Source: Desulfovibrio mangrovi
Lineage (GTDB): Bacteria; Desulfobacterota; Desulfovibrionia; Desulfovibrionales; Desulfovibrionaceae
Assembly: GCF_026230175.1 (NCBI RefSeq)
Contig: NZ_CP104208.1
Span: 2,728,001 to 2,792,000 of the forward strand
Direction of reading: 5' to 3'
DNA length: 64,000 nt
The position numbers and the translations under genes were made by a program. The notes below the pieces were generated by a model that was given only the letters and a program-made list of their open reading frames with translations, was not told the origin of the DNA and searched no databases. The number at the start of each line of letters is the position of its first letter. Position 1 is the first letter of the stretch. Shown one piece after another: positions 1 through 64,000 of the stretch.

Positions 1-351
1 CGGCTGGCTCTGAACAGCAAAGCATGGAACGAGCACGGCTACACCCCCTATCCCCGTTCCGAAAACCTGCATTCCGACAGAAGCAAAACGCCCTACTGCC
101 AGCAGCTTGAAGATGCCTACGCACAGGCCGGCGGCTCCATCACCAAGTTCCTGCTGAGCCCGACGGCAAAGGGAATATACGAAGCCGCCGCGCAGAAACT
201 GCAAGCCTATCAGATCGAACATCAGGAAAATGCCGCTGTTCTGCAGCAGGCCAAGCAATTCCTGCAGACCGTTCAGCCCGGCATTCCCCATATCCAGATG
301 AGTGATGCAGCACGGTATCTTAACACCCGCGCCATAGCGCTCATGCCCTAG
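1..351 (+). CDS. 3' end of a protein of unknown function (5' truncated)
   Basis: The window opens inside a reading frame that runs 116 codons to a TAG stop at 349-351. The visible residues are soluble-looking, helical and rich in Gln and Ala, with no membrane segment and no motif I recognise. The reading frame follows the GC-rich codon use of the rest of the window. It points towards hisF and ends just before a hairpin that would terminate both. I cannot name it. It does not look like a tyrosine or serine recombinase end, so it does not obviously belong to the insert that follows. Confidence 0.6.
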   Translation, partial: RLALNSKAWNEHGYTPYPRSENLHSDRSKTPYCQQLEDAYAQAGGSITKFLLSPTAKGIYEAAAQKLQAYQIEHQENAAVLQQAKQFLQTVQPGIPHIQMSDAARYLNTRAIALMP

Positions 352-378
352 CGCCGGTTCGCTGCTGCCCAAATAAAA

Positions 379-403
379 AAGCCGCCCTTTCGGGCGGCTT
401 TCA
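379..403. terminator. Rho-independent terminator, probably the original hisF terminator
   Basis: A 9-bp stem (379-387 with 392-400, loop TTTC) is flanked by an A-run at 371-380, which reads as a T-run on the minus strand. It closes the plus-strand gene ending at 351 and would terminate a minus-strand hisF ending near 427. A near-identical hairpin sits at 1464-1487 beside the intact hisF. Confidence 0.7.
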
Positions 404-426
404 TTATTCTTGCGATTGCGACGACA

Positions 427-518
427 CTACCAGACCATGCGCATTTTCGCGCCCATGGCGTTGATCTGCCGCTTCAGGTCCGGAATGGTGTATTCCCCAT
501 AATGCACGATGGAGGCGA
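427..518 (-). pseudogene. Detached 3' end of hisF (about 30 codons)
   Basis: Positions 428-518 match 1512-1602, the last part of intact hisF, at 88 of 91 bases. Read on the minus strand, the three differences are all synonymous (Asp, Leu and Tyr codons), and the stop is TAG instead of TAA. The match breaks abruptly at 519, where the sequence becomes unrelated and A+T-rich. This is therefore a gene fragment rather than a gene. Synonymous-only divergence suggests the two copies come from two functional hisF alleles, not from a recent local duplication. The simplest reading is that this is the displaced end of the resident hisF, left when an element carrying its own hisF end integrated. Confidence 0.75.
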
Positions 519-640
519 AGGAACTAACAAAGACGTCGTCATGATCGAACCTCTAACCAAGAGACAATACACTTAAGCCGGCACAAGCGGTGTTCTCTAC
601 ATGCAAGACAACCGCAAAGTCATGCCCCCCTCGACAAAGA

Positions 641-669
641 TTGACACATATAAACTCCGCGAATATTCA
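641..669 (+). promoter_or_regulatory. Candidate sigma-70 promoter of the insert gene
   Basis: TTGACA at 641-646 is followed by 17 bp and TATTCA at 664-669. The predicted transcript would start about 35 bases before the ATG at 711. The -35 hexamer is perfect and the -10 is moderate. Confidence 0.4.
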
Positions 670-710
670 GACAATTAACAAGCTACAGCACAACCTACAC
701 CCTATACTCA

Positions 711-1454
711 ATGGTGCCCAATAACATGACGAAAGCTCCAACCTCTTGCGTTCTCAACCACGACGGAACATTGAAACGTTGGTTCATTATCTCAACGTTA
801 TCAATATGCCTATTAGCAACAATAGCAACATCTGACGATACATACATACACCCATCTCTCAGCAATCATTTATTAAGTCATATTTTGAACCATACAAACT
901 CTACGCTACACTCTATATCAACCTCGATACTCACAAGCATAATCTTTTATTACTTTGTTGTTTATCTATATGAATCAAGCAAAGTCAATCGTTTAAAAAG
1001 AATTCTAATAAAACCAGTTAATTTTATATTGGATACTAAAGACTCTGGGATATATTATTGGAGTAAAAATATATATTTTTGTGACAATACAATTTCTCAC
1101 GAGAAAGTTTCAGAATTCAAGAAATATTTATCAAACACAAAATTAAATGGCTTAGATATGAAATATACTCTAACGGCATGTTCAGAGTCATACCACACCT
1201 TCACCGCCCTAACCACAATTGCCGCCCAAATATCACCAGAGTGCCTAGCTCAATGGACTGGACTCACAAGAAGCATTCAGCTTCTTGCAGACTTAAGCTA
1301 TCGTTTTGAGAAAGAAACGCAACTAATCGATACCAATAACAAAAACTCATCGGAATTATTTCAAGAATATATAAGTTTATCCGACAAGAATAGGGAGGAA
1401 TACAAACTATACTTTGACGAATTCATTAAAATACTCGAGGACTTTCTACGATAG
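711..1454 (+). CDS. Two-helix membrane protein of unknown function carried by the hisF-end insert
   Basis: The protein has 247 residues. Hydrophobic segments at about residues 24-40 and 69-88 suggest two membrane helices with a short outer loop, followed by a cytoplasmic domain of about 155 residues rich in Lys, Asn, Ser and Tyr. Codons favour A and T, in clear contrast to all neighbours, which points to horizontal transfer. No ribosome binding site is obvious before ATG 711, and the ATG at 726 is an alternative. It is the only gene in the insert. Single-gene cargo with membrane helices and a cytoplasmic domain is common among phage-defence or immunity genes, but that is only an inference; I recognise no family. 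Confidence 0.6.
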   Translation: MVPNNMTKAPTSCVLNHDGTLKRWFIISTLSICLLATIATSDDTYIHPSLSNHLLSHILNHTNSTLHSISTSILTSIIFYYFVVYLYESSKVNRLKRILIKPVNFILDTKDSGIYYWSKNIYFCDNTISHEKVSEFKKYLSNTKLNGLDMKYTLTACSESYHTFTALTTIAAQISPECLAQWTGLTRSIQLLADLSYRFEKETQLIDTNNKNSSELFQEYISLSDKNREEYKLYFDEFIKILEDFLR

Positions 1455-1463
1455 CCCAAACAA

Positions 1464-1492
1464 GAAGCCGCCCTTTCGGGCGGCTTCTTTAT
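1464..1492. terminator. Terminator between the insert gene and hisF
   Basis: A 10-bp stem (1464-1473 with 1478-1487, loop TTTC) is followed by TTT on the plus strand. It serves the insert gene and probably also hisF on the opposite strand. Its stem core is identical to the hairpin at 379-400. Confidence 0.7.
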
Positions 1493-1510
1493 GTATCTAT
1501 TGTCGGCTTT

Positions 1511-2290
1511 TTACCAGACCATGCGCATTTTCGCGCCCATGGCGTTGATCTGCCGCTTGAGATCCGGAATGGTGTATTCCCCGTAATGCACGATGGAGGC
1601 GATGAGCGCGGCGGTGGCCTTGCCCTTGGTCAGCGCATCATGCATATGCTTGGGGTTGCCCGCACCGCCTGAGGCGATGACGGGAATGGACACGGCTTCG
1701 GCAATCATGCGGGTCAGGGTCAGTTCATAACCGTCCTTGGTGCCGTCGGCGTCAATGGAGTTCACGCAGATTTCACCGGCACCGAGGGCTTCAGCGGTCT
1801 TGGCCCACTCGATGGCGTCCATGCCCATGTGCTTGCGGCCGCCGTGGATGACGATCTCATAGCCGGAGGGAATGTCTTCGGTCTTCTCCACCTGCTTCAC
1901 GTCCATGCCCAGCACGATGGCCTGCGAGCCGAAACGGACAGCACCTTCACTGATGATGTCGGGATTCTTCACCGCGCCGGAGTTCACGGAAATCTTTTCG
2001 GCACCGGCGTTCAGGGCATCGCGCATGTCATCCACGCAATTGATGCCGCCGCCCACGGAGAAGGGAATGAAGATGGTGGAGGCCACCTTTTCCACAACAT
2101 CAAGGAAGATGCCGCGGCCTTCGTGCGAGGCGGTGATGTCGTAGAAGACGATCTCGTCCGCGCCTTCCTCGTAATACTTCTTGGCGGTGAGCACGGGATC
2201 GCCGATATCCACGTTCCCCTGAAACTTCACGCCTTTGGTGAGAATGCCGTTACGCACGTCGAGACAGGGAATGATGCGTTTACTGAGCAT
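1511..2290 (-). CDS. hisF: Imidazole glycerol phosphate synthase cyclase subunit HisF
   Basis: HisF is a (beta/alpha)8-barrel that uses ammonia delivered by HisH to turn PRFAR into imidazole glycerol phosphate and AICAR in histidine synthesis. The 259 residues match the usual length. The two catalytic aspartates are present: Asp11 in the CLD motif and Asp130 in LGMD. The phosphate-binding VGGGI and ASGGAG segments are intact. Its start overlaps the end of hisH by 11 bp, so the two are translationally coupled. Its last 91 bp are duplicated at 428-518, and the 3' end present here may have been supplied by the insert. Confidence 0.95.
1512..1602. repeat. Second copy of the 91-bp hisF-end direct repeat
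   Basis: It pairs with 428-518 (88 of 91 identical, same orientation, offset 1084 bp). This copy lies inside intact hisF. Together they are attL/attR-like flanks of the A+T-rich insert. Confidence 0.75.
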
Positions 2291-2921
2291 TTTCGGCCTC
2301 CCGACAGTATGCGTAGAAGTTCTGCAGGAATTTCAATCCGGGTCTGCCGCTCTTTTCAGGGTGGAACTGCACGGCCCACAGGCCGGGGCCGCCGTGAATG
2401 GCGCAGATTTCACAGCCGTACTGGGTTGTGGCGAGCACGTAGTCCGGCTTGGGTTCGGGATAATAGCTGTGCACGAAATAGAATTCCGCGTCGGTGTCTA
2501 TGCCCCGCATCAGTTCGCAGCTCTTGCGCGGGGTCACCTTGTTCCAGCCCATGTGCGGAACGCGGATGGGGGTGCCGTCCTCTTCCTCCCACGCAGGGTT
2601 GAAGAGATTGCACTGGCCGGGAATGATGCCCAGTGCCTTGGTGTCGTTTTCCTGGCTATAGTCCAGCATGATCTGGCAGCCCACGCAGATGCCGAGCAGC
2701 GGCTTGCCCGCTTCCACGGCGCGCTTGAGCACCTGATCGAGTCCGGTAGCCACAAGTTCGTCCATGGCCTGACCGGCAGCGCCTACTCCGGGGAAGATGA
2801 TTCCCTGTGCGGCCATTATTTCGTCAGGGTCCGCAGTGATCGTATTCGGAATGCCGAGGTGATCAAGGGCGCGACGAACGCTGGTCTGATTGCCCGCCTT
2901 GTACTTCAGGATCGCGAGCAT
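2280..2921 (-). CDS. hisH: Imidazole glycerol phosphate synthase glutaminase subunit HisH
   Basis: HisH is a class I glutamine amidotransferase that hydrolyses glutamine and channels ammonia to HisF. The nucleophile Cys79 lies in GICVGCQ, and the His-Glu pair in FHPEKSG near the C-terminus completes the triad. It has 213 residues. I chose ATG 2921 because AGGAGG ends six bases before it; an in-frame ATG at 2927 abuts the Shine-Dalgarno sequence and is unlikely. hisH-hisF form a two-gene operon, and the other histidine genes in this window (hisG, hisI) lie about 38 kb away. Confidence 0.93.
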
Positions 2922-3085
2922 ACACATCCTCCTCTTGATAGGCTTATGACTAATCCTGTGACGCAGGGGTCACGAGACTCTTTCAATGTACGGGCACTAC
3001 CAAGCACAGCGCGTAAGGGCAAGCATTTCATGCGGATTATCATGCAGAAGCACACACACGAACTCCATGCCCCACCCGCTGCGCA

Positions 3086-3859
3086 CTACGAGAGCATACG
3101 CGTTATCTGTCCTCCCCACAGCACCTGCACCATTCCGCCGAAGGAAAGAAAAGGCCCGAAGGGAATCATGGCATGCACGGCATACCTGCGCCCAAGCAGG
3201 GAAACAAGTGCATGCACCAGCAGCGCAGCCACACCTGCCACGGTGATGAGCACAGGCAGGCCCTCAAGCCCGCACATGGCGCCCAGCATGAGCATGAGCT
3301 TCACATCGCCCGTGCCTATGCCCTGCATGCCGCTCACCATGCGGTACGCCCGCTGCAGCAACCAGAACAGACCGGCACCCGCCATGCTGCCGCCCAGCAC
3401 CTGCAGGGGAGACATGCCCATGACCAGCATGGAAACGGCAATGGCTATGCCCGCCCCGGGCAGGGTGAGAATGTCGGGTAAAAGATAGCGCTCCACGTCA
3501 ATGGACGAGGCCACGATCAGGATGCCGCCTTCCGCCATGAGCACCACCCACTGGGGGGATGGGCCGTATTCCATGGCCGCAAAGGCCGCCCACAGGCAGG
3601 ATGCCAGCTCCAGCAGGGGATAACGGATGCCGATGGGTCTGCGGCAGGTGCGGCAGCGGCCGCGCAGAAGCGCGTATCCGAGAAGGGGTATGGTGTCATA
3701 CCAGCGTAGCGGAACCGTGCACTGGGGGCAGACAGGGCGCAACGGCAGAAGGGGTGCCCCGGAGAGATAACGATGCACGCAGATCGTATACAGGCTACCC
3801 AGCAGCAACCCGAAAACGCCCGCCACCCACGGAAAAAGCAATGTCAGCGTTGGATTCAT
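3086..3859 (-). CDS. pilD: Prepilin peptidase / N-methyltransferase (type IV leader peptidase)
   Basis: This polytopic inner-membrane aspartic protease cleaves the leader of type IV prepilins or type II secretion pseudopilins and methylates the new N-terminus. The 257 residues show the N-terminal zinc-binding cysteine pairs (Cys44/47 and Cys69/72), which mark the bifunctional form. The two catalytic aspartates are also present: Asp121 before LPD and Asp185 in GTGDVKL. About seven hydrophobic segments follow. No pilin or secretion genes are adjacent, so its substrates lie elsewhere; gspO would be an equally valid name. Confidence 0.9.
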   Translation of the reverse strand: MNPTLTLLFPWVAGVFGLLLGSLYTICVHRYLSGAPLLPLRPVCPQCTVPLRWYDTIPLLGYALLRGRCRTCRRPIGIRYPLLELASCLWAAFAAMEYGPSPQWVVLMAEGGILIVASSIDVERYLLPDILTLPGAGIAIAVSMLVMGMSPLQVLGGSMAGAGLFWLLQRAYRMVSGMQGIGTGDVKLMLMLGAMCGLEGLPVLITVAGVAALLVHALVSLLGRRYAVHAMIPFGPFLSFGGMVQVLWGGQITRMLS

Positions 3860-4199
3860 ACTTTCATCCGCTCCACCGATTGTGCTATGTATCCATAAAA
3901 ATTTTCCACGAGGCTCCAGAGACTTACAGAAAAGAACCTATCGCACGCTGATTCCGTGCTGGCAAGGCCGCTTTACACCCTTGCTAAAGTGCCACCTCAT
4001 AGTGTAGGGAGTGGGGGTTTTAGGCGGGGGCGCTATCCAGCCAGCGCCATCCCCCCATAGTGAAGGGCGTGCCCCATCTTCCCTAAGAGGAAACACGGCC
4101 GTTCGCACCGTTTCCCCGTTGCGGCGGCACTGGCAGACAGACCCACCAACAGATCCTAACCAGGGACCAGACAAAGGTCACACAGGGAATCATTGAGAC
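3860..4199. other. Intergenic region between divergent pilD and carB
   Basis: These 340 bp contain no convincing coding sequence. They must hold the promoters of both genes. A GC-rich stretch at about 4008-4080 has several self-complementary pieces and could form a leader structure for carB, but I see no riboswitch I recognise. Confidence 0.5.
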
Positions 4200-7463
<3,264 letters not shown>

Positions 7464-7465
7464 CC

Positions 7466-8857
<1,392 letters not shown>

Positions 8858-8883
8858 GCAGCTGCGAATACGAAAGAACAAGA

Positions 8884-8915
8884 AAGGCCGGAGTCGCGAG
8901 ACTCCGGCCTTTTTT
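8884..8915 (+). terminator. Terminator of carB-purF
   Basis: A perfect 12-bp stem (8884-8895 with 8900-8911) with a GCGA loop is followed by a T-run. Confidence 0.9.
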
Positions 8916-9167
8916 CTGCCTTAAGGCATTAAGCCCTTTCCCCCTGATTATAACAGGAAAATTGCCCTGAGCGTGGTAATGGTCTATGGTGATTGAATTC
9001 CCTTATCTGAACCATACCCATGCTTTTACCGCAGATAAGGGCTTCCGCGCTCACCCACGACCCTGCCGGGAGGATGCCATGCGTTGGATTCCTGCTTTCA
9101 CCCCACTACCCTGCAGCAGCCTTCACCGGCACGTTACGGACAGAGCGACCGAGCAACATAAAGCCAA

Positions 9168-11297
9168 GTGAAAAGCACCACGCCTATGCACAGCAAGCTC
9201 CCCTTCTTCAAACGGCTAGCGGTAAAACAAGGCCTAGTCATTCTGGCCTTGGCGCTTGCCCTCGGGTTTACCTCATCCTCCTACATCGTCATCAGGGAAG
9301 CGGATTGCGCAAACCAACGGCTCCTGAACGAGGTGCATTCATTACAGAAAGCACTGACAGCCTCAGCCGCCCTGACTTCCTACAATTACGACTACGATGA
9401 GGCCCGTGCCATAGTTGAATCGCTGCTGGAGCTCCCCATTGTTTTCTCGGCCAGCATCGCCAACGAAACAGGTGAACAACTCGCGGATGCGCAAAAGCCT
9501 TCACCCACAGAACCGATTTCGCCCCTTACGCATTTTCTGTTGAATCACTTTTTTACCGCCGGTTCAGAACTCAGCATCCCGCTCTATTTCAAGAAAACAA
9601 ATGAGTATGTGGGCGAACTGAGCGTACGCACAAACCTTTCCCCCCTCGCGAAAGACCTCATCACGCAGCATCTCCAACTCTTTCTCTACGAACTTTCCCG
9701 CGCTGTGATCCTTGCCCTGTTGCTCGGCCTTGTCTTTTACCAGCGAATGACCAAACCCATTCTGGGTATTGCCACCCACATTACGCGAATAGCTCCGCAA
9801 GGCCCGACAGTTTCTCCCATTCCCATACCCGCGACGCATGCGCAGGACGAATTGGGCAACATGGTGCGCAGCATCAATGAACTCTTCGCCCTCTTTACCG
9901 ACAGCCTCGCCAGCAAGGGAAAGCTTGAACAACGCCTGCTGCTGCTCAATACCGAACTTGAATTGCGCGTTTCCGAACGCACGCGGGAACTGCAAAGCCA
10001 GTCAGAGGCGCTCCGCAACGAAATCGTGAGCCGGGCCCTTGCGGAATCCAACCTCCATGCTCATCACAACCTGCTGAACAACCTGTTCGAGAAAATGAAG
10101 GCGGCCATCGTCATCTTCAGCCCGATAGAACATGATGTCGTGGAGATTAACTCTGTGGCGGAATGCATGCTGTGTCTTCCCGCAGACATGCCGCACGAAT
10201 GCTCAAAACTCATCAGCCAGATCGCCTTTGCCTCCGCAACGGGCACACGCCATGCACTGTGCGCCTACGACTTCGACACCCCGCAGTATGAAGAGGGAGC
10301 CGTGCAGCTTGCCAACGGCAAATCCGTTCCTGCAGCCAAATACACCTTCCACATGACCGTCAACGGCCAGCCTCACGTGGCCCTCATACTCATGGACATC
10401 ACGGAGAAGAAGACACTGGAACACCAGTTGGGCATTGCCCAGCGGCTTGAATCCATCGGCCTTCTGGCTTCGGGCATAGCGCATGAGATCAATACGCCCA
10501 TACAGTACATCCATGACAACATGGTCTTCCTGCGCGAAGTCCATGAAGGGCAGGCGCGCTTGAACCAGCTGTATGTCCAGCTGTGCGAAAAAGCCGGGAA
10601 ACTCGAGGAATTGAAGGTGGTTTGCGAAGAGATCAGTACTGCAACGGAAGAACTGGACCTCGAGTTTGTTCAACAGGAGCTTCCGCGTGTATTCGGCATG
10701 GTTTTCGACGGCATAGACCGTGTCGCAGGCATTGTTTCCGCCATGAAGCGCTTCGCCCACTCCAGCCCTCAGGGAATGATGGAGACGGATATCAACGCCG
10801 CACTGCTCGCAACCGTTCAGGTAGCCAAAAACGAATGGAAATACGTGGCCGACGTAGAGACCGACCTTGCCGAGGACCTGCCGTTTGTCCAATGCATCCC
10901 CGGCGAGATCAATCAGGTATTCCTGAACATCCTCATCAATGCGGCCCACGCCGTGAAGGATGTGTCAGACACAACTAACACCAGAGGCACCATCACCCTG
11001 ACCTCCCGTCACGAAGGGGACAAGGTAATCGTCACCTTCAGCGACACGGGCTGCGGCATTCCCTATGATATCCGCGACAAGATATTCGACCAGTTTTTCA
11101 CCACAAAGGAGCCGGGCAAGGGCACAGGGCAGGGGCTTGCCATCGTGCACAACATTGTGGTCAAGAAACACAACGGCGAAATCAAGGTGGATTCCTCCGT
11201 GGGAAGCGGCACGACCTTCACCATCGTCCTCCCCGTCAGCCAGCCCAAGGCAGCCGAACCCAAGAAGGAAGAAGAGGCGTTGGCAGCCTCCGCGTAA
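9168..11297 (+). CDS. Membrane sensor histidine kinase (orphan)
   Basis: The 709-residue protein has a first membrane helix at about residues 18-37, a periplasmic sensing region of about 130 residues, a second helix near 170-188, a HAMP linker, a coiled coil with many Glu and Arg, and a PAS-like segment near 290-410. A HisKA-type domain follows with His439 in GIAHEINTP. The ATPase domain shows the N box ([11 protein letters not shown]), G1 (DTGCGIP) and G2 (GTGQGLAIV). It would autophosphorylate on His439 and pass phosphate to a response regulator, but none is adjacent. The frame starts at GTG 9168; ATG 9186 is an alternative, and neither has a strong ribosome binding site. The signal is unknown. 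Confidence 0.85.
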
Positions 11298-11523
11298 CCT
11301 CCGCAACAGACGAGGGCTCGCGCCGCATGCCATCCTTTTCCGAGGAATTCCCGCACCACGTCCCTGCTCAACCATACCTGCGCATTCCCCGTTGCCCTGC
11401 ATCGGTTACGGTACTATACTCGCCGCGTTCCATTGATCCCGACAACGCAAAACAATGCACGACGGAGAGCGGACGGCCGACGCAGGCCCGAACAGCCCCT
11501 CTGAACCGGCACAAATACATCTG

Positions 11524-12522
11524 ATGCAACATACCGAATGCTCCCCGCGCACGGACTGGCTCGAACTGGGTCAGGAAGTGCTGAATATCGAAATTGAAGG
11601 CCTGCAGGCTGTCAGGGACCGGCTGAACGGCCCCTTTGTGGACGCCGTGACCCTGCTTGCCGAATGCAAGGGCCGCGTCGTGGTGACCGGTCTTGGCAAA
11701 TCCGGCCTTGTGGGCCGCAAGCTCGCGGCCACATTCTCGTCCACCGGCACCCCCTCATTTTTCCTGCACCCCGTGGAAGGAGCCCATGGCGATCTGGGCA
11801 TGATCCGCAACGAAGACGTGGTGCTGGCCATTTCCAACAGCGGCGAAACCGACGAACTGAACGCGGTGCTGCCCACCATGCGTTCGCTTGGCGTATCCAT
11901 CGTGTGCATGACGGGTAAGCCGGAATCCACCATGGCCAAGCTGTCCGACGTGGTTCTGAACACGGCCGTGCCGCGCGAAGCCTGCCCGCTGGATCTTGCA
12001 CCCACGGCATCCACCACGGCAGTTCTGGCCGTTGGCGATGCGCTGGCCGTATGCCTCATCCACTGGAAGTCCTTTACCGCGGACGATTTCCGTAAATACC
12101 ACCCCGGCGGCGCACTGGGACAGCGTCTTTCCCTGCGCGTGAACGGCCTCATGCATACCGATGTACCGCACGAGATGGAGACCGTTTCCATCCGTCAGGC
12201 GCTGGACACGCTGGACAAGGGCACGCTCGGCGCCGTGGTGCTCACGGATGCGCAGGGCAGACTCACCGGCATCATCACCGACGGCGACGTACGGCGCATG
12301 ATCTGCCGCGGCTCCATGGACATGGATGCCCCCGCGCAGTCCATGATGGTACGCAATCCCCTGCATGCCACGCCAGCCCAGTCCGTTGCCGAACTGCTGG
12401 ACGTGATGGAAGCCAAGGCCATCACCGTGCTGCCCGTGGTGAACGATGACATGGCCCTCGTGGGCGTCATTCACCTGCACGACCTGCTCGGCAAGGGCGG
12501 CGTGAAGTTCAGCGGCCGCTGA
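11524..12522 (+). CDS. kdsD: Arabinose-5-phosphate isomerase (KpsF/GutQ family)
   Basis: It interconverts ribulose 5-phosphate and arabinose 5-phosphate, the first step towards Kdo of lipopolysaccharide. The N-terminal SIS domain includes VVVTGLGKSGLVGRK and the ISNSGETDE phosphate-binding loop. Two CBS domains follow from about residue 205. The catalytic histidine region HPVEGAHGDLGM is present. From ATG 11524 it has 332 residues, matching the family; an in-frame ATG at 11455 would add 23 unconserved residues. No other Kdo gene is close. Confidence 0.9.
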   Translation: MQHTECSPRTDWLELGQEVLNIEIEGLQAVRDRLNGPFVDAVTLLAECKGRVVVTGLGKSGLVGRKLAATFSSTGTPSFFLHPVEGAHGDLGMIRNEDVVLAISNSGETDELNAVLPTMRSLGVSIVCMTGKPESTMAKLSDVVLNTAVPREACPLDLAPTASTTAVLAVGDALAVCLIHWKSFTADDFRKYHPGGALGQRLSLRVNGLMHTDVPHEMETVSIRQALDTLDKGTLGAVVLTDAQGRLTGIITDGDVRRMICRGSMDMDAPAQSMMVRNPLHATPAQSVAELLDVMEAKAITVLPVVNDDMALVGVIHLHDLLGKGGVKFSGR

Positions 12523-12544
12523 CACCATTTCGCTTTGAAAACGA

Positions 12545-12576
12545 GACAGCCCGCCGATTCCGGCGGGCTGTCTTTC
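12545..12576 (+). terminator. Terminator of kdsD
   Basis: A perfect 12-bp GC-rich stem (12545-12556 with 12561-12572), ATTC loop, followed by TTTCCTTT. It also faces the convergent proline dehydrogenase gene. Confidence 0.85.
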
Positions 12577-12589
12577 CTTTGAAGGCCAT

Positions 12590-13561
12590 TTATACTCCAG
12601 CCATGCTCCGCAGCACAAACAGGGCGTTGCGAGGATTCTCGCCTATGCGACGCACACTGTAGGGCCACCAGTTCTGACCGAAGGGGCAATACAGCCGCAG
12701 CCCCGTTCCCTGCTCCACCAGTTGCCGTTGCAGAGCAGAACGCACGCCAAGCAGCATCTCCACCTCCCACTCGCCGGAGTTCCAGCCGCCCCTTTCTGCA
12801 AGAGCAGCCCCAAAGCGCACCATGCGCTCGTCGTGCGTTCCAAGTACAGGATACACCCCCGTTTCACGCGCCTGATGTCCGAAGAGCATGGACAGGTGCA
12901 GCCGGTAGGCATCATCCACATCCTGCCTGCGCACATGGGCTCGTGAAGCGGGCTCTGCAAAGGCCCCTTTCACCAGGCGGACCATTGCACCCTTGTCCAC
13001 CAGCGCGGCAAGGTCATCCGTGCTCCGGTGCAGGTAGCTCTGCACGGTCACGGCAACGGGCAGGCCAACGTCGAACAGCGTGTGGAACAACTCCAGCGTG
13101 GGTTCGGTAACGGAGCTGTCTTCCATATCCAGCATGAGGACGGAACGCCTGACATCATATTCCGTATCCGCTCCAGCCTGCCCTGCATGCTGTTTGATAG
13201 CTTCCGCCAGACGCAGGGCATTCTCGCGGCACAACTCCCAAGACAGCATGGAACCGATCTGGGTCGGATCCACGGAGACATGCATGTCCAGCCCCTGTGC
13301 AGCCAGCAAGGGGATGCCTTGCAGCAAAGCACGGACCGTAGCTTCCACCTCTTCAGCGCTCTCTACATATTCGCCAAGATAAAAAAAGGAACTGTCCTTG
13401 CCTTCCGCACAGAGCCGCGCCATACGCTCCACGGCCTGCTGGCCATCACCCGCAGCTACAAACTGCCGTGAAAAACGCGTCATGAAGCGGCTGCCGTGCA
13501 CCGCATCAGTCAATCCCTTGTGTCGCGCACAATAAATCATGGCCCGCTGCCAGTATCGCAT
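12590..13561 (-). CDS. Proline dehydrogenase (monofunctional, FAD)
   Basis: Oxidises proline to pyrroline-5-carboxylate and passes electrons to the quinone pool. The 323-residue protein has PRODH motifs in order: LMLDMEDSS, VRLVKGAFAEP, GTHDERM, EMLLGVR, and the C-terminal YCPFGQNWWPY followed by RRIGENPRN, which forms the proline-binding pocket. It is the single-domain form, not the PutA fusion. I chose ATG 13561 because AGGGAGG precedes it at good spacing; upstream sequence has no conserved residues and would run into the M24 peptidase gene. Its upstream neighbour, 83 bp away on the same strand, is an M24 X-Pro-type peptidase that could supply proline. Confidence 0.9.
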   Translation of the reverse strand: MRYWQRAMIYCARHKGLTDAVHGSRFMTRFSRQFVAAGDGQQAVERMARLCAEGKDSSFFYLGEYVESAEEVEATVRALLQGIPLLAAQGLDMHVSVDPTQIGSMLSWELCRENALRLAEAIKQHAGQAGADTEYDVRRSVLMLDMEDSSVTEPTLELFHTLFDVGLPVAVTVQSYLHRSTDDLAALVDKGAMVRLVKGAFAEPASRAHVRRQDVDDAYRLHLSMLFGHQARETGVYPVLGTHDERMVRFGAALAERGGWNSGEWEVEMLLGVRSALQRQLVEQGTGLRLYCPFGQNWWPYSVRRIGENPRNALFVLRSMAGV

Positions 13562-13644
13562 TGTCGCCTCCCTTTGATCGTAATGGGGAAAGCGCATTGC
13601 ATACCGGAACAACGGGCCACGGTCTGGTAGAATATTGTGACAGG

Positions 13645-14715
13645 CTAGAAAATCTCTGCACCGCCCTCCGTCACAAGCACCATGTATTCCCAGCGAATGC
13701 CGCCCCATTCGGGGTAGTACAGCCCCGGCTCCACGGTGATGATCATATTGGGCTTGAGTTCGGCGTCCACTCTGGGACTCACGCCGGGGGCCTCATGCGT
13801 TTCCAGCCCCACGCCGTGCCCCAGCGAATGCGTGAAATGGGCCTCCACACCGGCATCCTCGAATACCTTGCGGGCGCAGGCATGCACGTCCGCCACTTTC
13901 ATACCGGGACGGATTTCACGGATGGCGGCATCCTGCGCGGCCCTGACCAGCTCCATGGTCCGCTGAAACGCGGGCGAGGGCCTGTCTCCGACCCACAGGG
14001 TGCGCGTCTGGTCAGAACAGTAGTCGTCCACACGGCAGCCCACATCGATGAGCACGGGACAATTCTCCACAATCCTGTCCGCACCGGGAATGGCGTGCGG
14101 GAGCGCCGCGTTGGGGCCCACCGCCACAATGGAATCAAAGGCCAGACCGCTGGCGCCGTTCTCACGGAAGAACTTCTCGATATCCCACGCCACGTCCGCC
14201 TCAGTGCGTCCGGGACGGCAGAATGCGGGAACGGCCTCCATGAGCCGGTGGTTGAGAGCGCAGGAACGGCGCATGCGTTCCACTTCTTCCGGCTCCTTGA
14301 TGACGCGCAGTTCCTCCACCAGTCCGTCGGCGCGCTCCATGCATACTTCTTCCGAAAGCTGCTCGAAAAATGACACGCTCAGCGACTTGGCCTCAAAGCC
14401 TATCCTGCCGAGCTTCAGTTGGCGCATCAGGGTATTCAACTCGGTTGCCGAACGCCCCGTATAGATGAACACCCGCTCCGTATCCCACAGACGCGCGGCG
14501 GCGTCCTTGTATCGCGAATCCGTGCACAACCAGTCCCTGCCGTCCGAACAGATGAGCAGATAGCCGCTGCTCTCGTTCTTCTGCGGATCATGCAGCTCAA
14601 ACCCTGAAAGATAGTAACGGTTGGCCTCATGGCTGATGAACAGGGCATCCAGCTGCTTTTCGTGCATGAGGGCGCGCAGGCGTTCTCTGCGCTCGGCATA
14701 ACGTTGGGGGGTCAT
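13645..14715 (-). CDS. M24 family metallopeptidase (X-Pro aminopeptidase / prolidase type)
   Basis: The family cleaves peptide bonds next to proline using two Mn or Co ions. The 356-residue protein has an N-terminal creatinase-like domain (residues about 1-125) and a pita-bread domain. The metal ligands are recognisable: two Asp in LIDVGCRVDDYCSDQT, His in HSLGHGVGLETHE, and Glu in TVEPGLYYPE and IRWEYMVLV. ATG 14715 has AGGAG five bases upstream. It precedes the proline dehydrogenase gene on the same strand, which suggests a proline-salvage pair. The exact specificity (aminopeptidase P or prolidase) cannot be told from motifs. Confidence 0.88.
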   Translation of the reverse strand: MTPQRYAERRERLRALMHEKQLDALFISHEANRYYLSGFELHDPQKNESSGYLLICSDGRDWLCTDSRYKDAAARLWDTERVFIYTGRSATELNTLMRQLKLGRIGFEAKSLSVSFFEQLSEEVCMERADGLVEELRVIKEPEEVERMRRSCALNHRLMEAVPAFCRPGRTEADVAWDIEKFFRENGASGLAFDSIVAVGPNAALPHAIPGADRIVENCPVLIDVGCRVDDYCSDQTRTLWVGDRPSPAFQRTMELVRAAQDAAIREIRPGMKVADVHACARKVFEDAGVEAHFTHSLGHGVGLETHEAPGVSPRVDAELKPNMIITVEPGLYYPEWGGIRWEYMVLVTEGGAEIF

Positions 14716-14890
14716 GAACACTCCTATGGGGTCGGAGCCAACGCTCCGGTATGCTGTCCGACTGAAAGGGCGAAGCGCCCGCCGATACCTTCAAACATAT
14801 CAGGGGATATGGCAAGAGGGATGGACCTGCACTTCATTTCACGGTATGATTTCAGACAGTAACGTGCACATTCAGACGACAGGATGCTCC

Positions 14891-16336
14891 ATGGGCGATC
14901 TGAGCTGGTATCTCATTCCCATCACCTTTGTCATGGCCACTGTGGTCGCGGGGCACGCCCTGCTGCACAAGCGCGACCCCCGTGCGGCATTGGGCTGGGT
15001 GGCGGTGTGCCTCACATTTCCCGTTGCAGGCCCCATTCTCTACTACATCTTCGGCATCAACCGTGTCCGCCGCAGCGCATTGCGCCTTCGCGAAGAGGCC
15101 CTTGCCCAGCAGCCCCATGGCCGCGGCTGGTTGCATGGCGGCACGGAACGCTACCTGCCCGTGGGCGCGCTGGATGTGGAACTCATTCCCCCCCGCTACC
15201 GCGAGTTTGAACGCATCGGCAGAGCCGCCACAGGCATGCCCCTGTGCGGAGGCAACTGCATAGAGGCCCTGCATAACGGTGAACAAGCCTATCCCCGCAT
15301 GCTGGAAGCCATTGAGCATGCCACCTCCACAATCTACCTTTCCACCTATATCATGGAAACAGGGCCGCTCGGCCGCTCCTTTGTGGACGCCCTTGCACGG
15401 GCCGTGCAGCGCGGTGTGGACGTTCGTGTTCTCATAGACGGCGTGGGCGAAAAGTACAGCTGGCCCCGCGCATCCTCGCTGCTGAAAAAGGCCGGCGTCC
15501 CTGTAGCCATATTCCTGCCACCCAAGCTCTTCCCGCCGCAGCTGAGCATAAACCTGCGCAACCACCGCAAGGTGCTGGTGACGGACGGCATAACCGGCTT
15601 CACCGGCGGCATGAACATCGGACGCAGGCACTTTGCCGACTCCGACAACCAACGCCGCGTAACCGACGTACATTTTCGTTTCATGGGGCCCGTGGTTGCC
15701 CAGCTGCAAGGGGCCTTTCTGGAAGACTGGGGCTTTGCCACAGGCAAGTACGACGCCCCCCTCACCGTTCACGAGCAGTGCGAAGGCGATTGCCTGTGCC
15801 GCGTGATTACGGACGGCCCGGACAACGAATTCGACCCCCTTGCCTCCGTCCTTATCGCAGCCGTTTCCACGGCGCGAAGGTCGCTTCGCATCATGACCCC
15901 GTACTTCCTGCCCTCGCGCGATTTCATCAGTGCGCTGCAGTCCGCCGTGCTGCGCGGCGTGGATGTCCGCATCATTCTGCCCGTCAAAAACAACCTGCCC
16001 TTTGTACACTGGGCCACGCGCAACCTGCTGTGGGAACTGCTGCAGGCCGGAGTCCGTGTCTTCTACCAGCCCGCCCCCTTCTGCCACACCAAGCTGCTGC
16101 TGGCAGACGGCATGTATGTGCAGGTGGGCTCGGCCAATATCGATCCGCGCAGCCTGCGTCTGAACTTCGAACTGAACGCCGAAATTCTGGACATGAACCT
16201 TGCCCGCCAGATGAGCCGCCACTTTGAGCGAATTCAACGGGCATCCCGGGAGGTTACCTTGGAAGAGGTTGATGGCCGTCGCCTGCCTGCCCGTTTGCGG
16301 GATGCTTTTTTCTGGCTTTTTTCACCCTACATGTAG
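14891..16336 (+). CDS. cls: Cardiolipin synthase (phospholipase D superfamily)
   Basis: Condenses two phosphatidylglycerol molecules to cardiolipin and glycerol at the inner membrane. The protein begins with two hydrophobic helices (about residues 5-25 and 36-56). It then carries two HKD motifs, NHRKVLVTDG in the middle and CHTKLLLADG near residue 400, each followed by a GG/GSAN motif. The start ATG 14891 follows AGGA and gives 481 residues, the usual family length; longer in-frame extensions upstream lack a ribosome site and have no membrane character. The downstream gene is a phospholipase C-like protein, so synthesis and breakdown of phospholipid may be linked. Confidence 0.92.
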   Translation: MGDLSWYLIPITFVMATVVAGHALLHKRDPRAALGWVAVCLTFPVAGPILYYIFGINRVRRSALRLREEALAQQPHGRGWLHGGTERYLPVGALDVELIPPRYREFERIGRAATGMPLCGGNCIEALHNGEQAYPRMLEAIEHATSTIYLSTYIMETGPLGRSFVDALARAVQRGVDVRVLIDGVGEKYSWPRASSLLKKAGVPVAIFLPPKLFPPQLSINLRNHRKVLVTDGITGFTGGMNIGRRHFADSDNQRRVTDVHFRFMGPVVAQLQGAFLEDWGFATGKYDAPLTVHEQCEGDCLCRVITDGPDNEFDPLASVLIAAVSTARRSLRIMTPYFLPSRDFISALQSAVLRGVDVRIILPVKNNLPFVHWATRNLLWELLQAGVRVFYQPAPFCHTKLLLADGMYVQVGSANIDPRSLRLNFELNAEILDMNLARQMSRHFERIQRASREVTLEEVDGRRLPARLRDAFFWLFSPYM

Positions 16337-16558
16337 CCTCTCTAACCTGCCGCCCGGACAATAAAAAACTGTCGACACCTTTTGTAATAAATTGAAATAC
16401 AAAGCATTCGTCGCAACTTGACAGATACGGAAAGGCGATTACTATCTCACCTCGCGCGCGGTTCCAGCCTCTTCACCTTTCTGCCGCCTTCCCCTGCCTT
16501 CCGGAACATCATCCGGCACGCGCGCAAAACCTTCAGCCTTCAGAGATCAGTCACACGC

Positions 16559-17512
16559 ATGACGTACTGCTTTCGCACAGCCGGACGAATCGCCTCTTTG
16601 GCCTTTGTCGCGTTCGTCCTTCTGGCGCTGCTGCCCGACCATGCCCACGCATGGGGACCGGGCGTACACATAGCCACCGCCAACTGGGTTTTCGCCAATG
16701 CGGCCCTGCTGCCGGCCCTTGCCGCGCGCCATATTCTCGCGCACAAGGACGCGTTCATGTACGGCTGTCTTTCCGCAGATATCTTCATAGGCAAAGGCTG
16801 CTCCGTCAAACCGGGGCACAGCCACAACTGGGAGACCGGTCTCAAGCTGCTGGACAGCGTCCGCGGGCCGCGTCTCAAGTCCTATGCCCTCGGCTACCTC
16901 TCTCACCTTGCCGCCGACATCGTGGCACACAACAACTATGTGCCCGCCATGATGAGCACCACGCCGGGCTCCGGCAAACTCAGCCATGTGTACATTGAAG
17001 CACAGGCAGACCGCCTTGTGCGCTGGGACGCCCGCAATGCCCTGCGGCTCTTCGGTTCGAAACATGCGGTGGATGCGGACAGTTCTCTCTGCAGTGCCAC
17101 CAGTGCGGGCAAGATGCCTTTCAAATTCAAGAAGCACGTCTTTAAAGGCAGCATGGCCCTGTGCGGCGCAGCCCCGTGGCGCTCTTCCCTTTCCGTATGC
17201 AGCCTTGTCACCCCGGAAACGCAGAATCCCGCAGAGCTCGACCGCATGCTCAACGCCAGCCTGCGCGCCGTAGTCAACGTGCTGAATGATCCGTTCAACT
17301 CGCCCCTTACCACGCTGGACCCAATTGGCGAGCAGCCTCTCAAGGACGCCAAGGCCCTGTGCCGGGGCCGCACCCCCCTTGCCTTCCGCAACCCGTTCCC
17401 CCTGCAGTTTCCGCTGCACGGGCTGGTGACGGCCCTGCCGGATCTGCCCCAGAAGTCGAACCGGACATACTGTTCCGTCCGACTGTCTCCCCTGCTGGCA
17501 GACGCAGTCTGA
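16559..17512 (+). CDS. Zinc-dependent phospholipase C-like secreted protein
   Basis: The protein has 317 residues. A signal peptide (residues 1-31) ends in HAHA, so cleavage would leave Trp32 as the mature N-terminus. In Bacillus cereus phospholipase C the mature N-terminal Trp is itself a zinc ligand, so this detail supports the family. The histidine- and aspartate-rich segments GPGVHIATANW, GCLSADIFIG, GHSHNWETG and YLSHLAADIVAHNNYVP match the zinc-binding helices of that fold. The C-terminal third is not typical. ATG 16559 is chosen because the signal peptide starts there. It lies 222 bp after cls in the same direction and is convergent with a histidine kinase. Confidence 0.75.
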   Translation: MTYCFRTAGRIASLAFVAFVLLALLPDHAHAWGPGVHIATANWVFANAALLPALAARHILAHKDAFMYGCLSADIFIGKGCSVKPGHSHNWETGLKLLDSVRGPRLKSYALGYLSHLAADIVAHNNYVPAMMSTTPGSGKLSHVYIEAQADRLVRWDARNALRLFGSKHAVDADSSLCSATSAGKMPFKFKKHVFKGSMALCGAAPWRSSLSVCSLVTPETQNPAELDRMLNASLRAVVNVLNDPFNSPLTTLDPIGEQPLKDAKALCRGRTPLAFRNPFPLQFPLHGLVTALPDLPQKSNRTYCSVRLSPLLADAV

Positions 17513-17518
17513 TAGCCG

Positions 17519-19855
17519 TCAGAGGCGAGCCTGCGCCACCTCGGCCGAGGGAAGGGTGAAGCTGACCTTGGTGCCGGCTTTCGGCTTGCTCTCTATCCAC
17601 ACCTCGCCGCCATGCGCTTCCACAAGGTGCCGCACAATGGACAGGCCCAGACCGGTCCCCTGTATGACGCCGTCCTTATGCGCACGGAAGAACTTTTCGA
17701 AAGCCCTGTCCAGCTGCTCCGCCGTCATGCCCATGCCATGGTCCGTCACGGACACGAGAATCGTGGCGGCATCCGTTTCCAGCCTGACCGCCACCTCGCC
17801 GCCCTCCGGCGAATACTTCACCGCATTTCCGACAAGATTTTCCAATATTTGGAAATACTTGTTACGATCCACATAGGCGTCAACACCAGAGGCAGGACCA
17901 ACATAAAAAATGGCATGCTCGCCCGAACCATCCTGCGGACGGGTACCCTGCCGCAGCTGCCCCGCACCCCACATGTCCACCTGTTTTCGGGTCAGTTCCG
18001 CCAGATCCAGCGTCTCATAATTCATGGAGAAGCCACGCCCCGATTCGATGCGGGAAATATCCAGCAGGTCCGACACAATCCCTGACAGGGTCTGCGCATT
18101 CTGGTTCACCAGATCAAGGAAGCGGTTGCGTTCCTCTTCGGTAATATCAGCCCTGTTTTTCAAAATATCCGAGAAGCCCTGAATGGTGGTCAGCGGGGTA
18201 CGCAACTCATGCGCCGCCATGGACAGGAATTCGGACTTCATGGTGTCCAGTTCCCGCTCCCGCGATGCATCGTGCATGATAGTCACCACACCTGCGGGGA
18301 GCATGTACTTGTCCCGCACCTGCGACGAGGCCGCACGAATGTATCGCTCCGGCTTGCCGTCCGCAGACGTGGTCACAAAGTCGAAATGCCGTTCCGCACC
18401 GGAACGAGTCTGGGCCACCTGCTCCTCCACAATGTTCCTGAAGGACATCCGTCCCAGCGCCTGCCCAATCTGTACGCCCACGGCATCCTGCAGCCCCACG
18501 CCAAGGAACAGTTCCGCATTGCTGTTCATGAGAATAATGCGGTTGTGCATGTCGGTAACCAGCAGGCCGTCGGCGATGGAACGCAGAATCATGTCGATCC
18601 TGTCTCTGGTGGTTTCCGCAAAGACAAGGGCGTTCTGCAACTCGACGGTCCGGTCAAGCACCATCTTTTCCAGCTTGTCACGATGCAGTTCCAGCTGGCG
18701 CTGAGCCTCCCGTTGGTCGCTGACATCGTTGACCATCATGAGCAGACGAAACTCACCGCCCAAGGCAAGACGGGCAAGGTACACGTTGGCGATGAAACTT
18801 TTTTCGCCCCGCAGATGCTCCATTTCCATTTCAAGAGGCGGACCGCCCACATGCAGCACCCGCGTTATGGCGTCTTCCAGCACATGTCGTTTATCCGCCC
18901 GTATGAGATTGAAGACGGAGTGTACCTGTGAAAGCTCATGCAACCCGTAGATTGCCTTGAAGGCCGGTGTGAACGAGAGCAGTTCGCCATGATAGTTCAG
19001 GATGGCCAGACCAATAGGTGCCGTCTCCAGAATGCTCTGCTGCAATTCGGATTCCCGCTCCTTCACAACAAGATTATTCCGCAGCAACACATACTCCCAC
19101 GCCGTAACCAGCACGGTTTTCAGCCGCGCGGCATCCTGCTCGGAAAAACGGTACGGCGCATTGCCCACCCCCAGAACCACCACCGGCGCCCTGCCACTCA
19201 TCATGGCTACCGCAAGGTGCCGCTCCATTTCCGGCCGCTCCAACGGATAGCCGCAGTTGGGCCACTCAGGAGTGCTCCCTTCCATCATGGTATACGGCTC
19301 GTCAACCATCAGTCCGCTCCAGAACTCACGAGCTTCCAGCGGCACATCTAACCCGTTTCCGCTTTCTGCAGTCCGGCGGGCATCTCTGGCACTGACAACT
19401 ATGCCGCTTTCATCGGCATGGCAGACAATAACCGGCCCCGGTGTAAACTGCACCAGATAGGCAAGTGGAGCCCCAGTCACTTCCATGGCGAAACGAACCA
19501 GTGAAGCTCGCAATACGGATTCATCCTCCCGTGACAATCCGGGAAGCACACGACACCCCTCGGCCGTCAGCGCATTCCGGCGATAGTCATCGAGCCTCGG
19601 GCGGACCCACAATCGCCAGAAATATACACATAGTCCGGGAATCAGAAACAACGGGCCTGCGACAAGCAATATCCCCAGCACGTCGCCAAAATACCCGTCG
19701 TGCTCGGCACGTGCAGGCAGGGCATAGCCGAACACCAACCAGAACAGCATGACCAAGCATATGCCCCGCCACCCGACACAGGTCTTCTGCCACCTCCACC
19801 CCGTAGGCAAGCGCCTGCCGCATTGGCTCTCTGATTGAATTCCTGTTTTCCGCAT
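17519..19855 (-). CDS. Multi-PAS sensor histidine kinase (orphan)
   Basis: The protein has 778 residues from ATG 19855, which has AGGA eight bases upstream; a TTG at 19873 is a weaker option. Two hydrophobic segments lie near residues 30-50 and 60-85, followed by a GAF-like region (about 105-265) and two PAS domains (about 275-385 and 415-535). HisKA has the phosphoacceptor in SMAAHELRTPLTTIQGF. The HATPase domain has NLVGNAVKYSPEGG, DHGMGM and GTGLGLSIVRHLVEAHGG. This is a classic VicK/PhoR-like layout. No response regulator is adjacent, so its partner is unknown. Confidence 0.85.
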   Translation of the reverse strand: MRKTGIQSESQCGRRLPTGWRWQKTCVGWRGICLVMLFWLVFGYALPARAEHDGYFGDVLGILLVAGPLFLIPGLCVYFWRLWVRPRLDDYRRNALTAEGCRVLPGLSREDESVLRASLVRFAMEVTGAPLAYLVQFTPGPVIVCHADESGIVVSARDARRTAESGNGLDVPLEAREFWSGLMVDEPYTMMEGSTPEWPNCGYPLERPEMERHLAVAMMSGRAPVVVLGVGNAPYRFSEQDAARLKTVLVTAWEYVLLRNNLVVKERESELQQSILETAPIGLAILNYHGELLSFTPAFKAIYGLHELSQVHSVFNLIRADKRHVLEDAITRVLHVGGPPLEMEMEHLRGEKSFIANVYLARLALGGEFRLLMMVNDVSDQREAQRQLELHRDKLEKMVLDRTVELQNALVFAETTRDRIDMILRSIADGLLVTDMHNRIILMNSNAELFLGVGLQDAVGVQIGQALGRMSFRNIVEEQVAQTRSGAERHFDFVTTSADGKPERYIRAASSQVRDKYMLPAGVVTIMHDASRERELDTMKSEFLSMAAHELRTPLTTIQGFSDILKNRADITEEERNRFLDLVNQNAQTLSGIVSDLLDISRIESGRGFSMNYETLDLAELTRKQVDMWGAGQLRQGTRPQDGSGEHAIFYVGPASGVDAYVDRNKYFQILENLVGNAVKYSPEGGEVAVRLETDAATILVSVTDHGMGMTAEQLDRAFEKFFRAHKDGVIQGTGLGLSIVRHLVEAHGGEVWIESKPKAGTKVSFTLPSAEVAQARL

Positions 19856-19892
19856 GCCGGAAATCCTGCGCAAAAAGTGTCCACCCTAGTAA

Positions 19893-21152
<1,260 letters not shown>

Positions 21153-21173
21153 TCTGAAGCCACTGATCATTCC

Positions 21174-21240
21174 GTCCGCCCTGTCAGGAACCTTGTTCCC
21201 CGGGGCGGACATCTTTTTACCGCGGGGAACGCTGACAGGG
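21174..21240 (+). promoter_or_regulatory. Overlapping hairpins between dctP and dctQ
   Basis: Two competing foldings are visible. In one, 21174-21181 pairs with 21203-21210 and is followed by TTTTT at 21213-21217, an intrinsic-terminator shape. In the other, 21179-21187 pairs perfectly with 21232-21240 and 21195-21202 pairs with 21223-21230. They share bases, so they exclude one another. It may set the ratio of binding protein to permease or act as an attenuator. Confidence 0.5.
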
Positions 21241-21281
21241 AGCCAAGGCTCCCCTCTCCCCGAATACGACGGGTAAACGTA

Positions 21282-21782
21282 ATGAGGCATTCCTCGCTGC
21301 TTTTTCTGGATAAGGTAGGGGCACGCATATCCTTTGTGCTGGCCGTATTTGCCGGTCTGACGCTCACAGCCATGATGCTGCTGGCCTGCTGGAACATGGT
21401 GGGCAGAGCCTTCGGCTATCCGCTCAAGGGCACCTTTGAGCTCATGGGCTTCATGGGAGCCGTGGTTGCGGCCTTTTCGCTGGCCTATGCGCAGCAGTCG
21501 CGCAGCCACATCTTCGTGGCCTTCTTCATCGCCCGTTTCAAGCGACCGGTACGTCTGGCCCTTGATGCCGCCGTGCACCTCGCGTCCGCCGCCTTCTTCA
21601 TCCATGCGGGGCTGGAGCTGGAAAAGCTCGCCGCCTTCATCGTGGAACTGGGTGAGCTTTCCGAAACCCTGCAGATCATCTACCACCCCTTTGTCTGGGC
21701 CGTCTGCATAGGCTGCTTCGCCATGGGTTTCGTGCTGTTCGTCTCCTTCCTGAAAACCGTACTGCTGGCTGAGGAGGTGTAG
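21282..21782 (+). CDS. dctQ: TRAP transporter small permease subunit DctQ
   Basis: Four hydrophobic helices in 166 residues match the small integral subunit that binds DctM. The middle helices carry the usual pattern with GTFELMGFMGAVVAAFSLAYAQ. The stop is one base before the dctM start, so expression is coupled. Confidence 0.88.
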   Translation: MRHSSLLFLDKVGARISFVLAVFAGLTLTAMMLLACWNMVGRAFGYPLKGTFELMGFMGAVVAAFSLAYAQQSRSHIFVAFFIARFKRPVRLALDAAVHLASAAFFIHAGLELEKLAAFIVELGELSETLQIIYHPFVWAVCIGCFAMGFVLFVSFLKTVLLAEEV

Positions 21783-21783
21783 C

Positions 21784-23085
21784 ATGGAACCGGTATATGC
21801 AGGCCTTCTCTCTGTTCTCGTACTGCTTGGCGCCATTCTGATCTCGCGCATTCCCGTTGGCTTTGCCATGGCCGTGATCGGCCTTGCCGGTTACGGCATC
21901 GTGGTCGGGCCGGAACCGGCTCTCAGCATGCTCGGCGGCGAGGTGTGGAGCGTTTTTTCAAGCTACGGCCTCACGGTTATTCCCTTCTTCATCCTCATGG
22001 GGCAGATCTGCTTCTATTCCGGCGTGAACGAACGGCTCTACAAGGCCGTCTACGCATGGTTCGGGCATATCGAAGGCGGCATAGCCATTGCCACGGTGCT
22101 GGCCTGTGCGGGCTTTTCCGCCATCTGCGGATCCAACACCGCCACCGCCGCCACCATGTCCACCGTGGCCCTGCCGGAAATGCGCAAATACGGCTATAAC
22201 TCCATTCTCTCCACAGGCACCGTGGCTGCGGGCGCAACCCTTGGCGTGCTCATCCCGCCGAGCGTCGTACTCATCGTCATCGGCCTGCAGACCGGCGAAT
22301 CCATAGGCAAACTCTTCATGGGCGGACTCGTCCCCGGCCTGCTGCTCATGAGCCTTTTCGTGCTCACCATCGTCTGGCAGTGCAAACGCCATCCCTCATG
22401 GGGTCCCACCGGCCCCAAGGCCACCTGGAAGGAACGCTTTGCCTCCCTGCCGGGTTCCATTGAAATCGTCATCCTGTTCGCCCTTGTCATGGGCGGGCTG
22501 TTCTTCGGCTTCTTCACCCCCACCGAGGCTGGTGCCGCCGGTGCGGCCATCGCCCTGATGATCAGCATCGTCACCGGACACATGAGCGTGCGCAAATTCA
22601 TCGATTCAGTAAGCGACACCCTGCGCATCTCGTCCATGATCATGGTCATTCTGCTGGGCGCGGTGATATACGGCAAGTTCCTCGCCATCACCCAGCTGCC
22701 CTTCGTGGCTGCGGAATGGATTACGGGTCTCGCCCTGCCGCCGCTTATGATCATTCTGCTCATCTGCGGCATCTACGCCATAGGGGGCATGATCATGGAT
22801 GCCCTTGCCCTGTTGCTGGTGACCATTCCCATTTTCTTCCCCGTGGTGCAGGCCATGAACTACGACCCCATCTGGTTCAGCGTACTCATCACCGTGGTGA
22901 CCACCATGGGGGCCATCACGCCACCTGTGGGGGTTACGGCCTTTGTGGTGGCTTCTGCCGCCACGGACGTGCCCATCGAAAAGGTGTTCAAGGGCGTGGG
23001 GTATTTCATCGGAGCCTACCTTGTCTGCTGCGCACTGCTGCTGGCCTTTCCCGCACTGGCTACGTATCTGCCGTCGCTGATGTAA
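21784..23085 (+). CDS. dctM: TRAP transporter large permease subunit DctM
   Basis: Polytopic protein of 433 residues with about 12 membrane segments, forming the ion-driven translocation channel with DctQ. Family signatures are visible: GFSAICGSNTATAATM near residue 110, GVLIPPSVVLIVIG, and TPTEAGAAGA. A second PPVGV motif near the C-terminus mirrors the first half. It completes dctPQM; no two-component dctBD pair is adjacent. Confidence 0.92.
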   Translation: MEPVYAGLLSVLVLLGAILISRIPVGFAMAVIGLAGYGIVVGPEPALSMLGGEVWSVFSSYGLTVIPFFILMGQICFYSGVNERLYKAVYAWFGHIEGGIAIATVLACAGFSAICGSNTATAATMSTVALPEMRKYGYNSILSTGTVAAGATLGVLIPPSVVLIVIGLQTGESIGKLFMGGLVPGLLLMSLFVLTIVWQCKRHPSWGPTGPKATWKERFASLPGSIEIVILFALVMGGLFFGFFTPTEAGAAGAAIALMISIVTGHMSVRKFIDSVSDTLRISSMIMVILLGAVIYGKFLAITQLPFVAAEWITGLALPPLMIILLICGIYAIGGMIMDALALLLVTIPIFFPVVQAMNYDPIWFSVLITVVTTMGAITPPVGVTAFVVASAATDVPIEKVFKGVGYFIGAYLVCCALLLAFPALATYLPSLM

Positions 23086-23708
23086 AGGGCAGGCTGGAGT
23101 AGCCCGCAACAACCACCTTAGATAATCTTTTCCACTTTCCCCGCCGGACTAAGCCTCCGGCGGGGAGAGCGGGGCCGCCTGCGCGCTGCCCCCTCTCCAC
23201 TCCCCCCGCGCTTATTTGCCTATGGCAGGCCCTGCCTTTTGCATCATCTTCCGCTGGCTCCCCCCCCCGTTACCTCCGGCCTTTGCGACTGTCTCGGATG
23301 AAACAATTCAGAGCATTCTCTTTCCGTACCCTCGCCGGCAAAGGCCTGCGGTCTCCGAGTCGACCACACCGTTCCTGCAAAGACCTCTCTGTAGCCGTCA
23401 TCAACTCTCTGCAAGAAAACCCCCGAGGCAAGCATCAGACCACGCAGTCTCGCCCTCTCTAGCCAACACTCAGCACAGCGCTCTCCGCAAATGTTTAAGA
23501 GACGATGATATGTTTTCTGCCCCCATTGTATCATCCTTCCATCGTTGTTATTATTTGGGTAGCTCGAACAAACAGTCTGCCACCTGATGCCGTGCCCAGT
23601 GCCCTGCCTAATGTCCCGCCAGGCGCAGTGAGGCCATTGTCTTAAGCAGAACACGGTTCCCAGTAAGGTTCGGGCGCAAACCTTAGCAATGCAAAACGGA
23701 GGTGCACC
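23086..23708. other. Long intergenic region after dctM
   Basis: These 623 bp have no convincing gene. A perfect 9-bp hairpin (23139-23147 with 23157-23165) lacks a T-run; it may stabilise or end the dctM transcript. A run of nine C lies at about 23260-23268. The last bases hold the ribosome site GGAGG of the stress-protein gene. Confidence 0.5.
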
Positions 23709-24158
23709 ATGAGCGAAGAGGCCCCCAAATTTCCAAAGGGATTCAACAGGATTCTCGTACCGGTGGACGGCTCCAAGTACTCCCTGCTTGCCAAGGTGAA
23801 AGCCATGTCCATGGGAGCCGCCATGGGATCGGAGATCGTTCTGCTTCATGTCACGGGCAGTATTCCGAACCTGATCGGCGGGCACGCCCGAGAAGAACTC
23901 ATCGAAGAACTGCTCCGTGAAGGCAAAGACCTGCTGAAACCGTACGTCGGCGCCCTGCTGGATAAAGGGGTGAAACACAGGGAACTCGTCGTGGTTGGCG
24001 ATCCCGGCAACGTGATCTGCGATGTCGCTGAACGTGAAGAGTGCGACCTCATTATCATGGGCTCGCGCGGTCTCAGTGATCTGGAAGGCATGGTGCTCGG
24101 CAGCGTGACGCACCGCGTGCTTAACCTTTCCAAGCTGCCTGTGCTCGTTGCGCGCTAA
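23709..24158 (+). CDS. Universal stress protein, single UspA domain
   Basis: The 149-residue cytoplasmic protein begins with ILVPVDGSKYS and ends with the ATP-binding signature MGSRGLSDLEGMVLGSVTHRVL, of the form G-2x-G-9x-G-S/T. It therefore probably binds ATP, unlike the UspA subgroup. ATG 23709 has GGAGG at good spacing. It stands alone, with its own terminator. The N-terminal extension before the beta1 strand is slightly longer than usual. Confidence 0.9.
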   Translation: MSEEAPKFPKGFNRILVPVDGSKYSLLAKVKAMSMGAAMGSEIVLLHVTGSIPNLIGGHAREELIEELLREGKDLLKPYVGALLDKGVKHRELVVVGDPGNVICDVAEREECDLIIMGSRGLSDLEGMVLGSVTHRVLNLSKLPVLVAR

Positions 24159-24188
24159 CGGCAACGCAGGCTCTCCGTTGACAACAAT

Positions 24189-24220
24189 AAGGCCGGACAG
24201 CACATGCTGTCCGGCCTTTC
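24189..24220 (+). terminator. Terminator of the universal stress protein gene
   Basis: A long perfect stem (24189-24201 with 24206-24218) around a small loop, ending CCTTTC. Confidence 0.85.
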
Positions 24221-24272
24221 TGCATTATTATCGCCGCAGGACGCCCATCCATCGGAAGTTGCAATTCCGGGA

Positions 24273-24968
24273 TCAGCTGTCCGCCGGGCCGCACCTGCTC
24301 TTTCCGGCAGTCAGCCCGATGTACCATGTGCGGCCGACATACGGCGCAATCATCCAAAGAAACAGGGTTAAGATATATGTCAGCGGAAATCCGTTCACGA
24401 CCTTTTCAAGGGAGAACTCAGCCAGAAAAGAAAACCAGAGACTCCCGAAACAGAGGACGGTTCCCAGTATCAACACACAGAACGCATCCAGGGCAGATAT
24501 CTCCCTGTTCCTTTTCTTATTCCTGATCACGGTCGTGAGCATTATGGCCCCGATCTTTTTCGATCGCAGCACATAGGCGAACGACACGCCCACAGATATG
24601 CACAAATATCCCTGCATGATAAAACGATACACATGATCATCAATACCGAAGTAATGACGACAGATCGTCAGCAGGAAGGGGAACAGCAAATTCGCCAGAA
24701 TGAATGTGGAGAAGACCTCGCCCTGAGAAACAATGCCTCCATCAGGACACTGCGCCTGCGTCCTCTTGAAATCCCTGAGCAGGAACCATCCAAATCCGAT
24801 CACGAAACAGATCGTCGCTCCAAGTTCGTCAACCCATATCAACTCGAGAATCTTATCCTTGCCATGCCACTCCTTGCTCGGACCGTCCATCAGCAACGCT
24901 ATCCGCATATACAGAAAGACTAGAACAAACGTCATGGTACGACAGAATCGTTTATACACATTCTTCAT
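24273..24968 (-). CDS. Multi-helix membrane protein of unknown function
   Basis: The 231-residue protein has about six hydrophobic segments, near residues 10-28, 48-66, 90-108, 120-138, 160-182 and 195-215. Between them are basic loops such as RSKKIG and RNKKRNRE. AAAGGTG precedes ATG 24968. Cysteines are scattered and no catalytic motif is visible. Codon use is less GC-rich than its neighbours, a mild sign of separate ancestry. I recognise no family; a small inner-membrane protein is all that can be said. Confidence 0.6.
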   Translation of the reverse strand: MKNVYKRFCRTMTFVLVFLYMRIALLMDGPSKEWHGKDKILELIWVDELGATICFVIGFGWFLLRDFKRTQAQCPDGGIVSQGEVFSTFILANLLFPFLLTICRHYFGIDDHVYRFIMQGYLCISVGVSFAYVLRSKKIGAIMLTTVIRNKKRNREISALDAFCVLILGTVLCFGSLWFSFLAEFSLEKVVNGFPLTYILTLFLWMIAPYVGRTWYIGLTAGKSRCGPADS

Positions 24969-25087
24969 ATCAGCACCTTTACCATGCATACACATTCAAA
25001 CGATGTTCGTACGCGAACTGTCGTATCGCTGCAACTCGACGAACGGCAGTCAGTGTGCCTCTCGTGACCGGTGCATCCCGCACTTCA

Positions 25088-25122
25088 ACAAAAAACCCCG
25101 ACCACACTCGTGGTCGGGGTTT
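25088..25122 (-). terminator. Terminator of the U32 gene
   Basis: A perfect 12-bp stem (25093-25104 with 25111-25122) is followed on the minus strand by a T-run (A-run at 25090-25095). Confidence 0.85.
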
Positions 25123-25144
25123 CTGTTTTCATGAACCGCAGGTC

Positions 25145-27154
25145 TTACAGCAACGGCAGATCCCAGTTGAAGGGGGAGGTGCGCTTTGCTTCCGGCACTT
25201 CCTGCGGAGGCGTTTCCAGCATCTTCACGAACATGGTGTAACCCGCCGCGATGAGCTGGTCGCGCTTGGATTCGATATCCAGAGGCCAGCCGGGATAGAT
25301 CCACGTGTTCTGCCCGTATCTGCGCATCCAGAACACTTCACCCTTGGGCGAAGTGAAGGGCTCGTTGAGCCTGATGCCGTCATGCGGCAGACGGGAAATC
25401 CCCATGGGCCAGAAACCGGACAGCACGATGCCGAGCGGCAGGCAGCTTTCCTTGGGCAGAGCCAGCACATCCTCAGAGGACAGTTCCGGCGAAATGATCG
25501 CGCCGCGGAAGCCCAGCCCCTTCAGCGCGGCAATGGCCGCAGGGTTGGCGGGGTTGCAGAACGGACCGGCCACAAGGTCGGCCTTGGAGCCCTCGAACAG
25601 AGCCACCTGCCACGGGGAACCGAGCACGAAGTGGCGTGCGCCGTTACGCAACGCCTGATTCACCATGCGCTGCCAACCCTGCTCTTCGCTGGGCCAGATA
25701 ACCGGCGGCAGCCACCACGACATGCGCGGGAACAGAGTGCGTCCGACAGACTGCAGGGTCTTGGGACCGAGCCACAGGCCGTTCACGTTGCCCGTGAACT
25801 TGCCTGCCTTGCCTTCCTTGCCGTGGGGCAGGCCGGGACGCAGGATCACGTTCACCACGGGCAGACGCTTGCCTGCCTTGGGGTATTCCGGCGTGAACTC
25901 CACAGGGGAGCCCTTGCGGCCCTTGCACTTTTTCAGACGGGCTTCCCACTCGTCCAGCAGGCGCACCAGTTCCGGTTCACGGCGGTCAATGAGGAAGATC
26001 GGTGTACCGGACTTGGGGTCCTTGCGGGCAGGGGCACGCAGCATATAGGTGCCGCCCTTGGGAACGCGCTTCACCACACGGTCGGTAAAGTGCCACGGCT
26101 CGTCTTCGTAGCCAATGCGCAGATAATCGTGCTGCAGCAGTTCGAAACGGGGCTTGAAGAAATATTTGGGATAGGTGCGTTCGCCCTTCTTTGCCTTGGG
26201 AGCGGGTTCCATGACCACCTTTCCCGCCAGCAGACCGGAACTGGTCTGCTCACCGGGCTGGGTGGGCGAATAGGGACGCTGCGGCAGGAAGATGGAATGC
26301 GTGGAGGGACGGCCAAGCGCCTGCTCCAGCAGCTGTTCCGCCTGCTTGCGTGCGGAAGGATCATCCGGATGGTCGCGCAGCAGCTTATAGGCCGCCGTGG
26401 TGTAGAACACGTAGTGGGGGCCTTTCTTGCGGCCTTCGATCTTCCACGACTTGAGATTCTCGATGGGCAGCAGGGTCTTGGCCAGTACGTCCAGCGAGAG
26501 GTCCATACAGGAGAAGAAGCGGCCCTTGCGCTTGTTCTGCTGGTAGACGCGGCGGCAGGGCTGCACGCAGCGACCGCGCAGGCCGGACTTACCGCCCATG
26601 TAGCTGGACCAGTAGCAGCGGCCGGAAACGCAGTAACACAGCGCGCCGTGCACGAAGAGTTCAAGGCTCATGCCCTCGGGGCAGGCGTCGCTGCACTGGC
26701 GCACTTCATCCAGATTCAGTTCGCGGGGCAGAATGACGCGGGAAACACCCATGCTCTGCGCCACCTTGAAGGCGGCGGGATGCGTGACGTTGGCGAGGGT
26801 GGAGAGATGCATCTCGCCCTCAAAGCCCACCTGACGGGCCATTTCCACAGCACCGAGGTCCTGCATGATCAGGGCGTCAGGCTGCACGTCGCGCTTCAGA
26901 CGCGCGATAAGGCGACCCGCAGCATCGGGGTCCCCCGGCTTGAGCAGGCTGTTCAGCGCCACATAGATGCGGCGATCCTCCTTGTGCGCAAGCTCGACGA
27001 TGCGGGAAAGTTCGCTGGTGGAAAAGTTGCCCGCCTGAGCGCGGGCGGAAAAGTGCTTAAGCCCGAGATATACCGCATCGGCGCCCGCGGCGAGCGCGGC
27101 GAGACATGCCTTGGCATCCCCTGCGGGAGCCAGTATTTCAGGAGTATTCTGCAT
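25145..27154 (-). CDS. Peptidase U32 family protein (RlhA/TrhP-like)
   Basis: The 669-residue protein starts with the U32 barrel signature EILAPAGD and has the hallmark ELFVHGALCYCVSGRC, then GGKSGLRGRCVQPCR, at about residues 165-205. The conserved cysteines there likely bind an Fe-S cluster. In E. coli, U32 proteins of this kind (RlhA, TrhP) hydroxylate 23S rRNA C2501 or tRNA U34 rather than digest collagen. The length and the long C-terminal extension favour the RlhA type. ATG 27154 is chosen from AAGG four bases upstream. It is divergent from pyrK. Confidence 0.85.
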   Translation of the reverse strand: MQNTPEILAPAGDAKACLAALAAGADAVYLGLKHFSARAQAGNFSTSELSRIVELAHKEDRRIYVALNSLLKPGDPDAAGRLIARLKRDVQPDALIMQDLGAVEMARQVGFEGEMHLSTLANVTHPAAFKVAQSMGVSRVILPRELNLDEVRQCSDACPEGMSLELFVHGALCYCVSGRCYWSSYMGGKSGLRGRCVQPCRRVYQQNKRKGRFFSCMDLSLDVLAKTLLPIENLKSWKIEGRKKGPHYVFYTTAAYKLLRDHPDDPSARKQAEQLLEQALGRPSTHSIFLPQRPYSPTQPGEQTSSGLLAGKVVMEPAPKAKKGERTYPKYFFKPRFELLQHDYLRIGYEDEPWHFTDRVVKRVPKGGTYMLRAPARKDPKSGTPIFLIDRREPELVRLLDEWEARLKKCKGRKGSPVEFTPEYPKAGKRLPVVNVILRPGLPHGKEGKAGKFTGNVNGLWLGPKTLQSVGRTLFPRMSWWLPPVIWPSEEQGWQRMVNQALRNGARHFVLGSPWQVALFEGSKADLVAGPFCNPANPAAIAALKGLGFRGAIISPELSSEDVLALPKESCLPLGIVLSGFWPMGISRLPHDGIRLNEPFTSPKGEVFWMRRYGQNTWIYPGWPLDIESKRDQLIAAGYTMFVKMLETPPQEVPEAKRTSPFNWDLPLL

Positions 27155-27542
27155 ATGACCTTCTTTGACGCGGGGCGGAGCCGCCCTGCCGTCGTGTAAA
27201 ATTTGCCGCCTGGCGCAATAACCGGAAACGGTGCTGGAGATGCGAGAGAGAAAAATAAAGGAAGCCGGTCTCCGGAGCATATACCTTTCATATGGCGGGC
27301 CTTGCACATAACCATAGATTGGCTCGCTGGCAACTGCAATATGGTAGCAGTAAAATGAAGTCTTGCCACCGGAAGAATGTCGGTCTATGTCATGGCAGGC
27401 GACAATGCCCCCTGTCGCGCCTCACTTTCCCCGTCAGGAAAGTTGGCAGAGGGCAAACGCCAGAACCAGTCTGCAACTGCGGCCCGCCAGATTATATTCT
27501 GCACCATACACGGCCGCATCCCGATATCTTAAGGTAATACTC

Positions 27543-28361
27543 ATGACCAACGAACAATGCACCACCCTGAAGGTTCTGGACAACGTCCCCTTCGGGCAGG
27601 TTTCCGGCGAACACCTCTTTTTCGCCCTCCGGCTTGAACGTCCGGAATGGAAGAACTGGCAGCCCGGCCAATTCGTCATGGTCCGCCCCAGCGGCTGGGC
27701 CATGGACATGCTCTGGGCCCGTCCCTTCTCCATCTGCCGCGTCAGCAACCGCGACCTCGTTCTCTTCTTTCAGGTAGTCGGCCGCGGCACCCGCAGAATG
27801 GCCACCCTGAAAAGCGGGGACGAAGTGATGGTATGGGGCCCCCTCGGCAACGGCTTTGCCGTGGAGCCTGACACCCCCACCCTGCTGCTTGCAGGCGGCA
27901 TCGGCATCGCCCCCTTCGTAGGTTACGTGCATAGCCACCCCAAACCGTGGAACCTGCACATGGAGTTCGGCCACAGAATGCCGCTGAACTGCTATCCCTA
28001 CGAATCCATCAACGAAAAGATCATGGGCGACGCCCATCTTGAAGAAAAGCCCGAAGACCTTACCCTGTTCATCGAGCGCATGGATAAGCGCATTCAGGAA
28101 TACGGCGAGCAGAACGGCCTTGTGCTGGCCTGCGGCCCCACCCCCTTCCTGCGCACCGTGCAGCATCTGGCACTGAAGCATAAGGTGCGCTGCCAGCTTT
28201 CGCTGGAAACGCGCATGGCATGCGGCGTAGGTGCATGCCTCGGCTGCGTCACCAAGGTTTCAGACGACATGCACGCCAACGGCGTTGCGGCAGGCAGGGC
28301 ACAGGTGTGCAACCACGGCCCCGTGTTCTGGGCTGATCAGGTCAACCTTTCCGAAGGCTAG
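27543..28361 (+). CDS. pyrK: Dihydroorotate dehydrogenase electron transfer subunit PyrK
   Basis: PyrK carries FAD and a [2Fe-2S] cluster and passes electrons from PyrD to NAD. The 272-residue protein shows the FAD motif RPFSICRV near residue 61, the nucleotide-binding LLLAGGIGIAPFVG near 117, and a C-terminal cysteine cluster CGVGACLGCVT plus a later Cys (VCNHGPVF). ATG 27543 lies just after AAGG. pyrD follows after 14 bp, forming the heterotetrameric class 1B enzyme. Confidence 0.93.
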   Translation: MTNEQCTTLKVLDNVPFGQVSGEHLFFALRLERPEWKNWQPGQFVMVRPSGWAMDMLWARPFSICRVSNRDLVLFFQVVGRGTRRMATLKSGDEVMVWGPLGNGFAVEPDTPTLLLAGGIGIAPFVGYVHSHPKPWNLHMEFGHRMPLNCYPYESINEKIMGDAHLEEKPEDLTLFIERMDKRIQEYGEQNGLVLACGPTPFLRTVQHLALKHKVRCQLSLETRMACGVGACLGCVTKVSDDMHANGVAAGRAQVCNHGPVFWADQVNLSEG

Positions 28362-28375
28362 GGAGCGATACACTC

Positions 28376-29296
28376 ATGGATATGCGTCTGAATCTTCCCG
28401 GTCTGCCGGATTTCAGCTTCAAGAACCCCATTCTCACGGCTTCCGGCACCTTCGGTTACGGCATTGAGTTCGCCCCCTATGGCGACCTGACCACCCTTGG
28501 CGGCATTGTGGTGAAGGGTCTTTCCCTTGCTCCGCGCGCAGGCAACCCCATGCCCCGCATCGCGGAAACGCCCTGCGGCATGCTCAATGCCGTGGGTCTG
28601 CAGAACTCAGGTGTGGAATCCTTCATCAAGGACAAGCTGCCCAAGCTGCCGTGGCGCGACCTGCCGGTCATTGCCAACATCTACGCCTGCGATCCGGGCG
28701 AGTTTGCGGAACTGACCAGCGTGCTTGCCCGCGAACAGGGCATTGCCGCCATTGAAGTGAACATTTCGTGCCCCAACGTGAAGGAAGGCGGCATCCTCTT
28801 CGGTCAGGACGCCGCACAGGCCGCCCGTGTAACCGAAGCAGTGAAGCGCGTTGCCGGCGACAAGCCGGTCATCATAAAGCTGAGCCCCAACGTCACGGAC
28901 ATCACCACCATTGCCAAGGCCGTTGAAGACGCAGGGGCCGACATGCTCTCCTGCATCAACACCCTGTCCGGCATGGGCGTGGATATCCGCACCCGCAAGC
29001 CGCTTCTGGCCAACGTCATCGGCGGTCTTTCCGGCCCCGCCATTAAGCCCGTGGCCCTGCGCTGCGTGTGGCAGGTGTGCCGCGCCGTGAACATTCCGGT
29101 CATCGGCATCGGCGGCATTGCCTCTGCCGAAGACGTACTGGAATTCATGCTTGTCGGTGCGCACGCCGTGCAGGTGGGTACCGCCAACTTCGTGCGCCCG
29201 GACTTCAGCTTCCGCCTCGTGCGGGAATTCGAACAGCTGGTGCAGAAGATGGGCATCACCGACCTCGAAGAATTCCGCGGTTCCCTGAAGGCGTAG
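28376..29296 (+). CDS. pyrD: Dihydroorotate dehydrogenase, class 1B catalytic subunit
   Basis: FMN enzyme that oxidises dihydroorotate to orotate in pyrimidine synthesis. The 306-residue barrel has FKNPILTASGTFGYG near the start, NAVGLQN, and the catalytic cysteine in NISCPNVKEGG, which marks class 1 enzymes. The FMN-binding IGIGGI and VGAHAVQVGTANF lie near the end. It follows pyrK and is closed by a strong terminator. Confidence 0.95.
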   Translation: MDMRLNLPGLPDFSFKNPILTASGTFGYGIEFAPYGDLTTLGGIVVKGLSLAPRAGNPMPRIAETPCGMLNAVGLQNSGVESFIKDKLPKLPWRDLPVIANIYACDPGEFAELTSVLAREQGIAAIEVNISCPNVKEGGILFGQDAAQAARVTEAVKRVAGDKPVIIKLSPNVTDITTIAKAVEDAGADMLSCINTLSGMGVDIRTRKPLLANVIGGLSGPAIKPVALRCVWQVCRAVNIPVIGIGGIASAEDVLEFMLVGAHAVQVGTANFVRPDFSFRLVREFEQLVQKMGITDLEEFRGSLKA

Positions 29297-29327
29297 CCTC
29301 TTCAGCCAACCCGGTACCCTGAATGAC

Positions 29328-29366
29328 AAAACCGCCCGTAAGCAGAGCTTGCGGGCGGTTTTCTTT
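29328..29366 (+). terminator. Terminator of pyrK-pyrD
   Basis: A 16-bp stem (29328-29343 with 29347-29362, one G-T pair) followed by TTTTCTTTG. Confidence 0.9.
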
Positions 29367-29636
29367 GTGCGTACGGCACGCACAAGTGCAGAGGAGTTTT
29401 CAGCGTTAGTCACTCGCCAAAAAGTGAGGCCCTGCGGGTGTGGGCATGCAGGGCCTCGTAGGGGAAAAAGGAGGAAGAAGCGCAAAACCAACTAGTCGGA
29501 AGCTGTATACCTAAAATTGGCAGTATTGGGCATACTTGTTTCCCGTTGTGATGGTGAAGCCATGGTATCCGGACTAGCCCAAAAAGCAAATTTATTATAT
29601 TTAAAAAGTCGATCAAAAATTTTGAAGAGGTCGGCA

Positions 29637-30554
29637 GTGAACATAACAGTACGCCAACTTGAGCTTTTTGTCTCGCTCATGCGCAATCCGCACATCGGAA
29701 AAGTGGCCGAGGAGCATTTCATCACCCAGTCCGCCGTGTCCATGGCCATCAAATCCCTTGAAGACAGCGTGGGCGAGCAGCTCTTCGACCGCATCAGCAA
29801 CCGGCTTGTGCCCAACGAGAGCGGACGCCTGCTGCTGAACCGCATCCGCCCGGCCCTGGAGCAGCTGCAGGAAGTGGAAACCATGTTCCGCCAAAACCGC
29901 ATGGCAGGCGTGCTGACCGTTGCCGCAAGCTCCACCATTGCGGACTACATCATGCCGCAGGTGCTCTTCGACTTCCGCAATCTCTATCCCGAGGTGCAGG
30001 TGGAAATGCTCAGCCGCAACTCCGCCGATGTCATTGCAGGCATTGAAAGCGGCACCGTGGCACTCGGGTTCATCGAAGGCGACTACGAATGCCGCGTGGC
30101 GGACTTCCGCGAACTGTGCACGGAAGAACTGGTGGTGGTTTCTTCCGACAAGGACTTCGCCTCGGCGCGGGAATACACCCTTGAAGAACTGCTGGACATG
30201 AAGTGGGTTCTGCGTGAGTCCGGCTCCGGCACCCGTCAGACCATGTGGGAATACCTTGGCCCCGCCAAGAAGCGTCTGAACGTCTTTCTGGAACTGGAAC
30301 ACATCGAATCCATCAAGATGGTGCTGAAGAATCCTGACACGTTAAGTTGCATGTCTCCCTTCTGTGTCCAGCGCGAGCTCGCCAACGCGGAACTCTTTCC
30401 CGTGCAGGTGGAGGGCGTTGAGTTCAAACGCCGCTTCTACTCCGTGACCCACCGGCAGAAATACAAATCCACTCTGCTGCAGGCCTTTGCCGACCATGTG
30501 CGCCAGCATCTGGAGACCATGTGGCCGTGGATCATGCGCAACCCCCAGCACTAG
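29637..30554 (+). CDS. LysR family transcriptional regulator
   Basis: The 305-residue protein has a typical N-terminal winged helix (TVRQLELFVSLM to the QSAVSMAIKSLEDSVGEQLFDR recognition region) and a substrate-binding domain from about residue 90. GTG 29637 is chosen because GAAGAGG lies at good spacing and the helix-turn-helix begins right after; upstream in-frame sequence is A+T-rich and not conserved. Its spacing matches CysB/CbbR-type regulators, but the effector is unknown. An AlkD-like gene follows 19 bp later. Confidence 0.88.
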   Translation: MNITVRQLELFVSLMRNPHIGKVAEEHFITQSAVSMAIKSLEDSVGEQLFDRISNRLVPNESGRLLLNRIRPALEQLQEVETMFRQNRMAGVLTVAASSTIADYIMPQVLFDFRNLYPEVQVEMLSRNSADVIAGIESGTVALGFIEGDYECRVADFRELCTEELVVVSSDKDFASAREYTLEELLDMKWVLRESGSGTRQTMWEYLGPAKKRLNVFLELEHIESIKMVLKNPDTLSCMSPFCVQRELANAELFPVQVEGVEFKRRFYSVTHRQKYKSTLLQAFADHVRQHLETMWPWIMRNPQH

Positions 30555-30573
30555 GCAGATCCCGGAAGACATC

Positions 30574-31299
30574 ATGAATGACACCCCCCTTGCGGATATG
30601 ACTCTCATCAGCAGCCTGCGCCGGAACCTGCGTGACCTTGCAGTGCCTGAAGACGCCGCCCCCATGCAGGCGTACATGAAGTCCGCCATGCCTTTTCTGG
30701 GCTGCAAGAAGCCGGTTCGCGCGCAGGCGTGCAAGGCGCTTTTCGCAGCCCGCCTGCCGCTGTCCCCTGCTGTCCTGCTGGATACCGTTGCCGTGCTGTG
30801 GCACGAGGCTACGCACAGGGAAGAACGCTACTGCGCATTGAGCCTGCTGCACCACAAGAAGCACGCGAAACATTTGCATACCCCTGACGCCCGCCTGCTG
30901 ACCCTGCTGGAGGAAATGGTCGTAACCGGTGCGTGGTGGGACTTTGTGGATGAGCTGACGCACAGCTTCGGCTCGCTGTTGCGCCATGCCGGAGAGTCCA
31001 TGCGCCCCCTGCTGCTGGACTGGGCCGCCTGCGACAACATGTGGAAGCGACGCATAGCCATTCTCTGCCAACTGCGCTTCAAGGAGCTTACGGATTTCGC
31101 CTTCATGCAGGCCTGCATAGAACCCAGCCTGCCGCCCTCGCCTATGGCGGACGAATTCTTTCTCCGCAAAGGCATCGGCTGGGCGCTGCGCGATTACGCC
31201 TGGAGCAACCCTGCTGCTGTCGCCGCCTATGTACAGGCCAACGAAAAGCGCCTCAGCCCGCTGACAAGGCGTGAGGCGCTGAAGCGTATCAGCAAATGA
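30574..31299 (+). CDS. DNA alkylation repair protein (AlkD-like HEAT repeats)
   Basis: AlkD-type glycosylases remove bulky or charged alkylated bases using stacked HEAT-like helices without flipping the base. The 241-residue protein shows YMKSAMPFLGCKKPVRAQ, HREERYCALSLL, WWDFVDELTHSFGSLL, NMWKRRIAILCQL and FFLRKGIGWALRDY, the family signature segments. GGAAG precedes ATG 30574. It follows the LysR gene closely, so the two may be co-transcribed. Confidence 0.85.
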   Translation: MNDTPLADMTLISSLRRNLRDLAVPEDAAPMQAYMKSAMPFLGCKKPVRAQACKALFAARLPLSPAVLLDTVAVLWHEATHREERYCALSLLHHKKHAKHLHTPDARLLTLLEEMVVTGAWWDFVDELTHSFGSLLRHAGESMRPLLLDWAACDNMWKRRIAILCQLRFKELTDFAFMQACIEPSLPPSPMADEFFLRKGIGWALRDYAWSNPAAVAAYVQANEKRLSPLTRREALKRISK

Positions 31300-31306
31300 C
31301 CGCCCT

Positions 31307-32070
31307 CTAGTGCTGCATGTTGCTGCGATAGTCCTGCACGGCCTTGTCTATAAGCCGTTGCACCGTCCCATTCTGCAGCAACTGCATCAGGCGTTGCTGG
31401 ATGAATTCCATCTCGCCCGCATAACGGGAATCTCTGGACACCGCCAGATAGAGCCCTTCTGAGGTCAAGGGCACCGGCAGCATGCGTATCCGGTCTCCAA
31501 GCCCGAGTCGCTCAATCTCAAACAGGCCGGAATACCGGCCATAGGGCACATAGTCCACCCGCCCCGCAGCAAGCTTCTCCAGATTGCCACGCAGGTTGGA
31601 AGTCCTTTCAACCGTCAGGTGTTTTTTGATGACCTCGTCCAGCTCCATACCGTAGCTATCGCCGACCACACCCCCCCCATTCTTCCTACAAGGTCTTCCC
31701 ATGTTTTAAAGGAAAACTCATTTCCCTTACGGACAAAAATGACATTTTCATCGGACATATATGGCATGGAGGTATACAGAAGGTAGGATTCCCGCTCGGC
31801 CGTGCGATAAATAGTCGTCACGATATCAAGCTTGCCTGTCTGGGCCAAATACTGCACCCGTGCCCACGGACCGACGTCCCTGGAGACAACGGAGACCGAG
31901 CGGTCAGCAAAAATAGCGCGTACAACCTCCGCACCGACACCGAGCATTTCTCCCTTATGTGCCCATGATGAAGGCGGATAATTGACATTACCCGACGTAC
32001 GCAGCTCTTCCTGCCCCCAAGCGGGACAGACGAAACAGAACATCAACAGCAGAACGACAGTCAGTCTCAT
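31307..32070 (-). pseudogene. Solute-binding protein (family 3) interrupted by a frameshift in a G8 tract
   Basis: The first part (32070 to about 31679) encodes a signal peptide (residues 1-19) and the N-terminal lobe of a periplasmic amino-acid-type binding protein, including YPPSSW and MPYMSDENVIFVRKG. The second part continues in another frame (GVVGDSYGMELDEV onward to the stop at 31307). The two frames meet at a run of eight G on the minus strand (C at 31671-31678); nine G would give one open frame of about 254 codons. It could be a real pseudogene, a phase-variable switch, or a base-call error. GGAGG precedes ATG 32070. No permease is adjacent. Confidence 0.75.
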
Positions 32071-32188
32071 GGTACCTCCGCACACTGCGACAGAATCGTA
32101 CTTCCGCGCTCATACTACTATTGACTGACAGACGTTGTATTGATTTTCTGCCGAAAACCGTCAGCAGGAAAAAACATCACAAAACCGA

Positions 32189-33382
32189 CTAGTCGCAGAT
32201 ATTCCGGATATACTGCCAGCGGGCCCATGACATGAGCTCGCCACGTTGCCCCGCATTGAGGTCCGTGTTCTGCCCCGCCTCCCGCTGCATTGCCTGCAGC
32301 ATGGCGATGCGCTCCTCCGTTGCCGGATGCGAGCTGAGCAGCTCCAACGAAGGAAGAAAACTGTCATCTTCCTTGGCTTCCTTGTCCAGCCGCTGAAAGA
32401 ACGCGATGAGTCCATCGGCACTCATGCCCGCCTTGCGGAGCAGCGCAAAGGCATGGGCATCCGCATCCCTTTCGAACTCACGGCTCCAGGACGATGTGGT
32501 CATATACATGGCAAGGCCGCGCGCGGTATCGCCCGTCATGTTGCTGCTGTTGCCTGAAAATAGCACCGCTAGCAGTTGCAGCCCGTAGGCTCCGGCCATG
32601 CTACGCAGGCCGTGCCGTTCCTTCACGTGGCCCATTTCGTGGGCCAGCACGCCTGCCAGCTCTTCCGGCGACTCCGCCTTCTCGATAAGGCCGGAGGTGA
32701 CAAGGATGGCCCCGCCCGGTGCCGCAAAGGCATTCACGATGCCGGAATCCACCACGCGCACGGAAAAGGCATAGGGGGAATCCTCCGCAGCCGCGAGGCG
32801 GCCGACAAGCGCGTCCAGCATGCCCACGCCCTCTGCCTTGTCGCATTCCGACACGTTGCCGTCCTGCTTTCTGGCCAGCAGCACGCCGACCTGATCCCGC
32901 ACGTCCTCTCCCAACCGGCGCTCAACCTCCAGCGGCACCATGTTCACCACGGCCTCCGTGGCGTAGGGGAAAACCCACCACAACAGAAGCCCCAGCACCC
33001 AGATGGCCGCCCCTGCCCGCAACAACCTGCGCAGGGAAGACCTGCGGGCCGTTTTGCGGATATCCCGCAGAAACGGTTCCAGACGGGCATGTGCGGCCTT
33101 GTTCGCCACGGTGAGGCGCTCGCCGGAATCCCCGCCGCCCTGCAGATGCGTCAGGCAGTAAGGCGGATTCATGAAGTCCGGCAGAACAATGCTTTCGCGG
33201 GCCCATATGGCCATGGTCGCCCCTGAAGGCGAAAGGATGCGCAGATGCCTGGCCTCGGACTGGATATCCACCGGGTATGGCTGCGCAGAATTTCCGTCAT
33301 AATACCGGAATCCGGCAGACTCCCCCTGTGCAGGGGAAGCCGCCGGAACATGGGAACGGGAAGAAGATACGAAATCCGTCAT
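32189..33382 (-). CDS. M48 family zinc metallopeptidase, membrane anchored
   Basis: The 397-residue protein has a soluble N-terminal part, one or two membrane helices at about residues 123-142, then an M48 domain with HEMGH at 248-252 and the third-ligand Glu region in REFERDADAHAF near 300. Such proteases degrade misfolded envelope proteins. ATG 33382 has AGGA upstream. The preceding gene encodes a DUF898 membrane protein only 8 bp away, so the two form an operon. The N-terminal 110 residues contain no motif I know. Confidence 0.88.
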   Translation of the reverse strand: MTDFVSSSRSHVPAASPAQGESAGFRYYDGNSAQPYPVDIQSEARHLRILSPSGATMAIWARESIVLPDFMNPPYCLTHLQGGGDSGERLTVANKAAHARLEPFLRDIRKTARRSSLRRLLRAGAAIWVLGLLLWWVFPYATEAVVNMVPLEVERRLGEDVRDQVGVLLARKQDGNVSECDKAEGVGMLDALVGRLAAAEDSPYAFSVRVVDSGIVNAFAAPGGAILVTSGLIEKAESPEELAGVLAHEMGHVKERHGLRSMAGAYGLQLLAVLFSGNSSNMTGDTARGLAMYMTTSSWSREFERDADAHAFALLRKAGMSADGLIAFFQRLDKEAKEDDSFLPSLELLSSHPATEERIAMLQAMQREAGQNTDLNAGQRGELMSWARWQYIRNICD

Positions 33383-33390
33383 GCTGCGTC

Positions 33391-34551
33391 CTATACGGCA
33401 AGGTCCACGTCAAATGCTTCAAAAAACCCTTCGCCATATATGGGTGCCTCCTGCGCATCCTGCTCGAGGTGCACGTAGTCGAGGCTGCCCTCCACTTCCA
33501 TCGTGTTCAGATAGTAGCGCATGGCCCGGGTCACGAGCCAGGGCGTGGCAAGACCGAGCGTGCAAATCAGCAGCAGGAGGTTGCTCAGCTGCAGCCACAG
33601 CAGGCCCCTTCCGGTCACCACGCTGCGGAGCCGGATATCCGGGAAACGGGTGTTGGCCACCTGCCAGCGGATATATACGCCGAAGAACCAGTAGGAAAAC
33701 ATCGATCCGAGGAAAACCATGCCGTAGAACACGAGCATGGCCTTGCCAAAAGCCTTGGCCGCATCCTCACCGGGGTTGCCGTTCAAGAGGGAAAGTGCGG
33801 CTGGCAGGTCAGATAATATGAATCCGGCCGCGCCAAAGGCCGCGACTCCCAGCACCGCCACCAAAAAGGATATGTACAGCGGTTTGGCCTTGCCAGTGAA
33901 CCAGAAGCGCCGCTTGCCGTACCACATGTTGTTGACAATTCGGTTGCTGATAACCGCGCGTGACTTGGGGTACCAGAGCATGAGCGTAATCAGGTTGAGC
34001 AGAGCCTGCCCCATAGCCACGAACATGTACTTCCATGCGCTGCCGGAAAGATTGAAGCGTATGCCGCGCCAGCGGGTGCGCGTCAGGCGGTAGCGGATGG
34101 CGCGGTAGGTCGCGAAAAACCAGAAGGGCATGAGCACCAGCACCGCAAGCGCGGAAAGTCCCGGATGGATGCGCTCAAGAAGCACCTGCGCCACCATGTA
34201 GAGAATGAAAACCCCGACCACGATAAGGAAACCGAAAAACAGTTCCTTGCCCGTTCCGGTGTACTCCAGCGGTTCACCTTCCACCACGGTGTGCGCCCAC
34301 AGGTATTTTCTGACCCGTACCTTGGCCCAGAAATGGTAGATGCCCAGCGTCAGAATGGTGAGCAGAAAGTTGACGATCCAGATCTTGAACAGCTCCCAAC
34401 CGCTGCCCGTGAACTGCACCATTTGCCGGTAGCCTTCCTGCGTACCGCCGTTAAAGATGAATCCCCCACTTTGCACGGGCGCAGCCTGCGGCATGCCCTG
34501 ACCATTTGATGCGCCCCCCGCATACAATACGTCGTCGTTCTGCAATTCCAT
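33391..34551 (-). CDS. DUF898 (YjgN-like) membrane protein
   Basis: The 386-residue protein contains the repeated YjgN pattern: FTGSGWELFKIWIVNFLLTILTLGIYHFWAKVRVRKYLW near residue 45, then further helices including RLTRTRWRGIRFNLSGS, for about seven membrane segments. ATG 34551 follows AAGGGG. The biochemical role of DUF898 is unknown. It is coupled to an M48 protease gene and the pair probably acts together in envelope quality control. Confidence 0.85.
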   Translation of the reverse strand: MELQNDDVLYAGGASNGQGMPQAAPVQSGGFIFNGGTQEGYRQMVQFTGSGWELFKIWIVNFLLTILTLGIYHFWAKVRVRKYLWAHTVVEGEPLEYTGTGKELFFGFLIVVGVFILYMVAQVLLERIHPGLSALAVLVLMPFWFFATYRAIRYRLTRTRWRGIRFNLSGSAWKYMFVAMGQALLNLITLMLWYPKSRAVISNRIVNNMWYGKRRFWFTGKAKPLYISFLVAVLGVAAFGAAGFILSDLPAALSLLNGNPGEDAAKAFGKAMLVFYGMVFLGSMFSYWFFGVYIRWQVANTRFPDIRLRSVVTGRGLLWLQLSNLLLLICTLGLATPWLVTRAMRYYLNTMEVEGSLDYVHLEQDAQEAPIYGEGFFEAFDVDLAV

Positions 34552-34601
34552 AATTGCCCCTTGCAATGTGTTTTGCCGCTGCCTGTACTACACGGAATTA
34601 C

Positions 34602-34640
34602 AAAATAAAAGCCCCATCCGAATACAATATCCGGACGGGG
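34602..34640 (-). terminator. Terminator of aroE
   Basis: On the minus strand a 9-bp stem (34632-34640 with 34612-34620, one G-U pair) is followed by CTTTTATTTT. Confidence 0.8.
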
Positions 34641-34665
34641 ATACTTAACAACCGTTTCTCCCGTT

Positions 34666-35490
34666 CTACAGAGACAGGATGCTCCTGATACGTTCGCGTA
34701 CGTCTTCAAGGGGCAAGTCCACCCCTGTCCAGATGCGGAACTGCTCCATGCCCTGTGCGGCAAACATGTGCAGACCGTCCAGCGTCTGCCATCCCGCAGC
34801 CTCAGCCTCGGCAAGGAAGCGGGTGCGCAGGGGATTGTACACAAGGTCATAGGCAATGCCGCTGCGTCCGGCAAAGGCGGCCTGCGGACAGGGCGTCTCT
34901 TCCACCTTGTCGCCACTCATGCCCAGCGGCGTGGAATTGATGATGAGATCAGCTTTCACAGCCGTACGCTCTTCCCACGGCACCACGGTCGCACCAAACG
35001 GCTCCGCCACGGCAACGGCACGCTCCTGCGACCGGTTGGCAATGCCGACATCCGCCACACCCAGTTCGCGCAGGCCTGCCAGAACGGCCTTGGCCGCCCC
35101 GCCCGCACCAAGCACAAGGGCGCTGCCTATCCGGTCCGCATGCTGCCGCAGGGGGGAAAGAAAACCGGTGATGTCCGTATTATCACCCATCAGTCTGCCC
35201 TTGTCCCAGAACAGCGTGTTCACGGCCCCCACGGTCTGTGCCAGCGGGGTAATGCCGTCCAGCAGGGGCATGACCGTTTCCTTGTGCGGAATGGTCACGC
35301 TGGCGCCGGACAGGGGCAAGGTGCGGAAGGCGGCGATGAAGTCCGCCAGTTTTTCCGGCGGCGTGGGAAAAGCCATATATGCGGCAGCAATGCCGCAACG
35401 TTCAAACCCCCAGTTATGCAGGGCGGGGCTCATGGTGTGGCCGAGCGGGTGCCCGATGATGCCATAGAGCTTCTCAGGAATTCGAGTCAT
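34666..35490 (-). CDS. aroE: Shikimate dehydrogenase
   Basis: NADPH-dependent reduction of 3-dehydroshikimate in aromatic amino acid synthesis. The 274 residues include the substrate-binding GHPLGHTMSPALHN, the catalytic pair Lys70 (SVTIPHK) and Asp106 (GDNTDITGF), and the nucleotide loop LVLGAGGAAKAV. It stands alone on its strand, downstream of the Sia genes but with a gap of 139 bp and its own terminator. Confidence 0.95.
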   Translation of the reverse strand: MTRIPEKLYGIIGHPLGHTMSPALHNWGFERCGIAAAYMAFPTPPEKLADFIAAFRTLPLSGASVTIPHKETVMPLLDGITPLAQTVGAVNTLFWDKGRLMGDNTDITGFLSPLRQHADRIGSALVLGAGGAAKAVLAGLRELGVADVGIANRSQERAVAVAEPFGATVVPWEERTAVKADLIINSTPLGMSGDKVEETPCPQAAFAGRSGIAYDLVYNPLRTRFLAEAEAAGWQTLDGLHMFAAQGMEQFRIWTGVDLPLEDVRERIRSILSL

Positions 35491-35629
35491 GGTCTCTCGC
35501 CTTGTCAGGGGTTAGGTTCCTCGCGGTGCCACCATGCACCGCACCAGTGCACAGTGCCGCGAGCGGCAAGGCAGGTCAACCCCATCTGGCAGAACTGGAA
35601 CTGCCATGAATCAAGACGCCTTCCGTGCC

Positions 35630-36025
35630 TCACGCGGCAACGGACACCAGCTCGAAGTTGATATGCTGCACGTCTTCCTGAAACTCCTCGCCGCATTCAA
35701 GCGCCGTTTCGTTTTCCTCATCATAGCGCCAACGTACGCAGACGGATTTGCCCGCCTGTGCCGCGGCATCCAGCATGTCAAAAAGGTCCATGAAGGTCTT
35801 TGAGCTGGAACTGTTAAAGTAGACGATTTCCATTTCCAGCGTCATGGGCTGGTTCTGCGATACGCTCAGGTATTCCCGCAGCCAGTCAAACACTGGGGCA
35901 TAGAACCGCGAGCAGTTCTCCGGATACGACTCTCCCCGCAGGCTCAGGTTGTGTGTCTCGGGGTTGAAATCTATGGCGGGGGACGACTTGGTCGCCTCCA
36001 CTTGCAAGTGCTTCAGGGAACTCAT
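35630..36025 (-). CDS. siaC: SiaC-like regulatory phosphoprotein (DUF1987)
   Basis: In Pseudomonas, unphosphorylated SiaC binds and activates the diguanylate cyclase SiaD; SiaB phosphorylates it and SiaA dephosphorylates it. The 131-residue protein has the family segment ESYPENCSRFYAPVFDWL and the phosphoacceptor-region motif YFNSSSSK at residues 69-76; by analogy with Thr68 of P. aeruginosa SiaC, a Ser there is likely modified, which is inference. ATG 36025 follows AGAGG. It ends the four-gene operon. Confidence 0.85.
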   Translation of the reverse strand: MSSLKHLQVEATKSSPAIDFNPETHNLSLRGESYPENCSRFYAPVFDWLREYLSVSQNQPMTLEMEIVYFNSSSSKTFMDLFDMLDAAAQAGKSVCVRWRYDEENETALECGEEFQEDVQHINFELVSVAA

Positions 36026-36035
36026 ACTGCCTCTT

Positions 36036-36572
36036 TTAAACATGCACCTTCACGGCAAAGAAGGATGTGTCATCATCTATGGGGTCAAAACGGTATTGCA
36101 GCGGGCGGCTGGCCTTTCTTGCCATCTCGATAAAGCCGAGGCCCGCCCCGCAGGAATCCTCATCCGGCCCTTTGCGGCGCTGCTCCTTGTAATAAGCCTT
36201 CAGTTCCTCACGCGTCATACCGTTCACCGTATCAATACGCTCACGTATGCGGTCTTCGCGCTTGCGGCTGACGGGGTTTCCACAGGCCACATAAAATTGC
36301 TCACCGCTACGCCCCACCATGATCTGGCCCGTCCCCATGCAGGCTGTGGGCGTGCATATGTCCCGTGCGTAACAGATGACGTTCTGCATCTGCTCCACAA
36401 GAACGGAAAACACTTTCTGCGCTAGCAGCATGCCGTTCTCCTCAAGCACCATCTTGCGGCGCATCATGTCGCCGACTCCTTCCACCACGCCCTGCGAAAT
36501 GGGGCCGTTGTAATACAACACAACCCCCTCACGGCTCATGGTTTCGTGATAGGAAAGCATATTCACATCCAT
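36036..36572 (-). CDS. siaB: SiaB-like protein kinase (DUF6272)
   Basis: The 178-residue cytoplasmic protein aligns by layout with SiaB, an HATPase-fold kinase that phosphorylates SiaC. It has ENGMLLAQKVFSVLVEQMQNVICYA as the N-box-like helix, then MGTGQIMVGRSGEQFYVACGNPV, and GAGLGFIEMARKAS as the lid region. AAGG precedes ATG 36572. It lies 4 bp from the end of siaA and 10 bp before siaC. The kinase role is known for the family, not shown here. Confidence 0.85.
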   Translation of the reverse strand: MDVNMLSYHETMSREGVVLYYNGPISQGVVEGVGDMMRRKMVLEENGMLLAQKVFSVLVEQMQNVICYARDICTPTACMGTGQIMVGRSGEQFYVACGNPVSRKREDRIRERIDTVNGMTREELKAYYKEQRRKGPDEDSCGAGLGFIEMARKASRPLQYRFDPIDDDTSFFAVKVHV

Positions 36573-36576
36573 GATA

Positions 36577-37809
36577 TTACCTTGCGTTCACCATGAAGCC
36601 GAGCACGGTCACGTCGTCCCGACGGGCTTCACGGCCCATGTATTCCTTGAATTGCGCCTCCAGCAGGGCCTTTTGCCGTACAAAAGGCAACGCCCCGCAA
36701 GCACTGATGAAATGCTTGAAACGCGATTTCCCGAAGGGCAGGTGCTTCACACCGCCCACCTGATCCGTCAAACCATCCGTAAGGCAATAAAACCGACTAT
36801 CCGGTTCCATCCGAAGAGAATGATTCATAAATTCATAGTCCTCCGGCGTTCTGACATAACCTGCGCCGCACCGGCAGCCCTTTATCTCCAGCACATCTCC
36901 CTGAGCAGAGCGTACAAAGAGTGAACTACGGGCTCCGGCAAAGTGCAGCATGCCTCCGGCCGTATCCACATACACCACGGCGCAGTCCATGCCGTCGTCA
37001 GAAAGCGGATTGTCGCGGTCCTGTGCCAGGGACTGCCGGATAGACCGGTTCATGGCGCTGACGACACCGGCGGGATTCCCCTCCAGAGCGTTGACTTCCA
37101 GCCGCTCGAACAGGGAGTGCACGATCAACGTCATGAACGCCCCGGGAACGCCGTGCCCGGTGCAGTCCACAACGGCAAGGAAGAAACCGTTCTGCGTGCG
37201 CTTCACCCAATAGGCATCGCCGCCCACGGCATCCCGTTGATCCCATATGAGAAAATGATCTGCGAAAAGCTCATGCAGGGTCTGCTCAGAAGGCAAAAAG
37301 GCATTCTGAATAAGTCCTGCATATTCGATTGACTCCACAAGCTGCTCCTGAGCGGTATGCAGATTTCGCATGGCGCCATTCAAAGCCCGCTGGCGGCTGT
37401 CGATGATATGACCTATCCAGAACATGTTGCAGCGCAGCGACTGCAACGGATCGCCGCCCTCCGGCTCGGCAGGCAGCTCGGCAAACGGAGTGAGATTGCC
37501 TGATTTCATCTGCTCGCACAGCCCGTTCAACTCACGGACCTGCCGAAGCACCAGCAATTCCGAGAGCCAGTGCGAAAGCGGCATAAGCAGGATGAAGCCA
37601 AGTGCGATCCACCCTGCAAGAATATTGATCATGCCGGTATGCGCCTGACCTTCCATGGCGATAAGCAAAGCCAACGGGCAGGCAATGAGGCTCAGCACCA
37701 GAATGCCCCGCATCTTGCTCACGGTACGAATACCGGCAAGCCCGCAACCCTTGTTGCATCTGCGGGGCGAACGCACGCGTTGCGCCGCTTCCTTGTTTCT
37801 GTTCATCAT
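36577..37809 (-). CDS. siaA: SiaA-like PP2C/SpoIIE phosphatase with two membrane helices
   Basis: The 410-residue protein has membrane helices at about 34-52 and 60-78, a HAMP-like linker, a coiled segment (VESIEYAGLIQNAFLPSE) and a PP2C domain with metal aspartates in RDAVGGDAY (Asp193, Asp198) and DCTGHG (Asp215). It would dephosphorylate SiaC. Pseudomonas SiaA is about 660 residues and has a large periplasmic sensor between its helices; here the loop is only about seven residues, so sensing must occur in the membrane or cytoplasm. ATG 37809 follows AGGA, 7 bp after siaD. Confidence 0.88.
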   Translation of the reverse strand: MMNRNKEAAQRVRSPRRCNKGCGLAGIRTVSKMRGILVLSLIACPLALLIAMEGQAHTGMINILAGWIALGFILLMPLSHWLSELLVLRQVRELNGLCEQMKSGNLTPFAELPAEPEGGDPLQSLRCNMFWIGHIIDSRQRALNGAMRNLHTAQEQLVESIEYAGLIQNAFLPSEQTLHELFADHFLIWDQRDAVGGDAYWVKRTQNGFFLAVVDCTGHGVPGAFMTLIVHSLFERLEVNALEGNPAGVVSAMNRSIRQSLAQDRDNPLSDDGMDCAVVYVDTAGGMLHFAGARSSLFVRSAQGDVLEIKGCRCGAGYVRTPEDYEFMNHSLRMEPDSRFYCLTDGLTDQVGGVKHLPFGKSRFKHFISACGALPFVRQKALLEAQFKEYMGREARRDDVTVLGFMVNAR

Positions 37810-37816
37810 ACTATTC

Positions 37817-38569
37817 CTAGTGACAGGGACGTACGGCAACCGGAGAGGAACAAACGGAACCGCATTCCGGTCCGGGATACCGTTCCACCCGGTTACGCCC
37901 GTTCTTCTTGGCGGCATACAGCGCCACATCCGCCCGTTTGAGAATCACTTCTATATCCATCTCGCTGTCCCAAGACGAGGCGGTAGTGCTGCCCACGGAA
38001 AGCGTCACCTGCACATTACGCCCGTCAACCGTAAGCAAGCGCCGCTCCACGGAGGCACGAATACGCTCGGATATAATCGCAGCCTCCCTACAACCGGTTT
38101 CCGGCAACAGCACCACGAACTCTTCCCCGCCAAAGCGGGCAGCCGTATCGTGGGCACGAATTGAGGATTTCAGCACTTCGGCTATCTCCCGAAGCACCTT
38201 GTCACCCACATCATGCCCCCAGGTATCGTTAATGGATTTAAAATGGTCCGCATCCAGCAACAGGAGCGACAGGGGCGTATCCGTCCTTCTCGCACGGGAG
38301 AATTCCTTGCGGGCCACGTCCATGAAATGGCGACGGTTATCCAGCCCTGTTAAGGCATCCGTTCTGGCCATGTGGGTCAATTCATCGTTCAGCGAACTGA
38401 GCTGCCCCTGCATACGGTCGCCCATGGTCACCAGCCTGCGCGACTGACGCAACAGCTTGCGGGCGACGTCCAGCAACGCTGCAAAGGGCGCTTCAGCTTC
38501 CGTTCCGGCAAGCTCCGAGGTCAGATATTCCTCTGCCCGTTCTATGCTTTCTTCTTCTTTCTGATACAT
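37817..38569 (-). CDS. siaD: SiaD-like diguanylate cyclase (GGDEF)
   Basis: Makes cyclic di-GMP. The 250-residue soluble protein has an N-terminal helical stalk (residues 1-65) like SiaD, then a GGDEF domain with GGEEF at 147-151, Asp in LLDADHFKSIND, and an RAHD product-inhibition site exactly five residues before the active loop. GAGGA precedes ATG 38569. It is first in the operon, ahead of siaA, siaB and siaC, whereas in Pseudomonas siaD is last. Confidence 0.9.
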   Translation of the reverse strand: MYQKEEESIERAEEYLTSELAGTEAEAPFAALLDVARKLLRQSRRLVTMGDRMQGQLSSLNDELTHMARTDALTGLDNRRHFMDVARKEFSRARRTDTPLSLLLLDADHFKSINDTWGHDVGDKVLREIAEVLKSSIRAHDTAARFGGEEFVVLLPETGCREAAIISERIRASVERRLLTVDGRNVQVTLSVGSTTASSWDSEMDIEVILKRADVALYAAKKNGRNRVERYPGPECGSVCSSPVAVRPCH

Positions 38570-38776
38570 GCGAATCCTCGAGTTCACGATTCATCACGAA
38601 CCGTCGTGGACGCCATTGGTAATGAAAATGAAAATCAAAATCAATAAAAAGTTTTCATCTTCCTCCATGCTCCGTTCCGTGACTGCGAAACGAGGTTTGC
38701 AATTCTTGCGGATGACAACGCCCCTCCGGGCTTCCCTGCCCCCCCCAAGTGGTGCGCATGCCTACTATGTTGAACA

Positions 38777-38805
38777 AAAAAGGAGGCCCTGTGGCCTCCC
38801 TTTAT
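38777..38805. terminator. Hairpin 1 of the lipoprotein region
   Basis: GGAGGCC-CTGT-GGCCTCC (38782-38799) with flanking A-run and TTTA. It can act on either strand. The stem recurs in the hairpins at 39211 and 40305. Confidence 0.65.
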
Positions 38806-38988
38806 GTTCGTCACCTAGGGCGTCGCATATAACCGCCCCGAGGTGACAAGTTATAATTCAGAGCCCCCCCTGCACACGATAGAAATCAGAATAGCATACC
38901 TGCCCTGCATTGTTCTCGGAGAGCCAGCCTGCATAACAACCGCGCGCAGCCTGAAACACTCTCTGCAGCAAACGAGAAGGAGGTACCC

Positions 38989-39117
38989 ATGAATCTTAAA
39001 CACATGCTTAACCCCTTGCCCATCAACCTCAAGGACGAAGCGCTCCGGCTTGCACCGGCATTTTTCGTTTTCATTCTTGCCATCCTCATGGTCTCCCTTT
39101 CTGCTTGCATGGGCTGA
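38989..39117 (+). CDS. Very short lipoprotein gene (42 codons)
   Basis: A strong AGGAGG lies seven bases before ATG 38989. The peptide has a basic/polar N-terminus, a hydrophobic stretch FFVFILAILMVSL and the lipobox LSAC followed only by Met-Gly, so signal peptidase II would release a three-residue lipopeptide. Its first 40 residues resemble the signal region of the lipoprotein at 39400 (for example LAILMVSLSAC versus LAILMISLAGC), and the ribosome site is the same. It may be a truncated paralogue or a genuine micro-lipoprotein. Entericidin-type peptides are similar in size but longer after the Cys. Confidence 0.6.
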   Translation: MNLKHMLNPLPINLKDEALRLAPAFFVFILAILMVSLSACMG

Positions 39118-39207
39118 TCCGCAACCGCCGGAAAACAGATATAGCGCTTCTATCGGTAGATTATAATCAGCATAGAATTCAGCACCACTTATCTCACTGA
39201 AAACATA

Positions 39208-39236
39208 AATAGGGAGGCCGTTTGGCCTCCCTTTCT
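39208..39236. terminator. Hairpin 2 of the lipoprotein region
   Basis: AGGGAGGCC-GTTT-GGCCTCCCT (39211-39232) followed by TTCTTC. It ends the micro-lipoprotein transcript. Confidence 0.7.
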
Positions 39237-39399
39237 TCATTATCCACCACAGGAGTATGGTACAGGGGTCGAATAGAATAACTTACAATTGATAGAATGC
39301 CAATTATCAGGCATGGCAAACATAGCACCGCAGATTTATCCCTTCGGGAAGTCCGCGTACGCCCGCTTAACCCCTGTAGCCAGTAAGAAGGAGGTACTC

Positions 39400-40296
39400 A
39401 TGAATCAAAAACAAATGCCCCGCCCCTTACACATACAATACAGGAATGACTCTCGACGGCTCATTCCAGCATCCCTTGTTGTGGCTCTTGCCATCCTGAT
39501 GATCTCCCTTGCAGGATGCGCAGTCAGGTCACCCACCACGGCCGGGGACGCACTCAAGGCTCCGTCACAGGGGTATACACCGTTGGACCCGCTGCCCCTC
39601 AATGCGTCAGGAGGCTATCTCGAGGCCTCAAATGAAAAGAAACTGAAATTGTTTCCCGATGAAACAATGCGCCTCGCCGTCGGAGAGATTCAAAGTGACG
39701 GGAGCATATCATTTGGCATGGCGCATATTGGAAACGCTAATTCATCATATAAAGTCATCCTCGACTACGCTAAATCCGACACCAAGCCTTTACACTTCAT
39801 TGTGACTCCTGCCAGTAACCAGAGCCCCATGAAACTTGAATACTATTCCATTGATAACAAAGAATTACCAACACTGACTCATGGTCAGTACATGACAACT
39901 CTACCGGCTTACGTAGGAGTTGCTCTACGCATTACTGCCGACATCAAGGTACTCAAGGGCAAGGTTGATTTGGCCAACATGCTATCGCTTGGAATAGCCG
40001 CTCAAGCAGGGAACATCACGGGAACACTGACAATTCAAACACTTGGTATATCAGGAGAGCCAGTCACATCCGCGCTCCCTCTACCTAATGAGGTAAGTAA
40101 GGCCAGCATCCAAAGTGCCATTCAAGCCATGGGTACAATCAAAGCAAAGCTTTATGACAAGAATACTCATATTCAGCCAAGATTTATAGGGTATTACAAC
40201 TACCTTGGCGGAGGCAAAGACACTGCGACACAGGTAATCACCGCCATACAGCAAAACTGCACCAGCGGCCCGCTTACCGTTACCCTACCTGATTAA
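39400..40296 (+). CDS. Lipoprotein of unknown function, paralogous leader to the micro-lipoprotein
   Basis: The 298-residue protein has a long signal peptide ending in the lipobox SLAGC (Cys about residue 40). The +2 residue is Ala, not Asp, which favours the outer membrane. The mature part is beta-rich, with repeated GxI and LPxY patterns and few cysteines. GAAGGAGG precedes ATG 39400. I recognise no domain. Codon use is more A+T-rich than its neighbours, a mild sign of transfer. It is bounded by hairpins 2 and 3. Confidence 0.7.
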   Translation: MNQKQMPRPLHIQYRNDSRRLIPASLVVALAILMISLAGCAVRSPTTAGDALKAPSQGYTPLDPLPLNASGGYLEASNEKKLKLFPDETMRLAVGEIQSDGSISFGMAHIGNANSSYKVILDYAKSDTKPLHFIVTPASNQSPMKLEYYSIDNKELPTLTHGQYMTTLPAYVGVALRITADIKVLKGKVDLANMLSLGIAAQAGNITGTLTIQTLGISGEPVTSALPLPNEVSKASIQSAIQAMGTIKAKLYDKNTHIQPRFIGYYNYLGGGKDTATQVITAIQQNCTSGPLTVTLPD

Positions 40297-40298
40297 TA

Positions 40299-40330
40299 AC
40301 AAAAAAGGGAGGCCAAACGGCCTCCCTTCT
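40299..40330. terminator. Hairpin 3, shared terminator of the lipoprotein gene and hisG
   Basis: AAGGGAGGCC-AAAC-GGCCTCCCTT (40305-40328). On the minus strand it is followed by TTTTTTGTTATT, on the plus strand by CTCTTTGC. Its stem-loop is the reverse complement of hairpin 2. Confidence 0.85.
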
Positions 40331-40358
40331 CTTTGCTTCGTCTTGGTGCAGCGAGCCG

Positions 40359-41252
40359 CTACACGATCTTATTCAGCGAGTATTCGATGATGCCTTCCGC
40401 GCCCGCGTCCACGAGCTGGGGAATCAGGTCACGCACGATGCGGCGGTCCACAACGATTTCCACGGCAAGCCAGTGGGAATCCTTGAGCTGTGACACCGTG
40501 GGCGAATTCAGCGAAGGCAGGAGGGAGAGAATGTCTTCCTGCTTGTCGCCGGGTACGTTCATCTTCAGGCCCACAAGGTCGTCTGCACGCAGCGCGCCCT
40601 GCAGCAGCAGGTCGATCTGCTGAATCTTCTTGCGCTTCCACGGGTCTTCCCACGTCTTCTTGTTGGCGATGAGCTGGGTGTTGGTCACCAGCACGTCGTC
40701 AATGATGCGCAGGCCGTGGGCACGGATGGTGGTGCCGGTTTCCGTCACTTCCACGATGGCGTCGGCAAGGCCTTCCACCACCTTGGCCTCGGTTGCGCCC
40801 CAGGAGTAGAATACGTCCACAGGAATGCCCAGATCGGCGAAGTATTTCTTGGTCACACCGAGCAGTTCGGTGGCAATGCGCTTACCGGCAAGGTCTTCCG
40901 GCTTCTGGTAGGGGGAGTCGCCCGCCACGGCCAGCACCCAGCGTGCGGGACGGTTGGAAACCTTGGAGTACACGAGGTCGGAGACCACATGCACGTCCGC
41001 ACCGGTTTCCAGCAGCCAGTCCTTGCCGGTGAGGCCAACGTCCAGAATGCCGTCCTGAATATAGTGGGGAATCTCCTGCACGCGGCACAGGCGGCAGGTG
41101 ATGTCGGGATCATTGATTTCGGGGAAATAGTTGCGGTGGTGCTGGCGCACCTTCCAGCCGCAGCGCTCGAAGAGATTGAGGGTGGAGTCCTGCAGGGAGC
41201 CCTTGGGAATGCCGAGCTTGATCTGACGCTGGTTGTTTTCGTTCTGGGACAT
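40359..41252 (-). CDS. hisG: ATP phosphoribosyltransferase, long form
   Basis: First enzyme of histidine synthesis, joining ATP and PRPP. The 297 residues include the catalytic barrel-like domains with KLGIPKGSLQ near the start and the PRPP loop EVTETGTTIRAHGL near residue 170. A C-terminal domain beyond residue 220 is the histidine-binding regulatory part of the hexameric long form, so no HisZ is needed. Its ATG overlaps the hisI stop by one base (TAATG), showing coupling. Confidence 0.95.
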   Translation of the reverse strand: MSQNENNQRQIKLGIPKGSLQDSTLNLFERCGWKVRQHHRNYFPEINDPDITCRLCRVQEIPHYIQDGILDVGLTGKDWLLETGADVHVVSDLVYSKVSNRPARWVLAVAGDSPYQKPEDLAGKRIATELLGVTKKYFADLGIPVDVFYSWGATEAKVVEGLADAIVEVTETGTTIRAHGLRIIDDVLVTNTQLIANKKTWEDPWKRKKIQQIDLLLQGALRADDLVGLKMNVPGDKQEDILSLLPSLNSPTVSQLKDSHWLAVEIVVDRRIVRDLIPQLVDAGAEGIIEYSLNKIV

Positions 41253-41668
41253 TATTTATAGACCTCCTTGGGGTCGAATACGAGGGGTGAGCAGATGGAC
41301 ACGTTGCCATCCTTGCGTTCACGATAAAAACAGCTTCTATACCCTTTGTGACAGGCCGCACCGCCAATCTGGTCCACGAGCAGCAGAATGGTATCGCTGT
41401 CGCAGTCAAGGCGGACGGCCTTGATATGTTGGGTATGGCCTGACGTCCCGCCCTTATGCCACAGGGTGCCACGGCTGCGGCTCCAGTAATGGGCTTCGCC
41501 GGTTTCCAGAGTCTTGTTCCAGGATTCTTCGTTCATGTAAGCCATCATCAGCACCTCGCCGGTGGCGTGGTCCTGTGCGATGGCGGGAAGAAGTCCTCCG
41601 CCCTTAGCGAAGTCGGGGGCGAAGTCCGGGGCAATAACAGGGGAACCATCAGGATTTGTTGCTGCCAT
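41252..41668 (-). CDS. hisI: Phosphoribosyl-AMP cyclohydrolase
   Basis: Opens the adenine ring of PR-AMP in histidine synthesis. The 138 residues are the single-function form without the HisE pyrophosphohydrolase. Metal sites are visible: DCDSD (Mg) and the zinc cysteines in [14 protein letters not shown] plus the Cys of LDCDSD. ATG 41668 is preceded by AGAGG, with short spacing; in-frame sequence further upstream lacks conserved residues. hisG follows with a one-base overlap. Confidence 0.93.
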
Positions 41669-41814
41669 AACCTCTAATGTCCTTTGCGTTGTCTCACCGC
41701 AGCATGGTGTCAGGCACATGAATGCGCGCCCGCACAATCATGAGGGTGGAAGGGCGAAGTAGCGCGTTTATGACGTTTTTGCAAGTTACGAACCCGCATG
41801 AAACGGGAACGACG

Positions 41815-42822
41815 CTATTCCTTGACAAGAACGTCAAGGTGAATGCCTGCAAGATGCTCGATCTCTTCGCTGAGAGCCAGTGCCCATGCGGGGTCCGGCC
41901 CCCAGCAGGCAAGGCCGTGGCGCTCAAGATAGATGCCTTCATGATGTTTGGCCGCAAGCCCCGCGTCATTTGCCAGTTCCTGCGTTCCGGGCGCGTTGTC
42001 CGGAATGCTGGTGAACTTGGCGCGGATAAGGTCGGATTCGAAGATGGGAAGACGCAGCATATCCTGCACGGGCACACGTACGCCCAGCGCCAGCAGCTTG
42101 GGCGGATGCGTGTGCACCACGGCCTGCGCTTCCGGCTGATGGCGGTAGATTTCCAGATGCATGCCCGCCTCAGAAGAGGGCTTGCCGCCAGCCAGCACCT
42201 CGCCGGTGCTGATGCTCATGAGCGCAAGGTCGCCCGGCTTGAGATTGCCCTTGGCGGAGCCTGTGCAGGTGATAAGGCAGTTCTCGCCAATACGCATGGA
42301 CACATTGCCGTTGAAGCCGGAAAGCAAACGGCGCTTCCACGCACGCAGGCAGATATCGCGCAGGATGTCCGCCTCGCGGGAAGGGATACCGCCGCCCCAT
42401 GCCGTGCGTATGTCCTGCTCCCCTTTACGCTGGGCGAACTCCGATTTGATGTCGATGACGGGGGTGCCGTCTACGACTTCCAGCGGAAACACACGCAGCA
42501 GGTTGCGCTTGATCTCGAGGATACGCACTTCGTGCATGCCGACAGGATTGGGGCGGGCAGGCGAACGGGTATTGAACACGCCCCGCTTGGCACGGGTTCC
42601 GTCACCGCGCGGGTACACGGACAGCACATCGCGGTCTGCAAGGTGCATCCATGTCAGCAGGGTAACATTCTGCCCTTCCACAAGGGACTCCAGTCCGGCC
42701 ACAAAGGCTTCATCAATCTCAACCCACGCTTCGGGCGCGCCCTCGTCCCCCTGCTTGGGGCATTCCTCAAGACGCTTCAGCGACGAACTGACCGTACCGA
42801 TAATCTGAAATTCCCTGTCCAT
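41815..42822 (-). CDS. Fusion of a TrmO/TsaA-like domain and a class II aldolase/adducin domain
   Basis: Residues 1-130 match the TrmO beta-barrel that transfers a methyl group from SAM to t6A37 of tRNA, including GVFNTRSPARPNPVG at 81-95. Residues about 150-335 match class II aldolases: SGFNGNVSMR, TGSAKGNLKPGD, the acid in SSEAGMH (Glu218) and the metal histidines in HTHP (237, 239), with a third in LERHGLACWG. That domain splits sugar phosphates such as fuculose- or methylthioribulose-phosphate. Both domains keep their key residues. The fusion is unusual. GGGAG precedes ATG 42822. Confidence 0.8.
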   Translation of the reverse strand: MDREFQIIGTVSSSLKRLEECPKQGDEGAPEAWVEIDEAFVAGLESLVEGQNVTLLTWMHLADRDVLSVYPRGDGTRAKRGVFNTRSPARPNPVGMHEVRILEIKRNLLRVFPLEVVDGTPVIDIKSEFAQRKGEQDIRTAWGGGIPSREADILRDICLRAWKRRLLSGFNGNVSMRIGENCLITCTGSAKGNLKPGDLALMSISTGEVLAGGKPSSEAGMHLEIYRHQPEAQAVVHTHPPKLLALGVRVPVQDMLRLPIFESDLIRAKFTSIPDNAPGTQELANDAGLAAKHHEGIYLERHGLACWGPDPAWALALSEEIEHLAGIHLDVLVKE

Positions 42823-42911
42823 TCCTCTCTCCCTCATGCGGTGCAATGATTCAGGCCCCATCATTCATGCTGTATATGCCGTGCGGATAAAAGGGGCAAC
42901 TGCGGGCCCAT

Positions 42912-43973
42912 CTACCCAAAATGATCAAATCCTTTCGGCTCCCACGGCAGGCCGTTCAGCATATGCACCTCGCCCTCCGCCACCTTGCCCAACACCCGCA
43001 CCCCGGGCACGGCATCGCACAGCTCATCCAGCCACGCAGCAGGGCAGCTACCGATAAGCGCATAATCTTCGCCCCCCAGCGTAGCCTGCTCCAACACATG
43101 CAGATCATTGGCAAGACAGTAGGAAGCTACCTCTTCATGCACGGCTTCTTCAGGAATCTCCAGCTCCACACTCAGACCGCTTTCCTTGTCCGCTCCGATC
43201 AGGCGCGGCAGGTCGCGGGCAAGGCCATCAGAGATATCCATGAGGCCAATACGTCCGGATTCACCCTTGGCTGCGGCAAAACGGGCAATGGCCTGCCCTT
43301 CCGCCACCCGGGGAACAGGGCGCAGATGCGCCTGCACAGCGGCCGGATACAGATTTTCCGCATCCCGCCCCATGCTTTCCAAGGCCATGAATCCCGTGCG
43401 GGCAAGGCCGAACTCGCCCACGATAAAAATGCAATCCCCCGCCTGTGCCACAGAGCGATGCAGGAAGGGAGCGGCAACACCCTCCGCCTCCGCTGGGCCG
43501 CCCCACACCGAGACGGAAACCCCGAGCATGGGCGACTTGCTCAGATCGCCACCGGTCAGGGCCACATTGTGCTCCCGCGCCAGTTCGGCCATACCCTCGA
43601 AAAAGGCATCCCAATAGGCCTCCGCCCCCATGGACGCGCTGCCTTCACCGCTTTGCGCCGAAGCAGCTGCCTGCTCCTCTCCGCCACCGGTAGGCACCAT
43701 GAGACCAAGGCTGAAGCCCAGCGGCACGGCACCGGCCGCCGCGAGATCACTCAGGTTCACGGCAAGGGACTTGTAGCCGACATCCGCCGGAGAAAAGTAA
43801 CTGCAACGGAAGTGCACCCCTTCAATAAACAGGTCGCTGGAAAGGCTCATGCGTTCAGGGCAGGCCAGCACGGCGCAGTCATCGCCGCGCCCGCGTATCA
43901 TGTGGGGGTGCTTGTTGGGAAAATGGCGGTCGATGCAGACGAGAAAGGCGGCTTCGGAAGTGAAACGGCTCAT
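42912..43973 (-). CDS. thiL: Thiamine-monophosphate kinase
   Basis: Phosphorylates thiamine phosphate to thiamine diphosphate. The 353-residue PurM-fold protein has IRGRGDDCAVL and the metal-rich LSSDLFIEGVHF near the start, NLSDLAAAGAVP near 80, TGGDLSKSP, and the late GLMDISDGLARDL and GGEDYALI motifs. AAGGAG nine bases before ATG 43973 fixes the start. A glycine- and serine-rich insert near residue 105-120 is longer than usual. Confidence 0.92.
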   Translation of the reverse strand: MSRFTSEAAFLVCIDRHFPNKHPHMIRGRGDDCAVLACPERMSLSSDLFIEGVHFRCSYFSPADVGYKSLAVNLSDLAAAGAVPLGFSLGLMVPTGGGEEQAAASAQSGEGSASMGAEAYWDAFFEGMAELAREHNVALTGGDLSKSPMLGVSVSVWGGPAEAEGVAAPFLHRSVAQAGDCIFIVGEFGLARTGFMALESMGRDAENLYPAAVQAHLRPVPRVAEGQAIARFAAAKGESGRIGLMDISDGLARDLPRLIGADKESGLSVELEIPEEAVHEEVASYCLANDLHVLEQATLGGEDYALIGSCPAAWLDELCDAVPGVRVLGKVAEGEVHMLNGLPWEPKGFDHFG

Positions 43974-44151
43974 GAGTCGAGGCTCCTTGCGGATGAATAG
44001 CGGCATCATGACGCGTTCCGGAATACAGGGCGGATACAGTGCCGCTGAACCAACCGGAGCGCATCGCAAGCGCAGACGCATGGTACACGCATGCATGAGG
44101 AATGGGAAGAATGCCTTGCGACTTCTCCAGTAGGCAGACCTAAGCGACCAT

Positions 44152-44186
44152 TGACAAAAGACTGTCATATTGACAGATTGTTGTCA
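44152..44186. promoter_or_regulatory. Palindromic operator over the start of the MarR gene
   Basis: A perfect CTGTCA-TAT-TGACAG palindrome (44162-44176) is centred within a wider dyad with outer arms TGACA (44152-44156) and TGTCA (44182-44186), all centred on 44169. It touches the ATG, so binding would block the gene's own expression. Confidence 0.6.
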
Positions 44187-44638
44187 TGATACCCAGACAC
44201 ACACCCGAAGCCGATGAATTCACCCGCCTGCTGCTTGCCACCTTCAGACTCAACGGAAGGCTGATCGCGGCAGGCGATTCGTTGACCAAGCCATTCGGCC
44301 TTACCAGCGCCCTGTGGCAGGCCATGGGGCCGCTGGCCACCAGACCGCTGCCCGTTCCACGCATAGCGGACGCCATGGGACTCACCCGCCAAAGTGTCCA
44401 GCGTTCGGTGAACGTTCTCTTTGAACGCGGGCTGGTCTCCTTTGCCGCCAATCCGGCGCACAAGCGGGCCAAGCTGGTCATGCTTACCACCAAGGGCGAA
44501 GAAACACTGGCCGCAATACACGCAAAGCAGGTAGAATGGGCCAACAGTATTGCCCACGGCCTTGATCCCGTGGGGCTGCACAACAACGCCAACCTTCTTG
44601 AATCACTGGTGGAACGGCTGGAACGCTCCACCCCCTGA
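44186..44638 (+). CDS. MarR family transcriptional regulator
   Basis: The 150-residue protein has the winged helix core PVPRIADAMGLTRQSVQRSVNVLFERGLVSF, followed by the wing NPAHKRAKLVMLT, and helices at both ends for dimerisation. A nested palindrome covers its start, which fits autorepression. A DUF169 gene begins 38 bp later and is the likely target. The effector is unknown. Confidence 0.88.
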   Translation: MIPRHTPEADEFTRLLLATFRLNGRLIAAGDSLTKPFGLTSALWQAMGPLATRPLPVPRIADAMGLTRQSVQRSVNVLFERGLVSFAANPAHKRAKLVMLTTKGEETLAAIHAKQVEWANSIAHGLDPVGLHNNANLLESLVERLERSTP

Positions 44639-44676
44639 CACCTGCGGCATACCCATCTGCACCAAAGGAGACAGCC

Positions 44677-45531
44677 ATGCAGCAGAACGACATCGACACA
44701 ACGGTGACCGAACGCCTTCCGCAGTTTCTTGCCCGGCTGGGCATAGCCGAGATGCCCATGGGACTCGTCTATACCGATACGGAGCCGCAGGAAGGCTTTT
44801 CTCCCGAACCGCTGGAACGCCCCACGCCTGAGCGCGAACAGCGCGGAGAAGTTAACTGGCAGGCCGTATTCGGGGGATTCTCCTGCGTCATGGGCAACAT
44901 CTGGCGAGCCCGCAAGAAACGCACTACCGCATGGTTCTCCGCCGACCGCTACGGCTGCCCGGGAGGTTCATTCTTTCTCGGGTTCCACTCCCCGCAGACG
45001 GAGACCATCATCCATTATGTCTCCACGGGAATTCCCAACTTCTCGGAGGGCGAACGCTATTGCGAATCCCCGGAAGCGCTTCGCCGCATTTTTGCCATTA
45101 CCGATCCGCGCCCCGCACCCAAACCTTTCTGTGTCATCAAGCCGCTGGATCAGTTCGGCCCCGATGAACAACCGGAACTGGTGCTCTGCTTCTCGCGTCC
45201 GGAGCCGCTATGCGGTCTGCATCAGCTTGCAACCTTCGTCACTAATGATCCCGAGGTGGTTGCCTCGCCATGGAGCGCCGCATGCGGCGGCGCCATTACG
45301 TGGCCCCTGCGCTACATGGAACGGGGAGAACCACGGGCCGTGCTCGGCGGCTGGGACCCTTCCGCCCGCAAGTTCCTGAAGACGGACGAGCTGTTCATGT
45401 CCCTGCCCTACCCGTTGTTTCGCGGCATGGTGCTGCGTGCGCCGGAATCCTTCCTCATGACCCACACGTGGGACACCGTGCTGAAGAAGGCCGAACGAAG
45501 CACCCGCACATGGGGCGAATCTCCGGCATAA
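44677..45531 (+). CDS. DUF169 family protein
   Basis: The 284-residue soluble protein shows the DUF169 pattern of short Cys- and Gly-containing segments (YGCPGGSFFLGF, WSAACGGAIT, and VIKPLDQ). AAAGGAG precedes ATG 44677. The function of the family is not known; it is often found in anaerobes with redox genes. It follows a MarR regulator and ends in a terminator. Confidence 0.75.
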   Translation: MQQNDIDTTVTERLPQFLARLGIAEMPMGLVYTDTEPQEGFSPEPLERPTPEREQRGEVNWQAVFGGFSCVMGNIWRARKKRTTAWFSADRYGCPGGSFFLGFHSPQTETIIHYVSTGIPNFSEGERYCESPEALRRIFAITDPRPAPKPFCVIKPLDQFGPDEQPELVLCFSRPEPLCGLHQLATFVTNDPEVVASPWSAACGGAITWPLRYMERGEPRAVLGGWDPSARKFLKTDELFMSLPYPLFRGMVLRAPESFLMTHTWDTVLKKAERSTRTWGESPA

Positions 45532-45573
45532 CGCGAACTGTCCGATATCCTGAAGAGTGTCAGAATGCTTAAC

Positions 45574-45606
45574 GCCCTTGCGGAGCCCCGCCCCGCAAGG
45601 GCTTTC
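45574..45606 (+). terminator. Terminator of the MarR-DUF169 operon
   Basis: A 10-bp stem (45574-45583 with 45593-45602) followed by TTTC. Confidence 0.75.
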
Positions 45607-45634
45607 GCCGTTTACCTGCTCAACCCGCTGCAGC

Positions 45635-45648
45635 AGGTGTCAACACCT
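45635..45648. promoter_or_regulatory. Possible enhancer-binding site upstream of the sigma-54 promoter
   Basis: AGGTGT-CA-ACACCT is an inverted repeat about 90 bp upstream of the -24 element, the usual distance for a sigma-54 activator. A second weaker dyad, ATAAC-N5-GTTAT, lies at 45688-45702. Confidence 0.4.
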
Positions 45649-45728
45649 ATTACAGTAAGCGCTCACATACAAATTTACATCTAGAAAATAACCCGCTGTT
45701 ATATTTGTAAAAACTATCGCCTGACATC

Positions 45729-45743
45729 TGGCACGCTCCTTGC
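45729..45743 (+). promoter_or_regulatory. Sigma-54 (RpoN) promoter
   Basis: TGGCACG-N4-TTGC matches the -24/-12 consensus perfectly. It lies 51 bp before the Usp start. Transcription would need an AAA+ activator. Confidence 0.8.
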
Positions 45744-45793
45744 CCTTTCCTGATCAAACGCCGCGGAACAGGAACCGCACAGGAGGAACAGCC

Positions 45794-46732
45794 ATGCTAC
45801 AGGAAGTGCAGTCAAATCAGACGGCCCCCCGCGCCGAACTGCAGGACATACCCAGTCTTCTCATCGCAGTGGGCGAACAGCCCGAACACCTGTTCGGGGT
45901 CCAGTTCATTTCCCAGTTCTTCAAGGATTTTGACAGGATGCATTTCAAGCTCATGCATCTGCTGCCGCCAAGCCACGGCGTTGTACCCGGACCCTACGGC
46001 CTGCCCGTGGAAGCAGGAAGAATGGATGAGAGCATATACAACCGCCACCGCGATCTGGGCAGGCACAGCCTGCAACTGGCTTCAGGCATGTTGCGGCAGG
46101 TCGGCATTCCCGATTCCAACATCAGCATGGTCAGCCGCCCCCAGAACCAGACCAAGGCACTGGATCTGATTCAGGAATCCGCCGCAAACAACCACCACGC
46201 GCTCGTGCTTGGCAATCGTGGCCGCTCGTGGTTCGAGTCCATGCTGGACGGCATTCCGGACATCACCCGCGAAGTCATCGACGCCTCCTGCGGCATACCG
46301 CTGTGGATTGCTCCGTCCATAGTGGAAAAGCGCCGCGACATACTGCTCTGCGTAGACGGTTCCCGTCACGCCCTGAATATGGTGCACCACGTGGGCGAAA
46401 CCCTCGGCTCGCAGGGCACTCACGGCGTCACGCTGCTGCGTGTGCTGCGTGATCGCAACAACAACCCCACCCCGCCGGAAGTCATATTTGAAGAAGCCCG
46501 CAAGGTGTTGGAAGAGCAAAACGTTCCGTCTGACTCCATCCGTGTGCGGGTCGTCACGGACAATGATCCGGCAAGCGGCATTCTGACAGTTTGCGAACGC
46601 GGCAAGTTCGCCGTGGTTGCCATGGGCCGCGCAGGCTACGGTAACAGCTTCATGCGTCGCCTGCTTTTGGGTTCCGTTTCCAGAGATGTCATGCAGCAGT
46701 TGAATAACGCCTGCCTTTGGCTGACCTGTTAA
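45794..46732 (+). CDS. Tandem universal stress protein, sigma-54 controlled
   Basis: The 312-residue protein has two Usp-like domains. The first (about 18-160) is divergent and shows SLLIAVGEQPEHLF and ALVLGNRGRSWFESMLDG. The second (about 175-310) shows DILLCVDGSRHALN and VVAMGRAGYGNSFMRRLLLGSVSRDVM, an ATP-binding G-2x-G pattern. AGGAGG precedes ATG 45794. The promoter is of the sigma-54 type, unusual for a stress protein, so it is likely switched on by a specific activator rather than in general stress. Confidence 0.85.
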   Translation: MLQEVQSNQTAPRAELQDIPSLLIAVGEQPEHLFGVQFISQFFKDFDRMHFKLMHLLPPSHGVVPGPYGLPVEAGRMDESIYNRHRDLGRHSLQLASGMLRQVGIPDSNISMVSRPQNQTKALDLIQESAANNHHALVLGNRGRSWFESMLDGIPDITREVIDASCGIPLWIAPSIVEKRRDILLCVDGSRHALNMVHHVGETLGSQGTHGVTLLRVLRDRNNNPTPPEVIFEEARKVLEEQNVPSDSIRVRVVTDNDPASGILTVCERGKFAVVAMGRAGYGNSFMRRLLLGSVSRDVMQQLNNACLWLTC

Positions 46733-46881
46733 TCATAGCTACCCCCCTACCACGTACCCCGTGGTTGCGGCTGTGCCCCGAAAACCCCCTCCGGCGAAAC
46801 GCACGCACGCCTCCTCCGCCGGAGACCACCACCCCTGAAGGGGCACAGCCGCAGTTCGTCTCCGCACAAGCCCACCCACAG

Positions 46882-46916
46882 AGAGAGGCCGTCTCCCAAT
46901 AGACGGCCTTTCTCGT
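46882..46916 (+). terminator. Terminator of the tandem Usp gene
   Basis: A 9-bp stem (46886-46894 with 46901-46909), CCCAAT loop, followed by TTTCTCG. Confidence 0.75.
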
Positions 46917-46924
46917 TTTCAACA

Positions 46925-46954
46925 AGGCAAAAGGCCGCCCTTTCGGGCGGCCTT
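46925..46954 (-). terminator. Terminator of cydAB
   Basis: A perfect 10-bp stem (46931-46940 with 46945-46954), followed on the minus strand by TTTTGCCTTG. Same stem core as the hairpins near hisF. Confidence 0.8.
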
Positions 46955-46980
46955 CATATTCGACAGATCGCAATCGCGGA

Positions 46981-48009
46981 CTAGTATGCTTCGTCGGAAG
47001 CGAGATCCTTGTCCGTAATCTTGAAGGAGAACACCTTGTACACCCATGCCTGATAGAAGATGACGACGGGTACGAAGGTGAGTGCCACGCCCAGCATGAT
47101 CTTGAGGGTCAGCGGGCTGGAGGCGGCGTTGTAGATGGTGACATGGTAGAGGTCGTCCATGTTCGAGGGAATCAGCGCAGGGTACATGCCGATCACACCG
47201 AACAGGGTGCAGCTGAGAATGGTCACGGCGCTGGAAGCCCATGCAAGGATGGTGGAACCGCTGGAAATGAACAGACGGGTGGTGAACAGGGCCACCACGG
47301 CCAGAATGATCACGCCCATGAGCGGGGGAATGGCCAGATAGTTGTGGTACAGGTTGGTGTACACGGCAGTGGCGGCAAGAAACGCCACGGCAGAGGCCAT
47401 GAAGTAGGGCCAGATTCTGGCTGCCATCTGCATGGCGCGCTCATGCAGCTCGCCGGAAGACTTGATGGCCAGCCACAGTGCGCCGTGCAGACAGAACATG
47501 AGCACGAACATCACGCCGCCGAGCAGCCCGTAGGGGTTGAGCAGCTTGATGAGGTTGCCGTGATAGACACCGTCGCCGTCAATGGGAATGCCCTGGAACA
47601 GGTTGGCGAAGGCCACGCCCAGCAGCAGCGCAGGAACAAAGCTGCCGAGGAACAGGAAAGTATCCCACAGCTTGCGCCATGCGTCTGATTCTATCTTGTT
47701 GCGGAACTCGAAGCTCACGGCACGGAAGATCAGGGCAAAGAGCAGCATGAGCAGCGGGGCATAGAGCGCGCTGAACATGACGGCGTATGCCTTGGGGAAC
47801 GCGGCAAAGGTTACGCCGCCCGCGGTGATGAGCCACACTTCGTTGCCGTCCCAGAAGGGAGCGGCTGCGTTGTAGATGGTACGTTTTTCCTTTTCGTTCT
47901 TGGCAAGGAACGGCATCAGCGTACCCATGCCGAGATCAAACCCGTCAAGGATGAAGTAGATGGCCCAGAGAAGGCCCCACAGCATGAACCATACGGTTTC
48001 CAAAAACAT
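46981..48009 (-). CDS. cydB: Cytochrome bd ubiquinol oxidase subunit II
   Basis: CydB pairs with CydA to reduce oxygen with quinol electrons; in sulfate reducers it serves oxygen protection. The 342 residues have about eight to nine membrane helices, beginning with LWAIYFILDGFDLGMGTLMPFL and the conserved NEVWLITAGGVTFAAFPKAYA near residue 55. It lies 39 bp downstream of cydA on the same strand. No small CydX-like gene is evident after it. Confidence 0.94.
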   Translation of the reverse strand: MFLETVWFMLWGLLWAIYFILDGFDLGMGTLMPFLAKNEKEKRTIYNAAAPFWDGNEVWLITAGGVTFAAFPKAYAVMFSALYAPLLMLLFALIFRAVSFEFRNKIESDAWRKLWDTFLFLGSFVPALLLGVAFANLFQGIPIDGDGVYHGNLIKLLNPYGLLGGVMFVLMFCLHGALWLAIKSSGELHERAMQMAARIWPYFMASAVAFLAATAVYTNLYHNYLAIPPLMGVIILAVVALFTTRLFISSGSTILAWASSAVTILSCTLFGVIGMYPALIPSNMDDLYHVTIYNAASSPLTLKIMLGVALTFVPVVIFYQAWVYKVFSFKITDKDLASDEAY

Positions 48010-48048
48010 ATTGTAACCCTCTGGATAAAGGTTGCCTACGAGTATTCC

Positions 48049-49353
48049 CTAAGCCTTCTTGGGACCCTTCTGCGCGTACTTGCGCAGCAGGTAGATGTCC
48101 AGCACGCCAAGCAGCGAGTAGACCACGACAAAGGCGATGATGGAGGTCAACACCGAAGAGGCGGGCACAGGAGACACCGCGTCGTTGGTGCGCATCATGC
48201 CATAGACGATCCACGGCTGACGCCCCACTTCCGCCACGGCCCAGCCGAACATGATGGCAAGGTATGGCAGCGGAATGGTATAGATGAGCGACTTGAGCAG
48301 CCAGGGCTTTTCCTGAATCTTTTCACGCCACAGCCATGCAAGGCCGGCCAGCAGCGGGAACAGGGTGCCAAGGCCCACCATCACGCGGAAGCTGAGGAAG
48401 GTGATGAGCACGGGCGGACGGTCTTCCTTGGGGAAGTCCTTCAGGCCCTTCACTTCCGCGTTGGGGTCGTTGAAGGCGAGAATGGAGAGCACGTTGGGAA
48501 TGCCCAAGGCTTCCACAGCGTTCTTTTCGTTGGCTTCATCGGGCATGACCAGCAGGTTCATGGGCGCGCCCTTCATGGTTTCCCAATGCGATTCCATGGC
48601 GGCGAGCTTGGCGGGCTGCAGCTTGGCAACCAGGTTGCCCTGATGGTGACCGGAAATGGCCACGGTCACGGCAAAGACGAGCGCAAAGGCCGCACCGTAC
48701 TTGAAGGACTTCTTGAAAAAGGCCTCTTCATTCTTGCGCAGCAGATGCCATGCGGAAACGCCCATAACAAAGAAACCTGCGAGCATCCACGATGCGATGA
48801 CGGTATGCGGATACTGGCCCATGGAATAGGGGTTGGTGATAACGGCGAAGAAGTCGTCCAGCTCCGCACGGCCGTTACGGATGACATAGCCCACGGGATT
48901 CTGCATGAACCCGTTGGCGATGATGATCCACAGTGCGGAAAGGTTGGAGGCAAAAGCCACCATCCAGATGGCGAAACAGTGCATTTTCTTGGAAACTTTC
49001 TCCCAGCCGAACCACCACACAGCAAGGAAGGTGGATTCGAGGAAGAACGCCGCCGTGGCCTCAATGGCCAGCAGCGAGCCGAAGATGTCGCCCACGTATT
49101 CCGAATAACGGGACCAGTTGGTGCCGAACTGGAATTCGAGGGTAATGCCGGTCACAACGCCAAGGGTGAAGTTGATGATGAACAACTTGCCCCAGAACTT
49201 GACCATGCGTTTGTACATTTCGTCGCCGGTGCGGACATACATGGTTTCCATCACGGCCAGCATGATGGAAAGGCCCAGCGTAAGCGGAACAAAGATGAAG
49301 TGGAAAAATACGGTTACAGCAAACTGCAACCTCGACAACAGAACAACATCCAT
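48049..49353 (-). CDS. cydA: Cytochrome bd ubiquinol oxidase subunit I
   Basis: CydA holds hemes b558, b595 and d and the quinol site. The 434-residue protein shows FHFIFVPLTLGLS (heme ligand His near residue 18), the GWEKVSKKMH region, GHHQGNLVAKLQPAKLAAMESHW near residue 220 (the Q-loop start), and the GWAVAEVGRQPW segment. At 434 residues, against about 520 in E. coli, it belongs to the short Q-loop group. AAGG precedes ATG 49353. Confidence 0.95.
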   Translation of the reverse strand: MDVVLLSRLQFAVTVFFHFIFVPLTLGLSIMLAVMETMYVRTGDEMYKRMVKFWGKLFIINFTLGVVTGITLEFQFGTNWSRYSEYVGDIFGSLLAIEATAAFFLESTFLAVWWFGWEKVSKKMHCFAIWMVAFASNLSALWIIIANGFMQNPVGYVIRNGRAELDDFFAVITNPYSMGQYPHTVIASWMLAGFFVMGVSAWHLLRKNEEAFFKKSFKYGAAFALVFAVTVAISGHHQGNLVAKLQPAKLAAMESHWETMKGAPMNLLVMPDEANEKNAVEALGIPNVLSILAFNDPNAEVKGLKDFPKEDRPPVLITFLSFRVMVGLGTLFPLLAGLAWLWREKIQEKPWLLKSLIYTIPLPYLAIMFGWAVAEVGRQPWIVYGMMRTNDAVSPVPASSVLTSIIAFVVVYSLLGVLDIYLLRKYAQKGPKKA

Positions 49354-49898
49354 ACCTTTTTCCCCCTTTCAGAGAAGGATTTCACCAGCTACGCGCTGCC
49401 GGCGAGTCTCGTTAAGGATTAGCCGTGGAATATTACGGACTGACCATAGGCCAGAGCACACCATGTGCAAGATAATGGTTACTAATAGCGAATAATAAAC
49501 TTTTGGCAAGCAAAAAAAGCTGTTAGCGTAATACTGCTTTTACTCGGCGAGATGACGGTTTTTCGGCTGTCTTCACCTACGCGACGCCAGAATGGAAAAC
49601 TTCGTCAATTATCCGAGACGTACCACATAACTCTCTTCAGTGTCAGCATAAATTCTAAGATATTGAGTGCCATATCAAAGTAGTTACTCAACTGCACTGC
49701 ATTGTCAGCACCCTAACCATTCTCCTGCGCCTTCCGTTATGGCATACTGCCCCATAATCAGTTTCCTGCACCGGCAAACTTGTGTCCGGGCACGCACCTT
49801 ACAGCCTGAAACATCTGTGCAAAGACGAATTGCTTGACAACAAAGCCGTTGCCTTACAAGGTCTCGCGGAACACTCTAGCCGGTTAGGAGTTCTTCAC
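49354..49898. other. Divergent regulatory region between cydA and the ACT gene
   Basis: About 545 bp with no convincing gene. It is A+T-rich near 49440-49720 and should hold promoters for both directions. I looked for Rex-like (TTGTGA-type) and FNR-like boxes and saw none that match well. Confidence 0.45.
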
Positions 49899-50465
49899 AT
49901 GAATAAAGTAGTAGTATCCTTTCTGGGACGCGACTGTCCGGGCATCGTGCATGCGGTAGCCAGCCTCATGAACGAGCTGGATTGCAATATCGACGAAGTC
50001 AGCCAGACCATCCTGCACAGCGAGTTCGCAGCCATCGTCATTGCCGATGTGCCGGACTCCCTTACGGTGGAAACCCTGCACGCCAAACTCGAAGCCGGTC
50101 TTGCGGAACGCAAGGTTGATCTCAACGTCACCACCCGCCTGCTCGACGGCTCGGGCTGGGGCGACGCCATCACCACCGAGCCCTTCGTGGTCACCGTGGA
50201 CGGCCCCGACCGTCCGGGCCTCATTGCCGGCATCACCGGCGTCTTTGCCCGCCACAACGTGAATATCGAGAACCTCAAGGCACTCATGCCCGGCGGCGAC
50301 AAGGACGGACACGCCCTCATCGTTTACGAAGTGGCCCTGCCCGCCTCCGTTGACCCCGCCCTTCTGCGCGCCGAACTACGCGAAGAAGCCGACCGACTCG
50401 CCGTGCGCGTAAGCATGCAGCATCGCGATATCTTTGAGGCAGTGCACCGCGTGCAGCCCGTCTAA
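49899..50465 (+). CDS. Double ACT-domain protein (GcvR-like)
   Basis: The 188-residue protein holds two ACT domains (about 1-80 and 95-175), with [20 protein letters not shown] and [29 protein letters not shown] as the ligand-sensing segments. ACT domains bind amino acids. ATG 49899 follows GGAG. The next gene encodes a DUF711 protein, the same pair seen widely in bacteria; the pair probably works together, with the ACT protein as sensor. Function is not established. Confidence 0.82.
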
Positions 50466-50512
50466 GGCCGCCCGCCAACGGTAACTCAACATTTTCATAC
50501 AAGGAACCGAAC

Positions 50513-51883
50513 ATGCTGACGGATCGTGAAGTACTCAGCACACTGGCTATGCTCCGCAACGAGCACCTTGACGTGCGCACTGTCACGCTGGGCGTGAGCC
50601 TCTTCGACTGCGCCAGCGACAACTTCGACACCTTTGCGGACAAGGTTCGCACCAAGATCGGCAAATACGCCGAAAAGCTGGTGGCCACCTGCGACGAGGT
50701 GGGCGACAAGTACGGTATTCCCGTTGTGAACAAACGCATCAGCGTCAGCCCCATGGGGGTTGTCTGCGCTTCCTTCAGCCCCGAGCAGATGGTCAAGGCC
50801 TGTCAGGTGCTGGACGAGTCAGCCAAGGCCGCAGGGGTGAACTTCCTCGGCGGTTTCGGCGCGCTGGTGGAAAAGGGCATGACGAGAGGCGACCGGGCAC
50901 TTATCGATGCACTACCGGAAGCTTTGGCCGTAACTGACTGTGTTTGTTCATCCATTAACGTAGCTTCCTCGCGCAGCGGCATCAACATGGACGCCGTGGC
51001 CCTGATGGGCGAAACCATCAAGGCCATTGCCAACCGCACTGCCGACCGCGACGGTCTGGGCTGCGCCAAGCTCGTGGTTTTTGCCAACATTCCGCAGGAC
51101 GTACCCTTCATGGCCGGTGCCTACCTCGGCGTCGGCGAGCCCGAAGTGGTCATCAACGTGGGCGTTTCCGGCCCCGGCGTAGTCAAGAAGGCCATCGACC
51201 GTGCCATGGAGCGCAACCCCAACCGCACCCTCAGCGACATTGCGGAAGTCATCAAGCGCACCGCCTTCAAGGTAACCCGCGTGGGTGAGATCATCGGCAC
51301 GGAAGTGGCTGCCCGTCTCGGCCTGCCCTTCGGTGTGGCCGACCTCTCGCTTGCCCCGACCCCTGAAGTGGGCGATTCCGTTGGTGAGATCTTCCAGAGC
51401 ATGGGGCTTTCCTCCATCGGCGCCCCCGGTTCCACCGCGGTGCTTGCCATGCTGAACGATGCGGTCAAGAAGGGCGGCGCGTTCGCCTCCTCCCATGTGG
51501 GCGGCCTTTCCGGTGCGTTCATTCCCGTATCCGAAGACTCCAGCATCGCCGCTGCCGCCGCATCCGGCGCACTGACGCTTGAAAAGCTGGAAGCCATGAC
51601 CAGCGTCTGTTCCGTGGGTCTGGACATGGTCGCCATCCCCGGCGACACCTCCGCAGCTACCATCTCCGGCATCATTGCCGACGAAATGGCCATCGGCATG
51701 ATCAACAGCAAGACCACCGCCGTGCGCATCATCCCCGTTCCCGGCAAGGGCGTGGGCGATCTGGTCAGCTTCGGCGGCCTGCTGGGCGAAGCACGCATCA
51801 TGCCTGTTCCCGGCGGCAACGCAGAGAACTTCATCCGCCTTGGCGGACGCATCCCTGCGCCCATACATAGCCTGAAAAACTAG
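50513..51883 (+). CDS. DUF711 (UPF0210) family protein
   Basis: The 456-residue cytoplasmic protein starts with the family head ([23 protein letters not shown] split over residues 1-23) and continues with [21 protein letters not shown] and [23 protein letters not shown]0210 proteins are related to pyruvate formate-lyase-like folds and have no proven role. It follows an ACT-domain gene by 47 bp and ends in a terminator. Confidence 0.88.
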
Positions 51884-51939
51884 CGTTTATATTCTGCATA
51901 CGCTTAGTAAGCAGTTCGTAAACACCCCGAAGACAAGAA

Positions 51940-51969
51940 AAGACGCCGGAGCAATCCGGCGTCTTTTTT
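51940..51969 (+). terminator. Terminator of the ACT-DUF711 operon
   Basis: A perfect 11-bp stem (51940-51950 with 51955-51965), GCAA loop, then a T-run. Confidence 0.9.
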
Positions 51970-52016
51970 CATGCTGAAACGATAATGCCCTTTGGCTGTA
52001 AAGCGCGGAAGGGTGC

Positions 52017-52060
52017 CAAAAGCAGGCAGCCCCCGTTCCTGATACAGGAGCGGGGGCTGC
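52017..52060 (-). terminator. Terminator of infA
   Basis: On the minus strand a 10-bp GC stem (52051-52060 with 52026-52035) with inner pairing is followed by CTGCTTTTGG. Confidence 0.75.
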
Positions 52061-52081
52061 ATTGCCTGACGGCTGAAACCG

Positions 52082-52300
52082 TTAGCGCGGGCGGAAGGTA
52101 ATGCGACCGCGAGAAAGGTCGTAGGGCGAAAGCTCTACAGTCACCTTGTCGCCGGGAAGCACGCGAATGCGGAACTTGCGCATCTTGCCGGAGATGTGTG
52201 CCAGCATTTCGTGGCCGTTTTCAAGACGGACAAGGAACATCGCGTTCGGCAATGCTTCCATGACTTCGCCGGTAACCTGAATGGCTTCTTCTTTGGCCAT
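52082..52300 (-). CDS. infA: Translation initiation factor IF-1
   Basis: The 72-residue OB-fold protein that blocks the ribosomal A site during initiation. It shows the typical [19 protein letters not shown] and [18 protein letters not shown] segments and the family length of 72. GAGGA precedes ATG 52300. An initiator tRNA gene lies about 120 bp upstream on the same strand. Confidence 0.97.
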
Positions 52301-52368
52301 GGGCGTCCTCCTCTGGGGAAAGGGCAGGTTCCGTGACCAGACATCATGCGGAAAGAAACTTGCCGTTA

Positions 52369-52411
52369 CAAAAAAATGAGCCCCCTGCCCGAGTTTTGCC
52401 CGAACAGGGGG
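52369..52411 (-). terminator. Terminator of tRNA-fMet
   Basis: A 7-bp stem (52405-52411 with 52381-52387), extendable inward, is followed on the minus strand by ATTTTTTT. Confidence 0.75.
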
Positions 52412-52417
52412 TTAAAT

Positions 52418-52494
52418 TGGTAGCGGGGGCCGGATTTGAACCGACGGCCTTCGGGTTATGAGCCCGACGAGCTACCGAGCTGCTCCACCCCGCG
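52418..52494 (-). tRNA. Initiator tRNA-Met (CAT)
   Basis: A 77-nt cloverleaf. The anticodon CAT sits in GGGCTCATAACCC, with three G-C pairs in the anticodon stem as in tRNA-fMet, and the 5' C (CGCGGGG) is mismatched with A at position 72, the formylation signal. The T arm reads GGTTCAAATCC, and the CCA end is encoded. Confidence 0.97.
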
Positions 52495-52550
52495 TCATGT
52501 GCTTGTTCCTTACGGTCCCGGCTAAGAGCCGTTCCCGCTCAGGGACGACA

Positions 52551-52579
52551 TATGTATACACACGGCCTTCGGCTGTCAA
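52551..52579 (-). promoter_or_regulatory. Sigma-70 promoter of tRNA-fMet
   Basis: On the minus strand TTGACA (52574-52579) is followed by 17 bp and TACATA (52551-52556). Confidence 0.7.
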
Positions 52580-52607
52580 TCAATTTTTTGAAAAAAAAGA
52601 CATTTTG

Positions 52608-53276
52608 TCAGAGAACCTGTAATTCGGCCCGCAATCCTCTGCCGGAATTACGAATAATAGCATAGCCGCCATTGGAGAATGCCCCCGTGTTGATCACGGC
52701 TGTACGTCCTACCATATCCGTATTGCGCGACTCGTGAATATGCCCGCACAGACAGATATCCGGCTGATACTCCTCAATGAACTCGCGTACGGCGCGGCTG
52801 CCCACGTGCGTGCCGCTGGAGATGCGGTCGCAGTCGGTGTTGAAGGGCGGCGTGTGCGACACGAGAATGAGTCGTCTGAAAGGTCTGGCTGCGCGATACG
52901 CTTCGTCCAGCCACTCGGCGATGCGGGAATCCGGAAATTCGGAGGGCGTGCCGAAAGGCGTGAATGTGGAGGTGCCGACTCCCATGATGCCGATGCCGGG
53001 AGCAAGTTCCCGCGCTTTGACATGGATATTCCACCCGTTCGATTCCAGATAATCGGTCACGTCCATGCGGTCCATATTGCCTATCTGGGCAAATATGTTC
53101 GGATTGTACTGCTCAACGGCATGCAGCACCCGCTCCGCCTGCTTCACACTCCCCCCCACGGTCAGGTCGCCGGAAAGTATAACACCGGCAGCCTCCCGCA
53201 ACCCGGGAATATGCTTGATACGGGCGGTATCGTCGTGAATGTCGCCAAGTCCGATCCAATATTCACCACTTTGCAT
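52608..53276 (-). CDS. Metallophosphoesterase (YfcE/MJ0936-like)
   Basis: The 222-residue protein has the calcineurin-like motifs in order: GDIHDD, SGDLT, IGNMD, VSHTPP and CGHIH. GNMD replaces the usual GNHD, so His is changed to Met at the catalytic His; activity may differ. Members hydrolyse phosphodiesters or nucleotides. It reads divergently from the 6S RNA/ygfA region. Confidence 0.85.
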   Translation of the reverse strand: MQSGEYWIGLGDIHDDTARIKHIPGLREAAGVILSGDLTVGGSVKQAERVLHAVEQYNPNIFAQIGNMDRMDVTDYLESNGWNIHVKARELAPGIGIMGVGTSTFTPFGTPSEFPDSRIAEWLDEAYRAARPFRRLILVSHTPPFNTDCDRISSGTHVGSRAVREFIEEYQPDICLCGHIHESRNTDMVGRTAVINTGAFSNGGYAIIRNSGRGLRAELQVL

Positions 53277-53304
53277 GGTCCATGTTCCTTGTTAAAGTCT
53301 CGCC

Positions 53305-53486
53305 GTCCGGAGGCGGATGGTGCAGGCCGAGTATGTGGAGGTGGCGCATGAGCGCCCAAACCGCTCGCACTGCTCCTTCCCTGGCCGCCGGAAGGATTTG
53401 CGCTTCCGCAGTATCGGCCATCCTACAGGTTTCCCTGCTGGTCGGCAATGGGAGCGGCAGGTCTCCAACTCCTCCTTTTACTGCAC
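53305..53486 (+). ncRNA. ssrS: Probable 6S RNA
   Basis: An uncoded region of about 180 nt directly upstream of ygfA, the position of 6S RNA in many proteobacteria. It can form a long rod: GGAGG at 53309-53313 with CCTCC at 53471-53475, and a TGGCCG/CGGCCA inner helix near the tip. A likely promoter, TTGCAT (53271-53276) and TAAAGT (53293-53298), places the start near 53305. The ends are approximate and no covariance search was done. Confidence 0.55.
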
Positions 53487-53523
53487 ATGCATCGGCTCCC
53501 GCACGGAGCTCCAGAGCGTATGA

Positions 53524-54108
53524 ATGAATAAACCGGACCTCAGAAAACAACTGATCGCCTCGCGGACCGCATTGAGCGAAGCCGACGCGCGCGAACACTC
53601 CATAGCGGCCCAAAAACACATACTCCATCAAAATGTATGGAAACAGGCCCGCCAGATCGTACTCTACGTACCCATCCGCAACGAGGTGGACACGGCCCTT
53701 CTTCTGGAGCAGGCATGGCGGGAGCATAAATGCATCCTGCTCCCGAGGGTGAATCCTGAATGCAAGGGTGACATGTGCCTTGCCGTGTGCAAGGGGAAGC
53801 ACGAACTCCTCAGAGGCACTTTCGGCGTTCGTGAGCCTGATCCGCTATGCTGTCCGCCCATGCTGCCCGACCATCCCGACTTCAAACCGGACCTTGCCAT
53901 CATTCCCGGCGTGGGGTTCGACGTAAAGGGCAACCGCCTCGGGTTCGGGGCAGGTTACTATGACCGCTATCTGGCGCACCCATCCATGAAGCACACTCCG
54001 CGCATAGGACTGGCCTACTCCTTTCAGGTTCTTCCCGAGCTGCCCGCAGACCCGTGGGACATCCGCATGAACGCCTTGTGCACCGAAAAGGAACTGACAT
54101 GGCTGTAG
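53524..54108 (+). CDS. ygfA: 5-formyltetrahydrofolate cyclo-ligase
   Basis: Converts 5-formyl-THF to 5,10-methenyl-THF with ATP. The 194-residue protein has IVLYVPIRNEVDT and the catalytic GFGAGYYDRYL loop near residue 140. It is first of a five-gene run and overlaps pgeF by 10 bp. Its place downstream of 6S RNA is typical. Confidence 0.93.
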   Translation: MNKPDLRKQLIASRTALSEADAREHSIAAQKHILHQNVWKQARQIVLYVPIRNEVDTALLLEQAWREHKCILLPRVNPECKGDMCLAVCKGKHELLRGTFGVREPDPLCCPPMLPDHPDFKPDLAIIPGVGFDVKGNRLGFGAGYYDRYLAHPSMKHTPRIGLAYSFQVLPELPADPWDIRMNALCTEKELTWL

Positions 54109-54848
54109 ATTTCATCCCCTTCCGTTTTCCCGGCATTGCCTCTGTCCGCTGCTCGTTCCAGACCCGAAGGGGTGGCGTGAGCGAGGCAACCTTTGGCGGC
54201 TCCAACATCTCCCACGACGTGGGCGACAACGCGGAGCACGTTACGGAAAACCGCCGCCAGTTCATGCAGGGCCTCGGCATTGAAACATGGTGCGAACTAC
54301 GTCAGGTGCACGGCGATGCGCTGATCTTCGACCCGCCCCATGTCGCGCCGGACACGGCAGGCAGCATAGAGGCGGACGGTTCCGCCACCGACATTGCCGG
54401 ACGCGCGCTGGTCATCAAGACCGCAGACTGCCAGCCCATTCTGCTTGCCCACAGCAGCGGCAAGTACGTAGCCGCCCTGCACGCGGGCTGGCGCGGCAAC
54501 CGCATAGGCTACCCCCAGACCGCCGTCAAAGCCTTCTGCGAACGCTACGACCTGAAGCCGCAGGACATCATGGCCGTTCGCGGACCAAGCCTCGGCCCGG
54601 CCATGGCCGAATTCGTCAACTTTGACATGGAATGGGGCTCCGACTGGACCCGCTGGTATGATGCCGCCACCAAGACCATGAACCTGTGGCAGCTCACCCG
54701 CGATCAGTTGCAGGAAGCGGGCATTCCCGCAGGCAGTATCTTCGGGCTGGATCTGTGCACCCACACCCACGAGGATCTGTTCTTCTCCTACCGCCGCAGC
54801 AAGGTCGAAGGCCGTCAGGCCTCCCTCATATGGATTCAGCCGGAGTAA
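54099..54848 (+). CDS. pgeF: Peptidoglycan editing factor PgeF (YfiH, laccase-like fold)
   Basis: Removes L-Ser-containing muropeptide precursors. The 249-residue protein shows QTRRGGVSE, LRQVHG, VIKTADCQPILL, ALHAGWRG and the late LDLCTHTHEDLFFSYRR with the metal-binding Cys and His. ATG 54099 follows AAAAGGAA and overlaps the ygfA stop. It lies within a folate operon by position; it has no folate role itself. Confidence 0.9.
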   Translation: MAVDFIPFRFPGIASVRCSFQTRRGGVSEATFGGSNISHDVGDNAEHVTENRRQFMQGLGIETWCELRQVHGDALIFDPPHVAPDTAGSIEADGSATDIAGRALVIKTADCQPILLAHSSGKYVAALHAGWRGNRIGYPQTAVKAFCERYDLKPQDIMAVRGPSLGPAMAEFVNFDMEWGSDWTRWYDAATKTMNLWQLTRDQLQEAGIPAGSIFGLDLCTHTHEDLFFSYRRSKVEGRQASLIWIQPE

Positions 54849-54851
54849 GCC

Positions 54852-55418
54852 GTGCGCCTGCTGCTTGCAGACAACAACGACAGTTTCACCCGCAATCTGG
54901 AACACCTGCTTGTGGCGGCAACCGCAAGCAGACCGCAGCTTGTGCCTTATGGACGACTGGGTGAGCTTGAGCCTGCGGACTACGACTGCATCGTCATCTC
55001 TCCCGGCCCCGGACATCCGCGAGAGTACCCCTGCTATGCACGCTTTCTGGACAGCGGCGTACCGGTGCTGGGCATCTGCATGGGCATGCAGATCATCAAC
55101 AGCCACTTCGGCGGCACAACCGGCAGGCTGCCCGCATCCATGGGCGGCGCACACGGCAAACAGGGAACCATCATGATGGAAGGTGAAGAACGCACAGTGG
55201 CCCGCTACCACTCGCTGCACTGCAACTCCGTGGGAAGCGGATTGCGAATAACCGCAACCCTGACAGAACCGAACCCGGAAGGTCCGGCCATCGTCATGGC
55301 CCTGCAGCACGAAAATCGGCCGCTCATGGGCTACCAGTTCCATCCGGAATCCTTTCTGACCCCAAACGGCACATGGTATATTGATCATGCCCTGCGTTTT
55401 TTCCGCAACCATCAGTAA
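54852..55418 (+). CDS. pabA: Aminodeoxychorismate synthase glutaminase subunit
   Basis: Class I glutamine amidotransferase supplying ammonia to PabB. The 188-residue protein starts at GTG 54852 with LLLADNNDSFTRNL, and has Cys76 in GICMGMQ and His/Glu in FHPESF. TrpG has the same motifs, but the following pabB and pabC fix the assignment. It overlaps pabB. Confidence 0.88.
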   Translation: MRLLLADNNDSFTRNLEHLLVAATASRPQLVPYGRLGELEPADYDCIVISPGPGHPREYPCYARFLDSGVPVLGICMGMQIINSHFGGTTGRLPASMGGAHGKQGTIMMEGEERTVARYHSLHCNSVGSGLRITATLTEPNPEGPAIVMALQHENRPLMGYQFHPESFLTPNGTWYIDHALRFFRNHQ

Positions 55419-56793
55419 CAGCGCCCTGCCCGCGCTCCTGCACCGGCTTGCCTGCGATTACGGAGCCGACCTGCTCCTGTGCGGCAACCTTGGCGCATCG
55501 GCTGCACCTCAGGCAGACCGATGCATCATCGGCATCGGCCCCGCGCGCGAACTAGAGGTTACGGAATCCACCTCCCGTGCAGAGCTGCAGGCGTTCTGCT
55601 TTAAACGGCAGGCAGATGCCCTGCCCGGCACATTCGGCTACCTTTCCTACACCTACGGGCTGTCCCTGTACGGCATAGCCAGCGAAAAGCCTGCCGAACT
55701 GCCCCTCGGGCTGTTCCGGCGATACGCCGTGCAGCTCATCCTCACGCCGCAACGCCCCTTAAAGGGTTTCTCGGCTGACACCGAAGAAGCACCGCAAGAA
55801 GACACGATTACCGCCTATACCCTCCTATGCCATGCGGCGGACACCCCGCCGGAGAGCGTTAACGGCATGCCTTGCGCAACCCTGCTGCGATCGCTGGAAG
55901 CCCTGTGCACCGATGAGGCTTCCCCCATCCCTGCCTATGCGCCTCCGCTCTCGCCAGCGGAGCTGAACCGCAGGCTGCGCCAATCCCTGTCGGAAAAAGC
56001 GTATATAGAAGGCGTGGAGCGCGTGCTGGAACATATTCGCGACGGCGACACCTACCAGCTCAACCTGTCCACACGTTTTGACGTGGACCTTTCCGCCACG
56101 GACTTTGATCCGCTGACCTTTTTTCTGCACATGTGGCAACAGCACCCCGCCCCATTCTATGCATGGCTCAGGCACGGGAACAAGCGCATCATCTCCACAT
56201 CGCCTGAACGCTTCCTGTGCGTTCGGGACGGCGAGGTGCTTTCCCAGCCCATCAAAGGCACACTGGCGTTCGAAACCTATGCTGCGGGAATGGAAAAGGC
56301 GCTGGTGCACTCTGCCAAGGAGAGCGCCGAGCTTTCCATGATCGTGGACCTCATCCGCAACGACATCGCAACCCGATGCGAATACGGCAGCGTGCAGGTG
56401 CCGGCGCACAAAGCCACGTTCATCGTGGACCGGCTTATCCAGATGTATTCGGACGTGCGTGGCCGACTGCGAAAGGATTCCACCTGTCTGGACCTGTTGC
56501 TGGACGCCTTTCCCGGCGGCTCCATCACCGGCTGCCCCAAACGGCGCACCATGCGCATCATCGAAAAGGAAGAACCCCACTGCCGGGATCTGTACTGCGG
56601 AAGCATCGTCTTCATCGAAGACGAACGCAACATGGACTCCAGCATCGCCATCCGAACCGGCTGGTATGACACTGAAAGTAAAGCCCTTTGCTTCTTTGCC
56701 GGAAGCGGTATAGTACTGGATTCAAATCCTGCGAACGAATATCACGAAACGCTTGCCAAGGCAGGCAAATTCCTACGGGCGCTGGCATCATGA
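55387..56793 (+). CDS. pabB: Aminodeoxychorismate synthase component I
   Basis: Adds ammonia to chorismate to form 4-amino-4-deoxychorismate. The 468-residue chorismate-binding protein has SPERFL, PIKGTLAF, AELSMIVDLIRND and GGSITGCPKRRTM followed by the late IRTGWYD and GSGIV motifs. The start is ATG 55387, within pabA; the ribosome site is weak, so coupling is likely. The N-terminal region is divergent, as usual for this family. Confidence 0.87.
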   Translation: MPCVFSATISNSALPALLHRLACDYGADLLLCGNLGASAAPQADRCIIGIGPARELEVTESTSRAELQAFCFKRQADALPGTFGYLSYTYGLSLYGIASEKPAELPLGLFRRYAVQLILTPQRPLKGFSADTEEAPQEDTITAYTLLCHAADTPPESVNGMPCATLLRSLEALCTDEASPIPAYAPPLSPAELNRRLRQSLSEKAYIEGVERVLEHIRDGDTYQLNLSTRFDVDLSATDFDPLTFFLHMWQQHPAPFYAWLRHGNKRIISTSPERFLCVRDGEVLSQPIKGTLAFETYAAGMEKALVHSAKESAELSMIVDLIRNDIATRCEYGSVQVPAHKATFIVDRLIQMYSDVRGRLRKDSTCLDLLLDAFPGGSITGCPKRRTMRIIEKEEPHCRDLYCGSIVFIEDERNMDSSIAIRTGWYDTESKALCFFAGSGIVLDSNPANEYHETLAKAGKFLRALAS

Positions 56794-57557
56794 TCTACTA
56801 CAGACAAGGCGAACTGCATGACGGTGGAGTACGGCAGAGCATAACATCACCTGCCTTCCGATTCGGCGTGGGGCTATTTGAAACCCTGCTCTACAACGGC
56901 ACGGCAATCTGCCATCTTCAGGCGCACCTTACCCGCGCACGGCAAAGTCTGGACTACTTCGGCTTTCAGGCCGATGAACTCGATTACGAGAACGCCATAC
57001 GCGAAGTACTGGCCGCCAACGACCTGCTTGGCGGGCATGCGCGGGTGAACATATTCTTCCCCGTCGAGGATGATGACGGAACGGTCGCGCCCGTGGTAAC
57101 GGCAGCCCTCCACACCCCGCAACCGACCAAGACCTACCGGCTCACCATCGCCTCCTCTCCCGTACAGCATCCCTATTTCGTTCACAAATCAATGAACTAC
57201 ATGTTCCACTGGATGGAACGGCGCACCGCCACCCTGCAAGGCTACGACGATGCCGTCCTTACCCAGCCGGGAGGCATTCTGCTGGAAACGACCTCTGCGG
57301 CACTGATCTTCAGCGACGGAACCAACTTCTGCGCGCCCAACAGCCATGACAGGTTGGAATCAACGGCCCTGGCCGCAGCCAAGGAACTGCTTTCCGTGCA
57401 TGGCTGCACGGTACGCATGCACACGGCCACGACCTTCCGGCATGCCTATGTTCTCAACTCTCTCATAGGCATGCGGCCCGTAAGTAACATAAACGGCACC
57501 CGCTACGAACCTGATGAAGACACCTGCAGGCGCATGACCGCGGTCATCTGCGGCTGA
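56790..57557 (+). CDS. pabC: Aminodeoxychorismate lyase
   Basis: PLP class IV enzyme that releases pyruvate from aminodeoxychorismate to give p-aminobenzoate. The 255 residues include FGVGLFETLLYNG, the PLP lysine in HKSMNYMFHWMERR near residue 133 and LETTSAALIF. Its ATG overlaps the pabB stop (ATGA). Confidence 0.85.
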   Translation: MIYYRQGELHDGGVRQSITSPAFRFGVGLFETLLYNGTAICHLQAHLTRARQSLDYFGFQADELDYENAIREVLAANDLLGGHARVNIFFPVEDDDGTVAPVVTAALHTPQPTKTYRLTIASSPVQHPYFVHKSMNYMFHWMERRTATLQGYDDAVLTQPGGILLETTSAALIFSDGTNFCAPNSHDRLESTALAAAKELLSVHGCTVRMHTATTFRHAYVLNSLIGMRPVSNINGTRYEPDEDTCRRMTAVICG

Positions 57558-57615
57558 TACAGGCATTTTGACTACAGAACATGTGACGAATCGTATTACG
57601 AAACAAATACAATAG

Positions 57616-58368
57616 ATGAGACATCTTTTTCTTTTCGCAGGGCTGCTTTGCCTGCTGGTTGCAACCTGCGCAACAGCCCATGCTACGGGCAAACGCATGT
57701 TGCGCGTTGCCTCGCACGACTTTGTGGCCCCGCTGGTCATGCCGGACAAGCGCACCGGCCTTGAAGTGGATATCGTCCGAGAGGCCCTGCAACTGGAGGG
57801 CTACGACATGACTCTGGTGTTCCTTCCAGCACCGCGCATGCTCGATGCCCTGACAAACGGCAAGGTGGATGCGGCGTTTCCCTTGCGCGCCCATGCCGTA
57901 ACCGACGCACTCTACCTCTCGGACAGCCACATCACCTTCAACAACGTGGCCGTTTCGCTTGAAGAAGCCAACGCAGTCATTAACTGTCCTTCCGACCTCG
58001 CCAAGTACAACGTGGAAGCATTTCTCGGTGCCAGCCGATGGCTGCCGGAAGAATTCCGCACCATGGCCAGAAACAACCCCTCATATGCCGAGCAGAACGA
58101 CCAGCAGGCCCAGGTATGCAGCTTCTTTGCCCGAAGAGACAGGGTGATCGTGCTTGAACAGCACATCTTTGATTATTATGCGGGTAAGGGAAGCTGCAAT
58201 CCGCTCAAGCAGCGCTATGTCCTTCATGACATACTGGACCCGGCATACGTTGCCGTTGCCTTTACGGAACGAGACTTACGGGACGCCTTCAACAGAGGGC
58301 TCGCCAAGCTGAAACAGAGCGGAAGGTATGAGCAAATAGTCTGGCGGTATCTTTATTCAGACAACTAA
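57616..58368 (+). CDS. Orphan solute-binding protein, family 3
   Basis: A periplasmic binding protein of 250 residues with a signal peptide (about 1-23, ending AHA). It has LRVASHDFVAPLV, GLEVDIVREAL, and GKVDAAFPLRAH, and ends with FNRGLAKLKQSGRYEQIVWRY. No permease or ATPase lies nearby, so it may feed a distant transporter or signal through a receptor. It could be last in the pab operon (59 bp gap) but the function is unrelated. Confidence 0.8.
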   Translation: MRHLFLFAGLLCLLVATCATAHATGKRMLRVASHDFVAPLVMPDKRTGLEVDIVREALQLEGYDMTLVFLPAPRMLDALTNGKVDAAFPLRAHAVTDALYLSDSHITFNNVAVSLEEANAVINCPSDLAKYNVEAFLGASRWLPEEFRTMARNNPSYAEQNDQQAQVCSFFARRDRVIVLEQHIFDYYAGKGSCNPLKQRYVLHDILDPAYVAVAFTERDLRDAFNRGLAKLKQSGRYEQIVWRYLYSDN

Positions 58369-58373
58369 CCTGC

Positions 58374-59558
58374 CTATTCGTCAAAATCGAACAGGCGTCC
58401 CCGCGTCACGGCCTTGCTGCCGAACTTCTCCCGCAGGCTGTCCAGAGTCCGGTCAAGGCTGCGCTGTTTTGCCGTGGCAACCATGCCGCCGGTCTGTCCC
58501 CCCGCACTGCCATCCAGAAGATTCAACTGCTCCGGCCCCTTGCCGTAGTTGGAAAGCCCCACGCCGATAAGCCGCACCTTCTGCTGCAGCTTCACACCGT
58601 CCAGCAACTCGCAGGCGATACGGAAAATGACTTCCGTGGCGTCGGTCGGTTCGGGCAGACTCCGGCTCCGCGTGATGGATGTAAAGTCCGCATACTTGAG
58701 CTTGAGCGTCACGGTACGCCCCTTCACCCCCATGCGGCGCTGGTTTCTCCCCACCCTCTCTGACTGCTTCATGAGCCACTTCTTCAGCAGGGCCATGTCG
58801 TCGGTATCTTCGGCAAAGGTATTTTCGGCACTTTCAGACTTGGCCTCATAGCCCGTTTCCACCTCGCGGGAGTCCAGCCCCTGCGCCCTGCGCCAGAGCG
58901 CCTCGCCCGATTTGCCGAAAAGCCGCGCCCAGAAACCCTGCGGATATTTAAGCACATCCCCGCAGGTCTTCACGCCGAGCGATTCCAGTTCAACGATGAA
59001 CTTGTTGCCCACACCGGGAATCTTCGCCACGGGAAGTGCCTCAAGAAAGGCGGGTACATCTTCCGGTCTCAGCATGAACAGGCCGTCCGGCTTATTGTAG
59101 TCGGAGGCTATCTTGGCCAGAAATTTCACGGGAGCAATACCGATGGAACAATTGAGTCCCACCGAGGCCTTGATATCGCGTTTGATACTCTGCGCCATGG
59201 CCTCCACGGGACCGAAGAGGCGCTCAAGCCCAGTGGCGTCAAGATAGGCCTCATCGATAGAGGCAGGTTCGACAAGAGGGGAGTAGTTGCCGAGCAGCGC
59301 CATGATCTGCCGGGATATCTCTGCATAGCGTGCCATATTGCCCCGCGTGAAGATGCCGTGGGGGCACAGCTTTCTGGCCCGGGCCACGGGAATGGCCGAG
59401 CGCACGCCGTATTTGCGGGCCTCATAGGATGCGGCAGAGACCACCCCGCGCTCCTGCCCGCCCACGATAACAGGCTTGCCGCGCCACTCGGGATGATCAA
59501 GCTGTTCCACTGAGGCAAAAAAGGCATCCATATCCAGATGCATTATCCATCGCTGCAT
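58374..59558 (-). CDS. dinB: DNA polymerase IV
   Basis: Y-family translesion polymerase. The 394-residue protein starts with MHLDMDAFFASVEQ (metal Asp), then the SIDEAYLD active site, two helix-hairpin-helix segments (KIPGVGNKFIVELESLGV) and the little finger domain. The C-terminus lacks a clear beta-clamp pentapeptide, though LNLLDG near residue 365 could serve as one. The start at 59558 lacks a good ribosome site. I saw no LexA box upstream. Confidence 0.93.
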   Translation of the reverse strand: MQRWIMHLDMDAFFASVEQLDHPEWRGKPVIVGGQERGVVSAASYEARKYGVRSAIPVARARKLCPHGIFTRGNMARYAEISRQIMALLGNYSPLVEPASIDEAYLDATGLERLFGPVEAMAQSIKRDIKASVGLNCSIGIAPVKFLAKIASDYNKPDGLFMLRPEDVPAFLEALPVAKIPGVGNKFIVELESLGVKTCGDVLKYPQGFWARLFGKSGEALWRRAQGLDSREVETGYEAKSESAENTFAEDTDDMALLKKWLMKQSERVGRNQRRMGVKGRTVTLKLKYADFTSITRSRSLPEPTDATEVIFRIACELLDGVKLQQKVRLIGVGLSNYGKGPEQLNLLDGSAGGQTGGMVATAKQRSLDRTLDSLREKFGSKAVTRGRLFDFDE

Positions 59559-59672
59559 GCAGCGTGTATAGCAGAGAGAACAGCGCAGCAGAAGAGGACG
59601 CACCTCAGGTTCCGCAACAGGAAGGGCAGACGAGCACGCACAGGGTGCTGGATGGTACCATCCGACCCCCTA

Positions 59673-60497
59673 TCACTTCGAAATCACGACCTCATGAGTA
59701 TTCAGAAAACCGAAACGGAGTTTGATCTCCTCCAGTGTGCCGTCCTGTTCAATGGCTTCAAGCCCCTTGTTGAACAGGGCAAGGTTTTCTTCCCAATCAG
59801 GGTGTTTCTTCGAAAACATGGCATGAACCCCTTTGGTGTCCAGAAGCGGAGAGAGGAAGCGGACATGCTGGATACCGCCTTCAAGTGTGGGGTTGGTCTT
59901 CAGCAGGTAGATGGCGAGGTACTTGTCTATGGCTATCATATCCACACGCCCGCCGAGAACCTTGCGCAGATTAAGCAGGTCGGAGTTGGCTTCTTCCTTG
60001 GACAGCACCTCGGCCGCATCAAACTCCGGCGTATTCACATACCCCCGCACGACGCCAATGCGGTAGTGCACCAGTGACCGAATGGTTCCATCCCACGACG
60101 CCGGAGAATCGCGTTTGACACAGAAGGCAAGCGGGCTCTGCACATATGGCCGGGAAACACCGAACTCCTCTGCCCGCTCCTTGCTGTAGTAGGCGCTGTA
60201 GAGCACGTCATACTGCCCGTTGCGCACTGCCTCCACGGCCCGGTTCCACGGCATAAAGTGAAAGCTTGCCTTCAGCCCCACCCGGCTGCACGCTTCCCGG
60301 ATAATAGCCGAGGTAAAGCCAAATTCCGGCAGGAATTCACTGGCATACGGTTCCCAATTGACCGTAGCGAATGAGATGGTCTTGCCCTCGTCAGCATCTG
60401 CCCGTGCACTTTTTCCAGTGGGTATGCATACTCCCCACACGGAAAGCGCCAACACTGCAAACGCAATACCGAGCCACACCTTGAGGTTACGCTTCAT
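59673..60497 (-). CDS. Orphan solute-binding protein, family 3
   Basis: Signal peptide (residues 1-33, ending ARA) then a type II periplasmic binding fold of 274 residues: NWEPYASEFLPEFGF, WNRAVEAVRNGQYDVLYSAYYSKERAEEF, and a hinge near IAIDKYLAIYLL. No permease is adjacent. GGGGGTAG precedes ATG 60497. It shares no close identity with the orphan at 57616. Confidence 0.8.
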   Translation of the reverse strand: MKRNLKVWLGIAFAVLALSVWGVCIPTGKSARADADEGKTISFATVNWEPYASEFLPEFGFTSAIIREACSRVGLKASFHFMPWNRAVEAVRNGQYDVLYSAYYSKERAEEFGVSRPYVQSPLAFCVKRDSPASWDGTIRSLVHYRIGVVRGYVNTPEFDAAEVLSKEEANSDLLNLRKVLGGRVDMIAIDKYLAIYLLKTNPTLEGGIQHVRFLSPLLDTKGVHAMFSKKHPDWEENLALFNKGLEAIEQDGTLEEIKLRFGFLNTHEVVISK

Positions 60498-60755
60498 GTC
60501 TACCCCCTGACGGTTCCGTTTTCCCGACCACCTCGCCCGTTGCTGGATAATGCCCAGCGGGGACGGTCTATCATGCCTTCATGAACACACAGCACATGGA
60601 TCAGGCAATGATATCCCGACGGGGAACCGGACTCATGTCCTTTCCGGCTTTATTTCTTGCAGATGCTCAGGTTGAACGCTACCAAGAAGTCGGCCGGAAG
60701 CCGTGACCCAGTTGAACCACCCTTCGGACGCAAATCATCGCGAAAGGTTTCGATC

Positions 60756-61184
60756 ATGCCTGAATACGTTGTCAGCGCCTGCCTTGCGGGCTGCCATTGC
60801 CGCTACGACGGAGAAGCCACTCCTGACGAACGTGTGTTGCAACTGATCCGGGAGGGCAAGGCGCTGCCCCTCTGCCCTGAGCAACTGGGCGGCCTGCCCA
60901 CGCCGCGTCCTCCCTTCGAGCTTCTTGATGGCCGTGCCGTGGATTGCAACGGCAACGATATAACCCCCGCCATGCTCAGAGGCGTGGAGGAAGCCATGCA
61001 TCTTGTGCAACTTGCCGGTTGCACCAAGGCGGTGCTCAAGTCCCGTTCCCCCTCCTGCGGTTTCGGAACCATCTATGACGGCACCTTCAGCGGCACCCGC
61101 ATTACCGGCAACGGCCTGTTTGCCGACCGTTTGCACAAGGCCGGTCTTATCGTACACACCGAGGATCACTGGCAAGGCGAGTAG
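60756..61184 (+). CDS. DUF523 family protein
   Basis: The 142-residue protein has the family pattern SACLAGCHCRYDG near the start, LCPEQLGGLPTPRPP, and LKSRSPSCGFG near residue 95. The cysteines suggest metal or Fe-S binding. Function unknown. GAAAGG precedes ATG 60756. The following 0.9 kb is non-coding. Confidence 0.85.
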   Translation: MPEYVVSACLAGCHCRYDGEATPDERVLQLIREGKALPLCPEQLGGLPTPRPPFELLDGRAVDCNGNDITPAMLRGVEEAMHLVQLAGCTKAVLKSRSPSCGFGTIYDGTFSGTRITGNGLFADRLHKAGLIVHTEDHWQGE

Positions 61185-61316
61185 CCTGCCACCTGCCGCC
61201 CACAGCCCTGCAAGCGCGCAGCCTGAGGCCACAACTCTCCCCCTAAAGGGTTCCCTGCCCCCTCCTGCTTCCATGGGCACCTGCCGTTACCATATAGCCT
61301 TTGCGCCCTTCCGGTA

Positions 61317-61398
61317 TGTGCAATTGCACAAGTGCAGGTTGTCACCCGGCCTTCTTGTGCAATTTATTGCGCAACATTTTGCACATCGCAATTGCACG
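61317..61398. promoter_or_regulatory. Cluster of TGTGCAA/TTGCACA dyads
   Basis: A perfect 14-bp palindrome TGTGCAATTGCACA (61317-61330) is followed by TGTGCAA-TTTA-TTGCGCA (61356-61373), then TTGCACA (61379-61385) and CGCAATTGCAC (61387-61397). It looks like repeated binding sites of one regulator, 50-130 bp upstream of a sigma-54-like promoter. Confidence 0.6.
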
Positions 61399-61446
61399 CA
61401 TTTGCCGCCACCACACAACAATCTGATTTTATTGCTTTTCGAACTT

Positions 61447-61462
61447 TGGCACACCTTGTGCT
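61447..61462 (+). promoter_or_regulatory. Candidate sigma-54 promoter of a non-coding region
   Basis: TGGCACA-CCTT-GTGCT keeps the invariant GG and GC ten bases apart (consensus TGGCACG-N4-TTGCT, two mismatches). The same bases form a short dyad GCACA-CCT-TGTGC. Confidence 0.5.
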
Positions 61463-61473
61463 TAATAGAGAAC

Positions 61474-62041
61474 CAGCAACGGCAAGTACCCAACAGGACC
61501 TGCGAGCAACACATAAAACGGTATGCAGGTCCAGAGAATAATCGGTTGCCGGAGTGGGCTGCCTTTTGTGGCAGAAGGGCAGCACAGACTGACAATCGAA
61601 TAACGCTAGGTTTGAACGTATTCCTCACACGTTGGCTCGGACCGGGGAGAGGCAAGCTCCCCAGCCAACAGCAGCAACCCTTTCCCCCTTTGAGGGTTGC
61701 TGGCTGAACCACCAGTTACGCCAGCATCTGTATCCCTACTACAGATGAAGCGGACAAGACAGGTTGACCTCTGGGTTGGACGGACCTCCTCCTCGCCGAC
61801 CAACCCGCCCGATCGACAGGATCACACAGAGCGGGGCTTCAACGCGCGAAGCCCCGCCCAAGCGAAGAAGCCGCCAAGACGGCATGACATATAGACGATA
61901 ACGCGAAGCAACATAACAGACACCCCATGGCTCCTTTTTCTCATGCCTGTTCACACGTTGCCGCATCGCCCACTGCGGTAACTCCCCTTTGAAAAAGAAG
62001 ACCTCCTAAGCGTGCAGCCCGGTTCGAAAGAACCGGGCTGC
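61474..62041 (+). ncRNA. Possible structured non-coding RNA
   Basis: Downstream of the candidate sigma-54 promoter no convincing reading frame is seen, but stems are frequent: GGACCTGC (61496-61503) with GCAGGTCC (61525-61532), a CAGCAACCCT/AGGGTTGCTG hairpin near 61671-61702, a GCGGGGCTTC/GAAGCCCCGC hairpin near 61831-61858, and a final perfect 12-bp hairpin (62014-62025 with 62030-62041). No known RNA family was recognised. The 3' end is unclear and it may be more than one transcript. Confidence 0.35.
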
Positions 62042-62065
62042 TGCGTTTGGAAGAACCGAAATGTA

Positions 62066-62102
62066 CAAAGAAAAGCGTCCCGCCCTGTTCAGGGCGGGAC
62101 GC
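62066..62102 (-). terminator. Terminator of the coiled-coil protein gene
   Basis: On the minus strand a perfect 12-bp stem (62091-62102 with 62075-62086) is followed by TTTTCTTTG. Confidence 0.9.
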
Positions 62103-62130
62103 AGTATAGACTGTGTATCGCAGCAGAGTG

Positions 62131-62619
62131 CTAGGTAAGCGAATTGCCGAAGCCCTGCGCACGGGTACCGCCGCCAAGGGAAAGGCCCTGTGACTTGAGC
62201 AGCTCTTCCTGCGCCTTCTGCAACTGGGTCTGCAGCTGCATCAGCTCACTCTGTTTCATCTGAAGCTGCTTGGCCTTTTCTTCGTCTGACAGGGTCATAT
62301 CATTCTGAAGCTCCTTGATTTCTTCCTGAAGCTTCTGAATCTGCTTCTTGATGCGCTCGATCATCTGTTCCTGAGATGTCTTGCCGGATTCCTCGGAACC
62401 GCCTGCCCCCGTAGCCCCTCCGGGCTTCATGGAAGCCGCAAGACTGCGCCCTTCTTCGGATATCTTCACATTGTCGCCCGCAGCACCCTGCTGCACACCG
62501 TCTTCACGTGCAGGTACACGATCTGCTGCGGCAGTGCGCGCGGCCTGCTCCGGATCATCAACGCGCATGGCGCTGCCCATCTGGCTATACTGTTTGAACA
62601 TGGAACCGCTGATTTGCAT
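62131..62619 (-). CDS. FlxA-like coiled-coil protein
   Basis: The 162-residue protein has a flexible Ala/Gly-rich first half with NVKISEEGRSLAAS, and a long coiled coil at about 85-145 (IERIKKQIQKLQEEIKEL and KQLQMKQSELMQLQTQLQ). The pattern resembles the FlxA family, whose role is unclear but often linked to flagella. AAAGGGGG precedes ATG 62619. Function unknown. Confidence 0.65.
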   Translation of the reverse strand: MQISGSMFKQYSQMGSAMRVDDPEQAARTAAADRVPAREDGVQQGAAGDNVKISEEGRSLAASMKPGGATGAGGSEESGKTSQEQMIERIKKQIQKLQEEIKELQNDMTLSDEEKAKQLQMKQSELMQLQTQLQKAQEELLKSQGLSLGGGTRAQGFGNSLT

Positions 62620-62775
62620 ATGCCCCCCTTTGATGAAGGTATACCGCTTTATCGGTAATGCTTAAGTCAGCTTTAGGTGAGCATACACTTCTTAACAATT
62701 TACACGGTGACGTTGACAGGTAGACAACCTGCCCGTACCTTCTGCCCACTACCAAGCCCAATCAAGGAGACGCGC

Positions 62776-62949
62776 ATGGCCAAGGAAATGCCTAACTTTC
62801 TTGTTCGAGGAATACTCATAGGCGGTGCCATGGGCGCCTTTGCCAATCTGGCGGGACTGATGGACAATCTGCCGCGGGCCGTTGCCCTCGGCATGGTTGC
62901 AGGCTTCTTTGCGGGCATCACGCTGGCCCGCAGACACAAGAACAAGTAG
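62776..62949 (+). CDS. Small glycine-rich membrane protein (57 aa)
   Basis: AAGGAG precedes ATG 62776. Two hydrophobic helices with small-residue motifs (ILIGGAMGAFANLAGL and AVALGMVAGFFAGITLA) suggest a helical hairpin, and the C-terminus is basic (RRHKNK). No family recognised. It has its own terminator. Confidence 0.65.
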   Translation: MAKEMPNFLVRGILIGGAMGAFANLAGLMDNLPRAVALGMVAGFFAGITLARRHKNK

Positions 62950-62972
62950 CTCCCGCACCGGTTACACAAAAC

Positions 62973-63010
62973 AAAACCGCAGCCTGCGCATATGCAGACT
63001 GCGGTTTTTC
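62973..63010. terminator. Terminator between the small membrane protein and flavoprotein genes
   Basis: AAAACCGCAG (62973-62982) pairs with CTGCGGTTTT (62999-63008), with a second inner stem. T-runs on both strands suggest bidirectional use. Confidence 0.85.
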
Positions 63011-63052
63011 TGTTTTCAGGCAGGCTCATGGCGGGCCCGCACCTGAAAGGTA

Positions 63053-63640
63053 CTATTCCGTAGGGGCTCCAGCAATGGCCTTCATCAGCCACGCCATGGT
63101 TTCGCCAAGGTTCTGCATGTTGCGCATGCCTTCCTCGTCGTCGGTGACCTGTCCGGGGGTCAGGCCGTAGCCCATGTTCCAATAGGTGGAACCGGGAATG
63201 ATCATCTGACTGATCTGAAAGAAATGGTTGATGGTATCAAACACGTGGGTCGCTCCGCCTCGGCGCACGGCCACGACACCTGCGCCCACCTTTCTGCGAA
63301 GCTCGGCCCCGTTGCTCAGTGTCACGTAGCCCGCACGGTCGATCAGGGCCTTCATCTCAGCGGTCACGTCTGTGAAGTAGGTCGGTGAGCCGAGAATGAT
63401 GCCATCTGCCTCACGCATTTTTTCCACATACTCGTTCAGCGCATCATTCTTGATGGCACACTTGCCGTCCTTGCGCTCCCGGCACTTCATGCAGGCAGTG
63501 CACCCACGCAGCGGCTTGCCGCCGATCCGGATCAATTCCGTCTCAATGCCCGCCGCTTCCAGCGGCACAAATACTCTGCGGATAAGGTGTTCTGTATTGC
63601 CGCCCTTGCGGGGGCTCCCGTTGAATGCAACAACTTTCAT
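63053..63640 (-). CDS. NADPH-dependent FMN reductase / iron-sulfur flavoprotein family
   Basis: The 195-residue flavodoxin-like protein begins with VVAFNGSPRKGGNTEHL, the FMN phosphate loop, and has a cysteine cluster CTACMKCRERKDGKC at about 47-61, like the archaeal-type iron-sulfur flavoproteins, then LGSPTYFTDVTAEMKALIDR. It probably transfers electrons in redox stress defence. It stands alone. Confidence 0.85.
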   Translation of the reverse strand: MKVVAFNGSPRKGGNTEHLIRRVFVPLEAAGIETELIRIGGKPLRGCTACMKCRERKDGKCAIKNDALNEYVEKMREADGIILGSPTYFTDVTAEMKALIDRAGYVTLSNGAELRRKVGAGVVAVRRGGATHVFDTINHFFQISQMIIPGSTYWNMGYGLTPGQVTDDEEGMRNMQNLGETMAWLMKAIAGAPTE

Positions 63641-63844
63641 CTGATTCCTCCGAATGTGTTATTCATACGACCATGGTATTCCATGCCACGCACAAACGCA
63701 CAAGTACCCACTTTTTTGTCGCGTAGGCACGGAATGCATACCAGGTTACCGGGAGCATTCTGACAGGTTGCAAAAAAAACGTATTTCCAATAGGAACCAC
63801 TGCGGCACCAATCAAAAAAACGCAGTGCCAAGGGAGTTTTCATC

Positions 63845-64000
63845 ATGAAATCGCGTTGTTGGGCAATTATCTTCGCCGTTATGGCGGTCCTGTGCACAAC
63901 CATTCCCGCATTTGCGGCGGATTCCAGCCTGGGTCCCGCCAATGCGGCACGTTTCGGATTCTGGACCCTGATTCCGCCGCTGGTGGCCATTACGCTGGCC
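63845..64000 (+). CDS. Start of an NhaC-type Na+/H+ antiporter (3' truncated)
   Basis: The first 52 codons are present: a signal-like helix ending AFA, then FGFWTLIPPLVAITLA, which matches the opening of NhaC-family antiporters. AAGGGAG precedes ATG 63845. The family assignment rests on this short stretch. Confidence 0.6.
   Translation, partial: MKSRCWAIIFAVMAVLCTTIPAFAADSSLGPANAARFGFWTLIPPLVAITLA

Follow-up and report, generated by a model that had tools for sequence, protein, structure and literature searches.

How does a single A+T-rich gene come to lie behind a housekeeping gene whose own last codons turn up a second time on the far side of it? The hisF locus of Desulfovibrio mangrovi raises this question. 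We analysed it in a window of 64,000 nucleotides (contig NZ_CP104208.1, positions 2,728,001 to 2,792,000), in which an intact hisF is followed by one inserted gene, here called X, and then by a displaced copy of the hisF 3' end (Table 1). Our answer is that X was probably added behind hisF through homologous recombination with the DNA of a related strain, without a dedicated integrase. Similar additions seem to have taken place at some other genes of this bacterium, a relative of Halodesulfovibrio, and of a related species. In what follows G000 is the bacterium's own genome (3.95 Mb), and G004 and G009 are congeneric genomes, G009 belonging to another species.

Table 1. Features at the hisF locus, in positions of the window
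Feature	Position	Strand	Remarks
Deaminase gene, 3' part	1..351	+	lies between lysE and the displaced hisF end
Native hisF terminator, bidirectional hairpin	369..400		near-identical hairpin 3' of hisF in G009
Displaced hisF 3' end	428..518	-	29 codons and two bases of the TAG stop; sharp edge at 518/519
Non-coding DNA upstream of X, putatively incoming	519..710	+	GC 0.45; donor side of the junction
Gene X, inserted	711..1454	+	247 aa; GC 0.34; the only ORF in the insert of 60 aa or more
Second terminator copy, putatively incoming	1455..1489		between gene X and the live hisF; 88% over 32 nt
hisF	1511..2290	-	259 aa, intact; last 91 bp (1512-1602) are the live repeat copy; Pfam His_biosynth

The two copies of the hisF end are identical at 88 of 91 bases. 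They differ at 475 (C/G), 478 (G/A) and 499 (A/G), all three differences are synonymous, and both copies give the same 29-residue translation, followed by TAG in the displaced copy and TAA in the live one. An earlier note on this DNA had described the repeat in these terms, and alignment and translation confirm it. A random substitution in these codons is synonymous in 23% of cases, so that three silent changes out of three have a probability of about 0.012; such all-silent differences would be expected of a functional allele arriving from a relative. The displaced copy shares its base with G004 and G009 at 475 and 478 and the live copy does so at 499, while the HisF protein as a whole is 98% identical to that of G004 and 97% to that of G009. 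Three differing sites are too few to separate a homologous from a site-specific crossover. Their polarity was considered as a sign of site-specific crossover and set aside, as it fits any crossover.

The 91 bp are right as far as they go, and the duplication is longer: 367-518 aligns with 1454-1602 over 153 columns at 87% identity, the hisF terminator included. On the gene side the homology stops abruptly at the 518/519 edge. On the outer side it fades gradually, much as it would between the intergenic regions of relatives. The hairpin in the outer part can be called hisF's own terminator because G009 has a near-identical one directly 3' of its hisF. The 22-mer AAGCCGCCCTTTCGGGCGGCTT matches exactly at 379-400 and 1465-1486 and nowhere else in the whole 3.95-Mb genome, in which its 18-nt core occurs four times. 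Between the hisF stop and the hairpin the spacers have diverged (27 and 25 nt). A terminator scan of both strands listed a hairpin at 377-402 only, and missed 1465-1486 despite the identical 22-nt stem-loop. The promoter with which the insert had been credited was not confirmed: a consensus scan gave no sigma-70-type match upstream of 711. Rfam models returned sub-threshold matches only, and nothing above threshold.

What was inserted is, as first described, A+T-rich and holds one gene: the insert has a GC content of 0.37, and X lies below even this, against 0.58 for the window. In the X protein, two stretches are moderately hydrophobic (mean Kyte-Doolittle values of up to 1.57 and 1.64). They begin near residues 21 and 66, and the protein probably consists of two membrane-spanning segments and a C-terminal soluble part. 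It has no family match in Pfam (E up to 1), PADLOC 2.0.0 (E up to 1) or NCBIfam (E up to 0.1), and two weak matches in PHROG (E 0.026 and 0.35). Relatives of X are absent from the phage and plasmid records, IMG/VR and the genome contig collection that were searched, and the non-coding DNA at 519-710 has no relative in the DNA searched. With the own genome counted, matches to X were found in 6 of 199 family genomes at E up to 0.01 and in 2 of 348 genomes of the class at E up to 0.001. Those in other genomes, e.g. an acyltransferase-like protein in G125 (E 3.2e-4), were judged from their translations to be membrane-segment coincidences.

One homologue of X is credible, and it lies in the same genome, at 1,527,465. 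The two proteins are 42% identical over 73 aa (E 2.8e-4), and their alignment score of 101 compares with a maximum of 70 in 1000 shuffles; BLASTP by itself gives a short match (E 0.007), and the homology covers residues 22-95 of X only. In its prophage the homologue comes after the Ogr/Delta zinc finger gene and the portal gene; candidates for a defence function in the vicinity are a KAP NTPase that matches PDC-S20, and PDC-M11A/B. This prophage region (L044:6088-7596) has A+T-rich genes behind the Ogr/Delta gene, and the homologue is shorter than X. The part after its stop, in the longest other open frame, gave no convincing alignment with X (P 0.036 against shuffles, and in an unexpected part of X), so that a frameshift near L044:7345 is a guess. 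As the homologue sits beside phage genes, X is best called phage-linked. We regard it as probably an accessory, phage-linked membrane protein, perhaps with an anti-phage function, a role that we infer.

Do relatives share this arrangement? The earlier note had asked for empty sites, and these exist: in G004 and G009, hisF and its single end are followed by the terminator and then by lysE, with no X in between. The deaminase gene, which matches Pfam dCMP_cyt_deam_1 in its 5' part, has a homologue in G004 on the same contig as hisF (C161:909-1361). Of the ten genomes of the genus, each has hisF and G000 alone has a second hisF end. It is also the only such genome among the 288 of the family, 268 of which gave a match, in a search with a 33-aa query at E up to 0.01 that shorter remnants would escape. 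The arrangement is thus neither common to all relatives nor without an empty site. We further collected 89 hisF loci (80 plus nine of the genus, partly from the same contigs), of which 86 have at least 1 kb of downstream sequence. The top repeat score in these 86 stretches is 40, against 167 for the window; the two best repeats elsewhere (L187 and L253, both from other species) look like GC-rich coincidences. No genome among those searched has X beside an undisturbed hisF, and the donor strain is therefore hypothetical.

An integrase was sought in the same places. With five of the six integrase matches of the own genome as queries, in a search whose control recovered known integrases and whose scope did not extend to serine recombinases, no homologue was found in the 86 downstream stretches (310,679 bases) or in 104 kb around the locus. 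A search for an attP-bearing virus found no viral contig with codons for the last ten hisF residues (arginine as CGN).

A similar pattern is found at a nitrilase gene (CN_hydrolase) 17 kb to the left of hisF. Here (G000:C1, about 2709909-2711594) 69 bp of the 3' part are directly repeated at 95.7% identity and a spacing of 919, with three of three differences silent and the translation identical. The repeat encloses one A+T-rich gene of the HEPN_AbiU2 family (Pfam E 2.4e-10). The nitrilase frame continues into this cargo gene, therefore the nitrilase end was not neatly restored. The same gene of G009 (C16:184351-186146) has 112-bp copies at 97.3% identity around an HNH endonuclease gene, so that one gene end has received different cargo in the two species. 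At least one of the three differences between the G009 copies is non-silent, a V to M change in the displaced copy. Decay of a dead copy would give such a change, and because of it silent differences are no general rule for these repeats.

The far end of the G009 nitrilase insert is informative about the origin of incoming DNA. There 83 bp are copied, at 96.4%, from the 3' terminus of a ybaK-like gene (Pfam tRNA_edit; 28 residues at 89%), and the native ybaK-like gene stands 0.8 kb further on, past one small gene. It is hard to see why an element with a gene end as attP should bring along the end of the next-but-one chromosomal gene, and a chromosomal donor piece is therefore favoured. The 83-bp copy shares 3 bp (GGC, in one orientation) with the displaced nitrilase end, an overlap that is weak alone. 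Nitrilase cases in two species, one of them holding part of a neighbouring chromosomal gene, tie the incoming DNA to the chromosomes of relatives. The recurrence could also be read as the mark of an attachment site.

How general are such scars? We surveyed 1.104 Mb (28%) of the own genome for direct repeats of at least 30 nt and at least 78% identity, spaced by 250-8000 nt. Four of the 25 pairs found enclose an insert with a GC content of 0.40 or less, against 1.5% of 1-kb windows (binomial P 5.6e-4), a count that includes the hisF case which prompted the survey and a palindromic ahcY terminator. That same terminator is the one low-GC case among eight pairs in an inverted-repeat control. In G009, 434 kb yielded 26 pairs, and the three at 0.40 GC or below after rounding are one Rhs-like locus and two overlapping pairs of a recR terminator.

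Starting instead from 40 A+T-rich islands (1.54 Mb, both genomes), eight have direct flank scores above both the 99th percentile (29) and the maximum (31) of a null of 320 mismatched flank pairs, and hisF scores 191. In the inverted control four of the 40 exceed 29, three of them with palindromic terminators, hisF among these. The eight islands are hisF, the G000 nitrilase, the ahcY terminator, the recR terminator, two Rhs-like loci, an unexplained G009 repeat (565k) and a marginal one at 2361601; the ahcY and recR terminators are palindromic and score as inverted repeats too. Only hisF and the G000 nitrilase are clear gene-end cases. The G009 nitrilase insert, with a GC content of 0.44, is outside this set. 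The signature is therefore recurrent but mixed. No shared motif was found between the repeats of different genes (14 pairs against shuffles, lowest P 0.07), and this speaks against one integrase. The names Rhs and M48 peptidase, like those given in passing for gene order, were assigned by reading.

Several other repeats were seen along the way. The end of a prophage spike-protein gene (Gp5_trimer_C) is repeated over 133 bp at 86% (G000:C1:1521404-1523832) around candidate defence PDC-M11 genes, outside the eight islands above. Beside ahcY, a 153-aa gene with a hydrophobic C-terminal hairpin (by reading) is flanked by the two palindromic terminator copies (G000:C1:2442405-2443235). Behind recR of G009, three terminator copies of about 40 bp flank an acyltransferase gene and an A+T-rich PIN_8 gene (G009:C16:327986-330655). 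Repeats of about 100 bp lie behind an M48-like peptidase gene, by reading seemingly the same gene, in both species (G000:C1:3137394-3139015 and G009:C16:565670-567804). Within G000:C1:1516208-1564153, a second copy (98%) of the 3' end region of a tRNA-Thr gene lies at 1543265, next to an integrase match that has an internal stop; related copies are at 1560510, 1562853 and 1564044. A 13-kb stretch at a tRNA-Ser gene (G000:C1:2219240-2232370) has an integrase match and repeats of about 166 bp (86%) at its borders, and has the look of a conventional island. Finally, G000:C1:2650140-2662631 holds a direct duplication of 5.7 kb at 99% identity with a spacing of 6.7 kb.

We propose the following route for X, in which both the arrangement of the donor and the order of steps are reconstructed. 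The donor would be a close relative with X directly behind hisF and its terminator. Its DNA would enter the ancestor and recombine with the resident hisF through one homologous crossover within the final part of this gene. On the far side, the incoming DNA may have been joined illegitimately into the resident hisF end, as in homology-facilitated illegitimate recombination. Alternatively, it may have arrived as a small circle with a hisF end, terminator and X that inserted in the manner of Campbell, as has been proposed for Rhs tips. The structure at hisF fits either form. In both, hisF would gain a working foreign 3' end, a terminator and X with no need for an integrase, and the old last 91 bp and old terminator would be displaced 1.08 kb downstream. 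The gene-end restoration described earlier thus holds up, with a close relative's incoming allele as its probable source, the old end displaced and no integrase found. The direct repeats on either side of the unit would allow host recombination to delete it later or release it as a circle.

The strongest competitor is the idea, close to the original claim of site-specific integration into a protein gene, that the hisF 3' end serves an integrase family as attB. The unit would then be either a non-autonomous member of that family or what remains of one (a degraded prophage or island, or a cis-mobilizable element), and X would be a moron or cargo left behind. Many integrases repair the gene end exactly and leave a repeat of about 90 bp, and here too the gene end is restored and the old end displaced with a sharp edge. 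The X homologue beside Ogr and portal genes of a prophage fits this idea, as does GGAATGGTGTATTCC, between 478 and 499, which reads as an inverted repeat of a size that is presumably close to that used by tyrosine recombinases. Yet no integrase homologue adjoins hisF here or in the 86 related stretches, none of the other 287 family genomes showed a second end to the 33-aa query at E up to 0.01, and no viral contig has the hisF-end codons. The terminator, moreover, was copied too, the repeats at other genes share no motif with that of hisF, and the nitrilase insert of G009 carries part of a neighbouring chromosomal gene. We therefore hold site-specific integration to be unlikely, leaving it an appreciable share of the probability because a restored end of 91 bp is typical of integrases and the donor has not been found. 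Homologous recombination with a relative's DNA explains the terminator copy, the lone case, the missing integrase, the absence of a motif and the chromosomal fragment together. As for the earlier label of a non-autonomous carrier, it may still apply more loosely: through recombination between the repeats, the host could excise the unit and insert it again.

A special form of homologous recombination, whose odds are counted within it, takes that last point further: single defence-like genes would be shared across the genus as small circles excised by RecA and tagged with a core-gene 3' end and perhaps its terminator, RecA inserting and removing them without a recombinase of their own. The direct repeats are long enough for host recombination, one nitrilase end has different cargo in two species, and the three recR terminator copies of G009 flank two genes. 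Neither a circle nor repeated transfer has been observed, however, a linear one-sided route yields the same structure, and the recR repeat is a terminator of about 40 bp; we find such a pool of circles quite doubtful. If it were real, any core gene end could be an address, and a displaced end would be the scar of each insertion. Gene ends do become duplicated in tandem, and one might also imagine that the hisF end was duplicated locally together with its terminator and that X was inserted between the copies in an unrelated event. This would require two events, and it has to accommodate differences that are all silent though one copy is non-functional, an insert of foreign composition and a like pattern at the nitrilase gene of two species, which together make it very improbable. 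Recombination with a relative's chromosome is thus the reading that we carry forward.

How does it relate to systems already described? In the minimal mobile elements of Neisseria, differing whole genes stand between the same conserved genes across strains, without mobility genes. The nitrilase gap fits this description; hisF differs, as no alternative cassette is seen there and the old gene end is retained as a duplicate. Cis-mobilizable elements and integrase islands have cargo without an integrase of its own, flanked by direct repeats of a gene 3' end. The hisF unit is likewise flanked and its gene restored, but the searches found no related integrase or full element for the hisF site and no repeated occupancy of it (1 of 288 family genomes; 86 downstream stretches). 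A close parallel is found in Rhs genes, for which Jackson et al. 2009 propose homologous recombination with small circular intermediates to account for C-terminal displacement (PMC2935791). There, as at hisF, a homologous segment brings new 3' material, and the old 3' end is shunted downstream of the new one with a variable stretch of conserved sequence; Rhs-like loci with this pattern (named by reading) are present in both surveyed genomes. Unlike an Rhs gene, hisF is a housekeeping gene outside the rhs family, the end of its protein is unchanged, and its cargo is a separate gene where an Rhs gene gains a new protein tip.

In transformable bacteria, homologous recombination at one end combined with illegitimate joining at the other is known (de Vries and Wackernagel 2002; Prudhomme 2002; Meier and Wackernagel 2003, as cited in PMC2884548 and PMC3784515). 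As outlined there, one end has a homologous anchor, the other is joined without homology, and no recombinase is involved. At hisF a homologous anchor, the hisF end with its terminator, is present on one side; the difference is that this event is read from a genome and comes with an end duplication. In E. coli P2 phages the portal-proximal (cos-proximal) locus is a defence hotspot, according to PMC9122126. The prophage homologue of X, next to portal and Ogr/Delta genes and near candidate defence genes, resembles this, whereas X at hisF has no surrounding phage genes in the DNA read.

According to PMC12829572, the movement of defence genes outside mobile elements is poorly understood, and homologous recombination is suspected. 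Among the entries listed for the terms and the library used, our literature search found no account in which displaced ends of housekeeping genes are taken as traces of the acquisition of defence genes. Such an end is a legible record of gene movement, and the one at hisF tells of an addition and not of a replacement: one phage-linked gene was gained at a housekeeping gene. A search of genomes for displaced 3' ends around A+T-rich genes would make this route countable.
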